Positions 1 through 60,743 of a stretch of DNA of 60,743 bases are shown here, piece after piece. Both the position numbers and the translations under genes were made by a program. The notes under the pieces were generated by a model. The model worked only from the letters and a program-made list of their open reading frames with translations. It did no database searches and was not told the origin of the DNA. Positions within the stretch are counted from its first letter, which is position 1. Every line of letters starts with the position of its first letter. Source of the stretch: Candidatus Woesearchaeota archaeon (GTDB lineage Archaea > Nanobdellota > Nanobdellia > Woesearchaeales > JAGVZT01); the NCBI GenBank assembly GCA_018302335.1, contig JAGVZT010000046.1, forward strand, positions 1-60,743, written 5' to 3'.

Positions 1-552
1 GAGGTGGGCAAGGTGCGTGCTCGTGAGCGTCATGGGCGATGATGCGATGAGCCTGCGATGGACGTCGAGGATCCTGAGCTCCGCAGCGCGGGTGAGCCCG
101 TACCCGCTCTTCATCTCAGCGGCGGTGGTGCCGTGGGAGAGCATCACCTGGAGGTCCGCGCGGGCCTTCCGCTCGAGAGACGCAGGGGACGCGGCAGACG
201 TCAGCCGGGCAGTACGGTGAATCCCGCCGCCTGCTTCCAGCAGCGAGCGGCTCGCACCGCGGAGCCGCGCCTCGAACTCGTCGCATCGCGTCCCGGCATG
301 CACCAGGTGGGTGTGGCAGTCCACGAAGCCAGGAAGCAGCACCTTTCCGGAGCAGTCCAGCGCAGTCGCCCGCGGGAGGAGCCGGAGTTTCCGTCGCACC
401 TCCTGCGTTGGCCCCGCCGCGACTATCCTGCCCTGGAATGCGGCGACTGCCCCATCTTCGATGACCTGCGCCTTCCGGAACGCGCGTCCGCGCAGCGGCC
501 CCGGGGGAAAGAGGACGAGCTGCCCGTGTTGCGCGAGGAAATCTGCTTCCAT
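1..552 (-). CDS. hutI: Imidazolonepropionase, C-terminus cut by window edge
   Basis: Own translation from ATG at 552 (minus): MEADFLAQHGQLVLFPPGPLRGRAF...LLPGFVDCHTHLVHAGTRCDEFEARLRG...GTTAAEMKSGYGL; HutI hallmark motifs. Absent from the ORF track because it runs off the edge. Confidence 0.9.
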   Translation of the reverse strand, partial: MEADFLAQHGQLVLFPPGPLRGRAFRKAQVIEDGAVAAFQGRIVAAGPTQEVRRKLRLLPRATALDCSGKVLLPGFVDCHTHLVHAGTRCDEFEARLRGASRSLLEAGGGIHRTARLTSAASPASLERKARADLQVMLSHGTTAAEMKSGYGLTRAAELRILDVHRRLIASSPMTLTSTHLAHL

Positions 553-1176
553 CTACATCCGCTCGTGAACGGTACCCAGGATGAGCTTGCGCCGGGCGCT
601 GCTGCGCTCCCGGAGCGAGACTGCTCTCTTCCTGAGCTCCTCGGCCCGTGTGCTGTCGGTGATGGACTTCGCATTGATGTCTACGTTCAGCAGCGCCCCC
701 CATACCGCAGCCTCGGCGAGCAGCGCGGCGACCCCGGCGTCGCTTATCGCATTCTGGTTGCCCACCGGCGCGACGGCTTCGGCGAGCTCCAGCACGCTGA
801 AGCTCAGCTCGGCGCACTCCAGCGGCACGGACGACGCGAGGTGCAGGGCCGACTGTATCGCGGCAGTCCTAGCGGCCTTCTCCTCCTCCGTCCCCTTCGG
901 CAGGCGGTACGCGGCGAGCACCGCGGTGAACGCGCGTGCGTCCTCATCCATCAGCGCCGCGAGCCTGTCCCTGATGCGCACGGCTTCCGCGGCCGCCGGG
1001 CGCACCTTGCCCTCTGCGGCGGCGAACTTCTCCCTTCCGAGGGTGAGCTGGCACACCATGGAGACCAGGGATGCTGCGAGCGCACCCGAGAGTGCTGCCG
1101 CGCTCCCTCCGCCCGGCGCCGGGCTGTCTGACGAGAGCTCTGCGAGAAAATCGTTGACCTTCTTCGATGCCAGCAT
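553..1176 (-). CDS. fchA: Formiminotetrahydrofolate cyclodeaminase / methenyl-THF cyclohydrolase family
   Basis: FLAELSSDSPAPGGGSAAALSGALAASLVSMVCQLT; typical N-terminus of the family; next to FtcD. Confidence 0.85.
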   Translation of the reverse strand: MLASKKVNDFLAELSSDSPAPGGGSAAALSGALAASLVSMVCQLTLGREKFAAAEGKVRPAAAEAVRIRDRLAALMDEDARAFTAVLAAYRLPKGTEEEKAARTAAIQSALHLASSVPLECAELSFSVLELAEAVAPVGNQNAISDAGVAALLAEAAVWGALLNVDINAKSITDSTRAEELRKRAVSLRERSSARRKLILGTVHERM

Positions 1177-1180
1177 CCTC

Positions 1181-2155
1181 TCACCTCATGTACTCGATGA
1201 CCTTCTCCTCGGGGGCGAAGTCTCCGAGGCCAAGGAATGAGATGGCCTCTGCCACCAGCTTCCTCTCGCCTCCCTCGCCACCGGCCGCTTTCCCGGCGTC
1301 CAGCAGCGCCTTCTTCGGGACCAGCCCCACAATCTCGCTCCCGGTCACCTTGACCCCGCGGCCCTCCGCACGGACCTTCACCTCGCTGAACGCGCGATGC
1401 AGACCGGTGATGTGCATGTCCAGCAGGTTCATGGAGACCTGGGTGCTGCCGCGCGTGAGGGCGACTCCCATGGCCTGCACTGCCTGCAGGGCCCCGGGGA
1501 TGCGTTTTTTCGAGCCGTCAGCCAGCGTGATGCTCCTCCCGGAGGTGCGCACCTCGGCGGCGATGTCCTTCGCGACGTCAAGCCGCTGCGTGGCAAGGTT
1601 CACGTTGTACGCGATGAGGAAATCCCTTGCACCGACAACCACGGCGCCGGCTCTGGCGACGCGCCCGCCCCACTCCGCGGGACCTGCGTCCGGGAGCCAC
1701 TCGCCCATAGAAAGCTTCTCCCTCAGGGCCTCGTATTCCCCCTTCCGGATGTCACTCAGCAGGATGCGTCCTGGCCGCGCGCTCTTTCCGTAGAAGTACA
1801 CCGGCACCCCCAGCTCTTGGCCGATGCGCTTTCCCACCCTCCGAGACAGGGCGATGCACTGCTCCATGCTCGCCCCCTCGAGCGGCACGAAGGGGACGAC
1901 ATCCGCGGCCCCGATGCGGGGATGAGCGCCCTTATGCGAGCGCATGTCAATCTCCTCCAGCGCGCGGGAGACGAGCAGGAACGCGGACTTCTCCACGGCG
2001 CGCTCCTCACCAACAAAGGTGATGACCGTGCGGTTATAGTCAGCGTCCGGCTCCACGGCGAGCAGGCGCGCGCCCCCGTTCGCGACGGCATCGGTAATCC
2101 TCCGTATCCTTCCGGCGTCGCGGCCCTCGCTCACGTTCGGCACGCATTCAATCAT
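1181..2155 (-). CDS. ftcD: Glutamate formimidoyltransferase
   Basis: MIECVPNVSEGRDAGRIRRITDAV...HKGAHPRIGAADVVPFVPLEG; FTCD family. Confidence 0.9.
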   Translation of the reverse strand: MIECVPNVSEGRDAGRIRRITDAVANGGARLLAVEPDADYNRTVITFVGEERAVEKSAFLLVSRALEEIDMRSHKGAHPRIGAADVVPFVPLEGASMEQCIALSRRVGKRIGQELGVPVYFYGKSARPGRILLSDIRKGEYEALREKLSMGEWLPDAGPAEWGGRVARAGAVVVGARDFLIAYNVNLATQRLDVAKDIAAEVRTSGRSITLADGSKKRIPGALQAVQAMGVALTRGSTQVSMNLLDMHITGLHRAFSEVKVRAEGRGVKVTGSEIVGLVPKKALLDAGKAAGGEGGERKLVAEAISFLGLGDFAPEEKVIEYMR

Positions 2156-2162
2156 CGCAGCC

Positions 2163-2924
2163 TCAGATGACCAGATGCTCGAGCTTCTCCTTCACTGCCT
2201 TGAGCATCCCCACCACCGAATCCATCTCCAGAAGGAGGACAAGACTACCCTTGAGGGGGGTCTTGTTCTTCTGGGTCTCGTAGGTGGTGGAGAATTCTGT
2301 CAGGATGCGCAGGTACAGCGCGTTCTCTTTTCCTGCGAGAACCGAGACGGAGAGAAAGTTGGAGAGCGTCTTCCCACCTGCAGCGAGCAGCCGGAATCCC
2401 GAGGGGTCGAGCTTGAGGTCCAGCAGGGAGCCGACCGCGCTCAGGTACCGCTCGCATAGCTGCCCTCCGTTCGCGACGAGACAGCCCTGGTCTTCGTCGG
2501 CCGCGAGGCTCTTGGTCGTTCCCATCTGCTTCTTCTGCAGGACATCGGCGAGCACCAGGGCGGAACCCGCATCCCAGAGCATCATGATCTCTCCCCTCGC
2601 ATCGCCCTGGACATGGGAGAACACCAGCACCGTCTCCCCGGGAGGAATGCCATCCTTCAGGCCATCCGACATGGAGAAGAACGCCACCTTCGGCTGGCTC
2701 ACGCGGACGATGCTGCCGACGACGCGGGAGAGCTCGCCGCTCGCCCGGCCCGCGCCGATGTGGCCCACCTCGCTCAGGATGTCGCGCTGCTCCGGGACAA
2801 GGGTGCTCCCGCGCTTCACCTTTCCCCCCGCGATGAGCAGGTCAACCACCTCCGGCTCTCCCAGGATGGGACTACCCTTGGAATTCCGCTTGCGCGGCTT
2901 GGGGGAAGGCGGGCTGCGGACCAC
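2163..2924 (-). CDS. CheC-like protein (CheC/CheX/FliY superfamily)
   Basis: ILSEVGHIGAGRASGELSRVVG resembles the CheC helix motif; a second degenerate half follows. Start codon uncertain. Confidence 0.6.
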   Translation of the reverse strand: MVRSPPSPKPRKRNSKGSPILGEPEVVDLLIAGGKVKRGSTLVPEQRDILSEVGHIGAGRASGELSRVVGSIVRVSQPKVAFFSMSDGLKDGIPPGETVLVFSHVQGDARGEIMMLWDAGSALVLADVLQKKQMGTTKSLAADEDQGCLVANGGQLCERYLSAVGSLLDLKLDPSGFRLLAAGGKTLSNFLSVSVLAGKENALYLRILTEFSTTYETQKNKTPLKGSLVLLLEMDSVVGMLKAVKEKLEHLVI

Positions 2925-3127
2925 AGTCCCCTGTCCACTCCGAGGCTATTTAAAGTTTCTGTCATCCAAACGCGCGCTGCTCCTCAGGCGGCGATACGGC
3001 CGCGATGCCCGGCAGGCTCTGCAATGTCTCCCGGGCATCCCGGCTCAGCACCAAGGCCAGGGTTTCCCGCACGTAGGTCACGGCTCCGCCAGAAACACAT
3101 AAATAGCGCCCCGGGCCCTTCGACGCG

Positions 3128-5659
3128 ATGCTGACCGACAAGCAGCTGAAGAAGAAGTACGAGGTCGAGTTCCGCAGGAACCCGGAAAAGTACTATCCCG
3201 CGAAGGCGATGCAGGAGCTCGGCTTCACCAGGGGGCAATGCTCGTGCGGCAGGTTCTTCTGGAGTCCGGCAAAGCAGGCTGTCTGCGGGGACCCCTCCTG
3301 CTCCGGAGGCTTCCGGTTCATCGGCGACACCCCCGCGAAGCGCAAACTGGACTACGTCGGCGTGTGGAAGTCGTTCTCCTCCATCCTGCAGAAGCGCGGC
3401 TACACCCCCATCCCGCGCTATCCGGTCGTGGCGCGGTGGAGGAGCGACATCGAGTTCGTCGAGGCGAGCATCGACGACTTCATCCCCTATGTCATCAACG
3501 GCGAGGTACAGCCGCCCGCGAACCCGCTGACGGTGCCGCAGTTCTGCCTGCGCTTCAATGACGTCGACAATGTCGGCATCACGGGCGCGCACTACACGGG
3601 CTTCGTGATGATGGGCCAGCACCGCTTCCATCCGCCTGCGGAATACCGGCCGGACGACTATCTCCTGGACCTGTACAGCTGGCTCAGCGAGGGGATGGGG
3701 CTGGACAAGTCCGAGCTGACCCTCCACGAGGATGTCTGGGCCGGGAGCGGCAATTTCGGCCCCTGCGTCGAGTTCTTCTCCCGGGGGCTGGAGATTGCGA
3801 ACCAGGTCTACATGCAGTTCCGCCAGACCGAGAGCGGATATGAAGACCTGAGGCTCAAGGTGCTGGACATGGGGCAGGGCCAGGAGCGCGCCGCGTGGTT
3901 CTGCCAGGGGAAGAGCACCAGCTTTGAAACCACCTTTCCCACGGTCACGGAGAAACTCTACCGACGCACAGGAATCTCCCCGGAGCCGGAGCTCATCGCG
4001 CGCTTCCTCCCCTATGCGAGCTATCTCAACGTGGACGAGGTCAGCGACATCGAGAAGGCATGGAAAGGCGTCGCTGAGAAGGTGGGTGTCCCGGTGCGGG
4101 AGTTGCGGGAGACCATCCTGCCGCTTGCAGCCATCTATTCCATCGCGGAGCATTCGCGTTCCCTGCTCATCGCGCTCTCGGACAGCGGGCTGCCCTCGAA
4201 TGTCGGAGGCGGGTACAACCTGCGCGCCATCCTGCGTCGCGCGTTGAGCTTCATCCAGCAATACAAGTGGGACATTGACCTCGCCGAGGTCTGCGCGTGG
4301 CACGCGCAGTACCTCAAGCCGATGTATCCCGAGCTCGCGCCCAGGCTGGACCAGGTGCGCGCCATCCTCGAGGTGGAGAAGGAGCGATTCGCAGCGACCA
4401 GGGAGAAGAGCCGCGCGATGGTGCAGCGCCTGGTGCAGTCCGATGTCCGCGAGGAGAAGCTCCTCGAGCTCTACGACAGCCACGGCATCTCCCCAGAGAT
4501 GGTACGCGATGCCGCGCGGGAACTCGGGCGCGACGTGGCGGTGCCGGACAACTTCTACGCGAAGGTCGCGGCGCTGCACGAGGAGCGGGAGCAGGCGCAC
4601 GCCACCCACAAGGAGCGCGAGATGTACCTGACCGAGGTGCCCGAGAGCGAGGCGCTCTACTTCGAGGATTATGCGAAGACGTCCTTTGTCGGCAAGGTCG
4701 CATCGGCCGCAGGCCCGCAGGTTGTGCTGGAGAAGACGTACTTCTATCCCACCAGCGGAGGCCAGGTCAACGACACCGGCTCCATGGAGGGCATCCGTGT
4801 CGTCGACGTGTTCAAGCACGGCAACGCCGTGGTGCACCAGCTGGAGCGCGACGCGCCGTTCGCGCGCGGCGCGAGCGTGCGCTGCGAGATAGACCGCGAA
4901 CGGCGTGTACAGCTCGCCAAGCATCATACGGCAACGCACATCCTGAACGCCGCCGCGCGCCGCGTGCTGGGAGCGCATGTCAACCAGGCCGGCGCGAAGA
5001 AGGCCCCCGACAAGGCGCACCTCGACCTCACCCACTACCAGAACCTCTCTCCCGAGGAAGTCGCTGCCATCGAGCAGGAGGCGAACGCCATCGTCCGCGC
5101 GGCGATACCGGTCGAAAGCTCCTTCCTCGGCCGCGATGTCGCGGAGAAGCGCTTCGGGATGGGCATCTACCAGGGAGGGGCGGTGCCGGGCAAGCGGCTC
5201 CGCATCGTGAATATCGTCGATACCGACGTCGAGGCCTGCGGTGGTACGCACCTCAAGAACACCTCGGAAGCGGGGACGATCCGCATCATCAAGTCCAAGA
5301 AGATCCAGGACGGCATCGTCCGCCTGTACTTCACAGCCGGAGCCGCTGCGCAGCGCACCGAGGGGGAACAGGAGGGGCTTCTGGAGCAGACCGCGGCGCT
5401 CCTCGGCGTCGCGCCGGACCAGTGCCCGGCCCGCTGCGAGGAGCTTTTCACCACATGGAAGCGCATCCGGAAAGCGCTGAAGAAGACGCCGCCTCCGGAC
5501 GCGAAGGAATTCGAGCTGGTCTCTCCTACGCGGTACGTCGGCGATGCCCTGCAGCGCTGCGCGGAGATATTCTCCACGCAGCCCGAGCACGTCCCGAAGA
5601 CCGCGAAACGCTTCCTGGATGAGCTGCGCCGCTTCCGCGAGGAGCTCGCTGCGCGGTGA
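3128..5659 (+). CDS. alaS: Alanyl-tRNA synthetase, archaeal type
   Basis: LRFNDVDNVGITGAHYTGFVMMGQHRF, HHTATHILNAAARRVLG, EACGGTHLKNTSEAG. Confidence 0.97.
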   Translation: MLTDKQLKKKYEVEFRRNPEKYYPAKAMQELGFTRGQCSCGRFFWSPAKQAVCGDPSCSGGFRFIGDTPAKRKLDYVGVWKSFSSILQKRGYTPIPRYPVVARWRSDIEFVEASIDDFIPYVINGEVQPPANPLTVPQFCLRFNDVDNVGITGAHYTGFVMMGQHRFHPPAEYRPDDYLLDLYSWLSEGMGLDKSELTLHEDVWAGSGNFGPCVEFFSRGLEIANQVYMQFRQTESGYEDLRLKVLDMGQGQERAAWFCQGKSTSFETTFPTVTEKLYRRTGISPEPELIARFLPYASYLNVDEVSDIEKAWKGVAEKVGVPVRELRETILPLAAIYSIAEHSRSLLIALSDSGLPSNVGGGYNLRAILRRALSFIQQYKWDIDLAEVCAWHAQYLKPMYPELAPRLDQVRAILEVEKERFAATREKSRAMVQRLVQSDVREEKLLELYDSHGISPEMVRDAARELGRDVAVPDNFYAKVAALHEEREQAHATHKEREMYLTEVPESEALYFEDYAKTSFVGKVASAAGPQVVLEKTYFYPTSGGQVNDTGSMEGIRVVDVFKHGNAVVHQLERDAPFARGASVRCEIDRERRVQLAKHHTATHILNAAARRVLGAHVNQAGAKKAPDKAHLDLTHYQNLSPEEVAAIEQEANAIVRAAIPVESSFLGRDVAEKRFGMGIYQGGAVPGKRLRIVNIVDTDVEACGGTHLKNTSEAGTIRIIKSKKIQDGIVRLYFTAGAAAQRTEGEQEGLLEQTAALLGVAPDQCPARCEELFTTWKRIRKALKKTPPPDAKEFELVSPTRYVGDALQRCAEIFSTQPEHVPKTAKRFLDELRRFREELAAR

Positions 5660-5665
5660 GCGGCA

Positions 5666-5732
5666 CGGCCGCATTGCGGAGAATGCGCGGCATTCTTGCG
5701 GGACATCCTGGAACTCACGGGGATTCCGGCCG
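5666..5732 (+). repeat. Intergenic palindromic element copy A
   Basis: CGGCCGCATTGCGGAGAATGCGCGGCATTCTTGCGGGACATCCTGGAACTCACGGGGATTCCGGCCG; 7 bp after the alaS stop. Confidence 0.8.
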
Positions 5733-5782
5733 GGGCCAGGAGACACGAAGCGGCCGGAGTCTGGAAGATTTCTGCGACGCCT

Positions 5783-7771
5783 TCACTCATGCGGTGCGCA
5801 GGCGGCACTCTTGGTCCCATCGGCACAGCAGCCGCAGTCGTCAGCGTCAGAAGTGTTCGCCCTAGTTTCCGACTTTTCTTCCCCGAAGAGACTCAGGCCA
5901 TTGAGCACCACCGCGACCGTGACCCCGACATCCGCAAAAATCGCCAGTGCGAGATTTGCATGGCCAGCGAGGGCCAAGGCCAGGACAGCCGCCTTGGACA
6001 CGGCCGCAAGGATGATATTGCTCCTGACCGTCCGCACCGTGCGCCGGCCCAGCCGTATGCCGTCGGCGATGAGCTGAAGCCTGTCGTTCATGATGACGAC
6101 ATCCGCGGTCTCGATGGCGGTGTCGGAACCCGCGGCACCCATCGCGATGCCCACGGATGCGCTCGCCAGGGCAGGGGTGTCGTTCACCCCATCGCCGACC
6201 ATGGCGACATGACGGTATCTCTCATGAAGCGCCCGCACCCTCTCGACCTTCTCCTCCGGGAGAAGCGACCCCGTATATTCGTCGATGCCCAGAAGGTCGG
6301 CGACCCTCTTCACTGCCTCCTGATTGTCCCCGGACAGGACCACGGTATGCAGACCCTCGGCCGCTAGGAACCGCACGAGCTCTTTGCTTTCCGGCCTGAT
6401 GTTGTCCGAGAAGGCGATGAGGCCTTTCACCCTCTTCGCGTCCGAGGCGACGATGACTGTTTTCCCCGCCTTCTCGAGACCCATGATTTTTTTCACCACG
6501 TCCTCAGGGACCAGATGCTCCTCTGCGATGAACTCCAGGTTGCCGACGCAGTGGTGGGTATCAAAGCAGACGGCGCACGTCCCCATCAGGCCCTTCCCCT
6601 TGTGGAACGTCACGTTCTCGAACCGGTGAGCAGGGATTCCCCCCTCTGCCGCCTTCCGCCGTATGCCTTTTGCGAGGGGATGCTCGGAATACTCCTCGCT
6701 GCCTGCAACGCATGCCAGGAGCTCTTCCTCGCTGACCCCATTCAAGGGCACGATGTCCGTTATTGCAAAGTCGCCCGTGGTGAGGGTGCGTGTCTTGTCC
6801 AAGGCAACCGCCTTCACGCGGCCCAGCTCCTCGACGTACCTTCCGCCCTTGATGAGCATCCCCTTGCGGGAGGCGTTGCCCATCGCGGAGAAGACTGCCA
6901 CGGGGGTCGAAAGCACCAGTGCGCAGGGGCACGCGATGACGAGCAGGGTCAGCGCGCTCTCCAGCCAGACAGCGAACGGCAGCCCGAGAACAAGCACCGG
7001 AACGGCGACGAGCAGCATCGCCAGGAGCATGACCGCAGGAGTGTAGTACCTGGCGAAGCGCTCGATGAATTGCTGGGCCGTGGACTTGTCCCGCAGGGCC
7101 TGCTCGGTCAATTGCAGAATCTTGGCATAGGTGCTGTCAGATGCGGCCCTGCTCACTCTGATTTCCAGAAAACCGTCTCCGTTCAGCGTCCCGCCGTAGA
7201 CGTCATCTCCGACGGTCTTGTCAGCAGGCATGGATTCTCCTGTGATTGCCGATTCGTCCACGAATGACCTGCCCGCGAGCACCGACCCGTCGAGGGGGAC
7301 CATCTCGCCTGGTTTCACCACGACGACCATCCCGGCCCGCACCTGAGCGATTGCCACCTGCGAATCGCTCCGCTCAACCCTCACCGTTGCGACCTCCGGC
7401 TTGCTCTTCAGGAGGTTCTGGAGACTGCTCCTGCTCTTCTGGTGGCCGAAGCGCTCAAGGTAATTGCCGATGGAGAAGAGGATGACGATGATGGCTGCCT
7501 CCTCGAATTCCCGGAGAAAGAGCGCTCCGATGATTGCCACCGTCATCAGCAGGTTGATATCCGAAAAACGGCGCTGCAGGAGGCTCTTCGCGCCCTTCGC
7601 CAGGGTGTCACGGCCGACCAGAAGGATGATGAAGAGAAAGAGGGGCAATTCGACGACAAGGGGAAGATGCATGGAGAAGAATGACAGTGCCTCGAAGGGC
7701 GCCACGAGAAGAAGGAGCAGGACCAACTTCCTGAATGTTGGCTCCCGGAGCAGTTCTGCATACATGGGCAC
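5783..7771 (-). CDS. P1B-type heavy-metal-translocating ATPase without N-terminal metal-binding domain
   Basis: CPC motif in VIACPCALVLSTPVA, TGES, SEHPLA, MVGDGVNDTPAL; Cys-rich C-terminus DDCGCCADGTKSAACAPHE. The phosphorylation motif reads DKTRTLT. Confidence 0.93.
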   Translation of the reverse strand: MPMYAELLREPTFRKLVLLLLLVAPFEALSFFSMHLPLVVELPLFLFIILLVGRDTLAKGAKSLLQRRFSDINLLMTVAIIGALFLREFEEAAIIVILFSIGNYLERFGHQKSRSSLQNLLKSKPEVATVRVERSDSQVAIAQVRAGMVVVVKPGEMVPLDGSVLAGRSFVDESAITGESMPADKTVGDDVYGGTLNGDGFLEIRVSRAASDSTYAKILQLTEQALRDKSTAQQFIERFARYYTPAVMLLAMLLVAVPVLVLGLPFAVWLESALTLLVIACPCALVLSTPVAVFSAMGNASRKGMLIKGGRYVEELGRVKAVALDKTRTLTTGDFAITDIVPLNGVSEEELLACVAGSEEYSEHPLAKGIRRKAAEGGIPAHRFENVTFHKGKGLMGTCAVCFDTHHCVGNLEFIAEEHLVPEDVVKKIMGLEKAGKTVIVASDAKRVKGLIAFSDNIRPESKELVRFLAAEGLHTVVLSGDNQEAVKRVADLLGIDEYTGSLLPEEKVERVRALHERYRHVAMVGDGVNDTPALASASVGIAMGAAGSDTAIETADVVIMNDRLQLIADGIRLGRRTVRTVRSNIILAAVSKAAVLALALAGHANLALAIFADVGVTVAVVLNGLSLFGEEKSETRANTSDADDCGCCADGTKSAACAPHE

Positions 7772-7860
7772 AGGGGAGGGCGTACAGTTAAGTGTTTTGT
7801 CCTTACGGCATGCAGCGGCGTGGGGAAAACTTCTTAAAGCGCCATCCCCGGGAGAGTGCT

Positions 7861-8145
7861 ATGCCGAACGCGCAGGTCCAGGAGTTCATCGAGCGCGAGA
7901 TGGCCGCAGGAAAGCCACGCGCGAGCATCAAGACCGCGCTGCTCCAGAGAGGCTGGCCCGAGCCGGCCGTGGACCAGGCCCTGAACCTCCTCGGCGCGCA
8001 CCATCAGCCGAAGAAGCACCAGCAGAGGCTCCCCCCGTCGGAGAAGAGCCCGGGGCTGCGCACCACCATCATGCTCGCGCTGCTGCTCGCGCTCATCCTG
8101 GGGGCCGCCCTCTATTACCTGTTCTTCCGGCTGCTCATGCGTTAG
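7861..8145 (+). CDS. Small protein with one C-terminal transmembrane helix
   Basis: MPNAQVQEFIEREMAAGKPRASIKTALLQRGWPEPAVDQAL...TTIMLALLLALILGAALYYLFFRLLMR; ATG at 7861. Confidence 0.7.
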   Translation: MPNAQVQEFIEREMAAGKPRASIKTALLQRGWPEPAVDQALNLLGAHHQPKKHQQRLPPSEKSPGLRTTIMLALLLALILGAALYYLFFRLLMR

Positions 8146-8179
8146 GTTCTGCAGGCTCTGTGGAAACCCTCAGATTCTT

Positions 8180-8243
8180 CGGCCGCACTGCGGAGAATAT
8201 CCGGCCTGCGAGACACCCCGGAACGCATGCGGCAATGCGGCCG
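8180..8243 (+). repeat. Intergenic palindromic element copy B
   Basis: CGGCCGCACTGCGGAGAATATCCGGCCTGCGAGACACCCCGGAACGCATGCGGCAATGCGGCCG (64 bp). Confidence 0.9.
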
Positions 8244-8266
8244 AACGGCGGTGCTGATTCTCGTCG

Positions 8267-9205
8267 TCAGCGGTAGAAGTTGCGCTCCCAGCGGTGCCGC
8301 GCAAGTTTCGAAAGCTCCTCCTTGCTCAGGGAACCCTTCGCCGCAGCGACATTCTCGCTCACGTGCGACGCGGTGCGCATCCCCGGAATCACCGTGCTGA
8401 CCGCAGGATGGGCGAGGCAGAACTGCAGCGACGCCTGCGCAAGGCTCCGCCCGGGCCTCTCCAGCCATCGCAGCGCCTCGACCTTTTTCACGACCTCCGG
8501 CATCCGCTCCGGGGTGAAGTAGTTCCTGCGCCAATCGGAGAAACGCGTCCTCTCGCTGAAGACCCCGGTGAGAGAGCCCTCGTCGAAAGGGCACCGCGCG
8601 AGGATGCCGACGCCGTGCTTCTTCGCAGCGGCGAGCAGCCGGTCGACGGGAGACTGGTCGAAGATGTTGTAGATGACCTGCAGGGCGTCAATCTTGCCGC
8701 TCTCGGCGAGGCGCACCGCGCTCTCCGGCTGATGGTCGTTCACGCTGATTCCGAAGTGGCGCACGATGCCCGCGTCGCGGAGTTCCGCAAAGGCGTCAGA
8801 CCAGCTGCCTTCCAGCCACTGCTCATGCCAGACATGGAGCTGCAGCAGGTCGATGGGTCGCTGGAGATTCTCATGGCTCTTCTTCGCGTAGGAGAGGATA
8901 TGCCTCTTGGGAAAGACTTTCTCCGGGTCGGGATTGCCTGCAGGCCATTGCCAGTCCATCGGGGGGACCTTGGTGGCGACGACCGCATCGTCCGGAAGCT
9001 CCTCCCCGAGGAGGCGCTCGCTGTGCCCGTCGCCGTAGACCCACGCGGTGTCGAAGAAGTTCACCCCGAGCTTCAAAGCGGCGCGGACCGCCTCGCGGCT
9101 CTTCTCGTCGTCGACAGGGCCCCACATCGCGCCACCGATGCCCCATGCGCCGAATCCGATGGAGGAGACTTTCAGGCCGGTCTTTCCCAGGGTGCGATGT
9201 TCCAT
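8267..9205 (-). CDS. Aldo/keto reductase
   Basis: MEHRTLGKTGLKVSSIGFGAWGIGG...FFDTAWVYGDGHSERLLGEEL. Confidence 0.92.
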   Translation of the reverse strand: MEHRTLGKTGLKVSSIGFGAWGIGGAMWGPVDDEKSREAVRAALKLGVNFFDTAWVYGDGHSERLLGEELPDDAVVATKVPPMDWQWPAGNPDPEKVFPKRHILSYAKKSHENLQRPIDLLQLHVWHEQWLEGSWSDAFAELRDAGIVRHFGISVNDHQPESAVRLAESGKIDALQVIYNIFDQSPVDRLLAAAKKHGVGILARCPFDEGSLTGVFSERTRFSDWRRNYFTPERMPEVVKKVEALRWLERPGRSLAQASLQFCLAHPAVSTVIPGMRTASHVSENVAAAKGSLSKEELSKLARHRWERNFYR

Positions 9206-9277
9206 GCCGCGACGTACCGGACGCATTTTATAAGCCTATCCGCAACGCTTTTAAGACCGCCTGGCATCACGCGGGAC

Positions 9278-9637
9278 ATGACCGACCTCGTCGCGTGCCT
9301 CTCCACCGGCAAGGGGACCTGGACGCACGTCTCGCGGCTCATGGCAGCAGCGGAGTGGAGCAAAGTGTTCCTGGTCTGCACGGCATTCGGGAAGGAGCGC
9401 TTCACCTCGGAGCGGCCGTTCGAATTCGTCGTGGTGAACGACGAGGAGCCGCTGCAGCTGATTGCCGAGAGCATCGCGAGCCAGCTCAAGGGCAAGTTCT
9501 CCGACCTCGAGGTCGCGGTGAATCTCATCTCGGGCAGCGGCAAGGAGCACATGGCGGTGCTCAGCGCGCTCCAGAAGGCCGGCGTCGGCTGGCGCCTGGT
9601 GCTGCTCGACGACGCGGGAAAGGTCCAGGAAGCCTGA
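9278..9637 (+). CDS. Small Rossmann-like protein, possibly CARF-like
   Basis: MTDLVACLSTGKGTWTHVSRLMAAAEWSKVFLVCTAFGKERF...LISGSGKEHMAVLSALQKAGVGWRLVLL; ATG 9278 follows TATA-like ttttaag. Confidence 0.6.
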   Translation: MTDLVACLSTGKGTWTHVSRLMAAAEWSKVFLVCTAFGKERFTSERPFEFVVVNDEEPLQLIAESIASQLKGKFSDLEVAVNLISGSGKEHMAVLSALQKAGVGWRLVLLDDAGKVQEA

Positions 9638-9658
9638 CGACAGAATACACCAGGCATC

Positions 9659-9722
9659 CGGCCGGAATGCCGGGTTCCGGACTGCTTCACCGGAATGATT
9701 CGCATTCTCCGCATTGCGGCCG
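9659..9722 (-). repeat. Intergenic palindromic element copy C
   Basis: Minus strand: CGGCCGCAATGCGGAGAATGCGAATCATTCCGGTGAAGCAGTCCGGAACCCGGCATTCCGGCCG (64 bp). Confidence 0.88.
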
Positions 9723-9780
9723 ACTGCCGCTTATGGTAAATTCCGAAAGGAATATAAACTAAATCGAATTATTCTCAGGT

Positions 9781-10335
9781 GTGCTCTACGACCTTCCGGA
9801 CATCAAGCGACTGCGCACCCAGCACGGACTGACCCAGGCGGAGCTGGCGAAGCGCGCAGGGGTCTCCCAGAGTCTCATCGCCAAGGTCGAAGCAGGAAGA
9901 CTCGACCCGACGTTCACCCGCGCGAAGCAGATCTTCTCGGTGCTGGAGAGTCTCGACCAGGAGCGAGAGCAGCTCACGAAGGACGTCATGGTTGCGGAGC
10001 CGCTGAGCTGTCCCCCCGAGCAACCCCTCGGCCAGGCCATCCAGGTGATGAACGAGCGGGGCATCTCCCAGCTTCCGGTGGTCAGCCAGGGCCGCATCGT
10101 CGGGCTGCTCTCCGAAGGCGGCATCCTCGACGCACTCGCCTCAGGAAAACGCAATATCACCTCAGCCCTCGTGCAGGACGTCATGGCCGATGTCCCTCCC
10201 ACGGTCTCCGATACCACGCGGATGAGCGCCGTCGCGCCCCTGCTGCGGCACTTCCCCATCGTCCTCGTCACGAGCAAGGGAGCCCTCCGTGGGGTCATCA
10301 CCAAGGCGGACATGCTCCGGGCGATGTCGCGCTAG
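9781..10335 (+). CDS. XRE-type HTH plus paired CBS domain regulator
   Basis: GTG start; RTQHGLTQAELAKRAGVSQSLIAKVEAGRLDPTF, then two CBS repeats (MNERGISQLPVVSQGRIVGLLSEGGIL...). Confidence 0.88.
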   Translation: MLYDLPDIKRLRTQHGLTQAELAKRAGVSQSLIAKVEAGRLDPTFTRAKQIFSVLESLDQEREQLTKDVMVAEPLSCPPEQPLGQAIQVMNERGISQLPVVSQGRIVGLLSEGGILDALASGKRNITSALVQDVMADVPPTVSDTTRMSAVAPLLRHFPIVLVTSKGALRGVITKADMLRAMSR

Positions 10336-11276
10336 TACTCCATCGAATCCAGGATGCCGTGCGCGTCCGTATCGAGTTCCTGCCAGAGGCTTCCCAGGCG
10401 GGAAGAGAGCAGGCTGCGGTGAAACTGCCGCTCCTCGTTGGAAATCCGTGCGAGCCGGTCCACTGCGATGAGCCCGTAGGGATAGCCCGGAAACGCGGCG
10501 TCTCTGCTGTGCCGTGCGAGGAGGCCCAGCGCTGGTCCCGAGGATTCGACGCGGAAGACGTGCCGGCTGCGAGGATGGAGTTTCACGGCGTGCACGCGTG
10601 CGCGATGCGCGTCGGTGCGTCCCTCGGCGAGCAGCGCACTCCATGTCCCCTGGGGCGCGCATCGGGAGACCGCCCGCAGCAGGTCCTCCCCTTCCTGGGT
10701 CAGCAGCGAGCAGCGCTTCGCAACCGCAAGCAGGGGTCCGCAGCGGTCGAGCAGCTCTCGCTCTCCGGGATATCTCGCCTCCAGGGTGCCGTCCAGCACC
10801 ATGGTGCCCGCGTGGGACATCTCCGCTGCGAGTTCCAGCTCGTAGATCCTGCGCACCGCTCCGGCGACCGCGCCTGGCTCCGGCCGCCTGCCCTGGACCA
10901 GGAATGCGCTGTCCTCGGGATTGAACGTGAAGGAGCCCTTGCCGAGCAGCTCCGCTTCGTACCGCAAAGCGCCCTGGCGGGAAGCGCGCACCACGAGGTA
11001 GTGCTCCTCCCTGCGCTGCTCCTCTCGCACAATCTCCTTCCCGAAGCGGTAGCGCAGGCAGCATCTGCGCAGCAGCTGGACGCTCACGTGCGGCGCGCTG
11101 AGCAGCTCCGCGCTCCCGCCATCGATGTAGCAGAGCATGCCCTCTCCCTCGGCCGGAAGAGGACGGAACCCCGGGAGATGCAGGTCGTACAGCGCGGCCG
11201 GGAGGTCCGCGAGGACCTCTCCTGAGGAGGGAATCGTGCCAGACAGCGCCTGGCGCAGGGCCTCGGTGACCTCCAT
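10332..11276 (-). CDS. NurA-domain nuclease-like protein
   Basis: CYIDGGSAELL..., MVLDGTLEARYPGERELL..., C-terminal DAHGILDSMEY; layout resembles archaeal NurA. Confidence 0.6.
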   Translation of the reverse strand: MEVTEALRQALSGTIPSSGEVLADLPAALYDLHLPGFRPLPAEGEGMLCYIDGGSAELLSAPHVSVQLLRRCCLRYRFGKEIVREEQRREEHYLVVRASRQGALRYEAELLGKGSFTFNPEDSAFLVQGRRPEPGAVAGAVRRIYELELAAEMSHAGTMVLDGTLEARYPGERELLDRCGPLLAVAKRCSLLTQEGEDLLRAVSRCAPQGTWSALLAEGRTDAHRARVHAVKLHPRSRHVFRVESSGPALGLLARHSRDAAFPGYPYGLIAVDRLARISNEERQFHRSLLSSRLGSLWQELDTDAHGILDSMEY

Positions 11277-11347
11277 GCCTGCGAAGAGGCCGGTCGGCTT
11301 TTGTCCGATGCGAAAGCTTTAAATATCAAGAAATTGCATGAGGTTTC

Positions 11348-11623
11348 ATGAGACTACTCAGGGGCCGGAAAGGCGATCTTACGCTCAACACAATCGTCGT
11401 CGCAGCGCTCGTCATCATCGTCCTCGTGGTGATGGTGATGATTTTCACGGGCAGAATCACCTTCTTTAACAAGGGGCTGGGCGATACGGAGAAGAGTTGT
11501 GCAGGAAGGGGTGGCAAGCTCTGCAATAACTGCGCGGGCTCCGAGATCCGGGACGAGAATAATCAGATTATATTCCAGAACGGCAAGTACTGCTGCCAGA
11601 TTATCTATTCCGGAGCCTGCTAA
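11348..11623 (+). CDS. Cys-rich small secreted protein with class III (type IV pilin-like) signal peptide
   Basis: MRLLRGRKGDLTLNTIVVAALVIIVLVVMVMIFTG, then CAGRGGKLCNNCAG...YCCQIIYSGAC. Confidence 0.6.
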   Translation: MRLLRGRKGDLTLNTIVVAALVIIVLVVMVMIFTGRITFFNKGLGDTEKSCAGRGGKLCNNCAGSEIRDENNQIIFQNGKYCCQIIYSGAC

Positions 11624-11654
11624 AGCTTAAGAGCGGAAGCGCGCTCCCGGATTC

Positions 11655-12096
11655 ATGAAGCGTCCGCACAAGGCGAAGCCTCGCAGGCAGCAGGACCTCG
11701 CGAGGGAGCGCATCGCCATCCTCCTCGGCCAGGCTGCTGCGCGCTTTTCCGAAGGACCTCGCGAGGGAGCGCATCGCCATCCTCCTCGGCCAGGCTGCTG
11801 CGCGCTTTTCCGAGGAGCCGGAGCTGTCCAATCGCTACGTGCGACTCGCGCGGCGCATCGCCATGCGCGCGAAGGTCCATCTCCTGCCTGCAGAAAAACG
11901 TCGCATCTGCGCGGGCTGCCAGCGCTTCCTGGTGCCGGGAGCGAACTGCCGCACGCGTCTCTCGGGCGCCAAGGTCACGCTCACCTGTCTTGCATGCGGA
12001 AAGGTCTCGCGCTTCCCCTACCTCAGAGAGCAGCGGACGCGGCGGACCGCTTCCGCAGCTCCTCCGCAAGGAACACGGTCAGCGACACCGCAATGA
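11655..12096 (+). pseudogene. rnp4: RNase P protein component 4 (Rpp21/Rnp4), frameshifted by tandem duplication
   Basis: MKRPHKAKPRRQQDLARERIAILLGQAAARFSE (frame from 11655), then EPELSNRYVRLARRIAMRAKVHLLPAEKRRICAGCQRFLVPGANCRTRLSGAKVTLTCLACGKVSRFPYLRE in the frame ending at 12096; removing one 61-bp repeat copy restores a single ORF. Confidence 0.88.
11692..11813. repeat. Exact 61-bp tandem duplication (11692-11752 and 11753-11813)
   Basis: AGGACCTCGCGAGGGAGCGCATCGCCATCCTCCTCGGCCAGGCTGCTGCGCGCTTTTCCGA present twice head-to-tail. Confidence 0.97.
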
Positions 12097-14734
12097 TGAC
12101 AAGCCACTCCGCCCAGGAAAGGGGCACGGTGTGGAGGACCCGCTCGGCGAATGCGACCTGCACCACGAGCACCTGCAGCACGACGCTGAGAGCGAGAGCG
12201 CCGAGAAGGCTGGGGTTCGAGAGCAGCTGTGAGAGCCCGCTCCTCCTATAGGAGCGGCAGTTGAAGGCGTTGACCACCTGGTACATTACCAGGATGGTGA
12301 ACGCGAGGGTCGTCGCCCGGGCGAAGCCTGGCAGCTGCTCCGCCTCCGCATGTCCCATCCCCAGGGTGAACCCCGACCGGCTCAGCGAGTAGAAGAAGAC
12401 GCCCAGGACTCCGACGCCGATGATGAGGCCCGTGGCGAGCCAGACACGGACGTCGGCCCCATTGATGATGCGGGACTTCTTGCTCTTGGGAGGCCGCTCC
12501 ATGATGTCCGGCTCCGCAGGTTCTACGCCAAGAGCGAGCGCGGGGAACATGTCCGTCACCAGGTTGACCCAGAGGATTTGCACCGCGCTCACCGGCGCTA
12601 CGCCAAGAAGGATGCCTCCAACGATGGCGACGACCTCGCCGACATTGCAGGAGATGATGTACCGCACGAATTTCCGGATGTTCTCGTAGATGGTCCTGCC
12701 CTCGCGCACGGCATTCACGATGGACGCGAAGCTGTCGTCCGTGAGGACCATGTCGCTCGCCTCCCGGGAGACGTCGGTGCCCGTGATGCCCATCGCGACC
12801 CCGATGTTCGCCTCCTTGAGCGCAGGTGCGTCGTTCACCCCGTCGCCCGTGACCGCCACGACCTCGCCTTCGGCCTTGAGTACCGACACGACGCGGAGCT
12901 TGTGCTTCGGAAGGGTCCGGGCGAAGATGACATTGCCGGTCAGCAGGCGCCCGAGTTCGTTGTCCGTCAGCTCGTCCAGATGGGAGCCTTCGACCACCGG
13001 TGTCGCGTCGTCCGCGATGCCGAGCTGCTTCGCGATGGCCCGCGCGGTGATGCCGTGGTCGCCGGTGATGATGAAGATGCGGATGCCCGCGCGCTTGCAT
13101 TGCGCAACCGCCTCCTTCACCCCGTCGCGGGGAGGGTCCATCATCCCCACGAGCCCCACGAACACCAGGTCCTTCTCGAGCTGCTCCGCGCTGGGCTGCT
13201 CCTTGAGGTCGGTCCTCCCGGGCAGCTCGCGGTAGGCGCAGGCGAGGACGCGCAAAGCGCCTTCGGCCATCTCCTGGTTGGCGTGCCGGAGCCGGTCCAG
13301 GTCTTTCGGGGAAAGGGTACGTACGCGGCCGAGCTCCCGGACGGAGACGCTGCGCGCGAGCACCGCATCGGGCGCGCCTTTCAGGTAGAGCAGACGCCTG
13401 CCTCCCACCTCGTGGATGGTGGACATGAGCTTCCTCTCGGAGTCGAACGGCAGCTCCGCGAGCCTCGGATACTCCTTTTCCAGCGCCTCCCGCGAGAGGC
13501 CTGCCTTGCGGCCGAGCACGATGAGCGCTCCCTCGGTTGGGTCGCCGATGATTCCCCATCCTTTCTCCCCCTGCCGGAGCTGGGCGTTGTTGCAGAGGGT
13601 GGCGATGCGGACCATCAGCCCGAGCTCCTCTGCGTCGCCGTCGATCTTCCCCTCTGGGCTGTACCCTACGCCGGTGACGCGCAGGCCCTTTCCGTCGACG
13701 TAGAGCTGCTGGCAGGTCATCTCGTTCCTCGTGAGCGTGCCGGTCTTGTCGCTGCAAATGACGGTCGTGCTGCCGAGGGTCTCCACCGAGGTGAGCTTCC
13801 TGATGACGGTGTTGACCTTCACCATCTTGCGCACCCCGCGCGCGAGGGTGATGGTCATGATGGCGGGCAGGCCTTCCGGCACCGCGGCGACCGCCACTGC
13901 GACGGCGAAGATGACGCTCTGGAGGAACGGCTCCCTGCGCAGCGCGTTCAGGAGGAGGATGAGGACGCAGACGCCGAGAACCACCTTGCCGATGAACTTC
14001 GCCACCTCATCGAGCTCCCGCTGCAGGGGGGAAGCCTCCTCGTGCACGCTCTGGGTGAGGGAGGCGATGTTGCCGAACTGGCTGGACATCCCGGTCTCGG
14101 TGACCACCATGCGGCCGCGGCCATGGGACACCACCGTGCCCATGAAGCACATGTTGATGCGGTCCGCGACGTTGACCTGCACCTGGCTGAGCGCCTCGGT
14201 GCGCTTCCCCACGGGAAGCGACTCACCCGTGAGCGCAGCCTCGGCAGCCTTGAGGCTTGCGACCTCCAGCAGCCTGCCGTCCGCCGGGACGATGTCCCCC
14301 TCCTCCAGCAGCACGACGTCACCGGGCACGAGCTCCCGGGCGTGAATCTCGCGGAGCTCGTTGGAGCGCATCACGCGCGCCTTCTGGGAGAGCATCCCCT
14401 TCAGGGCCTCGACGTCCTTGGACGCCTTGAATTCCTGGTAGAATCCGACCGCGGCGTTCACGAGCACGATGGCGAAGATGAACAGCGCCTCGTAGACCTC
14501 CTCCATGGACTCGTGGAAGATGAGGGAGATGATGCCGGCGAAGATGAGAATCAGGACCATGAGGTCCTTGAACTGGGCGAGCAGCATCTGCAACGGAGTC
14601 TCGCCGACGGCGACGACCAGCTCATTCGGCCCGTACTGCTCCAGGCGCTGGGCCGCCTCCCCCTCGCTCAGCCCGGAGCGGGAAGAGCCGAGTCCCTTCA
14701 GGACTTCTTCCGGGGAAGTGTCGTAGTATGCCAT
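12023..14734 (-). CDS. Calcium-type P2-ATPase (SERCA/PMCA-like cation transporter)
   Basis: AVAAVPEGLPAIMTITLARGVRKM, ICSDKTGTLTRNEM, VAVTGDGVNDAPALK. Confidence 0.93.
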   Translation of the reverse strand: MAYYDTSPEEVLKGLGSSRSGLSEGEAAQRLEQYGPNELVVAVGETPLQMLLAQFKDLMVLILIFAGIISLIFHESMEEVYEALFIFAIVLVNAAVGFYQEFKASKDVEALKGMLSQKARVMRSNELREIHARELVPGDVVLLEEGDIVPADGRLLEVASLKAAEAALTGESLPVGKRTEALSQVQVNVADRINMCFMGTVVSHGRGRMVVTETGMSSQFGNIASLTQSVHEEASPLQRELDEVAKFIGKVVLGVCVLILLLNALRREPFLQSVIFAVAVAVAAVPEGLPAIMTITLARGVRKMVKVNTVIRKLTSVETLGSTTVICSDKTGTLTRNEMTCQQLYVDGKGLRVTGVGYSPEGKIDGDAEELGLMVRIATLCNNAQLRQGEKGWGIIGDPTEGALIVLGRKAGLSREALEKEYPRLAELPFDSERKLMSTIHEVGGRRLLYLKGAPDAVLARSVSVRELGRVRTLSPKDLDRLRHANQEMAEGALRVLACAYRELPGRTDLKEQPSAEQLEKDLVFVGLVGMMDPPRDGVKEAVAQCKRAGIRIFIITGDHGITARAIAKQLGIADDATPVVEGSHLDELTDNELGRLLTGNVIFARTLPKHKLRVVSVLKAEGEVVAVTGDGVNDAPALKEANIGVAMGITGTDVSREASDMVLTDDSFASIVNAVREGRTIYENIRKFVRYIISCNVGEVVAIVGGILLGVAPVSAVQILWVNLVTDMFPALALGVEPAEPDIMERPPKSKKSRIINGADVRVWLATGLIIGVGVLGVFFYSLSRSGFTLGMGHAEAEQLPGFARATTLAFTILVMYQVVNAFNCRSYRRSGLSQLLSNPSLLGALALSVVLQVLVVQVAFAERVLHTVPLSWAEWLVIIAVSLTVFLAEELRKRSAASAAL

Positions 14735-14799
14735 CGGCCACCAGGCTTATATAGGAGAATACCCGGGTCAGGAGTCAGCGCTCTTATAAAGGTTTCCCC

Positions 14800-15648
14800 A
14801 TGGTCCTCGAACTGATTGCGGACCCGGCGGCCGCCGCGCGTCATCCGGGGAGGACGGTGCTGCTCGGCTTCCTCTATTCGTGCGTCGCCATCGTGCTCTC
14901 GCTCTGGATATTCCGGCAGAGCGCGAGCCTGGTCGCGGTGTTCCTCACCGTCATCGCAGCTTTCCCCGTCTTCTACGACACCATCCGGAGGCTGGAGCGC
15001 AAGGAGGAGCAGCACGGCTCCGGACGGCTGCTCTGGAGGGAGCACTCAGCGGCGGTGCAGGGTCTCTTCTACCTGTTCCTCGGCGTCATGGTCGCGTTCG
15101 CGGTGTGGTACACCCTGGTGCCGTCTGCGCACCTGGAGACGCTCTTCAGCTCCCAGACCCAGGCCATCAGCGGCGTCCAGGGATTTGCAACCGCGCCTTT
15201 TGCGGGCGACCGCATGGGATTCTTCGCCGAGGTGCTCCTCAACAACCTGAGCATCCTGCTCTTCTGCGTGCTGTTCTCCTTCCTCTACGGCGCCGGGGCC
15301 GTGTTCATCCTGATATGGAACGCCTCCGTCATCGGCGTCGCGGTGGGGAATTTCATCCGCATGGGGGTCGCGCAGGCCGCGCAGATGCTCGGCGCCGGCG
15401 GGGCGTACTTCCACGTCGTCTCGCTGGGCATCCTGCGGTACGCCCTTCACGGAATCCCTGAGGTGATTGCCTACCTCATCGCTTCCCTCGCCGGGGGCAT
15501 CATCTCGATGGGGCTCTACCGCAGCCGCGGGAATCTCCATGCGACCAAGGAGCTGCTCTCCGACGCCCTGGAGCTCACGGGCGCTGCAATCATCCTGCTC
15601 GTCATCTCCGCCTGGATCGAGGCCTTCGTGAGCACGGCGGTGTTCTAG
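14800..15648 (+). CDS. SpoIIM-family (DUF95) integral membrane protein
   Basis: Multi-TM; AEVLLNNLSILLFCVLFSFLYGAGAVFILIWNASVIGVAVGNFI...HGIPEVIAYLIASLAGGI. Confidence 0.8.
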   Translation: MVLELIADPAAAARHPGRTVLLGFLYSCVAIVLSLWIFRQSASLVAVFLTVIAAFPVFYDTIRRLERKEEQHGSGRLLWREHSAAVQGLFYLFLGVMVAFAVWYTLVPSAHLETLFSSQTQAISGVQGFATAPFAGDRMGFFAEVLLNNLSILLFCVLFSFLYGAGAVFILIWNASVIGVAVGNFIRMGVAQAAQMLGAGGAYFHVVSLGILRYALHGIPEVIAYLIASLAGGIISMGLYRSRGNLHATKELLSDALELTGAAIILLVISAWIEAFVSTAVF

Positions 15649-15669
15649 CCGTCAAGAGCGGCATCTCCT

Positions 15670-15723
15670 CGGCCGCGCTGCTGATGATTCCCGGCATGAC
15701 AGGCATTCTTAGCATCGCGGCCG
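15670..15723 (+). repeat. Intergenic palindromic element copy D (short variant)
   Basis: CGGCCGCGCTGCTGATGATTCCCGGCATGACAGGCATTCTTAGCATCGCGGCCG. Confidence 0.7.
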
Positions 15724-15734
15724 AAATCCAGCAT

Positions 15735-17222
15735 TCACCGCACGTCGAACGGCGACGCGGAGAGCAGCGCCCGCGCGTGCCCGAGCTTCTCCGAGCTGTC
15801 CGCGTAGAGCGTGAAAAGCGTATCACCCTTCTTTACCCTATCTCCGACGTGGACGTGGAGGTAGACCCCCGCGCCCTGGTCCTTCGGGGAGCCGAGGGCC
15901 CGCGCGATGCGTGCGATGAACTTGTTGTCCGCGCTGCGGATGGTACCCGGACGCGCCGCGCGGACTTCCTCGGTCTGCCGGCCGAGCACCAGCTCCTCCG
16001 GGCGTGAGGCCCGACGTCCCTGCGCGTCGATGATCTCCACCATCTTGCGATACGCCTTCCCGGAGCGCAGCAGCTCCTCCGCGAGCTTCACTCCCTCCCC
16101 GAGCGGGGCCGCTGAGCCCATCTCGAGCAGCTTGCCTGCCATCATGATACTCTTCTTGCGCAGGTCCGCAGGAGCGCGCTCATCGCCCAGAAGAATCCAG
16201 AGCACGTCACGGGCCTCCAGCGCGGAACCGATGCCGTTGCCGATGGGCTGAGCACCGTCCGTGAGCAGGACGTGGACTTCCATCCCAAGCTGCTTCCCTA
16301 TCCCCTCGAACAGCCCGCGGAGCCGCTCCCCGCGCTCCATGTCCCACACCTTCGCGCCAGCGCCCACGGGAATGTCTATCAGCACGTGCGTCGCTCCGAC
16401 GGAACGCTTCTTGGCGAGGACCGAGGCGATCATCTGGCCCTCGGCATCAAGGGACAGCGGGCTCTCCACGCGGATGATGCGGTCGTCCGCCGGGGCCAGC
16501 GCAAGGGCCCCGCCCCACACCATGCAGGCTCCCACGCGCTTGACGATGTGACGCAGCTCCGGCAGCGGCACCTCCACCCTGGCGAGAACCTCCATCACGT
16601 CCGCGGTCCCCGCGGCCGAGGTGATGGCGCGCGAGCTCGTCTTGGGGATGGTGAGCCCCGCCGCGGCCACGATGGGAACGACCACCATGGTGGTGCGGTT
16701 CCCGGGAACGCCGCCGATGCTGTGCTTGTCCATCACCGGAGGCGGGAAGTCCAGGGTCTCACCGTACTTCACCATCGCCTTGGTGAGGGCCGCGACCTCG
16801 TCCGCGTTCAGGCCGCGGATGTACGTCGAGGCGACGAAATACGCAATCTCTATCTCGCTGAGCTTGTTCCGGGTGATGTCGTACACAATCTCGCCGAGCT
16901 GCTCCTCGCTGAGACACGCTCCATCGAGCTTCGACCGGATGTGCTGCAGGCTCGCAGGCTTCTGCTCGAGCTGCACCTCGATGTTCTGGCCGTCGCGGAC
17001 GCCAAGCTCCTTCACGAGTTCGTCCATCAGCCCGATGACGCCCTGCCGCACCACACCCTGCGATGAGGTGATGTCGAGGATGGCAACGACGCGTCGCTTC
17101 CCGTGCGAGAGCCGGACGCGGTCCTCGAAATGGAGGTCCATCCGCTGGGCGTCGGAAGAGTGCAGCACGGCGATGAGCGGGCCCCCGGTCCCGATGTCCA
17201 GGTCCTTCACCGCGAGTTTCAT
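15735..17222 (-). CDS. deoA: AMP phosphorylase (archaeal DeoA/thymidine phosphorylase family)
   Basis: MDKHSIGGVPGNRTTMVVVPIVAAAGLTIPKTSSRAITSAAGTADVMEVLA; start MKLAVKDLDIGTGG at 17222; the listed ORF extends further upstream. Confidence 0.9.
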   Translation of the reverse strand: MKLAVKDLDIGTGGPLIAVLHSSDAQRMDLHFEDRVRLSHGKRRVVAILDITSSQGVVRQGVIGLMDELVKELGVRDGQNIEVQLEQKPASLQHIRSKLDGACLSEEQLGEIVYDITRNKLSEIEIAYFVASTYIRGLNADEVAALTKAMVKYGETLDFPPPVMDKHSIGGVPGNRTTMVVVPIVAAAGLTIPKTSSRAITSAAGTADVMEVLARVEVPLPELRHIVKRVGACMVWGGALALAPADDRIIRVESPLSLDAEGQMIASVLAKKRSVGATHVLIDIPVGAGAKVWDMERGERLRGLFEGIGKQLGMEVHVLLTDGAQPIGNGIGSALEARDVLWILLGDERAPADLRKKSIMMAGKLLEMGSAAPLGEGVKLAEELLRSGKAYRKMVEIIDAQGRRASRPEELVLGRQTEEVRAARPGTIRSADNKFIARIARALGSPKDQGAGVYLHVHVGDRVKKGDTLFTLYADSSEKLGHARALLSASPFDVR

Positions 17223-18268
17223 GAGCGCTGCTCCGGGTAGATCTCCAGGACCGCGACCGTCACCGTGAGCGCGAGCGGACCGAAGATGATTCCCGGAAAG
17301 CCCATGAGCGCGACTCCCCCGAGCACCCCGATGAATACCAGGACGGAGCTCACCTGGGCCCTCCCTCCCACGACGATGGACCGGATGACATTGTCGATGG
17401 TGCTGATGACCAGGAAGCTGTAGGCGAGCAGCAGGGACCCGGTCAGGGTCTGGCCGTCGAGGAGCAGCGCCGCGGAGAGCGGAAGCCACACCGCCGCCGC
17501 GCCGACGAAGGGGACCATGGCCGTCACTGTCATCACCGCCCCCCAGAAGATGGGCGACCCGACGCCCAGGAGGACCAGCCCGACCGTGCCCGCGACCCCC
17601 TGCGCAAGCCCCGCAAGGACATGACCGAAGAGCATCGCGTGCAGCGCCCGGTCGACGCGCTTCATCATGAGCTCCTCGTCCTTCCGGGAAAGAGGCACGA
17701 GAAGCCGGACCTTGGCGATGATGCTGTCGCCGTCGCGCAGCGCGGCGAACATCACGAGCAGCATGACCACCAGCGACAGGAGGAACCGGGGCACCGCGAG
17801 GACCACCTGGGGAGCGAGATTCCAGAGCCCCTCGGCGACGCGCTGGAGTGCCCTGTCAAGAAGGGCGCGGGCGCCAGGCTCGATGACCAGGTTGCGGTAC
17901 CTCGCGTTCACCGCGCAGGTGAGCGACTGGTCTTCCGCGCAGTCTGTGGCGAACAGCTCCCCGCTCTTGAGGCGTGAGACCGTGCCGGTGTACGACTCTT
18001 TCGCCTGCTGCACCGCGACCTGGCCGAGAAACCCCAGCGGGAGCAAGACCGCCAGCGCGACGAACGCCACCATCGCCACCGCGGCGATGTTCTTCCTGCG
18101 CACCTTGCCGCGGAGCCGCTCGTACGGCGGATAGAAGATGTACGCGAGGACGAGCCCGCCGATGATGGGCAGCAGGTAGGGCAGCATGATGAGGGCTGAC
18201 AGCGCGATGAGGCCGACGAGCACCGCGGAGAAGGCGTACTTTGCCTGGGTGGCGGTGTCCATGGTCAC
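17219..18268 (-). CDS. AI-2E family transporter (DUF20/PerM)
   Basis: Multi-TM with LLPYLLPIIGGLVLAYIFYPPYERLR and GFPGIIFGPLALTVTVAVLEIY. Confidence 0.85.
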   Translation of the reverse strand: MTMDTATQAKYAFSAVLVGLIALSALIMLPYLLPIIGGLVLAYIFYPPYERLRGKVRRKNIAAVAMVAFVALAVLLPLGFLGQVAVQQAKESYTGTVSRLKSGELFATDCAEDQSLTCAVNARYRNLVIEPGARALLDRALQRVAEGLWNLAPQVVLAVPRFLLSLVVMLLVMFAALRDGDSIIAKVRLLVPLSRKDEELMMKRVDRALHAMLFGHVLAGLAQGVAGTVGLVLLGVGSPIFWGAVMTVTAMVPFVGAAAVWLPLSAALLLDGQTLTGSLLLAYSFLVISTIDNVIRSIVVGGRAQVSSVLVFIGVLGGVALMGFPGIIFGPLALTVTVAVLEIYPEQRS

Positions 18269-19257
18269 TTCAGCTCGTAGGCCTGCAGGTCAGGGGCGCG
18301 GAACGGCAGCAGGACGGAACCCAGCCCCTCGAAGAGTCCGCGCTGCCTGCGGAACTCCACGAAGCGGATGCGCTCGACCCCGAGCGTCGATTTGAGGTGG
18401 GCCTCCACCTCCTGCTTCCCTCCCAGCTCGTCCACGAGGCCGCGCTCCAGCGCCTCTTCGCCCAGGAAGAAGATGCCGCTCCGCAGCTCCTCGAGCTGCT
18501 CTTCATCGAGCTTGCGGTTCGCCCCGACCTCGCGCAGGAAATAGGCATGGATGCGGTCGAGCTTCTCCTGGAGGAGTTGCTGCTCTTCTGCGGTCATCTC
18601 CCGATAGGGCGTCCCGATGTCCTTCAGCTCGCCGGCAGTGAGCTTCCGGTACGTGACGTTATAGCGCTGCAGCAGTCCCGCGAACTCAAGCTGGGATGCG
18701 ACCACGCCGACGCTGCCCGTGAGGGACATGGGGGACGCGACAATCCAGTCCGACGCAGACGCAATCCAGTACGCGCCCGAGGCGCCCGAGTCGCGGATGA
18801 GGGCCACGGTGGGCTTGCTTGCCTCCCGGACCGCGCGGGCGACCTCCTCGGAGGCAACGGCGCTCCCGCCGGGGGAATTGATGGAGAGCATGATGGCGGC
18901 GATGCCGCCATCCTCGTCCGCGCTCTCTATCGCTGCAACGAGGTCATCGGAGCTCGCTCCCCCCGCGGAGAAAAGCCCGGCAGAGCTCTCGGACGTGATG
19001 GTGCCCTCGACAGGGATGAGCGCCACTCCGGCCGCGCTGACGCCGGGCAGGTAGGCGCGGGAGAGCGCCGCCGTGATGACCAGGCTGAGCAGGACAAGCA
19101 CCACTATGGTGACGAGCACCGGGACGAGCAGTCCCGAGCTCCTCTTCTTGGGCGCTGGAGCCTGCGGCCAGGACCTTCCTCCCTGAGGGGGGTACGCAGG
19201 TGGTGCGGTCCGATAGGCAGGGGCACGGTAAGGGGGCACCCCCTGAGGAACAACCAT
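18265..19257 (-). CDS. sppA: Signal peptide peptidase SppA
   Basis: LSINSPGGSAVASEEVARAVREASKPTVALIRDSGASGAYWIASASDWIVASPMSLTGSVGVV. Confidence 0.93.
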   Translation of the reverse strand: MVVPQGVPPYRAPAYRTAPPAYPPQGGRSWPQAPAPKKRSSGLLVPVLVTIVVLVLLSLVITAALSRAYLPGVSAAGVALIPVEGTITSESSAGLFSAGGASSDDLVAAIESADEDGGIAAIMLSINSPGGSAVASEEVARAVREASKPTVALIRDSGASGAYWIASASDWIVASPMSLTGSVGVVASQLEFAGLLQRYNVTYRKLTAGELKDIGTPYREMTAEEQQLLQEKLDRIHAYFLREVGANRKLDEEQLEELRSGIFFLGEEALERGLVDELGGKQEVEAHLKSTLGVERIRFVEFRRQRGLFEGLGSVLLPFRAPDLQAYELK

Positions 19258-19298
19258 GAGAACGGACCAGACTGCCTCCTATTTATAATTAATGAAAT

Positions 19299-19357
19299 CG
19301 GCCGGGCTGAGGAGAATTTCGGCGGGGCAACCGGGAAGCCGCGCGGTCTTCCGGCCA
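19299..19357 (+). repeat. Intergenic palindromic element copy E (divergent)
   Basis: CGGCCGGGCTGAGGAGAATTTCGGCGGGGCAACCGGGAAGCCGCGCGGTCTTCCGGCCAG. Confidence 0.6.
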
Positions 19358-19424
19358 GTTGCATGGACGGCGAACGAGAGTATTCCGACGCGTCCTCGGA
19401 GAGAATGCTGCAGAGTCGAGGGAA

Positions 19425-19535
19425 TCAGAAGAGCTCTTCCAGCTCGGGAATCTCCTCGACAATCACCACTTCCTGCTTCTCGATGCGCTTCCAGACCTTC
19501 TTTCCGGGTATCTTCTCGAAGTACCGCCGTTTCAT
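19425..19535 (-). CDS. Possible 36-aa microprotein
   Basis: GGAGGAAGCGAGA-ATG; MKRRYFEKIPGKKVWKRIEKQEVVIVEEIPELEELF. Confidence 0.4.
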   Translation of the reverse strand: MKRRYFEKIPGKKVWKRIEKQEVVIVEEIPELEELF

Positions 19536-19549
19536 TCTCGCTTCCTCCG

Positions 19550-19633
19550 TCAGTGCCTTGCATGCCTGCCGAATAACTCAAGCACATGCCTCAGCAGCCA
19601 GGCATTCAACCACCGAACGATGTTGTCCAGCAT
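19550..19633 (-). CDS. Possible 27-aa microprotein
   Basis: MLDNIVRWLNAWLLRHVLELFGRHARH; overlaps frame region upstream of the 36-aa ORF. Confidence 0.25.
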   Translation of the reverse strand: MLDNIVRWLNAWLLRHVLELFGRHARH

Positions 19634-19635
19634 AG

Positions 19636-19758
19636 TCAGTTCGCGCTCAGGAGCAACCTGAACACTCCACCGGTGTACATGCTTTGCATCACCACCTGCT
19701 CAGAAGACTCTGCTCGAAGGTGCATGATTTTCATGAGGCGGCGCCGCACGGTATTCAC
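19636..19758 (-). CDS. Possible 40-aa microprotein
   Basis: GTG start after gcaggggg: (M)NTVRRRLMKIMHLRAESSEQVVMQSMYTGGVFRLLLSAN. Confidence 0.25.
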   Translation of the reverse strand: MNTVRRRLMKIMHLRAESSEQVVMQSMYTGGVFRLLLSAN

Positions 19759-20095
19759 CCCCTGCTCTTTACCATTCCTTTATATGTTTTTGTATACTGC
19801 TTCTGTGTATATGATAATAGCATACCAAGTATATAAATTTATTCTCGCTTAAAACGAATGGGGCTTCCATCCTATCCCTGCGGAGAACGCGAAACAAGGA
19901 TGCCATCATGGGAGGGAAAGATTAAAGAGCGGGCTATCCGATTCGGAATATGCCGGATACCCGGAAAGGTGCTGCTCTACACCGAAAACTATTTAAAAGG
20001 GTTGCAAACCTTCGTTGCGGTGGTGCCCCGCCAGTTTCTCACGCATGGAAGCGAATGCGCTGTCCATTCCTGCGGGGGTCCTTCTCATGACGCGC

Positions 20096-20192
20096 GCCCT
20101 GGTGGTGTAGCCTGGAACTCCTCTCCGAGGAGCAGCAGCTATCATGAAGCCCTGTCGAGGCTTCGACCCGGGTTCAAATCCCGGCCAGGGCG
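20096..20192 (+). tRNA. tRNA-Asp(GTC) with 22-nt insert in the D-loop (20117-20138)
   Basis: Acceptor GCCCTGG/CCAGGGC, anticodon arm AAGCC-CTGTCGA-GGCTT, T arm CCGGG-TTCAAAT-CCCGG. Removing ACTCCTCTCCGAGGAGCAGCAG gives a 75-nt canonical tRNA. Confidence 0.9.
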
Positions 20193-20200
20193 TCAGGAAC

Positions 20201-20229
20201 GCGCTGCCCGGGCTGTCCGGGCAGGGCGC
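20201..20229 (+). other. GC-rich hairpin between the two tRNAs
   Basis: GCGC-TGCCCGG-GCTGT-CCGGGCA-GG-GCGC. Confidence 0.6.
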
Positions 20230-20241
20230 TCTCATGAGTAT

Positions 20242-20346
20242 GGGCCGGTAGCTCAACCTGGTAGAGCACCTGACTTTTAATCAGGTGGTTGCGGGTTCGA
20301 ACCCGCCGCCCAGAGATGAGCGGCGGAGAACATCCCGTCCGGCCCA
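20242..20346 (+). tRNA. tRNA-Lys(TTT) with 31-nt insert in the T-loop (about 20301-20331)
   Basis: Acceptor GGGCCGG pairs with CCGGCCC at 20339-20345; anticodon arm CCTGA-CTTTTAA-TCAGG; T-stem GCGGG pairs with CCCGT at 20334-20338; removing 31 nt leaves a 74-nt tRNA. Confidence 0.9.
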
Positions 20347-20348
20347 TA

Positions 20349-20720
20349 ATGGTCAGCGGTGGAAGCATGGCGGCAAAGAAAATCAAGGCGGCGAAAAAGG
20401 CTCCACGGCCTGCTCGGAAGGCGGTCACGGTGAAGAAGGGCGTGCCCAGGGCGCGCAGGCCGATGCTTCCTCAGATCGACATCCGTCCGCACCAGCTCGT
20501 GCCCACGCACGAGAAGGTCGCGGAGAAGGAGCGTACCGCAATCCTTGAGCGCCTGTTCGCTTCGCTCAAGGAGGTGCCCCGCATCTCCATCAAGGATCCC
20601 GGCATCCGCCACCTCGAGCCCAAGCTGGGCGACCTGATTCGCATCTCCCGAAAAAGCCCCACTGCGGGCCGCACGGTCTATTACAGGGTGGTAAGCCAAG
20701 GGACGGTGAGCAATGTATAA
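20349..20720 (+). CDS. rpoH: RNA polymerase subunit H (RpoH/Rpb5); start 20349 or 20367
   Basis: LPQIDIRPHQLVPTHEKVAEKERTAILERL...IRISRKSPTAGRTVYYRVVS. Confidence 0.95.
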   Translation: MVSGGSMAAKKIKAAKKAPRPARKAVTVKKGVPRARRPMLPQIDIRPHQLVPTHEKVAEKERTAILERLFASLKEVPRISIKDPGIRHLEPKLGDLIRISRKSPTAGRTVYYRVVSQGTVSNV

Positions 20721-22194
20721 GCCCAATATCCTGGTGCAGAAATATTTCGAGCATGAGATGTTCACCCGCTCGGACATCGAGTCCTTCAACACCTTCGTCG
20801 ACGTCGAGCTTCCGCGCATCATCGAGGAGAACCGGGAGATAGAGCCCACCATCATCCCGCACAACATCGACGAGTTCAAGATACGCTTCGACAAGATATG
20901 GATACAGAAGCCCGAGATCATCGAGGCCGACGGCTCCCAGCGCAAGATTTACCCCACCGAGGCCAGGCTCCGGGAGATCACCTACGCTGCCCCGGTATTC
21001 ATCCAGGTCAGTTCCCACATCAACGGAGCCCAGCGCGAGTCCTTCACCACCCCTATTTGCAACCTGCCCATCATGCTCAAGTCGAAATACTGCCACCTCT
21101 ATGGCCTGAGCGCCGAGGAGCTTGCAGGCAAGTGGGAGGACCCCGACGATCCCGGCGGATACTTCATCATCAACGGCAGCGAGAAGGTCCTCGTGAAGAT
21201 TGAGGACCTCGCGGCCAACAAGCTTCTGGTCGCGAAGCAGAGGAGCGGGCCCGCGGGATACGAGGGCAAGCTCTTCTCCGAGCGCGGCTCGTACAAGATT
21301 CCCCACACCCTGGAGCTGATGAAGGACGGCATCCTCTACGTCACGTTCACGAGGATAAAGCGCGTTCCGCTCATTGTGGTCATCAAGGCGCTCGGCATCA
21401 CCAAGGACGAGGACATCATGAAGCTCATCGGCAACGAGCATGTCTTCGACCAGGTCTACCTGAACCTCTACGAGTTCACGGCAATCAAGAGCGCCGATGA
21501 CGCGCTGGACTTCATCGCCAAGAAGAGCGGCATCTCCCAGTCGCGCGAGATACGCGTCGAGCGCATCCGGGGCATCCTCGACAAGTACCTGCTGCCCCAC
21601 CTCGGCACCTCGCCCCAGGAGCGGGCGGTGAAGGCGTACAACCTCTGCAAGCTGATGAAGCGGTATCTCCTCGTGGTCGCGGGAGTGCTTCCGGAGGACG
21701 ACAAGGACCACCTGATGAACAAGCGCGTGAAGATGTCCGGCGACCTGCTCGCGGACCTCTTCAGGGTGAACCTCAAGCTGCTCATCGGGGATGTCCTGTA
21801 CAACTTCCAGCGGATAGTGAAGCGCGGCAAGTTCCCGAGCATCAAGGTCATCATCCGGGAGAAGCTGCTCACCTCCCACATCCACAGCTCCATGGCCACC
21901 GGGTCGTGGGTGGGGGGAAGGAAGGGAGTCAGCCAGCGCATCCAGCGGCTGAACTACCTGGAGATGCTTTCGCACCTTCAGCGCGTGGTGTCCCCGCTGA
22001 GCGCGACCCAGGAGAACTTCCAGGCGAGAGAGCTGCACCCCACGCAGCTCGGGAGGCTCTGCCCCATCGAGACCCCTGAGGGAACGAACATCGGGCTGAA
22101 GAAGAATCTCGCGCTGCTCGCCAGCGTGACGCAGGATTACGCGGAGGAGAGAGCCCTTGCCTCGCTTCGCGAGCTCGGGCTGAAGCAGGTCTGA
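20713..22194 (+). CDS. rpoB2: RNA polymerase subunit B''
   Basis: FTRSDIESFNTFVDVELPRIIEENREIEPTIIP...LHPTQLGRLCPIETPEGTNIGLKKNLAL. Confidence 0.97.
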   Translation: MYKPNILVQKYFEHEMFTRSDIESFNTFVDVELPRIIEENREIEPTIIPHNIDEFKIRFDKIWIQKPEIIEADGSQRKIYPTEARLREITYAAPVFIQVSSHINGAQRESFTTPICNLPIMLKSKYCHLYGLSAEELAGKWEDPDDPGGYFIINGSEKVLVKIEDLAANKLLVAKQRSGPAGYEGKLFSERGSYKIPHTLELMKDGILYVTFTRIKRVPLIVVIKALGITKDEDIMKLIGNEHVFDQVYLNLYEFTAIKSADDALDFIAKKSGISQSREIRVERIRGILDKYLLPHLGTSPQERAVKAYNLCKLMKRYLLVVAGVLPEDDKDHLMNKRVKMSGDLLADLFRVNLKLLIGDVLYNFQRIVKRGKFPSIKVIIREKLLTSHIHSSMATGSWVGGRKGVSQRIQRLNYLEMLSHLQRVVSPLSATQENFQARELHPTQLGRLCPIETPEGTNIGLKKNLALLASVTQDYAEERALASLRELGLKQV

Positions 22195-22196
22195 CC

Positions 22197-23996
22197 ATGG
22201 CAGAAGTCTATCTCAACGGGCGGTACGCAGGCACGGTACAGGACGCCGCGGCGTTCGCACAGCGCTTCGTGGAGCATCGTAGGAAGGGCGCCATGCCGCC
22301 GAAGGTCAACGTGCACCTCAACAAGACCGGCGACATCGAGGTGGAGACCGGCGGCGGTCGCCTCGTCAGGCCTCTCATCGTCGTGCGCGAGGGCAAACCC
22401 ATGCTCACCGAGAAGCACGTGAAGCAGCTCCAGAAGGGGGAACTGAACTGGGAGCAGCTCGTGAAGGAGGGCGTCATCGAGTACCTCGACGCTGGGGAAG
22501 AGGAAAATGCCCTCGTCGCGTTCACCGAGGAGGAGCTCTCCCCGAAGCATACCCATCTGGAGATAACGCCGCTGGCCATCATCGGGCTGTGCACTTCCCT
22601 GGTGCCCTACGCGAACTTCTCTCCCCCGGCGAGAGTGAACATGGGCTCCAAGAACCAGAAGCAGGCCGTCGGCCTCTACGTGAGCAATTTTCACCTGCGC
22701 ACCGACATGGACGTCAATATCCTGAACACCCCCCAGACCCCGCTGGTGCGCAGCATCATGCACTCCATCTCCGAATACGACAAGCATCCCGCCGGCCAGA
22801 ACGTCGTGGTGGCGGTGATGAGCTACCAGGGCTACAACATGGAGGACGCCATCGTCCTGAACAAGTCAAGCCTGGAGCGCGGCTTCGGCCGCAGCACGTA
22901 TTTCCGGCCCCTGAAGGCCGAGGAGCTGCGCTACTCGGGCGGCCTCGTGGATGAGATTGGCATCCCGGACAAGGACGTCAAAGGATACAAGAGCGAGCAC
23001 GACTACCGCTACCTTGAGCAGGATGGCATCATCTTCCCCGAGGCCCAGGTGAAGGAGGGCGACATCGCCATCGGGAAGACCTCGCCGCCCAGGTTCCTGA
23101 GCAGCATCGACCAGTACAATCTCTCCCTGGACACGAGACGCGAGAGCAGCGTCGGACTTTCGCACGGAGAAGAGGGCATCGTGGACCTCATCCTGCTCAC
23201 CGAGAACGCAGAGGGCAACCGCCTCGTCAAGGTCAAGGTCCGTGACACCAGACTACCGGAGATAGGGGACAAGTTCACCTCGCGTCACGGACAGAAGGGC
23301 GTGGTCGGCCTCATCGTGCCGGAGGCGGACATGCCCTTCAGCGCCAGCGGCATCATCCCGGACATCATCTTCTCTCCGCACGGCATCCCTTCGAGGATGA
23401 CCATCTCACATCTCATCGAGATGCTCGCCGGCAAGGTCGGGGCCCTGAAGGCCGACTTCGTGGATGGCACGATATTCAGCGCCGAGCCTGAGGACCGGCT
23501 GCGCCAGGAGCTGCTTCGCCTGGGCTTCCGGGAGAACGGCGTCGAGATGATGTACAACGGCCACAGCGGAGAGGCGTACCAGGCCAAGATATTCATCGGC
23601 GATATGTACTACCTGAAGCTCAAGCACATGGTCGCGAACAAGATACACGCGCGCGCCAGGGGCCCCATCCAGCTGCTCACCAGGCAGCCGACCGAGGGCC
23701 GCGCCAAGGAGGGCGGCCTTCGCCTGGGAGAGATGGAGAAGGACACCTTCGTCGCCCACGGGGCGTCGCTCCTCCTGAAGGAGCGCTTCGACTCCGACCG
23801 CACCGTCATCCCCATCTGCGAGGAATGTGGGATGGTCGCGGTGCACGACGCGTACAGGAACAAGTCCTACTGCGTCACGTGCGGCGAGGGGGCGCAGATT
23901 GACTTCATCGAGATTAGCTACGCGTTCAAGCTCATCATGGACGAGATGAAGAGCCTGTGCATCTACCCCAAGCTGGTGCTCAAGAGGAAGTGGTGA
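22197..23996 (+). CDS. rpoB1: RNA polymerase subunit B'
   Basis: NVVVAVMSYQGYNMEDAIVLNKSSLERGFGRSTYFR; GDKFTSRHGQKGVVGLI. Confidence 0.97.
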   Translation: MAEVYLNGRYAGTVQDAAAFAQRFVEHRRKGAMPPKVNVHLNKTGDIEVETGGGRLVRPLIVVREGKPMLTEKHVKQLQKGELNWEQLVKEGVIEYLDAGEEENALVAFTEEELSPKHTHLEITPLAIIGLCTSLVPYANFSPPARVNMGSKNQKQAVGLYVSNFHLRTDMDVNILNTPQTPLVRSIMHSISEYDKHPAGQNVVVAVMSYQGYNMEDAIVLNKSSLERGFGRSTYFRPLKAEELRYSGGLVDEIGIPDKDVKGYKSEHDYRYLEQDGIIFPEAQVKEGDIAIGKTSPPRFLSSIDQYNLSLDTRRESSVGLSHGEEGIVDLILLTENAEGNRLVKVKVRDTRLPEIGDKFTSRHGQKGVVGLIVPEADMPFSASGIIPDIIFSPHGIPSRMTISHLIEMLAGKVGALKADFVDGTIFSAEPEDRLRQELLRLGFRENGVEMMYNGHSGEAYQAKIFIGDMYYLKLKHMVANKIHARARGPIQLLTRQPTEGRAKEGGLRLGEMEKDTFVAHGASLLLKERFDSDRTVIPICEECGMVAVHDAYRNKSYCVTCGEGAQIDFIEISYAFKLIMDEMKSLCIYPKLVLKRKW

Positions 23997-23997
23997 C

Positions 23998-26571
23998 ATG
24001 GAATACGAAGGCGTCATCAGCAAGAAAGTCGGCAAGGTCGCGTTCGGAGTCCTGAGCCCCACTATCATCAAGAAGATGGCCTCCGCGAAGATCGTGACGC
24101 CAGAGCTCTATGACAAGGAGGGCTATCCTGTCGACGGCGGCCTCATGGACATCCGCCTTGGCGTCATCGACCCCGGGCTCAGGTGCAAGACCTGCGGCGG
24201 CAAGATCAAGGAGTGCGTGGGCCACTTCGGGTACATCGCGCTCGCCCGCCCCGTCGTCCACCTCAAGTTCGTCCCCACCCTGCTCCGCGTCCTCCGCGGC
24301 ACGTGCAGGGAATGCTCGCGCGTCCTCCTCCCCCAGGCAGACATCAAGAAGGCGCAGGAGGAGATGGAAGCAGGGTTCCTGGACGGCGGCGTCGAGGGGA
24401 AGCGGGATGCCCTGCACACCATCAAGAAGCGCATCAAGAACTCCGGGAAGTGCCCCCACTGCAAGGCTGTGCAGATGAAGGTCATGATCGAGAAGCCCAC
24501 CTCGTTCACCGAGAACGAGAAGCGCATCAATCCCATCGAGTTGCGCGCCCGGCTCGAGAAGATTCCGGACGACGACTGCGAGGTCCTGGGGCTCAGCGCG
24601 AAGGCCGTGCGCCCGGAATGGCTGGTGCTCACCGTGCTGCCCATCCCTCCGGTGCCGATGCGGCCGAGCATCACCCTGGAGACCGGGGAGCGGAGCGAGG
24701 ACGACCTCACCCACAAGCTGGGCGATATCGTGCGCATCAACCAGCGGCTCTTCGAGAACATCAACGCCGGCGCTCCGGAAATCATCATCGAGGACCTCTG
24801 GGACCTCCTGCAGTACCACGTCACGACGTTCTTCGACAACAGCGTCCCGCAGCTTCCTCCGGCCCGGCACCGCAGCGGCCAGCCGCTCAAGACGCTGACC
24901 GAGCGCATCAAGAGCAAGCAGGGCCGCATCCGGCACAACCTCGCGGGCAAGCGTACCAACTTCTCCGCGCGCACCGTCATCTCGCCGGACCCGATGATTA
25001 ACCTCAACGAGGTCGGCGTCCCGAGCATCATCGCCATGAAGCTCACCGTGCCCGAGCGCGTGACGCCCTGGAACACGGAGTACCTCCGGGCGTTCGTGGA
25101 GCGCGGCCCGAAGAAGTACCCCGGCGCGAACTACGTCGTCCGGCCCGACGGAAAGAAGAAGAAAATCACCGATGAGACGCAGGAGCAGCTCCTTGAGGAG
25201 CTCCAGCCAGGCTACGTGGTGGAACGGCATCTCCTGGAGGGAGACATCGCCATCTTCAACCGCCAGCCCTCGCTGCACCGGATGAGCATGATGTGCCATC
25301 GCGTCCGCGTGCTGCCGTACAAGACCCTGCGACTGAACCCAGCGGTATGCCACCCGTACAACGCGGACTTCGACGGGGATGAGATGAATCTGCACATCCC
25401 GCAGACCGAGGAGGCGCGAGCCGAGGCGGAGATTCTCATGGAGGTCTCCACCCAGCTCATCTCGCCGAGATACGGGCTGAACGTCATCGGATGCATCCAG
25501 GATGCCATCAGCGGCAACTATCTGCTCACGAGGTCGCTGTCGTACTCCTTTGAGGACGCCGTCCAGCTGCTCGCCAGGGTCGGCATCGAGGACTTCTCCC
25601 GCCTCCCCCGGAAGAAGGAAGTGAGCGGAAAGGAGGTCTTCAGCGCCCTGCTGCCACCGGACTTCAATTTCACGGGCGCCGCCAGGAAAGGCGAGGCGGT
25701 CATCATCCGCGGCGGCAAGCTCACCGAGGGCGTGATGGACCGTCAGAACCTCGGTGAGGGGTCTGGACTGATGTTCCGGAACTTCCACAGGCGCTACGGC
25801 GCGCAGCAGACCCTGGAGCTCATCGGCAACATCTTCCGCCTTGGCAACTTCGTGCTGCTCGACCACGGCTTTTCAACGGCCATCAGCGACACGGACCTGC
25901 CGCAGGAAGCGAAGGAGCAGATACAGCACATTCTCGAGGAGGCCCACCGCGAGGTGGAGGAGCTCATCGTCCTCTTCCGTCAGGACAAGCTGGAAATCCT
26001 CCCCGGCCGGACGCGCAGGGAGACCCTGGAGTTGAAGGTTCTGGAGACCCTGAATAAGGCAAGGAACAGCACGGGCAAGGTGGTGAGCGATTCCACCCAT
26101 CGGGAGACTGCGACGCACGTGATGGCCATTTCCGGCTCCAGGGGCAATTTCCTCAATCTTGCCCAGATGGCAGCCTGCGTCGGACAGCAGGCCATGCGCG
26201 GACGGCGCATCGACCGCGGCTACGTGGACCGGACGCTGTCCGCGTTCGGACGAGACGACCTCACTCCCGCGGCCAGAGGCTTCATTCGAAGCGGCTTCAA
26301 GGGAGGGATGAACCCCTCGGAGTTCTTCTTCGGCTCCATGACCGGAAGAGACTCCCTGATGGACACCGCTCTCAGGACGCCGAAGAGCGGGTACCTCTAC
26401 CGCAGGCTGGCGAACGCCATGCAGGACCTGCGCGTCGAGTATGACGGCACCGTCCGGGACGCGGCCGGAAAGATTATCCAGCTTGTCTATGGAGAGGACG
26501 GCATCGACGTCTCGAAGTCCGAGAAAGGTGTGCTGGATGTGAAGAAGATCATCGCGGAGGTGATTGAATGA
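23998..26571 (+). CDS. rpoA1: RNA polymerase subunit A'
   Basis: [27 protein letters not shown]. Confidence 0.98.
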
Positions 26572-27701
26572 AACTTCCCTCCGACCTGAGGAAAGAGTAC
26601 GCCCAACGCCTGCCAGAGAGCGTTATCAAGAGCCTTGAGGAGGAGTTGCCTGACAAGATAGCGCAGGCAAAGGTCGAGAAGATACTCCAACGCACGGTTG
26701 AGGAATACGAGCGGATGCTTGTCGAGGCCGGAGAGTGCGTGGGACTGGTCGCCGCGGAGAGCATCGGAGAGCCGGGCACCCAGATGACCCTGGACACCTT
26801 CCACTTCGCGGGAGTCTCGGAGATGAACGTCACCGTCGGGCTTCCTCGCATCATTGAGATCCTGGATGCGAAGAAGAACATCACCACTCCCATGATGGAG
26901 ATCTACCTCAAGGAGCCGTACAGCAAGGGGAAGGACATCCGGCAGAAGGCGCTTGCCATCAAGGAGACACGCCTCGGGGAGATTGTCAAGAAGTTCGTCA
27001 TCAATCCCATGGAGCTGCGGATGGACATCACCCTTGACACCGAGAGGCTCACCGAACTCGAGATGAGCCCGGCCGACCTGAAGAAGGGGCTCAAGCAGGC
27101 CTTCAAGCAGTTCAACGTCGAGGCCGAGGGGGACCTGGTGGTCATCAAGGGAGGCCGCGGGAAGGCTGACCTCAAGGACCTCTACCGGGTGAAGGAGAAG
27201 TTGCGACAGGCCTTCATCAAGGGGGTGAAGGGTGTCAAGCAGGTGCTGCCCATCAAGAAGGGCGAAGAGTTCATCATTGTCACCGCGGGCACCAACCTCC
27301 GGACGGTGCTGGCCCTCGACTTCGTCGACATGACGCGGACCATCTCCAATGACATCCATGAGGTAGCCGAGGTGCTCGGCATCGAGGCAGCGCGCCAGGT
27401 CATCATGAACGAGGTCCTCAAGGTCATCGACACCCAGGGGCTGAATGTCGACGCGAGGCACATCATGCTCGTCGCCGACACGATGTGCGTCCTCGGAGCC
27501 ATCAAGGGGATCACCCGCTATGGCGTCGTCCAGGAGAAGAGCAGCGCGCTCGCCCGCGCCAGCTTCGAGACCCCCATCAGGCACCTCGTGCGCGCCGCGG
27601 TCATCGGAGAGGAGGATCTGCTCACGTCCGTGGTGGAAAATGTCATGCTGAACCAGCCAGTGCCGGTCGGGACCGGGCTGCCGAAACTCGTCGCAAAATG
27701 A
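26568..27701 (+). CDS. rpoA2: RNA polymerase subunit A''
   Basis: [40 protein letters not shown]. Confidence 0.98.
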
Positions 27702-27970
27702 AATCCACAGAGCTAGAGACGGAAATCAAGGGGTACCGCAAGCAGGACAAGCTGTGCTTCGGCATCAGGGAGACAAAGGAGCTCCTCACCCAGGGACAGC
27801 TGAGCAAGGTGTACCTCGCGGCGAACTGCCCTGACGGGACAAAGAGCGACCTCGTGCACTTCGGCAAGCTCGCCCAGGTGCCGGTGGAGACGCTCCAAGT
27901 GCCGAGCGATGAGCTGGGCGTCATCTGCAAGCGGCAGCACACCATCCTGGTGCTGGGCCTGCGAAAGTGA
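27698..27970 (+). CDS. rpl30e: Ribosomal protein L30e (L7Ae family)
   Basis: [70 protein letters not shown] overlap with rpoA2. Confidence 0.88.
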
Positions 27971-28380
27971 GCCGCGTCCGATTCGACACGTCGCTGATGC
28001 AGGCCATGGCCCTCTTCGAGCAGACGACCGGCGCGAAACTCAAGGACTGCATCCAGGCCGGCGACGCGCTTCTTTTCGTGGTGGAGCCGCAGGAGATGGG
28101 CCGCGCCCTCGGGAAGAACGCCCAGAAGCTCCACCAGCTTCGCTCGCTTTTTAAGCGAAAGATTAAAATACTGGAATTTGACCCCGACGTTGCGCAGTTC
28201 GTGCGGAATCTCCTCTACCCGCTGCGGCCGAGGGAGGTGGCCATCCACGAAGACGTGGTGGTCATCGACGGCGGCGACCCGGAGACCCGCGGCCGCATCA
28301 TCGGCACGGGGCACCGGAATCTCCGGGAGCAGGAGGAGATAGTGCAGCGGCACTTCCCTGTGCGGCTGAAGGTTGTGTGA
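27967..28380 (+). CDS. nusA: NusA-like KH-domain transcription factor
   Basis: [37 protein letters not shown]...[11 protein letters not shown]; syntenic position. Confidence 0.9.
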
Positions 28381-28381
28381 C

Positions 28382-28819
28382 ATGGCGAAGAAGGCATACG
28401 GAATGCATGCGGGCGGCAAACTCCAAGCGAGGAGGCACAAGTTCCTCTGGAGCGACCCCTACTACAAGCGCCGCGTGCTGCGGCTCAAGAAGAAGAGCGA
28501 CCCGCTCGGGGGCGCATCGCAGGCCAAGGGCATCGTCATCGAGAAGACCCAGCTGGAAGCCAAGCAGCCGCACTCCGGGATGCGGAAGTGCGTCCGCGTG
28601 CAGCTCACCAAGAACGGCCGGCAGGTCACGGCATTCTGCCCGGGCGACGGGGCAATCAAGATGATTGACGAGCACGACGAGGTGCTCATCGAATGCATCG
28701 GCGGGAACAAGGGGCGCGCCAAGGGCGACATCCCCGGCGTCCGGTGGCAGGTCATCCATGTGAACGACCAGAGCCTCCAGGCCCTCCTCTCCGGCAAGCT
28801 GGAGAAGGCACGGCGCTGA
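28382..28819 (+). CDS. rps12: Ribosomal protein S12 (uS12)
   Basis: [48 protein letters not shown]. Confidence 0.98.
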
Positions 28820-28915
28820 GCCGCTTAAAAACCCTGTTGAAGCCACAACATTTAAAAAGGCAGGGGGGTTCCGCTTATCACTGGCGTTTCTTGCGCCTAT
28901 GGAGCTATTCTCCTC

Positions 28916-29245
28916 ATGTCGACCGAACTTATTGATTTCAGCAAGCCGATGATTGTGTTGCGCGTCGGTGAGAAGCTGCGGAAGCCATACCACAAGAAGC
29001 CTTTCATCTACATCGACAAGAGCACTCTGGGCTCCGAGAAGCACTTCGTCACCTTCCTGAACGACGAGTCCCGGAGCTGGGACAACGGCACCTACATCCT
29101 CAAGGCAGCGCGGCAGGGAGACACTCTTCAGGCCCCGACGTTCGCCTTCGCGCAGTTCCAGCGCGAGGATGGCAAGGTGCGCGCCCTGCAGAATGGCAAC
29201 GGCCAGTACCTCTGCTGGGAGTTCTTCCGGAGGAAACAGCCATGA
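28916..29245 (+). CDS. Hypothetical protein (109 aa)
   Basis: Intact ORF MSTELIDFSKPMIVLRVGEKLRKPYHKKPF...; ATGA overlap with the next ORF. Confidence 0.65.
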   Translation: MSTELIDFSKPMIVLRVGEKLRKPYHKKPFIYIDKSTLGSEKHFVTFLNDESRSWDNGTYILKAARQGDTLQAPTFAFAQFQREDGKVRALQNGNGQYLCWEFFRRKQP

Positions 29246-29409
29246 GCGTTGAGGACCCGACAAGGAAGCTGAAGCAGGTCGAGCATCGCATCTCCATCCT
29301 CGAGTGGGATGCGGAGATGAACCAGATTCATCCCTTCCGATTGCACCAGCTCAAGGAGCTGAAGGCCGAGGCCGCGCAGCTTCGCGAGCAGTGCGAGAAG
29401 ACGGAGTAG
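29242..29409 (+). CDS. Small coiled-coil protein (55 aa)
   Basis: MSVEDPTRKLKQVEHRISILEWDAEMNQIHPFRLHQLKELKAEAAQLREQCEKTE. Confidence 0.6.
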   Translation: MSVEDPTRKLKQVEHRISILEWDAEMNQIHPFRLHQLKELKAEAAQLREQCEKTE

Positions 29410-29410
29410 C

Positions 29411-29459
29411 GTTCCGCGTCGTCTCGCAGTCATGACGATGATGCTCAGCAGTGCGGCCG
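29411..29459 (-). repeat. Intergenic palindromic element copy F
   Basis: Minus strand CGGCCGCACTGCTGAGCATCATCGTCATGACTGCGAGACGACGCGGAAC. Confidence 0.75.
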
Positions 29460-29589
29460 ACACTCTTTCTGTCCGCGGCGCAGTAAGTTTTAAATATCCA
29501 CTCCGTGGCTGATGGCAGAATCAGAGGGGAAACTCAATGTGGTGCGATATCCTGTGCTACGTATAGTTCTCTCCTCCTGAGGTGAGTCC

Positions 29590-31869
29590 ATGAGATTCTT
29601 CGCGCTGCTGCTGGTCGTCCTCGTGCTGCACAGTCTCGCCGCAGGCGCTCTGAGCGTCACCCTGAGCGACCAGGGCACCGGGGTGAAGAGCATCTCCTCG
29701 GGCACGCTGCTCACCACCGGGAATCTCACGGTGCTCATCTATGAGGCTCTCTCTGGTGGGGATCCCATCTACAATGAAACGTTCAACGCCATCGTGAACG
29801 GCAGCTGGAACGTGGTGCTCGGCGGGGGCTCCACCGCCCTCAATCTGGAGTTCGGGAGGGACTACTACAAGGACTACGCCATCAACGGCGAGGATGCGAC
29901 CTTCGCGAACGCATCTGGAGACCCCGTGGACCGGCAGCTGTTCTTCTCGCCGCTCGGGGACGTCGGGAGCACCGTCTTGCTGAGGAGCGACAGCACCGCG
30001 CTGGGAGACTACAACGCCACGCACGTCAACTTCGGCATCAACTCGACGACCGGAACGCTGGCGGACAACACGATTACGTATGCCACCGTGTGCGGCGGGA
30101 ATTTCAACAGGGCCACCGGCAACTACGATACAATAGCAGGGGGAATCCAGAATGTCGCGCAGGGAGGCTACGGCGCAGTGGGCGGCGGCGCCTATAACAA
30201 CGCTTCTGACTTGTACGCGGTAATCTCCGGCGGCGACAACAACCTCGCACAAGGGGAGGCGAGTTCGGTTGCCGGAGGCAGGCTCAATGTAGTCACTGCC
30301 GACCTCAGCTCCGTGGGCGGCGGATTTGCCAATCGCGCGACGGGAGCGGGGAGCACTGTAGCAGGGGGCTACCAGAGCACCGCGACAGGCCTGTACTCTG
30401 CAATCGGTGGAGGGCTGAGCAACAACGCCTCCAATACCCACGCGGCCATCGCGGGCGGCGAGGGCAACAACGCCACCGCGACGTACACCTTCATCGGGAG
30501 CGGCTACCAGAACGTCGTGAACGGCTCGTACGGCGTCGTTGGGGGCGGCTACCGCAACAGCGCGAAGGGCTCCTGGGCGACGGTCTCCGGAGGCACCCAA
30601 AACAACGCCTCGAAGGACTCCTCCACCGTCGGAGGAGGAGACCGGAACCACGCGAGCGGCACCGCAGCGACCATTTCAGGAGGCGCGCTGAACCTGGCGA
30701 ACGGCTCATACTCCGCGATAGGGGGGGGTGGGTCAAACGCTGCTGGCGGATACTCCTCCAGCATAGGTGGAGGGCTCTCCAACGCAGCGCGCAGCGACTA
30801 CTCCTCAATCGGCGGCGGGGCCTACAACAACGCCTCCAACAGTTACGCGACGGTCGCTGGCGGCGACTCGAACATCGCGAGCGGCGCGCGTTCCTTTGTG
30901 GGTGGTGGGCTCACGAACACCGCGAGCGGCGAAGGGTCCTCGGTGGGCGGTGGATCAGGTAACACAGCGAGCGGTATTAATGGCCCTTCGGTTGGTGGTG
31001 GTTATTCAAACACCGCCTCGGGAGCCTCCGCAAGTGTGGCCGCAGGATATCAAAATATTGCCCATTACTCCTTTGTGGGTGGTGGATACGGGAATGACGC
31101 ATATGGCAATTACGCAGCCATCTCCGGCGGGGCCTCCAACAACGCCTCGGGAATCTACGCAGCAGCAAGCGGAGGCTCCTCGAATCGCGCACGTGGGGAT
31201 TACTCTCTGGTGGGGGGACTACTCATGGAGCTCACAGCCTCTGCGGACCGCTCATTCCTGTGGGGGTACAATACCTCGATGGTGTCCTTCGACGACGCCG
31301 ACTCGTTCATCGTGTTCGACTCGAACTTCCAGGTGCGGAACAGCACGAAGGGTTACAGCCTCGTGGTGAACCGCACCACGGGCAACGTGGGCATCGGCAC
31401 CGCCGCGGCGGGCGAACGTCTGAGCGTCTCCGGCCGCATCAACGCCTCGGGCTCCATCACGGGCAACTCCGGCCTCGATTACGCCGAGCGGTTCCCGGCG
31501 AGCAGCCACCTCAGCGCTGGAGATGTGGTGGTGATTGACACGCAACTCGAGGAGTCCGTGCACCAGTCGAGCAGGCCCTACGACACCACGGTCGCGGGAG
31601 TCGTCTCGACCGAGGCCGCATTCATGATAGGCAGCGGCGGCACGCCCATCGCCCTTGCCGGCCGCGTCCCGGTCAAGGTGACGGACGAGAACGGCGCGAT
31701 TGCCACCGGAGACCTGCTCACCACGAGTTCGGTGCCGGGCCATGCGATGCGGTGCGACATCTCCACGCAGGAGGGCAAGCTGCGCTGCTTCGGCGCGGTG
31801 CTCGGCAAGGCGATGGAGCCCTGCGCGGCGAGGCGCTGCGTCATCACCGCCCTGGTCAGCCTGCAGTGA
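29590..31869 (+). CDS. Secreted repetitive YadA-head-like adhesin with a peptidase-G2-like C-terminal region
   Basis: Signal peptide; about 25 GG(G)xxNxAsGxySxVgGG repeats; C-terminus GLDYAERFPASSHLSAGDVVVID...AGVVSTEAAFMIG...VPVKVTDENGAIATGDLLTTSSVPGHAM. Confidence 0.85.
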   Translation: MRFFALLLVVLVLHSLAAGALSVTLSDQGTGVKSISSGTLLTTGNLTVLIYEALSGGDPIYNETFNAIVNGSWNVVLGGGSTALNLEFGRDYYKDYAINGEDATFANASGDPVDRQLFFSPLGDVGSTVLLRSDSTALGDYNATHVNFGINSTTGTLADNTITYATVCGGNFNRATGNYDTIAGGIQNVAQGGYGAVGGGAYNNASDLYAVISGGDNNLAQGEASSVAGGRLNVVTADLSSVGGGFANRATGAGSTVAGGYQSTATGLYSAIGGGLSNNASNTHAAIAGGEGNNATATYTFIGSGYQNVVNGSYGVVGGGYRNSAKGSWATVSGGTQNNASKDSSTVGGGDRNHASGTAATISGGALNLANGSYSAIGGGGSNAAGGYSSSIGGGLSNAARSDYSSIGGGAYNNASNSYATVAGGDSNIASGARSFVGGGLTNTASGEGSSVGGGSGNTASGINGPSVGGGYSNTASGASASVAAGYQNIAHYSFVGGGYGNDAYGNYAAISGGASNNASGIYAAASGGSSNRARGDYSLVGGLLMELTASADRSFLWGYNTSMVSFDDADSFIVFDSNFQVRNSTKGYSLVVNRTTGNVGIGTAAAGERLSVSGRINASGSITGNSGLDYAERFPASSHLSAGDVVVIDTQLEESVHQSSRPYDTTVAGVVSTEAAFMIGSGGTPIALAGRVPVKVTDENGAIATGDLLTTSSVPGHAMRCDISTQEGKLRCFGAVLGKAMEPCAARRCVITALVSLQ

Positions 31870-31870
31870 G

Positions 31871-32854
31871 ATGGCACCCAAAGCCGCGCTCTGGCTGCTG
31901 ACGCTGCTGTTCCTCGCAGCCGCTGCTGACGCGACCAACACCAGCAGCTACGAGGTGGAAAGCACGCATTCCGGCGTTGCTGGAGGCACTGGAAACACGA
32001 CCAGCTACGAGATGACTAGCACCACCGCCGCGTATGGCGGCGGCTCGGGCAACTCTTCAGCGTACGAGTTCCGCGGCAGCTGGCTGAACCAGACCTATAC
32101 GATTGCTGCACCTCCGCCGCCCCCGCCGCCGCCGCCACCTCCGAGCGGAGGAGGAGGGGGTGGAGGGGGAGCGACCGTTCCCTCGAACACCAGCACCAAG
32201 CTCTGGACAACCTTCGCTGCGGAGACGGAGCAGGTGATGAAGGTCTTCAGTACCGCGGTCCCGGTCAAGCAGGTCATCCTGGTGAGTGGGGAGGCAGGCA
32301 CCCAGGTGGAACTCAAGGCTGAGCGCCTCGGCAGCAATCCCACCCCGAAGGAACCGGAGGGCACCGTCTACCGCTTTGTCGAACTCTCGCTCACGGGGCT
32401 GGACAGCGCGAAACTGAAGCTCGTGAAGCTCCGCTTCCAGGTGGAGAAGAACTGGACCGCTGACCAGAGCGCCGATGTGAGCCAGGTGAAGATGCTCCGC
32501 TACACCACGCACTGGGCCGAGCTGCCCACGGAATACACCGGAAGCGATGACAACTACCACCATTTCAACGCGACTTCGCCCGGTCTCTCGGTCTTCGCCA
32601 TCGCGCTCGGGCCGCGCGTCGCGGCAGTGGCAGAGGAGCCTGCTGTCGAGATACCCTCCACCGTGGAGATACCTGAAGAGCCCATCGTGGAGGAAACCCC
32701 CCCGCAAGACCAAACAGAACCCCCTGAGGAACCCCTGCCCGCGCCAAAGCGCTCTGCCCTCCGCATCATCATCTCGGTGCTCGCGTTCATCGTGCTGCTC
32801 ACCGGCGCGGGCGCAATGCTCTATACGAGGGCTGCGCGCAAGAGGGCCAAGTAG
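31871..32854 (+). CDS. PGF-pre-PGF-like surface protein with poly-Pro/poly-Gly linker and C-terminal TM anchor
   Basis: Signal peptide, PPPPPPPPPPPSGGGGGGGG, KLWTTFAAETEQVMKVFSTAVPVKQVILVSGE..., TM plus RAARKRAK. Confidence 0.75.
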   Translation: MAPKAALWLLTLLFLAAAADATNTSSYEVESTHSGVAGGTGNTTSYEMTSTTAAYGGGSGNSSAYEFRGSWLNQTYTIAAPPPPPPPPPPPSGGGGGGGGATVPSNTSTKLWTTFAAETEQVMKVFSTAVPVKQVILVSGEAGTQVELKAERLGSNPTPKEPEGTVYRFVELSLTGLDSAKLKLVKLRFQVEKNWTADQSADVSQVKMLRYTTHWAELPTEYTGSDDNYHHFNATSPGLSVFAIALGPRVAAVAEEPAVEIPSTVEIPEEPIVEETPPQDQTEPPEEPLPAPKRSALRIIISVLAFIVLLTGAGAMLYTRAARKRAK

Positions 32855-32857
32855 GAC

Positions 32858-32919
32858 TGGCCGAGTTGCATTCCCGATATGGCGTGAGACAACCCGGAAC
32901 TCGTACGGCAATGCGACCG
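32858..32919 (+). repeat. Intergenic palindromic element copy G
   Basis: TGGCCGAGTTGCATTCCCGATATGGCGTGAGACAACCCGGAACTCGTACGGCAATGCGACCG; 4 bp after the stop. Confidence 0.8.
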
Positions 32920-32964
32920 AAGTCTGTTGCACGAGGCCGAGGGATAAGCTATTTATAACGCACA

Positions 32965-35391
32965 GTGTCCCCGGAAGGCGTGGGGGAGCGCCTGACGCCG
33001 GCGATGCAGCAGTACTTCCGCACCAAGCGCGAGTACCCGGACTGCCTGGTGATGTTCCGCATGGGACGCGCCTCGGACATTCTGGACATCACGCTCACCA
33101 GCAGGGGGGAGCTGGACGGCGAGAAGATACCGCTCGCGGGCGTCCCGTACCACGCCCTGGAACCCTATCTCGCGAAGCTCGTCCGCACGGGGCTCAAGGT
33201 CGCCATCTGCGAGCAGCTCGAGGACCCGAAGCTCGCGAAGGGGGTAGTGAAGCGCGATGTCGTGCGCGTCGTGACCCCCGGAGTGGTGGTGGAGAGCGAG
33301 CTGCTCAACGAACGGAGCAACAACTATCTCATGGCGCTCACCATCAAGGGAGAGCACATCGGCGCCGCGCTCGCGGACATCTCCACCGCCGAATTCCTCG
33401 CCACGGAGCTTCCCGCGAGGGAGCTCGGCGCGCTGCTTGCGCAGTTCTCCCCCGCGGAGATACTCATTCCCCTGAGCGCTGGCGTGGACCGGCAACTGCA
33501 CGAGACGCTGGCGAAGAGCGCCTGCCTCACTCCCGTTGAGGACGGCGAGTTCCAGGGCGCTGCCGAGCGCCTGAAGGCGCATTTTGGCGTCGCGACCCTC
33601 GAGGCCTACGGACTCAAGGACCGGCACCTCGCCACCGCCGCATCGGGAGCGCTGCTCTCCTATCTTTCGTCGACGCAGAAACAGCGGCTCTCCCTGCTCA
33701 CCAGCATGCGCTTCTTCTCCCAGGAGGAGTGCCTCCTGCTGGACCAGGTCACCCTGAAGAACCTCGAGGTGCTGCACTCGGCGCGCGACGGCTCCACGAA
33801 AGACACCCTTCTCTCCACGCTTGACTTCACTCGCACCGCGATGGGAGCGCGCCTTCTCCGGCGCTGGCTCGTGCAGCCCCTCCGCTCCCCTCCGCAGATT
33901 GCGATGAGGCTCGATGCGGTGGAAGAGCTGCAGGGAGCGATGCTGCGTTCCGCTCTGGCGGAGCAGCTCTCCGGGATGGCTGACCTCGAACGCCTCTCCT
34001 CCAAGGTCGCGATGGCCCGTGCGAAACCACGGGACCTCGCCGCGCTCCGCGACGCGCTGCTCCGCCTTCCGGACGCGAAGGCAGCCGTAGGGCAGTCCTC
34101 CGTCGCTCTCCTCATGGAGCTGGGGTCGTTCGACACCATGGAGGACACCGCCGCGCTGCTGTCCGCCGCGATAAGCGACTCCCCCCCTGCGCTCCTCCAG
34201 GACGGCAGCGTCATCCGGGAGGGCTACTCGCCCGAGCTTGACGAGCTCCGCGCGGCGAAGCGCGGGGGCAAGCAGCTGCTCGCGAAACTCGAGGAGGAGG
34301 AACGGTCACGGACAGGGATCCGCGCGCTGCGCGTGCGGTACAACCGGGTGTTCGGCTACTTCATCGAGGTCTCCAAGGCCAACCTGCACCTCGTCCCGGA
34401 GCGATATGTCCGGAAGCAGACCATGAGCACCGGCGAGCGGTACTTCACCGAGGAGTTGAAAGAGCACGAGAGCAAGGTGCTGCACGCCGAGGAGCGCATC
34501 CTCGGCCTGGAGGAGAAGCTCTTCCAGGAAGTCGCCGCGAGGGTCGCGGCGCGCGTGGCCGAGCTGCAGCGCGCGGCGCGGAGTCTCGCGGCGCTCGACA
34601 CGCTCTGCGCGTTTGCCGAAGCAGCCAGCCGCAACCGCTATGTGCGGCCCTCGGTGGATGACACCGATGGCATCGACATCCGCGAGGGGAGGCACCCGGT
34701 GCTCGAGCGCGAGGGGAGCTTCATCGGGAATGACTGCGTCATGCAGCCAGGAGAGGTGTTCATCATCACCGGCCCGAACATGGCCGGGAAGTCGACGTAC
34801 ATGCGCCAGGTCGCGCTCATCTGCCTCATGGCGCAGGCAGGCTCCTTCGTCCCTGCGGAAAGCGCGCGCATCGGGACCGCTGACCGCATCTTCACCCGCG
34901 TCGGGGCATTTGACGACCTCGCCCACGGCCAGAGCACCTTCATGGTGGAGATGGGCCAGACCGCACACATCCTGCACCACGCGACCTCAAGAAGCCTCGT
35001 CATCCTCGACGAGATTGGACGCGGGACCTCGACCTTCGACGGCGTGGCGTTGGCATGGAGCGTCGCCGAGTACATCTACCGGCGCGTCAAGGCCAAGACC
35101 CTCTTCGCGACGCACTACCACGTGCTGAACAGGCTCGCGGAGCAGTGCCCGGGAGTGCGGAACTTCAGCATCGCGGTGAAGGAGCGCGGCTCTGACATCA
35201 TCTTCCTCCGCAAGGTCACCGAGGGTGGAACCGACAAGTCCTACGGCATCCACGTCGCGCGGCTCGCAGGCATGCCCGCCGAGGTGGTGGAGCGCTCCCG
35301 GGAGATACAGGAGAAGCTCTTCGCCGAGGACAGGATGCACCTCCGTCTCCGCGCGAAGCGCGAGGAGGAGCAGCGTTCGCTGCTCGGCTGA
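32965..35391 (+). CDS. mutS: DNA mismatch repair protein MutS, domain I deletion
   Basis: [64 protein letters not shown] start 25 bp 3' of a TATA box. N-terminus reads [18 protein letters not shown]. Confidence 0.95.
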
Positions 35392-35420
35392 CCGCGCAGC
35401 TTCGTAACCCTCCGATGCTT

Positions 35421-35488
35421 CGGCCGCAATTCCGCATGATATCCGCGTTGTCCTACCGGTCTGCCGATGATTCCCCCCAGCTCGGCCG
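35421..35488 (+). repeat. Intergenic palindromic element copy H
   Basis: CGGCCGCAATTCCGCATGATATCCGCGTTGTCCTACCGG...CAGCTCGGCCG. Confidence 0.7.
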
Positions 35489-35571
35489 GCTGTCTGCCCG
35501 AGCATTTCTATGCGGCCCACGGAGGGGCAAAACCTTTATAAAGAAATAATAGTCTCTAGAGAGTGATAACT

Positions 35572-36123
35572 ATGAACGACACACTCTATGAGGATATGAG
35601 CGAGCTGCTCGGGAAGGACACTGCTGACGGCTACCGGAGCTTCTCTGAGCGCACAGGCATCTGGTCCATGTACCAGGAGATGCAGGAGCGGCTCTCGTCC
35701 ATACGGGGAATGGCCTTCGGACAGCTGGCCTGGTATGCGCAGCAGGTCGAGGCCATGCTCCGTCCGGGGGAAGAAAGTGACCGGGAGGCGAAAAACCTGG
35801 TGGCAAGACTCCGCGAGATCCCCAAGCCTGACATCAAGACCTTGCTGGGAGCGCTCGATAATCTCAGGTCGCAGGGGAAGCAGGAACTCCAGAAGGTAGA
35901 GGACGGTCGCGCTGCTCTCGACACGTACCTCAGGCAGAGACGGAATGACCTGAATGCTATACCCATACATGACTTTAACGCCAGCGGAGACCTCACCCTC
36001 CTGCTGAAGCTCGGAGCGCGTGAAGATGATGATGTGTGGCAACAGTACGCGTTCATGACGAAACTCGATGACAATCTCGCCGAACTCAACCGGCAGATGC
36101 TCTTCGCACGGGAGTTCCACTGA
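35572..36123 (+). CDS. Hypothetical protein, helical (about 183 aa)
   Basis: Intact ORF MNDTLYEDMSELLGKDTADGYRSFSERTG...; TATA cctttataaag upstream. Confidence 0.7.
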   Translation: MNDTLYEDMSELLGKDTADGYRSFSERTGIWSMYQEMQERLSSIRGMAFGQLAWYAQQVEAMLRPGEESDREAKNLVARLREIPKPDIKTLLGALDNLRSQGKQELQKVEDGRAALDTYLRQRRNDLNAIPIHDFNASGDLTLLLKLGAREDDDVWQQYAFMTKLDDNLAELNRQMLFAREFH

Positions 36124-36147
36124 GTGCCCGTTCTCCGTCGGAACCGC

Positions 36148-36215
36148 TGGCCGTGCCTTGTCCAGGGCTCGCTGAGTAGCGGACGGGATTCTGGGTATCC
36201 TCCGCAATGCGGCCG
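36148..36215 (-). repeat. Intergenic palindromic element copy I
   Basis: Minus strand CGGCCGCATTGCGGAGGATACCCAGAATCCCGTCCGCTACTCAGCGAGCCCTGGACAAGGCACGGCC. Confidence 0.75.
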
Positions 36216-36401
36216 ATGACTTTCAGGATTTCGGCGGAAGGCTTCATCTGCACACTGCAGAATATTCATTGGAGATGCTAAAGCTATTTATACAACCGTA
36301 TACTGGGAGCGATTAGGTAACTTTATATACCAAAAGACATAAGGTAGTATCCGAGAGAGCGCTTCCCCCGGGGCGATTTCTCGGAGGAATGAGGTGAGAC
36401 G

Positions 36402-37136
36402 ATGTACGCCGAGAGTCCGCGCAGAGCAAACCCGCAGATAGAACGTCTCGCGCAGAAATTGCGCGACAATGGCATCGCAGCGAGCTTCGCTGACGCACTT
36501 TCCCTGGCACAGAGCATCAGCGAGTCGAACACCGCAGAGGAGCGCTACGGTTCAGAGAAAATTCCCAATCGCTACCAGGAGCAACACAGAGGTCCTGGTG
36601 TCATCCAGAATGTCCGCCCCGAGGAATGCGGCACTCCGCTCGCGTACCTCAACCGCGAGCGGCGCGGCCCGGGCAGGATAGAGAACCTTCCCGAAAGGTA
36701 CCAGAAGATGCCGGAGCGGCAGGAGAGGCCTGCCCCCGTGCAGCAGGCTGCGGTCTTCGCTGCTGAGCCTGATGAACGCACCGTACGCGAGCTCGTGGAC
36801 GAGGACGCGAAGCGCGTCTACGCGCAACCTGTCCAACGGCCTGTGGAGACAACGCCTGCCCCGAAGGTGGACAGCGAGTGGTTCAAGCCGGTCGCCCAGG
36901 TCTCTCAGCCTGTTCCCCAGCCAGTCCAACCTGCTCCGGTCGTGCGTCCCGCGACCCCCGAGCAGGTCCAGGCACCTCCGCAGTTCGCCCAGCCGGCTCC
37001 GCAACCCCAGGCCCCTCCCCGAACAGTTTCCCGCCACCCCCCCGGAAGTTCCCCGGAGCAGAGAGGACGCGGCCTCAGCAAGGAAGAGGAGTCCAACACC
37101 GACATCTCGAAGATATTCTACTTCGGGAGACGGTAG
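36402..37136 (+). CDS. Proline-rich hypothetical protein
   Basis: Helical N-terminus IERLAQKLRDNGIAASFADALSLAQSI, Pro/Gln-rich linker, conserved-looking C-terminus DISKIFYFGRR. Confidence 0.7.
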   Translation: MYAESPRRANPQIERLAQKLRDNGIAASFADALSLAQSISESNTAEERYGSEKIPNRYQEQHRGPGVIQNVRPEECGTPLAYLNRERRGPGRIENLPERYQKMPERQERPAPVQQAAVFAAEPDERTVRELVDEDAKRVYAQPVQRPVETTPAPKVDSEWFKPVAQVSQPVPQPVQPAPVVRPATPEQVQAPPQFAQPAPQPQAPPRTVSRHPPGSSPEQRGRGLSKEEESNTDISKIFYFGRR

Positions 37137-37141
37137 GCTTC

Positions 37142-37194
37142 CGGCCGACTGCCTTTCGGCGACGTCACCCGGACAACCCGCTGCATTGCGGCCG
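37142..37194. repeat. Intergenic palindromic element copy J
   Basis: CGGCCGACTGCCTTTCGGCGACGTCACCCGGACAACCCGCTGCATTGCGGCCG; 6 bp after the stop. Confidence 0.7.
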
Positions 37195-37253
37195 GCTCTT
37201 CCATTTCACGTCTCGGCGGAGGCTTTATAATCCGGAAGGCATGAGCCTTGCCC

Positions 37254-37925
37254 ATGCCCCCGGTGATTGAGCTCCGCGACGTGTGGAAGACCTACCGCAT
37301 GTCGGGCGTCGAGGTCCATGCGCTGCGCGGCCTCTCCCTGACGGTTGAGCAAGGCGAGTTCCTCTCCCTCCGCGGCCCGAGCGGAAGCGGGAAGAGCACC
37401 GCGATGCACCTCATCGGATGCCTCGACCTGCCGAGCAGGGGCAAGGTCCTCCTCAAGGGCAAGGACATCGCACAGCTTCCGGAGAGCTCTCTGGCCCGCA
37501 TCCGGGGCAAGACCATCGGCTTCGTGTTCCAGCAGTTCAACCTCATCCCGACGCTCAGCGCGCTCGACAATGTGTGCCTGCCCATGCTCTTCCAGGGTGT
37601 CTCCCGGGAGAAGCGTGAGCAGCGGGGGCGTAGCCTGCTGGAGCGGATGTCGCTCTCGGACAGGCTGCGCCATCTCCCCGCGGAGCTCTCGGGAGGCCAG
37701 CTCCAGCGCGTCGCCATCGCCCGAGCCCTGGCGAACGACCCCGAAGTCATCCTCGCGGACGAGCCCACGGGGAACCTGGATTCCGCTACCGGGAAGAGCG
37801 TCCTGGAGCTCATCGGAAACCTGCACCGGGAGGACGGCAAGACCATCATCCTGGTGACGCACGACCAGGAAATCGCCCGCTATGCCAAGCGGGAAGAGTA
37901 TATTCTCGATGGGAGACTGAGGTGA
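37254..37925 (+). CDS. ABC transporter ATP-binding protein (MacB/LolD type)
   Basis: GPSGSGKSTAMHLIGCLD, LSGGQLQRVAIARALANDPEVILADEPTGNLD. Confidence 0.96.
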   Translation: MPPVIELRDVWKTYRMSGVEVHALRGLSLTVEQGEFLSLRGPSGSGKSTAMHLIGCLDLPSRGKVLLKGKDIAQLPESSLARIRGKTIGFVFQQFNLIPTLSALDNVCLPMLFQGVSREKREQRGRSLLERMSLSDRLRHLPAELSGGQLQRVAIARALANDPEVILADEPTGNLDSATGKSVLELIGNLHREDGKTIILVTHDQEIARYAKREEYILDGRLR

Positions 37926-37929
37926 GAGC

Positions 37930-39186
37930 ATGAGAGCTGCGGTATACATGGTCATCGCGATGCTGCTGGCTGCCGGTGCCGCGGGCCAGATTGTCGTCCC
38001 GCTGGTCTCCAGCGGCCCGGACATCCGGGTGAGCCTGCTCAGCCAGAGCCCCGACCCCGCCGAACCAGGGCAGACTGTGGAGCTGCGCTGGAAAGCGGAG
38101 AATTACGGCTCGGGGAATGTGGAGCGTGTCCTGATGGAGATCCTTCCCCGCTACCCATTCTCCCTCGAGCCCGGCGTCGAGGCCCGCAAGGACATCGGGA
38201 GCCTTTCTGCCCGGCAGAAGGACAACGATGCGGTCACCCTGTTCTACCGGCTGCGCGTGGACCCGCTCGCAAGCCCGAGCGATGAGAAGATGACCCTGCG
38301 GTACTCCATCGACGGGGGCGCCAGCTGGGTCACTCTGGAGGATTTCGAGGTGCGGATCGCAGGCCACACCGCCGTCCTCTCCCTCGAATCCGTCAGCGTG
38401 ACGCCGGAACGCCTCGAGCCAGGAAAGCCTGCGGAACTCGCGCTCAGGCTCAGGAACAACGCCGATGTGCTGCTGAAGAACATCCGGGTGAATCTCCAGT
38501 TCCGCACGGTGTACCAGACCACGACCGCGGTGCAGCAGACGGACCTGCCATTTACCGCCGTCGGCTCCAGCAATGAGAAGGAACTGGCGCAGCTCACCCC
38601 CGGAGCTTCCGGGGAGGTTGCGTTCCGCATCATCGTGGACGGCGACGCCTCCTCCGGGGTGTACAAGGTCCCCATCGGCCTCACCTATCTCGACAGGGAC
38701 GGCAACGCATACAGCGTGGAGGAGACCCAGATAGGCCTGGTCGTCGAGGCCCCTGTCGCGTACGCGCTCGCCCTGAAGGACCGCGACCTCTACACATCGG
38801 GCAACGGCGAGGTCGTCCTGAGCCTCTCCAATGTCGGCCCTGCGGACATCAATTACCTCACCCTGGAGCTGCTCGACGGTGAGCGCTACGAGGTCATCTC
38901 CGCGCGGGAGTCCTACATCGGGAACCTGGAGAGCGACGACTTCGAGACCGCCGCGTTCACCATCCATGCCGAGGGGAGCGAGGAGCTGCAGCTGCAGGTC
39001 CGCCTCCGCTACCGGGACAGCTTCAACGAGCTCCACGCGCGCGACGAAGTCGTGCCGATGCCGCTGTACAGCACATCCGCTGCGAAGCGCCTCGGCCTGG
39101 TGCAGGGCGGCGGCTCCGGATGGGTATTGATTGTCGCAGCGTTGCTCGGCGCGGGCGTGTGGTGGCTGCGCCGCAGGAAGCGATGA
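37930..39186 (+). CDS. Secreted CARDB/COG1361-like protein with C-terminal TM
   Basis: Signal peptide, repeated PAEPGQTVELRWKAENYGSGNVERVLMEI-type domains, C-terminal WVLIVAALLGAGVWWLRRRKR. Confidence 0.8.
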   Translation: MRAAVYMVIAMLLAAGAAGQIVVPLVSSGPDIRVSLLSQSPDPAEPGQTVELRWKAENYGSGNVERVLMEILPRYPFSLEPGVEARKDIGSLSARQKDNDAVTLFYRLRVDPLASPSDEKMTLRYSIDGGASWVTLEDFEVRIAGHTAVLSLESVSVTPERLEPGKPAELALRLRNNADVLLKNIRVNLQFRTVYQTTTAVQQTDLPFTAVGSSNEKELAQLTPGASGEVAFRIIVDGDASSGVYKVPIGLTYLDRDGNAYSVEETQIGLVVEAPVAYALALKDRDLYTSGNGEVVLSLSNVGPADINYLTLELLDGERYEVISARESYIGNLESDDFETAAFTIHAEGSEELQLQVRLRYRDSFNELHARDEVVPMPLYSTSAAKRLGLVQGGGSGWVLIVAALLGAGVWWLRRRKR

Positions 39187-40364
39187 GAGCGGATGCCCTG
39201 TCCCTCGTCCTTTCCGGGCTGAGGGGCAGGCCTCTTCGCGCCTGGCTCACGGTCCTCGGGGTCGTGATAGGCGTCGCGGCCGTGGTCTCACTCATTGCGG
39301 TGAGCCAGGGACTCAAGCATGCCATCGGGGCGCAGTTCGAGCGCTTCGGGACCAACCGCATCGAGGTCATGCCGCGCGGCTTCGCTCCGCCGGGCACGCT
39401 GAAGGGCCTCACCGTCCGCGATGTGGAGCGGCTGGATGCGCTGCCGGAGTTCGAGTACGCGGTGCCTTACCTGCTCGGCCGCGCGGTGCTCGAGTACAAG
39501 GGCGAGGTCTCCGGAGGGAACATCATGGGCTTTCCCCTGGAGTACCGCAAGCAGCTCCGCGACGATTTCGGCATCGACATCGCGCGCGGCCAGGGCTTCG
39601 GCGATGCGACCTCCGATGCGGTGGTGCTCGGGGACCTCGCGGCGAAGGAGCTCTTCGAGAGCGAGATGCGCATAGGGGACAACCTGCTGGTCGCGGGGAG
39701 GAAGCTCCACATCATTGGCGTGATGGAGCCATTCGGCAACCCGGAGGACGACTACAGCATCATGCTGCCCATGGACGTCGCTCGCGAGGCTCTCGGGGAT
39801 GAGCAAGGGGTGAGCCTCATCGACCTCAAGCTCAAGAAAGGGGTGTCGTCCGCCGCGGGAGCGGAGAGCGTGCAACGTGCACTGGACAGGACCCATCCCT
39901 CCGAGGACTACCAGGTGCTCACCGCGGAGCAGCTCCAGGAGCAGTTCAACTCACTGCTGGGGGTGGTGCAGGCCATCATCGTGGGCATCGCCGGCATCTC
40001 GCTTGTCGTGGGGGGCGTGGGCATCATGAACGCGATGTTCACCGCGGTCCTCGACCGCACCCGCGAGATAGGGGTGATGAAGGCGGTGGGTGCGTCGCCG
40101 CGCTCCATCGCCATCCTCTTCCTCATGGAGGCTGCCATCGTCGCGGCCGCAGGGGGCCTGCTTGGCGTCGGGCTCGGCTTCGGCATCGCGCTGCTCATCC
40201 AGGCCATCGCTGCGGCGTCCGGATTCGGCCTGCTCACCGTCACGATGGAGCCCTGGCTGGTCATCCTCGGCATCGGGTTCGCGATGCTCACGGGAGTGCT
40301 CTCCGGGGCGCTGCCCGCGAGGCAAGCCGCAGCGTTGCAGCCTGTGGAGGCGCTGAGGGCCTGA
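39183..40364 (+). CDS. ABC transporter permease (MacB/FtsX type)
   Basis: LRAWLTVLGVVIGVAAVVSLIAVSQGLK...VGGVGIMNAMFTAVLDRTREIGVMKAVGAS; ATGA overlap upstream. Confidence 0.95.
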   Translation: MRADALSLVLSGLRGRPLRAWLTVLGVVIGVAAVVSLIAVSQGLKHAIGAQFERFGTNRIEVMPRGFAPPGTLKGLTVRDVERLDALPEFEYAVPYLLGRAVLEYKGEVSGGNIMGFPLEYRKQLRDDFGIDIARGQGFGDATSDAVVLGDLAAKELFESEMRIGDNLLVAGRKLHIIGVMEPFGNPEDDYSIMLPMDVAREALGDEQGVSLIDLKLKKGVSSAAGAESVQRALDRTHPSEDYQVLTAEQLQEQFNSLLGVVQAIIVGIAGISLVVGGVGIMNAMFTAVLDRTREIGVMKAVGASPRSIAILFLMEAAIVAAAGGLLGVGLGFGIALLIQAIAAASGFGLLTVTMEPWLVILGIGFAMLTGVLSGALPARQAAALQPVEALRA

Positions 40365-41545
40365 TGCGCGACTACCTCCCGCTCGTGCTCGGCGGCATGC
40401 GGCGCCGCTCCCTGCGGAGCTGGCTCACCGTGCTGGGCATCGTCATAGGAGTCGCGGCCATCGTCTCCCTCATCTCCGTGAGCAACGGATTCAAGTTCGC
40501 GGTCGAGCATCAGTTCAGGCAGATGGGGCTCTCCAACATCAGGGTGGCCCCTGCGGACCTGCGCGGCCCGCCGACAGGAAACCTCGGGCTGCCCAACTCC
40601 CTCATCGACCGCCTGGAGCGGGTGAAGGGCGTCGAATACGTCAGTCCCACAGTGATGGCCATGCAGCCGGTGGAGTTCTCTGATGCAGATCGCTTCGTCT
40701 GGGTCATGGGCTATGATACCGCCCTCTCGGACAAGGGCTTCCTGGATATCGACATCGAGGTCCAGGAGGGACGGCTCTTCCGGCCCGGGGAAGGGGACAG
40801 CGCCATCATCGGGGCGAAAGTGGCGGAAGACGCCTTCCCCACCGATGTCCATCTGCGGAACACCCTCGTGCTCGGCGGACGGCATTTCAAGGTGGTGGGC
40901 ATCTTCGAGCGCACCGGCGGCGAACTGGATGAGCGCATCTACATCCCGCTGGACAGCGCGCGCGCGCTCTTCGGGGACCCGGACAGGGTGAACGTCCTCG
41001 TGGTGAAGCTTCAGGACGGCGTCTCCACGGAGGAGGGCGAGGAGCGCATCGGCAACGAGCTCTCCCGGGAGATAGAGAGCAAGGAAGTTGAAGTCTACAC
41101 TCCCGAGGACCTGCTCAGCCAGTTCTTCCAGGTGCTGGACGTGGTGCAGTTCGTCCTGGTCGGCATTGCCGCCATCTCCCTCCTCGTGGGCACGGTCGGC
41201 ATCATGAACGCGATGTTCACGGCCGTTCTGGAGCGCACCCGCGAGATAGGCGTGATGAAGGCCACCGGGGCGTCGAACACCCAGGTCATCGGGCTCTTCC
41301 TCCTGGAGTCCGGCCTGCTCGGCCTTGCCGGAGGTGCCATCGGGCTCCTCGGCGGGATGGTCTTCGCGTTCATCGTCGAGGCTGCGGTGCGCGCTGCCGG
41401 CTTCCCCTACCTGGACATCCGCGTGGAGCTTCCGGTCGTCGGCACCGCCATGGCGGTCGCCTGCATATCCGGAACCCTCGCGGGCCTCCTGCCGGCGATG
41501 CGCGCCTCGCGGCTCAGCCCGGTCGAGGCCCTGCGGTACGAGTGA
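40364..41545 (+). CDS. ABC transporter permease (MacB/FtsX type), paralog of the preceding gene
   Basis: LRSWLTVLGIVIGVAAIVSLISVSNGFK...GTVGIMNAMFTAVLERTREIGVMKATGAS. Confidence 0.95.
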   Translation: MRDYLPLVLGGMRRRSLRSWLTVLGIVIGVAAIVSLISVSNGFKFAVEHQFRQMGLSNIRVAPADLRGPPTGNLGLPNSLIDRLERVKGVEYVSPTVMAMQPVEFSDADRFVWVMGYDTALSDKGFLDIDIEVQEGRLFRPGEGDSAIIGAKVAEDAFPTDVHLRNTLVLGGRHFKVVGIFERTGGELDERIYIPLDSARALFGDPDRVNVLVVKLQDGVSTEEGEERIGNELSREIESKEVEVYTPEDLLSQFFQVLDVVQFVLVGIAAISLLVGTVGIMNAMFTAVLERTREIGVMKATGASNTQVIGLFLLESGLLGLAGGAIGLLGGMVFAFIVEAAVRAAGFPYLDIRVELPVVGTAMAVACISGTLAGLLPAMRASRLSPVEALRYE

Positions 41546-41590
41546 GCGGCTGCGCGACTGGCTCTGCGGAACACAGGTAATCCCCGGCCG
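41546..41590. repeat. Degenerate intergenic element copy K
   Basis: CGGCTGCGCGACTGGCTCTGCGGAACACAGGTAATCCCCGGCCG; partial match only. Confidence 0.4.
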
Positions 41591-41641
41591 GGATTGCCAA
41601 CTGATGTTTCGAAAGTTTGAGTTCAGCCGTCCTGGTTGCCC

Positions 41642-41715
41642 GTAAGTATCTCTTATGGTGGAGGCATCTTGCTTACATGTAAGTAATATTTATAAATAAC
41701 CCTGTATACTTACAT
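41642..41715. promoter_or_regulatory. Promoter/operator of the AbiE-like pair
   Basis: GTAAGTAT (41642), perfect palindrome CTTACATGTAAG (41672-41683), TATA box ttataaata (about 41690), GTATACTTACAT (41704-41715); ATG at 41719. Confidence 0.8.
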
Positions 41716-41718
41716 CTC

Positions 41719-42300
41719 ATGAGAGGAGACAAACGGGAAAGAATCCTCCGCGTCATACTGAATAGCCAGGAGAGCCTCAGCAAAAATGAAATCTCCCTGA
41801 AAGCGGGGTGTACCCGGCAATGGGTCATCCTTTTCCTGAGAACTCTTGAAAAGCGCAAACTTGTGAAAGGGACGTCTCCTCTAGACCGGGCAAAGCTCCT
41901 TTGTTATTGGGCTGACTTGGCCGAAAAGCCACGTAATTTCAAGAGTTACATGGTGAAGGAACCGATGGAGCTCTTGAAGGGAGTGAAGATGGATTATGCG
42001 CTCACCACCTACATGGGAGAGAACCTGGTCCAGCATTTCCTGTTCCCTTCCAGGATAGACATCTACATTCGGGAAAAGGACATGGACAGATGGCATAAAT
42101 TGCTGACAGCGAACGGCCTATACGGGAAAGGGAATGTCAGGATTATCTTAGCCGACGAGCACGTCATGTATGGCGCAACGAAGATTCATGGCATCACAGT
42201 TGTATCGGAGCCGCAGCTTCTCATCGATCTCATGAAAGAGGGGGGTCCATGCCAAGAAGCGGCTGAGATGCTCACAAAGAGGATATCACATGTACGCTGA
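41719..42300 (+). CDS. AbiEi-like wHTH antitoxin/regulator
   Basis: N-terminal wHTH (LSKNEISLKAGCTRQWVILFLRTLEKRKLV), then an AbiEi-like region; directly upstream of a nucleotidyltransferase with an 11-bp overlap. Confidence 0.65.
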   Translation: MRGDKRERILRVILNSQESLSKNEISLKAGCTRQWVILFLRTLEKRKLVKGTSPLDRAKLLCYWADLAEKPRNFKSYMVKEPMELLKGVKMDYALTTYMGENLVQHFLFPSRIDIYIREKDMDRWHKLLTANGLYGKGNVRIILADEHVMYGATKIHGITVVSEPQLLIDLMKEGGPCQEAAEMLTKRISHVR

Positions 42301-43060
42301 CTTCGAGACACGGACTTCCTTCCGGTATCTCAGGGAAGTGATACGGGGCCTGAACGACCCAATCTGCATACTCGGAGGCTGGGCGGTTTATTTCCATGTG
42401 AATGAAAGATTCGAGAGAGGGCAGGGAAGGCCGTATCTCGGCAGCAGGGATATCGACCTCGGTTTCTCCATGTCAGGGGACATGAAGGAGTCAGCGCTTG
42501 CCAAGGCTATCATCATACTGAGGGATACACTTGGATTCCGGCCGCTGAGCTTCCGGTTCTTCAAGGAGATTCATACCGAGACCGGAGAAGAAATCCGGAA
42601 AGGGGAGATTGTCCCGTCCTACTACATATTTCCTATGTACGTCGATGTCATAGTGGATACTATACCTGCTGGCTTCAGGAAGGTCTTCGGATTCGACCCT
42701 ATCGATGAGTCTCTGCTCACCCAGGTCTTTGAGAAGAAGGAATATCTCTCCGTGAAAGTGTTTGGCAGGAGAATCCTGCTTCCGAAGCCGGAGCTCCTGC
42801 TGGCAATGAAGGTACATTCCCTTCCGAATAGGGACAAGGAACATAAGCAGGTCAAGGATATCTGTGACGCATTTGCCCTCGCATGGTACACAGGTATCAG
42901 GCTGGACAAGCTCAGTCTCGCAGAGTACCTACCGAAGAAGGATTTCGGCAGATGCCTCAAGGCGATAAGCAGAGAGCGCATCGAGAAAGCATCGGCTTTG
43001 GTAGGCCACGAGCCGGAAGAGATAACGCGGATTCTGAACTTCGTGTGCGAAAAAAAGTGA
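42290..43060 (+). CDS. AbiEii-like nucleotidyltransferase toxin
   Basis: ICILGGWAVYFHVNERFERGQGRPYLGSRDIDLGFSM (NTase GG...DxD motif), LLPKPELLLAMKVHSLPNRDKEHKQVKDICDAFAL. Confidence 0.7.
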   Translation: MYADFETRTSFRYLREVIRGLNDPICILGGWAVYFHVNERFERGQGRPYLGSRDIDLGFSMSGDMKESALAKAIIILRDTLGFRPLSFRFFKEIHTETGEEIRKGEIVPSYYIFPMYVDVIVDTIPAGFRKVFGFDPIDESLLTQVFEKKEYLSVKVFGRRILLPKPELLLAMKVHSLPNRDKEHKQVKDICDAFALAWYTGIRLDKLSLAEYLPKKDFGRCLKAISRERIEKASALVGHEPEEITRILNFVCEKK

Positions 43061-43106
43061 CGAAAGGCAGTTATGCCCTTCTTTGTAAGAAAAACTCTTG
43101 ATGCCC

Positions 43107-43174
43107 CGGCCGGGATGCCGTACGGTATCCGGCTTGTCTCGCAGGAATCCCGGAGATGTTCCATGGCACGGCCG
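43107..43174 (-). repeat. Intergenic palindromic element copy L
   Basis: Minus strand CGGCCGTGCCATGGAACATCTCCGGGATTCCTGCGAGACAAGCCGGATACCGTACGGCATCCCGGCCG. Confidence 0.85.
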
Positions 43175-43232
43175 ACGTGCGCTCCACTCGGGAGATGGCA
43201 GCTTTATAAGGAGCGCTCCACTCCCTTCCTCC

Positions 43233-43967
43233 ATGCCGGAGGAAGTCCTCTTCGCAGGCAAGACCTTCACGGTACCTGACCCCAGGCACACCGCGGTGCT
43301 TCCAGGCCAGCTCGGCTACGAGAAGCGAGACCTCATCAGGCTCCTCGGCGAGCATCTCTCCCCTGATTTCACCGTGCTGGACGCCTATGCCGGGGTGGGG
43401 ATAGGGACCTACCTCTACCTCCGGGCGGGCGCATCCTGCCTTGCCGTGGAGAAGGACGCAGAGATGTTCGCATGCCTTGAGCGCAACCTTCGAGGCGAAC
43501 GGGCAGTCCTGCGGGAACAGGACAACAGGCGCACCCTTGAGGAGCTTCTCGGTCGCGGCGCTGCCTTCGATGTCATCGACCTCGACGCTCCCGGGGATTT
43601 CCATGAGCAGCTGGCGATGTCATTCCGACTCATGGATAGCGGGTATCTCTGGCTTACGACCTGCGAGTACATGCATATCCAACGGAATCTCAACAGGAGC
43701 ACCCTTGAGCGCCGCTACGGGGCCGGGATTGAGGAGCTCTACCTCACCAGGGACAGGTACGCCTTCCAGGAGATGGTCTCCAGGCACGTGGAGGCCATCG
43801 GAAGCACCGCAGGCCATGAAGTGCAGCTGGTGCACCATGCCATCGGCCGCACCGCGGTGCGCCTGCTGTTCTCCGTGGACACGACGGTCCCGCGTGGACT
43901 TACTGATGAGCTTTCGGCGAGGGAGCGCTATTTCGGCCCGCGCCGGACGGGACAAGCCCCTTCATGA
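43233..43967 (+). CDS. SAM-dependent methyltransferase, Trm1-like
   Basis: VLDAYAGVGIGTYLYLRAGASCLAVEKDAEMFACLERNL...FDVIDLDAPGDFHEQLAMSFRLM; the DVIDLD.PG motif recalls Trm1. ATG at 43233 after gctttataagg. Confidence 0.7.
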   Translation: MPEEVLFAGKTFTVPDPRHTAVLPGQLGYEKRDLIRLLGEHLSPDFTVLDAYAGVGIGTYLYLRAGASCLAVEKDAEMFACLERNLRGERAVLREQDNRRTLEELLGRGAAFDVIDLDAPGDFHEQLAMSFRLMDSGYLWLTTCEYMHIQRNLNRSTLERRYGAGIEELYLTRDRYAFQEMVSRHVEAIGSTAGHEVQLVHHAIGRTAVRLLFSVDTTVPRGLTDELSARERYFGPRRTGQAPS

Positions 43968-44403
43968 GCTTCTTCACGCGCTCCTGGCTCCAGGTGGTGT
44001 CGCACTGCAGCAGGGAGTCGCACTGCGGGCAGTAGTGCGGGATTTTGACCAGGTCAGCGAGGCGCATCACCGTCTCCGCGGAGAAGGTGTGCTCCAGCTC
44101 GCAGACCTCCTGGTGGATGCCGTTCGCGTCGCGGCCAAGGGTCTCGGTGAGGAAGAGCGCGATGACCATGTACTTGTACGCGACCATCCGCGCCTGTTGT
44201 TCGCCATCCTTGGTGAGCGCGAGCGTCCCGTAGCGCTCGTGAGAGAGCATTCCTGCCTTGGCGAGCCTGCGGACCATCTCGGAGACGCTTCCGGCGCGGA
44301 CATGGAGGTACTTCGCCAGGGCCTGTGCGCGCACCGGATGATGGCCTGCCTTCTGCAGGAAGAAGACTCCGCGCAGGTAGTTCTCCTCTGCCTGGGTGAG
44401 CAT
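43900..44403 (-). CDS. DtxR/MntR-family metal-dependent regulator
   Basis: MLTQAEENYLRGVFFLQKAGHHPVRAQALAKYLHVRAGSVSEMVRRLAKAGMLSHERYGTLALT...EHTFSAETVMRLADLVKIPHYCPQC. Confidence 0.9.
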   Translation of the reverse strand: MLTQAEENYLRGVFFLQKAGHHPVRAQALAKYLHVRAGSVSEMVRRLAKAGMLSHERYGTLALTKDGEQQARMVAYKYMVIALFLTETLGRDANGIHQEVCELEHTFSAETVMRLADLVKIPHYCPQCDSLLQCDTTWSQERVKKLMKGLVPSGAGRNSAPSPKAHQ

Positions 44404-44455
44404 GAGGGAAGAGGCTGTTCAGCGCCATTTAAAGCTAACGCCGCGCTTTCCTGAA

Positions 44456-44514
44456 CCGCGGTGCCGTAGTTCCGCATTGTCTCGCTGGCATGCCGGAAAT
44501 TCTCAGCACGGCCG
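44456..44514 (-). repeat. Intergenic palindromic element copy M
   Basis: Minus strand CGGCCGTGCTGAGAATTTCCGGCATGCCAGCGAGACAATGCGGAACTACGGCACCGCGG. Confidence 0.8.
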
Positions 44515-44555
44515 ATGTCCACGTAACTAGAAGAAAAGAAAAGAAGCAGGCCGAC

Positions 44556-44612
44556 TTACTCGTCGGTGTCGAAGTCGTCGTCGTTGTCGTCCCAGTCGTC
44601 GTCCCAGCGCAT
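44556..44612 (-). CDS. 18-aa acidic microprotein
   Basis: MRWDDDWDDNDDDFDTDE*; strong SD GAGGAGGTCACCACC-ATG and upstream AT-rich cttaata. Confidence 0.55.
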   Translation of the reverse strand: MRWDDDWDDNDDDFDTDE

Positions 44613-44765
44613 GGTGGTGACCTCCTCGCCCGCTTGGGGCGCACGCGGTTGAGCCAAGCCTCCTATTAAGCTTTTCCCCCAAAAAACCGGAAAAGTGTAC
44701 ATTTCCCAGGAAAAGTATTCGGTATGCCCGTAAAGCTCAACTGCCCCGGCAGCGCTGGAGAGAGC

Positions 44766-46511
44766 ATGCCTCGCATCGCCCTCTGCCAGACGAATCCGGT
44801 GACCGGAGACCTCGAGGGCAACGTGCGTCAGATTCTCCGCGACATCGAGCGCGCAAGACGCTCCGGAGCGGAGATAGCCCTCTTCCCGGAGGCTGCCATC
44901 ACCGGGTACTGCTGCGGGGCGCTCTTCGAGCAGGAGCGCTTCATCCGCGACAATCTCGCTGCTTTGGACGACATCGCTGCCGCTGTCCCCCAGGATATGC
45001 TCGCAGTGGTTGGTTTCGTGGATTGCCGCGGCAGGGAGAAATCCGGGGCGCTGCGGCTGACGAGCAGCGCCGCGCTCCTCCAGGGAGGCCGTAGCATCGG
45101 GGCCTACGATAAGATGCTGCTCGCGAACGAGGCCCATCACGAGGACCGGAAATACTTCACCCCGGGCGATGCCGCGAAGGTCTTCGAAGTGATGCTTCCG
45201 TCCGGACCGATTCGCGTGGGGACTCCCATCTGCGAGGACGCCTGGGCGCACCAACACGAGCGCGACGTCATCGCGGAGATGGTCGCTGGAGGCGCTGAAC
45301 TCATCCTCTGCCTCAACCAGAGCTATTTCCACCACGGGAAGCAGCAGCTGCGTAGGGAACTCTTCGGCACCCATGCGGCCCACAAGGGGGTTCCCGTTGC
45401 CGCGGTGAACGCCTCGGGCGTCGGAGACATCGTGAAGAACATCATGCTCTACGACGGTGGGAGCCTCGCGTTCAACGCCCAAGGAGAGCAGCTCGCGGAG
45501 CTCGCGAGGTTCGCTCCGGACTTCAGTGTCATCTCGCTGGACGGGCCGGCAGTGCGACCAAGAGAGCGGGGGAAAGAGGAGGAGTTGCATGATGCGCTGC
45601 TCTTCGCCCAGCGGGAAGTCTTCCGGTGCCTGGGCATCCCGAACGCCCAGGTGCACCTCTCCGGGGGAGTGGACAGCGCCTTGGTCGCCGCGCTCGTGGC
45701 CGAGGCGATGGGCCCTGAGCATACTGTGCTCATCAGCAATCCGACCGAGGACAATGGCCCGGAGCTGCGGGCGATGGCGCAGGCAATCGCTGACAATCTC
45801 ACTCTGCCGCTGCATTGGAACGACAGCCAGGCGGCGTACGAAAGCATCGTCCGCGCGCATACTGCTGCGTTCGGCGCTGCTCCCTCGCCCAAAGGCAGGG
45901 GATGCATCGAAGCCGTGCTCCGCACCGCCCAGGGGGTCGGGGCGTACCATCACTTCCGCTCGGGCATCGTCGCGACAGGCAACCATACCGAGATTGTCGA
46001 AGGCTGGGCGACATTCCACGACATCGGCTCCATCGGGGTGCACGCCCTCATCGGCGACCTGACCAAGACCGAGGTGTACGCGCTCGCGCGATACGTCAAC
46101 CAGCGCGCAGGGCACGAGATTATTCCCGCGCAGCTGTTCGACGGCAGGATCCGCCCTGCAGCAGAGCTTGCCGATGCCAACGAGGACCCGCTGGACTACT
46201 TTGTCCGCGCAGGAATCTGCGCGGAGCTGGTCCGCTGCGGCAGGCATCCGGACGATATCATCGAGCGCTTCCGCAGGAAGGAACTGGACCCGCAGCTCTT
46301 CCCGGAGGACTGGAGCGGCCGCAGCGTCTACCGACACACGGAGGAAGAGTTCTCGGCCGAGGTATGGGAGGCTTTCCGCAACGCCAAGGCGAGCGTCTTC
46401 AAGTCTGCGCAGGGCGCGCCGGTGGTGCTCGTCTCCCCGAGAAGCCGCGGCTTCTCCTCGCGGGAGACCGTCATCAATCACTATAGCGGTGGCTACCGGA
46501 GGCGCTCGTGA
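44766..46511 (+). CDS. nadE: Glutamine-dependent NAD+ synthetase
   Basis: N-terminal nitrilase domain (MPRIALCQTNPVTGDLEGNV, ICEDAW) and C-terminal synthetase (HLSGGVDSALVAALVAEAMG). ATG 44766; an upstream in-frame ATG exists at 44724. Confidence 0.93.
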   Translation: MPRIALCQTNPVTGDLEGNVRQILRDIERARRSGAEIALFPEAAITGYCCGALFEQERFIRDNLAALDDIAAAVPQDMLAVVGFVDCRGREKSGALRLTSSAALLQGGRSIGAYDKMLLANEAHHEDRKYFTPGDAAKVFEVMLPSGPIRVGTPICEDAWAHQHERDVIAEMVAGGAELILCLNQSYFHHGKQQLRRELFGTHAAHKGVPVAAVNASGVGDIVKNIMLYDGGSLAFNAQGEQLAELARFAPDFSVISLDGPAVRPRERGKEEELHDALLFAQREVFRCLGIPNAQVHLSGGVDSALVAALVAEAMGPEHTVLISNPTEDNGPELRAMAQAIADNLTLPLHWNDSQAAYESIVRAHTAAFGAAPSPKGRGCIEAVLRTAQGVGAYHHFRSGIVATGNHTEIVEGWATFHDIGSIGVHALIGDLTKTEVYALARYVNQRAGHEIIPAQLFDGRIRPAAELADANEDPLDYFVRAGICAELVRCGRHPDDIIERFRRKELDPQLFPEDWSGRSVYRHTEEEFSAEVWEAFRNAKASVFKSAQGAPVVLVSPRSRGFSSRETVINHYSGGYRRRS

Positions 46512-47128
46512 TGGACCTTGGCGTCGTGGGGGTCATCGGACGGTGGAAGCCGCTGCACAACGGCGGCGCGCTCATGCTGGACACCCTCTGCGCAAGGGCA
46601 GATCTCGTCAAGCTCGGCATCGGGAGCGCGAACCGCTACGATGCGAGAAATCCGTTTACCGCAGAGGAGAGCGAGGGGATGCTCCGCGCCTATCTCAAGC
46701 CTGAATGCAACTGCGAATTCATCCACGTGCCGGACTTCGGCCATCTGCCCGAGCACGCGGACGGACAGCGGTGGCGCGAGGAAGTCCTCCGTCTGTACGG
46801 TGAGCTGGACTGCTTCGTCTCCGGGAACGCCTATGTCCGGGAGCTCCTCAAGGACGATTACCGTGTCATCCATCCCGCGGAACTCATCCCGAAGGAGGAG
46901 CAGCTCTGGCTGCGCGCGGCCCAGGTCCGGGTGGAGATGGCGCGCTCCGGCCCGTGGGAATCGCTGGTGCCGGAGGAGGTCTCGCGCTACATCACGTCCG
47001 CCCGGCTGGACGAGCGCTTCCGCAGCGAGTTCGGGCTCCAGACGCTCGGGGAGCTGGTCAGCGACGCCTACCTACGAGGAGAAAGTAGCGAGCAGGAACG
47101 CTCACATATCGGAGGGGAGACACCATGA
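46511..47128 (+). CDS. NMN adenylyltransferase-like nucleotidyltransferase
   Basis: VVGVIGRWKPLHNGGALMLDTLCARADLVKLGIGSANRYDARNPFTAEE; HxGH is HNGG. Confidence 0.75.
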   Translation: MDLGVVGVIGRWKPLHNGGALMLDTLCARADLVKLGIGSANRYDARNPFTAEESEGMLRAYLKPECNCEFIHVPDFGHLPEHADGQRWREEVLRLYGELDCFVSGNAYVRELLKDDYRVIHPAELIPKEEQLWLRAAQVRVEMARSGPWESLVPEEVSRYITSARLDERFRSEFGLQTLGELVSDAYLRGESSEQERSHIGGETP

Positions 47129-47886
47129 AGATAGGGAACTACAAGGTCATACGGCAGATTGGCGAGGGAGGCTTCGCGCGGACGTACGAGGCGGAGCATC
47201 TCGTGCTGGGCAAGAGAGCCTGCCTCAAGCAGAATCTCTCCCTCTCCGACCTCGATGCCGAGGTGCTCAAGGAAGAAGCCGCCCTGCTCTGGGACGTGCA
47301 CCACCACTCCCTGCCGCAGATGAAGGACTTCTTCCGCGCTCCGGACGGGAGCTGCATCCTGGTGATGGACTTTGTCGAGGGCAGGAACCTTGAGGAGCTG
47401 GTCGGCGCGAAGGGCCCCCTACATCCGGAGGACGCGAGCTGGGTGATGCAGCGCCTGCTCCAGGCCTTGCACTACCTGCACAGCAAGGGCATCGTGCATT
47501 CCGACGTGAAACCCCAGAACATCATCGTCCAGCCGAAGCAGCACAATGCGGTGCTCGTGGACTACGGCCTCTCGTCATTCCGGCCTTCGGGGGACACCCG
47601 GCCGCTGGGTTACACCGAGGCATGGGCGGCCCCGGAGCTGCTGCTCGGCAAGCCTCCCCTGCCGGAGAGCGACCTCTACGGCGCGGGGATGGCGCTGCTC
47701 TATGCCCTGGGAGGGGATATCCTCACGAAGAGCATCCCCGACAGCGTGCCCGCTCCGTTGCGGGAGTTCTGCGAATCGCTCCTGAAATACGACGCGAAGG
47801 AGCGGCCGCGCTGGGAGAGCGTGGACCTGGTGAAGAGACTCTCGGATATCAGACAAGAGGCCTTCGGGAGAAGGCACACGAGGTGA
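47125..47886 (+). CDS. Eukaryotic-like Ser/Thr protein kinase
   Basis: IGEGGFARTYEAEHLVLGKRACLKQ, HSDVKPQNIIVQ, VDYGLS, WAAPELL. Confidence 0.93.
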   Translation: MKIGNYKVIRQIGEGGFARTYEAEHLVLGKRACLKQNLSLSDLDAEVLKEEAALLWDVHHHSLPQMKDFFRAPDGSCILVMDFVEGRNLEELVGAKGPLHPEDASWVMQRLLQALHYLHSKGIVHSDVKPQNIIVQPKQHNAVLVDYGLSSFRPSGDTRPLGYTEAWAAPELLLGKPPLPESDLYGAGMALLYALGGDILTKSIPDSVPAPLREFCESLLKYDAKERPRWESVDLVKRLSDIRQEAFGRRHTR

Positions 47887-47891
47887 GGGAG

Positions 47892-48854
47892 ATGTACAGC
47901 TGGGGAGACGACACATCGACATGGACAGGACCGGGCAGCTACGACTACGGCTCCGCGCGGCGCGCGTATCTGGACTCGCTGGCGAAAGCCGGTCCGCGGA
48001 CGTACGCGGCGAGGAGCGAGCCGGACATGAAACTCGTGGCTCCGCAGAAGACCATCCGCTCGGAGAGCAAGAATCCCGTGGTCATCGCGGTCGATGTCAC
48101 GGGAAGCATGGCGCACTGGCCCGCGGAGATCTTCGACCGGCTGCCCCTGCTCTACCAGACCCTGACGAAATACCAGCCGGACGTCGAGTTCTGCTTTGCC
48201 GCGATAGGGGACGCGAGCTGCGATGCCTATCCCCTGCAGGTCAACGACTTTGCCAAGGAGACGGACCTCGACGCGAAGCTCAAAGCGCTCTGCGCCGAGG
48301 GCGGCGGAGGAGGGCAGCACTTCGAGAGCTATGAGCTCTTCGCGCAGCACATGGCATCCAGGTGCGAGACGCCCAACGCGACGTCGCCTTTTCTCATCGT
48401 CTTCGGGGACGAGGGATTCTACCCCAAGGTCAACCCGGACCAGGCTGCGCACTATCTCGGAGCAGGGCTGGAGGCCGAGGTCGATTCCCAGGAGCTCTGG
48501 CAGAGCCTGCTCCAGAAGTTCGACGTGTATCACCTGCACAAGGAATACGCGGACCTGCGCCTGGACAAGGAGATTGTCTCCCAGTGGCAGTCCGCGCTGG
48601 GAAAGCAGCGCGTCATCCCCCTCTTCGAGGCGGAGCGTGCGGTGGACGTCGCGATGGGGCTCATCGCGAAGCGCTGGGGCCACTTCGGGGACTTCGAGGA
48701 CAATCTCAGCGCCCGGCACGACGCTTCGGAATCGGCCTCCGTGTACGCATCCCTGCGCCACGTCCCCGCTGCGACAACGGACGGCAAGAGCGCCATGACG
48801 CGCACGGGCACGGCAGGGAAGAGCACGGCGCTGGACGGTGAGGACGATGCCTGA
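47892..48854 (+). CDS. VWA-like (MIDAS) domain protein
   Basis: PVVIAVDVTGSMAHWPAEIFDRLPLLYQTL...PFLIVFGDEGFYP. Confidence 0.85.
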   Translation: MYSWGDDTSTWTGPGSYDYGSARRAYLDSLAKAGPRTYAARSEPDMKLVAPQKTIRSESKNPVVIAVDVTGSMAHWPAEIFDRLPLLYQTLTKYQPDVEFCFAAIGDASCDAYPLQVNDFAKETDLDAKLKALCAEGGGGGQHFESYELFAQHMASRCETPNATSPFLIVFGDEGFYPKVNPDQAAHYLGAGLEAEVDSQELWQSLLQKFDVYHLHKEYADLRLDKEIVSQWQSALGKQRVIPLFEAERAVDVAMGLIAKRWGHFGDFEDNLSARHDASESASVYASLRHVPAATTDGKSAMTRTGTAGKSTALDGEDDA

Positions 48855-49737
48855 CGCCATCGTCACCGTGCCGCCGCATGCCTCCTTCATCACGGAGGTG
48901 GCGTGCCATCCCCTCGTGTCGGGGCTGCGCCTCAACACCGTCATGCCGGTCAAGGGCTCCCTGGAGGATACGCTGAAGCGCCTGCTGGACACCGGGAAGA
49001 CCATCTACGTCGATCTGAAGTGCAGGCAGCTGCGCGTCAGAACCTTCGGAGTGCCGCCCTTCACCGAGATTGAGCTGACCCATCGCATCGCCGTAGAAAC
49101 GCCGGTCACGGCGTACTTCAGCGGCGGGAAAGAGCGCGCGACGGTGCTGGAGGTGGACGGGAACAGGCTCATCATGGCCGAGGGTCCTCATCGCGTGGTG
49201 GGACCGGGCGAGAGCGTCAACATCCCGCATCCCTCGCTCCGCGTGGAAGGGTACCTCACCGAGCTGGACAGGAGATACATCGAGGCAGGGGCGCGCGTCG
49301 GCGTGCGGGACTACATGCTGTCCTTCGTGGAGAGCGGCCGTGATATCACCGAGCTGACCGCGCTGCTCCCGGAGGCGCGCGTCGTGGCGAAGATAGAGTC
49401 AGCGCGGGGACTAGGGTACATCGCGGCCGAGTGGGACCACGAAGCGCGATTGATGGCCGCGCGAGGAGACCTCTACCTCGAGGTCGAGCGGCCGCACCAC
49501 ATCGCGGCGGCGCTGGACAGCATCATCCGCACCGACGCGAGCGCCATCGTCGCATCACGGCTGTTCGACTCCATGGCACTGCACGCTGAGCCGGAAAGCG
49601 CGGACATCATGGACGCGGATGCCCTGCTCCGCATGGGCTACCGGACCTTCATGCTCGGGGACGAGGTCTGCCTGAAGCGGGAATCGGTCCTGGGAGCATT
49701 GAATCTGCTGGAGGCAGTCGCGGAGCGATACGCTTAA
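48847..49737 (+). CDS. Pyruvate-kinase-like TIM-barrel protein
   Basis: TVDLKCRQLRVR-type start (IYVDLKCRQLRVRTF), DYMLSFVESGRDITELTALLPEARVVAKIESARGL, LMAARGDLYLEVERPHHI, ASRLFDSMA...DADALLRMGYRTFMLGDEV. Confidence 0.8.
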   Translation: MPDAIVTVPPHASFITEVACHPLVSGLRLNTVMPVKGSLEDTLKRLLDTGKTIYVDLKCRQLRVRTFGVPPFTEIELTHRIAVETPVTAYFSGGKERATVLEVDGNRLIMAEGPHRVVGPGESVNIPHPSLRVEGYLTELDRRYIEAGARVGVRDYMLSFVESGRDITELTALLPEARVVAKIESARGLGYIAAEWDHEARLMAARGDLYLEVERPHHIAAALDSIIRTDASAIVASRLFDSMALHAEPESADIMDADALLRMGYRTFMLGDEVCLKRESVLGALNLLEAVAERYA

Positions 49738-49766
49738 AGCGGCGGCGTCGCTCCGGAGGGACAGGA

Positions 49767-50264
49767 ATGGCAAAGACGCGGAATCCGCCTACTGCGGTGG
49801 ATGTGGTCATCGAGCTGTACCGTCCGGGAACGAATCTCGCTGGCCCGGAACTGGAAGCGCTGGAGGGCATCGTGCTCATCGAGCGCGGCCGTCCTCCATT
49901 CCAGGGAAAATGGGCCCTCCCTGGCGGCTTCCAGGAGTACGGGGAGTCTCTGGAGCAAACGGCAGTACGAGAGGCGAAGGAGGAGACAGGTCTGGATGTC
50001 GTGCTGGTGTCACAGCTCTCGACTTATTCTGCCCCTGACCGCGACCCGCGCGGGCATGTCAACTCCGTCGGCTATATCGCGCGGGCGACTGGCTCTCCGC
50101 TAGGCGCTGATGACGCAGCGCAGGCGCAGGTCTTCCCGTTGGACCAGCTGCCCGAGCTGGCCTTCGACCATGCGAAGCGAATAGAGGAGGACTACTGGGG
50201 ATGGCGCTCACACCAGTCCCTGCGGAATCTCATCGACCGTCTCTACGGGGGAGACAGATGGTAG
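49767..50264 (+). CDS. Nudix hydrolase
   Basis: Nudix box GGFQEYGESLEQTAVREAKEETGLDV. Confidence 0.95.
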   Translation: MAKTRNPPTAVDVVIELYRPGTNLAGPELEALEGIVLIERGRPPFQGKWALPGGFQEYGESLEQTAVREAKEETGLDVVLVSQLSTYSAPDRDPRGHVNSVGYIARATGSPLGADDAAQAQVFPLDQLPELAFDHAKRIEEDYWGWRSHQSLRNLIDRLYGGDRW

Positions 50265-51250
50265 AACGCTACAAGGCGACGTTGCTCGGCTGCGGGATAG
50301 GCGACGCGCTGGGCCAGCAGGTGGAGGGCTGGTCCGCGGAGGAGATTGCGCGGTATGCCGGCCGCATCACCGGACTCATCGGCCAGCCTTACCTTCCCGC
50401 TGATGCGACCGTGCGCAGGCACAACAGGAAGAGAGGCGAATGCACGGATGACACCATCCTCACCCTTGCGGTCGCCGAGTCCATCGTCTCGTGCGGCGGG
50501 CTCAATCTCGAGGACATGTGCGCCCGGCAGCTCCGCGCGTACTCCGCGAGGAAGCGGCCCGACGGCAGCGTTGCCGGAGGCTTCGGCCGCACGACGCGGG
50601 AGGCATTCGAGCACATGCTGCGCGGCATTCCACCGGAGGACGCCGGTGTCGACGGACTTGGCAACGGGCCGGCGATGAAGATGGCACCCGTGGGACTGTA
50701 CATGGCATCCTCCGGGAGGTACGAGGAGGGCATCCGTTTCGCCGCAGCGCTCGGATACACCACGCACCTCGACCCGCGGAGCATCGCCTCGGGGGTGGTG
50801 CAGGCGCACGCCGTCTGCGCCCTGCTCTCCTACGCGACGCGCGATGCATTCCTGGATTCGCTGGTCGATGCGAGCGCCCGCTGCGAGTCCGCGCTCTCGC
50901 CTCCCCGTCAGCTTTCGAACGCAGGAAGCCTCACCGAGCGCCTTGCGTGGGTGCGGGACCACCGCGATGCGGACGCCGATACCGCGCATCGGGTCCTCGG
51001 CTCTTCGGGACTCGCGTTCGAATCGCATCCCTTCGCGCTCTTCATGCTCCAGCGCCACTGGCAGGAGCCGCTTTCGGGCATGCTCGCGACCATCAACGCA
51101 GGAGGAGACACCGACACCACCGGGGCATTGTACGGCGCGCTCTGCGGGGCGCTGCACGGCATGGTCTTCCCCGCGGAGTGGGTTACGCCGCTGGACTGGG
51201 AATCCCTTGTTGCGGCGGGGCAAGGTATTTATGCGCTCCGGAAACCCTAG
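50258..51250 (+). CDS. ADP-ribosylglycohydrolase (DraG/ARH) family protein
   Basis: LLGCGIGDALGQQVEG, CTDDTILTLAVAESI, NAGGDTDTTGALYGALCGALHG. Confidence 0.92.
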   Translation: MVERYKATLLGCGIGDALGQQVEGWSAEEIARYAGRITGLIGQPYLPADATVRRHNRKRGECTDDTILTLAVAESIVSCGGLNLEDMCARQLRAYSARKRPDGSVAGGFGRTTREAFEHMLRGIPPEDAGVDGLGNGPAMKMAPVGLYMASSGRYEEGIRFAAALGYTTHLDPRSIASGVVQAHAVCALLSYATRDAFLDSLVDASARCESALSPPRQLSNAGSLTERLAWVRDHRDADADTAHRVLGSSGLAFESHPFALFMLQRHWQEPLSGMLATINAGGDTDTTGALYGALCGALHGMVFPAEWVTPLDWESLVAAGQGIYALRKP

Positions 51251-51254
51251 GGAC

Positions 51255-52082
51255 ATGAGCATGCTCATCGTCGCGCGGCAAAGCAAGTACGAGTGGGAGC
51301 TCGCCAAGGGCACCACGCACCAAGAACTCTGCCAGCGCTTTTCTTCTGCCCCGGAGAAGCTGGAAGCCATCCTGCAGAGCCACGAATCCCAGGTCCGAGT
51401 GCGAGAGGAACTGGCCTCGCTCACCTCGGCCGAGATGCGGATGCTCGGCGAGATTCACGAACCGCTTGCCCACGACCTGGTCATCTCGCTCGGAGGCGAC
51501 AACAGCTTCACCTACGTGAGCCATTACGTCACGGGCGTGCTGATGGGCGTGAACGCAGACCCCGGACGGAGCGCGGGCGCGCTGTGCTCCTGGAGCTCCG
51601 CGGACCTCGGCGCCGTGGTGAGGGCTGCGCAGGGCGAATATCGCGTGGAAGCATGGCCGAGACTCATCGCCGATGTCAATGGCGTCGCGATGCTTCCAGC
51701 GACCAGCGAATATTTCCTCGGGGAGCGCGAGCGCCTGCAGATGTCGCGGCATCTCCTGCGGTACCGCGGCACGGAGTACGACCAGAAGGGCTCCGGGCTG
51801 CTCATCGCGACCGGCGCAGGCTCGACAGGATGGTACCGCTCCTACGGCAGCGCGTTTCCGAGAACCGAGAGCAGAGCGGGCATCGCCCTGACGGAGCCCT
51901 TCATCGCGGCCGGACTGTCCCTTGGGGAGTTGCTTCCCGGGGAAGCCATCGAGGTGGTGTCCCTGAACGACAGCGAGGGCATCGTAAGCTGCGACTCCTG
52001 GCAGAGCGTTCCCTTCCCGAGCGGGGCGGTCGCGACGGTACGCATCGCTGAGACGGCGCTGCGCGTTGCCGTGCCGCGGTAA
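51255..52082 (+). CDS. NAD-kinase-like protein, NADK2-like variant
   Basis: DLVISLGGDNSFTYVSHYV, GVNADPGRSAGALC, LIATGAGSTGWYRSYG; GGDG is GGDN. Confidence 0.8.
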   Translation: MSMLIVARQSKYEWELAKGTTHQELCQRFSSAPEKLEAILQSHESQVRVREELASLTSAEMRMLGEIHEPLAHDLVISLGGDNSFTYVSHYVTGVLMGVNADPGRSAGALCSWSSADLGAVVRAAQGEYRVEAWPRLIADVNGVAMLPATSEYFLGERERLQMSRHLLRYRGTEYDQKGSGLLIATGAGSTGWYRSYGSAFPRTESRAGIALTEPFIAAGLSLGELLPGEAIEVVSLNDSEGIVSCDSWQSVPFPSGAVATVRIAETALRVAVPR

Positions 52083-52149
52083 GGGCGCGGGCCGCGGGGT
52101 GCTCGCCCGGGACTGCACATTTTTATATGGCCTCTGGCCCTTTCCTTCT

Positions 52150-53244
52150 GTGGGACGTCTCACGTCGTGGAAGCACTGGCCCCTGCTGCTCGGCGCAGTC
52201 ATCGTCGCTGCGGCGGTTCTTGCCGCTCTCCGCATCTCCCCTGAGGAGCAGGGGTACCGCGACGCGCTCCTGCTCAGCAGGGAATGGTACCTCAACAACC
52301 AGGACGACTTCTTCCTCCACTACACCTACTATCCTGAAGAGGACGCGTACAGCAACGAGACCCACAGGCTCCGGGAGGTGGCTGCGCTGTGGAATGTGGC
52401 GACGCTCGCCAATGAGCTCGACGACCCGGAACTGAGGACGCTGGCCCAGCGCGGTTTCTCTTCCTTCGAGAAAAGCTTCGAGTTCGACTCCGAGGGGAGG
52501 TTCTTCTACGTGGACATCACCCCGAAGAGCGTCAAGCTCGGCTACTCCGCCTTCATCATCCTCGCCCTGCTCGAGATGGAGCACCCGCGCAGGGACAACT
52601 ACCTCGACGGCTTCGCAGAGGGCATACTCTCCCTCCAGAACGAGGACGGCTCCTTCGACACCCACTTCTTCTCCAATAGCACGAGCAGCACGGACTATTA
52701 TCCCGGAGAGGCAATGACCGCCCTCATGGCGCTGTACTATCATGACGCCGATGAGCGCTATCTCAGCGCGGTGAAGAGGGCGTTCCCGTACTACATCTCT
52801 TACTGGAGGGGGAATCCAACCACCGCCTTTGTGCCCTGGCAAAGCCGCGCCTACAGCCAGCTGCACCGGACTGTGCCGGACACCATTGTCGGCGATTTCG
52901 TGTTCGAGATGAATGACTGGCTGCTCGAGAGGCACGAACCTTCAGGAGAGTGCAGGTATTTCGCATTTGACGACAGACGCAGCACCGTCGGCGTGTACAT
53001 GGAGGGGGTCGCCGAGGCGTATGCTCTCGCCAAGAGGCGCGGGGACGCCCTGCACGCGAGGTGCTACGGGAACTACCTGCGCGAGGGCGCCGGGTTCCTT
53101 GCCGACATGCAGGTGAAGGCGTCCGAGCACGCTGCTGCGGTCGGCGGCTTTCCCGGTGCTGACGGCTCCATGAGGGTGGACAGGCAGCAGCACGCGGTGT
53201 TCGCGCTCCTCGGGGCGTGCGATGCGGGCGCGATCGAGTGCTGA
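52150..53244 (+). CDS. Membrane-anchored alpha/alpha-toroid (six-hairpin glycosidase-like) protein
   Basis: GTG start 3' of TATA atttttatatgg; N-terminal TM; repeated GYSAFIILALLEM...NYLDGFAEGILSLQNEDGSFDTHF...MTALMALYYHDADERYLSAVKRAFPYYISYWR. Confidence 0.65.
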   Translation: MGRLTSWKHWPLLLGAVIVAAAVLAALRISPEEQGYRDALLLSREWYLNNQDDFFLHYTYYPEEDAYSNETHRLREVAALWNVATLANELDDPELRTLAQRGFSSFEKSFEFDSEGRFFYVDITPKSVKLGYSAFIILALLEMEHPRRDNYLDGFAEGILSLQNEDGSFDTHFFSNSTSSTDYYPGEAMTALMALYYHDADERYLSAVKRAFPYYISYWRGNPTTAFVPWQSRAYSQLHRTVPDTIVGDFVFEMNDWLLERHEPSGECRYFAFDDRRSTVGVYMEGVAEAYALAKRRGDALHARCYGNYLREGAGFLADMQVKASEHAAAVGGFPGADGSMRVDRQQHAVFALLGACDAGAIEC

Positions 53245-53419
53245 CATGATCCTCAACCTATCTCTGCTCTAGTAGCGTGAGGATTTGCAGATGCGCTGCC
53301 GCACCGGGCGTGCGGTGTCGGGGGCAGTGCCGCGGCAGGGCGCGCGCAAGCGACGTCCGGAAGACTTCCGTCTTTTCCCCGCATAGGCATATGAAGGCAT
53401 GCAGCGCCAATAGTCTTAT

Positions 53420-53737
53420 ATGTCTGAACATATTGCTAGAACATATGTTAGCGCATACCGGGGAAGGCTCTACCCAACGAAAGCGGCAGTCAGAGAGCTG
53501 CTGGACCTCGGACTGCGTCTTGAAGACTGCGTAAGGATTCTGGAGGATGGCTATGCACCACGGAAAAGGAAGAAAGGGACGGTCGAGCGCTGGCTGGACC
53601 GGGGGAAGAAGACCTACAACGTCGTTGCTGCGCGAAGTTGCGACGCGCTCGGAGAAGGCATCTGGCTGGTCATTCACGTCGGATGCTTCACGCGGCATCG
53701 TCTGCGTCTGCGGCGCAAGCACGGAGAGGAGCGCTGA
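53420..53737 (+). CDS. Putative toxin-like small protein (DUF4258-like)
   Basis: MSEHIARTYVSAYRGRLYPTKAAVRELLDLGLRLEDCVRILEDGYAPRKRKKGTVERWLDRGKKTYNVVAARSCDALGEGIWLVIHVGCFTR; AT-rich promoter cttatatg. Confidence 0.5.
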   Translation: MSEHIARTYVSAYRGRLYPTKAAVRELLDLGLRLEDCVRILEDGYAPRKRKKGTVERWLDRGKKTYNVVAARSCDALGEGIWLVIHVGCFTRHRLRLRRKHGEER

Positions 53738-54032
53738 CATCCGTTTCAACGGCTTCGTGACCGGCGGGTGGAAATGCGCGGCCTGCGGCGAAGAGTACGG
53801 GGACCCGGAGAAGACCGAGCAGACGCTTGTCCTCAGCAGGCTCCGGCAGCGCGGCAAGACGCTGAAGCTGAACAAGGTGAGGAGCAACCTCGTCATGCGT
53901 ATCCCGGTCGAGGTCAGCGAGGTCTTCGGGCTGCAGGACGGAGACTCTGTCGAACTCCGCATCGTGGGCGACGACATCGTGCTCCGCACCGCGAAGCCGC
54001 CGCTCGCGTGGATGCGGCGCAAGGCCACGTAG
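53547..54032 (+). CDS. Putative antitoxin: zinc-ribbon plus AbrB/SpoVT-like domain (start unresolved)
   Basis: CVCGASTERSADIRFNGFVTGGWKCAACGEEY, then LKLNKVRSNLVMRIPVEVSEVFGLQDGDSVELRIVGDDIVLR. Confidence 0.6.
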   Translation: MAMHHGKGRKGRSSAGWTGGRRPTTSLLREVATRSEKASGWSFTSDASRGIVCVCGASTERSADIRFNGFVTGGWKCAACGEEYGDPEKTEQTLVLSRLRQRGKTLKLNKVRSNLVMRIPVEVSEVFGLQDGDSVELRIVGDDIVLRTAKPPLAWMRRKAT

Positions 54033-54059
54033 AATCCACAGTCGGCCTCTCGTGACCGC

Positions 54060-54749
54060 TCACCCGACCGCATCGAAATAGGACCGCAGTTCCTCTTTCA
54101 GCTCGCCGATGGAATCGAACACGAACAGCACCTCGTTGAAGGTGGTGATGGCCTTGTCCCGCCTGAGGATATCGTGAATCCTGAACTTCTGCATCTTCGT
54201 ACCGCCGCTCATCACCTTGTCGGTCTCGCTCTTGGAGGAGATGATGCCCGCACCGAAGATTTTCATCTCGTCCTCCTCCATGATGAGGCCGAATTCGGTG
54301 CTGAACCACGCCAGTCGCTTGATGTTCTCCCGCTGCTCCTCGTTCGCGCGGCGGAAAACGGGAGCGAACATGTCCTGCAGCGCGGTGTAGTGAGGCAGGA
54401 CCATGAGCGGCATGTGGCCGAAGATATCATGGAACATGTCCGGCTCCGGCGTGAACTCCAGCTCTTCCCAGCTGCGCATGTAATCCGTGATGAGGAACTC
54501 CTTCTTGATGAAATGGTCGTTGTACCAGGGAAAGGCGTCGGTGTAGCGCACTGCGGTCCTCATGGTCCTCCATCCTGTGCGGGGGGTGATGACCGCGTTC
54601 AGCTCCTCCAGCTGCGGAATCCTGTCGTGAGGCAGCTTCAGGATGTCGAAGCCCCGCAGCCAGTCGCTGCACGCGTGCTTCCTCGCGCGCGGCAGCTGGT
54701 TGGCGTAGAGCCTTGCCCAAATCCTGTGCTGGTCCTCGGTGAACTCCAT
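54060..54749 (-). CDS. Aromatic amino acid hydroxylase (phenylalanine-4-hydroxylase family)
   Basis: MEFTEDQHRIWARLYANQLPRARKHACSDWLRGFDIL...FTPEPDMFHDIFGHMPLMVLPHYTALQDMFAP...LAWFSTEFGLIMEEDEMKIFGAGIISS. Confidence 0.93.
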   Translation of the reverse strand: MEFTEDQHRIWARLYANQLPRARKHACSDWLRGFDILKLPHDRIPQLEELNAVITPRTGWRTMRTAVRYTDAFPWYNDHFIKKEFLITDYMRSWEELEFTPEPDMFHDIFGHMPLMVLPHYTALQDMFAPVFRRANEEQRENIKRLAWFSTEFGLIMEEDEMKIFGAGIISSKSETDKVMSGGTKMQKFRIHDILRRDKAITTFNEVLFVFDSIGELKEELRSYFDAVG

Positions 54750-54856
54750 CCCGGACACTGAGGAACTCGCTTCTTTTAATGATTTTCGCCAGCCGACTCC
54801 CTGCTGGATACCGGGTGCGCGGCAAAGCTTATAATCCCTGAGGACAAGATGCACGC

Positions 54857-55459
54857 GTGCGCTGGCTCATCCTGGACTTCGACAATGTCATCTCTCCTAC
54901 GCACTACTGGTTCGACGCGTCCCTCGGAGAGGTCGCCAAGGAGCGGAGCCTCAACACGCGGAAGGCGGTCCTCTTCCTCTGCAGGCACATGCCGCAGTGG
55001 TTCCGCAACACCTGGAACACCTCGACCACCCTGGACAGGATGGGCCGTCATCTCCACCAGACTGTTCCCCTGCGGCTCTTCCGGGAGAAGCTCAAGGGGA
55101 CCCTGCGTCCGCAGCCCGAGGTCCTCAGGGCGGTCGCGGCGCTGCGCAAGCGCGGCGTGAAAGTCGCGGTGCTCACCGACAGCCCGGCCATCCGCATCCG
55201 GCTCATGCGCACGCTCCTCAAGGGCCAGTTTGATCATATCACCGGCTCGGGTTTTCTCGGCCATATGAAACGCGACCGGCGCTGCTTCCGGAAGCTCTGC
55301 GCAAGGCTCCGCGCGAAGCCCGAGGACTGCCTTCTCGTCGACGACCTCGAGCTGAACTGCGCCTCGGCGCGAAAGGCCGGGTTGCAAGCGCTGCGCTTCA
55401 GCATCGCAGAACGTCCTGCAAGGGAACTCGCGGCGAGGCTCCGTTCTCTCCGAGAGTGA
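54857..55459 (+). CDS. HAD-superfamily hydrolase
   Basis: MRWLILDFDNVISPTHYWFD...VKVAVLTDSPAIRIR...LLVDDLELNCASARKAGLQAL; GTG start. Confidence 0.85.
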   Translation: MRWLILDFDNVISPTHYWFDASLGEVAKERSLNTRKAVLFLCRHMPQWFRNTWNTSTTLDRMGRHLHQTVPLRLFREKLKGTLRPQPEVLRAVAALRKRGVKVAVLTDSPAIRIRLMRTLLKGQFDHITGSGFLGHMKRDRRCFRKLCARLRAKPEDCLLVDDLELNCASARKAGLQALRFSIAERPARELAARLRSLRE

Positions 55460-55460
55460 G

Positions 55461-55524
55461 CGGCCACATTGCGGAGAATGTCCGCCAGGCGAGACAGCAC
55501 GGAACCTGTGCGGTCTTCCGACCG
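55461..55524 (+). repeat. Intergenic palindromic element copy N
   Basis: CGGCCACATTGCGGAGAATGTCCGCCAGGCGAGACAGCACGGAACCTGTGCGGTCTTCCGACCG (64 bp, co-linear with copy B). Confidence 0.9.
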
Positions 55525-55590
55525 AGATTCCAGAGGCTCCGCATGGAACGCCGCCGATAACTATAAAACCACAGCGCGGACTGCCGGGGC

Positions 55591-57957
55591 ATGCTCTTCC
55601 GCTCGCTCGCCCTGAGGAACATCCGGAGCTACATCGACGAGCGCATTGAGTTCCCCGAGGGCACGGTGCTGCTCGCGGGGGACATCGGGAGCGGGAAGAG
55701 CACGATTCTTCTCGCCGCGGAGTTCGCGCTGTTCGGCATCATGCGCGGCGCGCTCAACGGCACCTCGCTCCTGCGCCACGGGGAGCGCGAGGGCGAGGTC
55801 AGCCTGACCTTCGCCATGAACGGCAAGGACATCACGGTGCAGCGCAAGCTCGAGCGCAGGAAGGAGACGGTAGAGCAGTCCAGCGGCGCGCTCATCATCG
55901 ACGGGCTGCAGCACGACCTCTCTCCCGTCGAGCTGAAGAGCAGGATGCTGGAGCTCCTGGGCTATCCCCCGGGACTCCTGACGAAATCCAAGGAGCTCAT
56001 CTACCGCTACACCGTCTACTGCCCGCAGGAGGAGATGAAGGCAATCCTCACCGAAGCCGCAGAGATGCGGATGGACACCCTGCGCAGGCTGTTCCAGGTC
56101 GAGAAGTACCGCACCGTCCGAGAGAACATCCAGGTGGTCAAGCGCGAGCTGAAGTCGCACATCGACTACCTTGGCGGCGAGATTTCGGATGTTGACGACC
56201 TCGGGAAGAGACTTCAGGAGCAACGGCAGCAGTGCGCCGATGCAGAGAGGGAATCGGAACGCTTTTCGGCCGCGATGGCGCAGGATACCCGCGCTGCCGA
56301 CGAAGCCAGGAGCGCGCTCGCTTCACTGGAAATCCGCGGAAAGGAGCTGGAGGCCCTTCGCGTGGAGGACGCCCGCGTCGGGAGCCTGCTCCATGCGACG
56401 ACATCCCATCATCTCCAGGTCGAGGGCGACCTCCAGCGCATGTCCGGCCGGCTCACGGAGCTGTCGCGCATCCCCGAGGCGGACCCTCGCGCCGAGGAGG
56501 AGTACCGCGAGGGGAGCGTGGCGCATGCCGAGGCGGAGCAGCGCATCCGCTCCCTGCAGGAGAAGCTTGCCCGGCTGGATGGCGAGGTGCGGCAGGCGCT
56601 TGCTGCGAAAGAGGAGCTGGTTCGCATCGCGAGAGAGAAACAGCAGCTCCCTCCCCCTGAGGACGTGAGCGGCCATCGGGCTCCGCTGGAGCGCGAGCTG
56701 CACGCCCTGCTCGCGGCAGCTGCGACGCACGAGCACGCGCGCCTGGAGGCAGGGAAGCTGATACAACGACTAGCGTCCCTGGAGGAATGCCCGCTGTGCC
56801 TGCAGAAGGTCGCTCACGAGCACCGCGAATCGCTGCTCTCCACGGAACGAAGCCGACAGGAGGAGAGCGAGAGGCAGCTCAGCCAGACGAACTCACGGCG
56901 CTCTTCACTCAGCGCGGAGCTTGCGGCGCTCGCGGCAAGGGAAAAGGTACAGGAGAGGGCCCGCACGGCGCTGGCAGCCCTGCTCGCCAACGAGAGCCAC
57001 TATCGGGAGCGGGCCGCGAAGCTGGACACGCTCACGGGAGAACGCTCGGACACCCAACGGGCCCTGGCTGCTGCGGAGGAGGCGCGGAGCGCCCTGCCGG
57101 ACCTCGACGGGCTGAAAAAGCGCCTGCACGCGGCGAAGGAAGCCGCGCGTCTCACCGAGGAGCGCGGCCAGCTCTGCAAGCGGCGGGAAGAGCTTCGGAT
57201 GGAGGGGGAGAGACTTGCGAAGGAGTCGCAGGAACTCCAGCGGAAGCGGAGCCTTCTCGAAGCGGACATCCAAAGGTTTAAAAACCTCCCGGAGGAGATA
57301 GGCGAGGCGAAGGCGCTCCAGGAGCGCGCAGGGCGCGCGCTCCGGGAAACTGCAGCCTCTGCTGCGGCGGCCGGGCAACGGGTCTCATCCCTGAAGCAGG
57401 GGATTGCCGCCCTCCAAGGGCAGCTGGCCGCCAAGGAGCTGAAGCGGAAGCGCCTCGGCGAGATGCGCGCATTGCGCGACTGGAGCGAAAAGGAATTCCT
57501 TCCCATGGTGCATGCGATGGAGCAGCAGGTGATGCAGCGGGTCCACCAGGACTTCACTGAGGGGTTCCAGCGCTACCTGAGCATCCTTCTCGAGGGCGAG
57601 GAGCTTACGGTGCGGCTCGACGGGGACTTCGCGCCCGTGGTCGAGCAGAACGGCTACGAGATGCCGGTGGAGGACCTCTCCGGAGGGGAACGGACCTCGC
57701 TGGCACTCGCGTACAGGCTCGCCATCAACCATGTCGTGAACGACCTCGTGACAGGCATCGAGACCCGCGAACTGATCATCCTCGACGAGCCCACGGATGG
57801 GTTCAGCAGCGAGCAGCTTGACAGGTTGCGCGTGGTGCTGGACGAGCTGGCGGTGCGGCAGGCGCTCATCGTCTCGCACGAGAGCAAGATTGAGAGCTTC
57901 GTGCAGCATGTCCTCCGCGTGAGCAAGCACGAGCACGTCAGCAGGGTGACCGCATGA
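55591..57957 (+). CDS. rad50: Rad50-type SMC ATPase with zinc hook
   Basis: LRNIRSYIDERIEFPEGTVLLAGDIGSGKSTILLAAEFALFG, hook CPLC, VEDLSGGERTSLALAYRLAINHV, LIILDEPTDGFSSEQLDRLR. Confidence 0.93.
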   Translation: MLFRSLALRNIRSYIDERIEFPEGTVLLAGDIGSGKSTILLAAEFALFGIMRGALNGTSLLRHGEREGEVSLTFAMNGKDITVQRKLERRKETVEQSSGALIIDGLQHDLSPVELKSRMLELLGYPPGLLTKSKELIYRYTVYCPQEEMKAILTEAAEMRMDTLRRLFQVEKYRTVRENIQVVKRELKSHIDYLGGEISDVDDLGKRLQEQRQQCADAERESERFSAAMAQDTRAADEARSALASLEIRGKELEALRVEDARVGSLLHATTSHHLQVEGDLQRMSGRLTELSRIPEADPRAEEEYREGSVAHAEAEQRIRSLQEKLARLDGEVRQALAAKEELVRIAREKQQLPPPEDVSGHRAPLERELHALLAAAATHEHARLEAGKLIQRLASLEECPLCLQKVAHEHRESLLSTERSRQEESERQLSQTNSRRSSLSAELAALAAREKVQERARTALAALLANESHYRERAAKLDTLTGERSDTQRALAAAEEARSALPDLDGLKKRLHAAKEAARLTEERGQLCKRREELRMEGERLAKESQELQRKRSLLEADIQRFKNLPEEIGEAKALQERAGRALRETAASAAAAGQRVSSLKQGIAALQGQLAAKELKRKRLGEMRALRDWSEKEFLPMVHAMEQQVMQRVHQDFTEGFQRYLSILLEGEELTVRLDGDFAPVVEQNGYEMPVEDLSGGERTSLALAYRLAINHVVNDLVTGIETRELIILDEPTDGFSSEQLDRLRVVLDELAVRQALIVSHESKIESFVQHVLRVSKHEHVSRVTA

Positions 57958-58049
57958 GCGAGGAGAAACTCTGCCCGGAATGCGGCGCAGAGCTGAAGAA
58001 GCGGGCCGGGGAGACGTACTGCCCCAAGTGCGGCCTGGTGGTGGAGTAG
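57954..58049 (+). CDS. 31-aa zinc-ribbon microprotein
   Basis: MSEEKLCPECGAELKKRAGETYCPKCGLVVE; ATGA overlap with the rad50 stop. Confidence 0.8.
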   Translation: MSEEKLCPECGAELKKRAGETYCPKCGLVVE

Positions 58050-58196
58050 ATGGAGAGGCAGCTGCTCCTCGGCATCGCTGGCATCCTCGCCTCACTCTGG
58101 CTCCTGCGGCTCCTGCAGCGCAGGCCGCCCCGCGACGAGGTGTACCACATCCTCACCTCGAAGGAGCACATGGTCAAGGGCAGGTTCGAGGAGTAG
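58050..58196 (+). CDS. 48-aa membrane microprotein
   Basis: MERQLLLGIAGILASLWLLRLLQRRPPRDEVYHILTSKEHMVKGRFEE; starts directly after the preceding stop. Confidence 0.7.
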   Translation: MERQLLLGIAGILASLWLLRLLQRRPPRDEVYHILTSKEHMVKGRFEE

Positions 58197-58201
58197 GCCA
58201 C

Positions 58202-59842
58202 CTAACTAACGAGAACATGCCACCAGGGCAGCTCCATAGCCAAAATGTCCCCATCCTCTGCGCTGACATGCGCCTCAAACACCATCGTAACCGGAATGAT
58301 TGCCAGCAGGCGCCCTCTCCTCGTGGCGCGCACGGCATAAAACGGACCTCCTTCACCGCTCCGTAAGGTTACCTCTTCAGTCACGGCCTGCAGGTAGGAA
58401 CCAATAGCATCTGGAGTCACTTCAATCCTAGAACCCTCAAAGAGTAACTCCTCGTTCACGAGTTTCAGTGTGCCCTCGACACGTGCACTAGCACCTTCCA
58501 CCATGAAACCGCCTCCCTGGACTTCAAGGGTCTTTCCTCGAAACATCGTGCGACCGCAGTCATCAAGACATTCCTCGCCATCCTCGCACTCCTGATTGCC
58601 GCAGAAGGTCACGCAGGAGTTCTCCTCACAGCGCCTGAGAGAAGGGCAGCCGCAATCTGTTGGGCATATGCCGCATCCCTCCACTTCCGAACATACATTA
58701 TCTCCACAGGTTTGGCAGGGCCCGCAGTCCCTCGCGCACGTAGTACAAGTTTCTCCCCCGGAGCAGCGGGCATCCCCGCAGCTCGCACAGTCCTCCGGGC
58801 AATCCTCGCCCGCCTCGCACACCAGATTACCACAGTAGGCGATACAGATACCATCTACGCATCTCCTGTTGCTCGGGCATTCGCCATGAGTGACACATAT
58901 TCCAAATGAGGTATTATACGTTGCCCAGAGGTAATGTTCTCCATCGACGAACGGCTTCGCAAACCTTACGCTCGCAGAGGGCCTTCCGCTTCCATGCCCA
59001 GGTGAAACCTCTTTAACATAGAGAAAGGTTCCATCATCAAAAGCATAGTAGTTGTTGAGAAGGCGCCCAGTTGACATACTCTTTTCGTCATCCGTCAGCC
59101 TGAATTCCCGAGTTTTCACGCCATCGATAAGGAGCACAGCTCGTCGCGGAAGCTCCGAGGGAAAGGCCTCCAAGAGTGTTGCCGTGTGGCTATATCCATA
59201 GAGCGTGAACGTTGAAGTGAATCCCTTGAGGACATCACCCGTCGTCAGGGCAAGCCGACGCAGATTGTAGTCGGTGAGACCTTCTACACCGGGAACGGCA
59301 ATTCTGGGGTGCCAACTCCCCAGCACAGCCTGGCATTTCAGCGAAAGACAATCCATGCCATCCGGACAATCAGCTGCTTGCTCACAAGCTCTCTGCCGAC
59401 AGGTACTCCGGCAGTCCGAACCTACACTACAATCGTCGTCCACCATGCAGGACTGCCCCTCGGTGCTCTTGAGAGACTGTATAGCTGCTACCTCGCCCGC
59501 AGGGAGTGGCGATGCCCACAGATAGAATCGAACGAAACCGGGCTGGCCTTGGTGAATGGATTCTACTGTGAGACGGGAAGCATCAGGCAGGGCATTCCTG
59601 CGTCCCTCCGAAAAGGAGCCATGCAACCGTGCGCTGGTATTGTAGCTCCAGCCTCGAACTGATACTACCGCACTGTCAGTGTTCACAGACTCAACTCTTA
59701 CGGTGAAGAGCTTCCCCTGCAATGAGTATGTTCGGGCGATTCCTTCTGAGAGTTGATCTCTCACTGCGGTCTGTCCTATAGCTGAAGGAGCCCATAACAT
59801 GACAATTGCCACCAATAGCCCTACAAAACTTCTCCATCTCAT
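58202..59842 (-). CDS. Secreted Cys-rich surface protein with EGF/TIL-like CGD.xC..GE.C..C..DC repeats
   Basis: MRWRSFVGLLVAIVMLWAPSAIGQ signal; CGDARCSGGETCTTCARDCGPCQTCGDNVCSEVEGCGICPTDCGC. Confidence 0.75.
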   Translation of the reverse strand: MRWRSFVGLLVAIVMLWAPSAIGQTAVRDQLSEGIARTYSLQGKLFTVRVESVNTDSAVVSVRGWSYNTSARLHGSFSEGRRNALPDASRLTVESIHQGQPGFVRFYLWASPLPAGEVAAIQSLKSTEGQSCMVDDDCSVGSDCRSTCRQRACEQAADCPDGMDCLSLKCQAVLGSWHPRIAVPGVEGLTDYNLRRLALTTGDVLKGFTSTFTLYGYSHTATLLEAFPSELPRRAVLLIDGVKTREFRLTDDEKSMSTGRLLNNYYAFDDGTFLYVKEVSPGHGSGRPSASVRFAKPFVDGEHYLWATYNTSFGICVTHGECPSNRRCVDGICIAYCGNLVCEAGEDCPEDCASCGDARCSGGETCTTCARDCGPCQTCGDNVCSEVEGCGICPTDCGCPSLRRCEENSCVTFCGNQECEDGEECLDDCGRTMFRGKTLEVQGGGFMVEGASARVEGTLKLVNEELLFEGSRIEVTPDAIGSYLQAVTEEVTLRSGEGGPFYAVRATRRGRLLAIIPVTMVFEAHVSAEDGDILAMELPWWHVLVS

Positions 59843-60231
59843 GGTGACCTCCGCGCTGCGAACCGTATCCACCAAGGCCCGCTCTGTCGAATTGTATCAC
59901 CAGACAACGCATTTACCTCCACGGTGAGTTCAGCGCTTCTCGTGATAATACCGAAGAGCTTAACACTTCTTTCAACGTACACCTTGTACCGGGGACCCTG
60001 CTCATCCATCTCAAGGACGATGGAGGAGATATTTCCCTGGACTATTGAAGAGATTTCATCAGGCAGAACCCTCAGCTGCAGTGCCGCGGCTCCTTCGGTA
60101 AGATTGCGGACAAACAGGTTGCCTTCGCTAAGCTGAATTTCGTAAGGGCTCGTCACGGTCACAGAGTCTACTGAAAAATAGCCATCGGCCAGCTCCACCT
60201 CCGTGGTCCTTCCGCTTCTGTTAAGAATCAT
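59839..60231 (-). CDS. Fragment of Cys-rich surface protein family
   Basis: MILNRSGRTTEVELADGYFSVDSVTV shared with the neighbouring ORF; ATGA overlap with the downstream gene. Confidence 0.5.
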   Translation of the reverse strand: MILNRSGRTTEVELADGYFSVDSVTVTSPYEIQLSEGNLFVRNLTEGAAALQLRVLPDEISSIVQGNISSIVLEMDEQGPRYKVYVERSVKLFGIITRSAELTVEVNALSGDTIRQSGPWWIRFAARRSP

Positions 60232-60252
60232 AATTGGGCAGTCTCGGGCGCA
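60154..60252. repeat. 99-bp exact direct repeat, copy 1
   Basis: cacggtcacagagtctactgaaaaatagcc...cataattgggcagtctcgggcgca. Confidence 0.97.
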
Positions 60253-60722
60253 CCTTCTCCTTCGCTACACTGAGCATCACCGCATCGATTGGAGCAATCT
60301 ACCCAGCACGTTTGCCGCTCTCTAGCATCGCATACATTGTTGCCACAAGAGATGATACAAGCACCCCGCTCGCAGCGCCATCCCTTTGGGCAATCATAAA
60401 CGATCTGGCAGGGGCCTTCAGTCCGATTATAAGTGAGCCAGTTTCTGTACTCCCCCTCAATGAACGGAACCGCAAGCCGGAGCGTGGCTCCGCTCCTAAC
60501 GCTCGGATGTTGGCTCACCGCAACGTCCACGGCGTACAGATACGATCCATCGTCGAATGTATAATTCAGATATCTGCTGTGTCCCCGCACCGTGGCTTCC
60601 TGGACGGACGGGTACAAGGTCCAGTTCAGGGCCCCGTCTACTTCCACGGTCACAGAGTCTACTGAAAAATAGCCATCGGCCAGCTCCACCTCCGTGGTCC
60701 TTCCGCTTCTGTTAAGAATCAT
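60228..60722 (-). CDS. Fragment of Cys-rich surface protein family
   Basis: Starts with the same 26 aa as the 59839-60231 ORF; ends ...CGDAQCSEGEGAPETAQL* at the repeat junction. Confidence 0.45.
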   Translation of the reverse strand: MILNRSGRTTEVELADGYFSVDSVTVEVDGALNWTLYPSVQEATVRGHSRYLNYTFDDGSYLYAVDVAVSQHPSVRSGATLRLAVPFIEGEYRNWLTYNRTEGPCQIVYDCPKGWRCERGACIISCGNNVCDARERQTCWVDCSNRCGDAQCSEGEGAPETAQL

Positions 60723-60743
60723 AATTGGGCAGTCTCGGGCGCA
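60645..60743. repeat. 99-bp exact direct repeat, copy 2, ending at the window edge
   Basis: Identical to 60154-60252, offset 491 bp. Confidence 0.97.

Follow-up and report, generated by a model that had tools for sequence, protein, structure and literature searches.

A probable T-loop intron at position 59/60 of tRNA-Lys(UUU) in a Woesearchaeales archaeon and its relatives

Introduction

Position 59/60 is already on the list of non-canonical archaeal tRNA intron sites (PMC4090602), and the reviews of such introns stress Crenarchaeota, Thaumarchaeota and N. equitans. In Thermoproteales, tRNAs carry up to three introns each (PMC4033280), and the splicing endonuclease EndA is an (alpha-beta)2 enzyme with a crenarchaea-specific loop. 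EndA of the alpha4 and alpha2 types is held to be restricted to canonical bulge-helix-bulge (BHB) introns, non-canonical ones requiring specific loops (PMC4090602, PMC4033280). Among DPANN lineages, N. equitans has split tRNAs and an (alpha-beta)2 EndA, and Nanoarchaeon Nst1 has a catalytic EndA subunit with no beta gene identified and introns reported in two tRNAs only (PMC3655853). tRNAscan-SE 2.0 includes models of non-canonical introns, for which Crenarchaeota, Euryarchaeota and Thaumarchaeota served as the training set (PMC8450103), and our literature search, which covered few subscription journals, found no paper on non-canonical tRNA introns in Woesearchaeota/DPANN.

We analysed a window of 60,743 nucleotides, contig JAGVZT010000046.1 (C30) of a Candidatus Woesearchaeota assembly (GCA_018302335.1; 1.56 Mb, 75 contigs, 93% complete). 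Its tRNA-Lys(UUU) gene contains a 31-nt insert that is almost certainly an archaeal 59/60 tRNA intron, to judge from sequence comparison; it would be excised by a single EndA, with the exons joined by RtcB. This intron is like the known ones in its site, its BHB motif and its expected removal by EndA, but it belongs to a pattern found in Woesearchaeales and in other orders of the class. The site itself is already known; what is less expected is its recurrence across a lineage with an apparently single-gene EndA.

The tRNA-Lys gene and its mis-annotation

The precursor gene occupies 20242-20346 of the forward strand (105 nt including the discriminator A20346) and stands in the order tRNA-Asp, tRNA-Lys, rpoH, rpoB, which is common to several relatives. 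The gene for RNA polymerase subunit H (Rpb5-like; 20367-20720, forward strand, start codon as predicted) matches PF01191 (E 9.7e-21), and that for subunit B'' (20713-22194, forward strand) matches PF04563, PF04561 and PF04565. RpoB'' served as the query for finding relatives with matching gene order, and nearly all of those found carry Woesearchaeota or Nanoarchaeota labels, which places the source among DPANN archaea, most likely in the Woesearchaeales. One locus, L054 (PBQF01000005.1), is titled 'Parcubacteria group bacterium'; it is probably mislabelled or misbinned, since its RpoB'' is Woesearchaeota-like and its tRNA-Asp bears introns.

The acceptor strand GGGCCGG (20242-20248) pairs perfectly with CCGGCCC (20339-20345), the T-stem strand GCGGG (20291-20295) pairs with CCCGT (20334-20338), and both helices close only when about 31 nt are taken out of the T-loop. 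The insert carries a hairpin (20303-20326) with a 10-nt loop and a 7-bp stem, CCGCCGC (20303-20309) with GCGGCGG (20320-20326), in which all seven pairs form; shuffling the 31-nt intron 5000 times produced a stem of at least 7 bp in just 24 cases. The fold of the whole precursor (z = -4.4) and that of the T-arm plus intron (z = -4.1) were equalled in stability by none of 200 shuffles. The sequence-only reading of this DNA had announced the acceptor partner, the T-stem partner and the hairpin, and all three lie exactly where it placed them.

On the BHB register and the intronless orthologues, the 5' exon (20242-20301) corresponds to tRNA positions 1-59, and the 3' exon (20333-20346) comprises T60, the T-stem strand CCCGT, the acceptor strand CCGGCCC and the discriminator A. 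The latter exon, CCCGTCCGGCCC, is identical in the intronless orthologues. The spliced product of 74 nt matches these orthologues in T-arm and acceptor, and its T-loop is a normal one of 7 nt, UUCGAAU. A permuted gene, which had been proposed as something to look for, is not what the locus holds: across 20242-20346 the two exons are adjacent and in normal order, with neither a permuted nor a split arrangement. The locus thus differs from the split tRNAs of N. equitans in being a contiguous gene with a cis intron.

Ordinary annotation mis-ends the gene, as had been predicted: ARAGORN places its end at 20313 and Rfam at 20312. Both calls are above threshold, and an ordinary intronless tRNA-Lys ending there, with the downstream CCGGCCC a coincidence, would have a closable T-stem. 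The programs score this mis-ended tRNA because CCCGC at the start of the insert can close the T-stem as well. We reject a mature tRNA ending at 20313 because most of its acceptor stem would be unpaired, the 3' strand CGCCCAG being no partner for GGGCCGG. A coincidence would also have to account for the perfect downstream partner, for intronless orthologues that end precisely in the 3' exon sequence, and for the keeping of this exon behind 28 distinct inserts at one site, and we give it practically no chance.

Bulge-helix-bulge register

The best register for the intron (20302-20332, 31 nt) is a 3-4-3 BHB with 3-nt bulges and a 4-position central helix containing one G.A mismatch. The T-stem forms the outer helix; in the central helix, T54 T55 C56 G57 (20296-20299) faces AGAA (20327-20330) with three Watson-Crick pairs and the G.A; the bulges are A58, A59 and C (20300-20302) on the 5' side and C, A and T60 (20331-20333) on the 3' side. 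EndA cuts its substrates after the second nucleotide of each bulge. By that rule the geometry predicts cuts at 20301/20302 and 20332/20333, which remove 20302-20332, at position 59/60. Removal of 20301-20331 would give the same mature tRNA, A being the base at both 20301 and 20332.

Two other registers were considered. Pairing of GTTC with GAAC, the BHB-like junction of the sequence-only reading, was rejected as the main register: it uses G53 of the T-stem (20295) and would leave a 5-nt T-loop. That proposal was off by one position, but intronless orthologues, many unrelated introns at the same site and compensatory changes in the central helix strongly favour its BHB intron. An intron at 20303-20333, with TTCGAAC as the mature T-loop, is allowed by the sequence and misfits the BHB register common to the relatives. 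The minimum-energy fold leaves the central helix of the window's gene open (-19.5 kcal/mol with the BHB versus -21.4 without); as the energy model does not form this helix, the case for the BHB depends on comparison.

The transcript would fold with the T-stem as outer helix and T54-G57 paired to the 3' end of the intron, followed by the intron hairpin, so that a 3-4-3 BHB would be formed within the T-arm. A single endonuclease of the EndA family would then cut both bulges and free 20302-20332, and RtcB would ligate the exons into tRNA-Lys(UUU) with the T-loop given above. We infer transcription, cleavage and ligation, as well as the oligomeric state of EndA, from sequence.

Comparison of tRNA-Lys among relatives

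We searched 198 genomes of the order with an anticodon-arm pattern and 384 genomes of the class with a gapped T-arm pattern; the resulting set of tRNA-Lys genes is shaped by these patterns, and its counts are not intron frequencies. Related genomes hold both intronless and intron-bearing tRNA-Lys(UUU) genes. Most intronless orthologues read TTCRAATCYCGTCCGGCCC, and removal of the insert from the window's gene gives exactly GCGGGTTCGAATCCCGTCCGGCCC, as in the intronless relatives L104 and L115. We found 28 distinct tRNA-Lys introns, 13-70 nt long, every one of them between A59 and T60. Beyond the BHB their sequences vary freely among relatives.

The central helix does not share this freedom. 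Standard pairs are present in 28/28, 28/28, 28/28 and 21/28 introns at positions 54, 55, 56 and 57, a total of 105 of 112 pairs. Shuffles averaged 52.5 (sd 4.9), and in 5000 of them this total was never attained; sliding the register by 1-3 positions lowers the total to 46-67. Position 57 covaries with its partner, A57 facing U in 10 of 11 introns; of the 17 introns with G57, 7 have C and 4 have U opposite it (Fisher p 0.0013, uncorrected for phylogeny). A second count, on 22 tRNA-Lys rows and a tRNA-Ala intron (23 rows), had 97.1% of cells paired, versus 56.5% in the next best slide, with 17 cells changed on both sides, and its covariation score was matched by 0 of 500 shuffles.

The tRNA-Lys genes of L072, L074, L083, L084 and L093 have a D-loop insert in addition to the T-loop intron, and that of L050 has a D-loop insert in its place. 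Among further matches to the patterns, the T-arm-like ones at C8:5704, C57:13610, C63:7106 and C67:10339 have no tRNA context by eye and were set aside, as were T-loop-intron matches on C4, C11 and C66, which are apparently due to chance or to overlap with the ends of ordinary tRNAs.

Is the gene needed for reading AAA? Our tRNA census combined pattern searches with Rfam hits and ARAGORN runs on loci, and found no second tRNA-Lys(UUU) in the 93%-complete genome. The one other tRNA-Lys found is an intronless gene with anticodon CUU (L001). A tRNA-Lys with anticodon CUU is not expected to decode AAA, and the tRNA-Lys(UUU) gene should therefore be needed, unless another copy sits in the missing 7% or so of the genome. 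That same gap is what would allow the locus to be a pseudogene that a random insertion disrupted, a hidden gene then reading the AAA codons of lysine. Against this, the census yielded the CUU gene as the sole other candidate, the exons are intact and perfectly paired, and in related genomes inserts persist at this site with their pairing conserved; a pseudogene is accordingly very improbable.

Splicing machinery

The genome of the window has one detectable EndA reading frame (191 aa; contig C1 of G000, about 11731-12270, minus strand), with the N- and C-terminal domains PF02778 and PF01974. Of 32 genomes, 30 had one gene over the cut-off and two, both drafts, had none, and a profile search at E<=10 gave no convincing second EndA-type gene in 13 genomes, including assemblies of 4 and 8 contigs. 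The sequence-only reading had pointed to a heterodimeric endonuclease; the genome and its relatives offer instead one alpha-type gene and, with the Pfam models and the EndA profile, no detectable beta, although a short beta could escape these searches. Here again a comparison with known enzymes can be made. The lack of a detected beta sets this EndA apart from that of N. equitans, a related DPANN lineage which nevertheless provides the closest solved EndA by profile (PDB 3iey), and is a feature shared with Nst1, from which the present lineage differs by its many non-canonical introns. It also differs from the Thermoproteales enzyme in being a single-gene EndA that lacks the insertion carried by S. 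tokodaii EndA (2cv8) between GKP and LSL, where the alignment probably places the crenarchaeal loop. In broad-specificity EndA the CSL/ASL loop bears a Lys and is an insertion of the N-terminal domain; for the shorter ARMAN version, exclusion by sequence alone is less secure.

Across 12 sequences no variation is seen in the putative catalytic residues Y127, H137 and K168 or in the putative bulge contacts R161 and W188, roles that come from alignment, and W188 aligns with W384 of the ARMAN-2 EndA. The equivalent of W384 is Trp in epsilon2 and (alpha-beta)2 enzymes and Arg in alpha4 and alpha'2 ones (PMC12397907, PMC6379350). The bulge-recognition pair is thus Arg and Trp rather than the two Arg of the alpha4 type, while the organisation is that of alpha4, one gene with two domains and no beta within the limited sensitivity for a very short one.

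These mixed features leave some room for another remover. The intron may be real and yet be cut by an (alpha-beta)2 enzyme like that of N. equitans, its beta having been missed, an alternative that concerns the enzyme alone. Among solved structures the profile indeed matches N. equitans alpha best (3iey_A, E 7e-45), the Trp at W188 is typical of (alpha-beta)2 as well as epsilon2 enzymes, and the short Pyrobaculum beta falls below the threshold of the EndA profile (1e-3). The near-uniform finding of one EndA gene argues against it, as does the recovery by the same profile of the N. equitans beta NEQ261 (3iey_B, E 5e-17), which suggests that a beta of that kind would probably have been visible. 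We consider such an (alpha-beta)2 enzyme unlikely.

For the single EndA, we hold the chances to be even that this order-level DPANN lineage removes up to three introns per tRNA, in the D-, anticodon and T-loops, with a one-gene enzyme that resembles a homotetramer, lacks the crenarchaeal loop and carries the broad-specificity Trp. If true, this would contradict the rule that ties non-canonical tRNA introns to (alpha-beta)2, epsilon2 or CSL/ASL-bearing enzymes, and unless a short beta was missed the lineage appears to break that rule of EndA specificity. The case bears on the proposed co-evolution of splicing-enzyme type with intron position. One speculative reconciliation is that the T-stem, acting as outer helix, lets a T-loop intron offer a near-strict BHB, so that a one-gene enzyme might cut such an intron even with no special loops.

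A gene for RtcB is present in the same genome. Its reading frame of 988 aa (L159; contig C27 of G000, 7397-10207, minus strand) has a family match interrupted by about 1.46 kb of reading frame, the arrangement expected for an intein, of which it is a candidate.

Introns in other tRNAs

The adjoining tRNA had been said to bear a different insert, and it does. The tRNA-Asp(GUC) precursor gene (20096-20192, forward strand), unreported by ARAGORN and Rfam, contains a 22-nt D-loop intron, predicted at 20117-20138 on the forward strand, with a hairpin CTCCTC/GAGGAG, three of four central pairs in CCTG/CAGC, and bulges at 20115-20117 and 20137-20139. We read this intron from the sequence and compared it with the intronless tRNA-Asp of L114. 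In the fetched loci, 32 of 39 tRNA-Asp genes have at least one intron. Multi-intron genes, which had been suggested as something to search for in this genome, occur in relatives: in L045, L053 and L078 the tRNA-Asp has three, in the D-loop, anticodon loop and T-loop, the same number that Thermoproteales tRNAs reach. The 26 T-loop introns of tRNA-Asp have 98 of 104 central-helix pairs, versus a shuffle mean of 45.3 and a maximum of 65.

The window's genome also has a tRNA-Ala(UGC) in its rRNA operon, after the 3' end of the 16S rRNA, with a 28-nt 59/60 intron and the pair A57:U (L158; contig C17 of G000, about 704-807); Rfam ends it early, at 761. Woesearchaeales genes for tRNA-Lys, tRNA-Asp and tRNA-Ala are thus missed or mis-ended by common tools, and as T-loop and D-loop introns hide tRNAs, the tRNA sets of reduced genomes can be under-counted.

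In the window's genome ARAGORN also places introns in the anticodon loops of tRNA-Met, Thr, Tyr, Cys and Ser. Its call at L033 (contig C61 of G000, 8617-8711) is a tRNA-Ala(TGC) whose intron has 5 nt; by its anticodon stem this gene fits a tRNA-Arg(GCG) with a longer intron following position 37.
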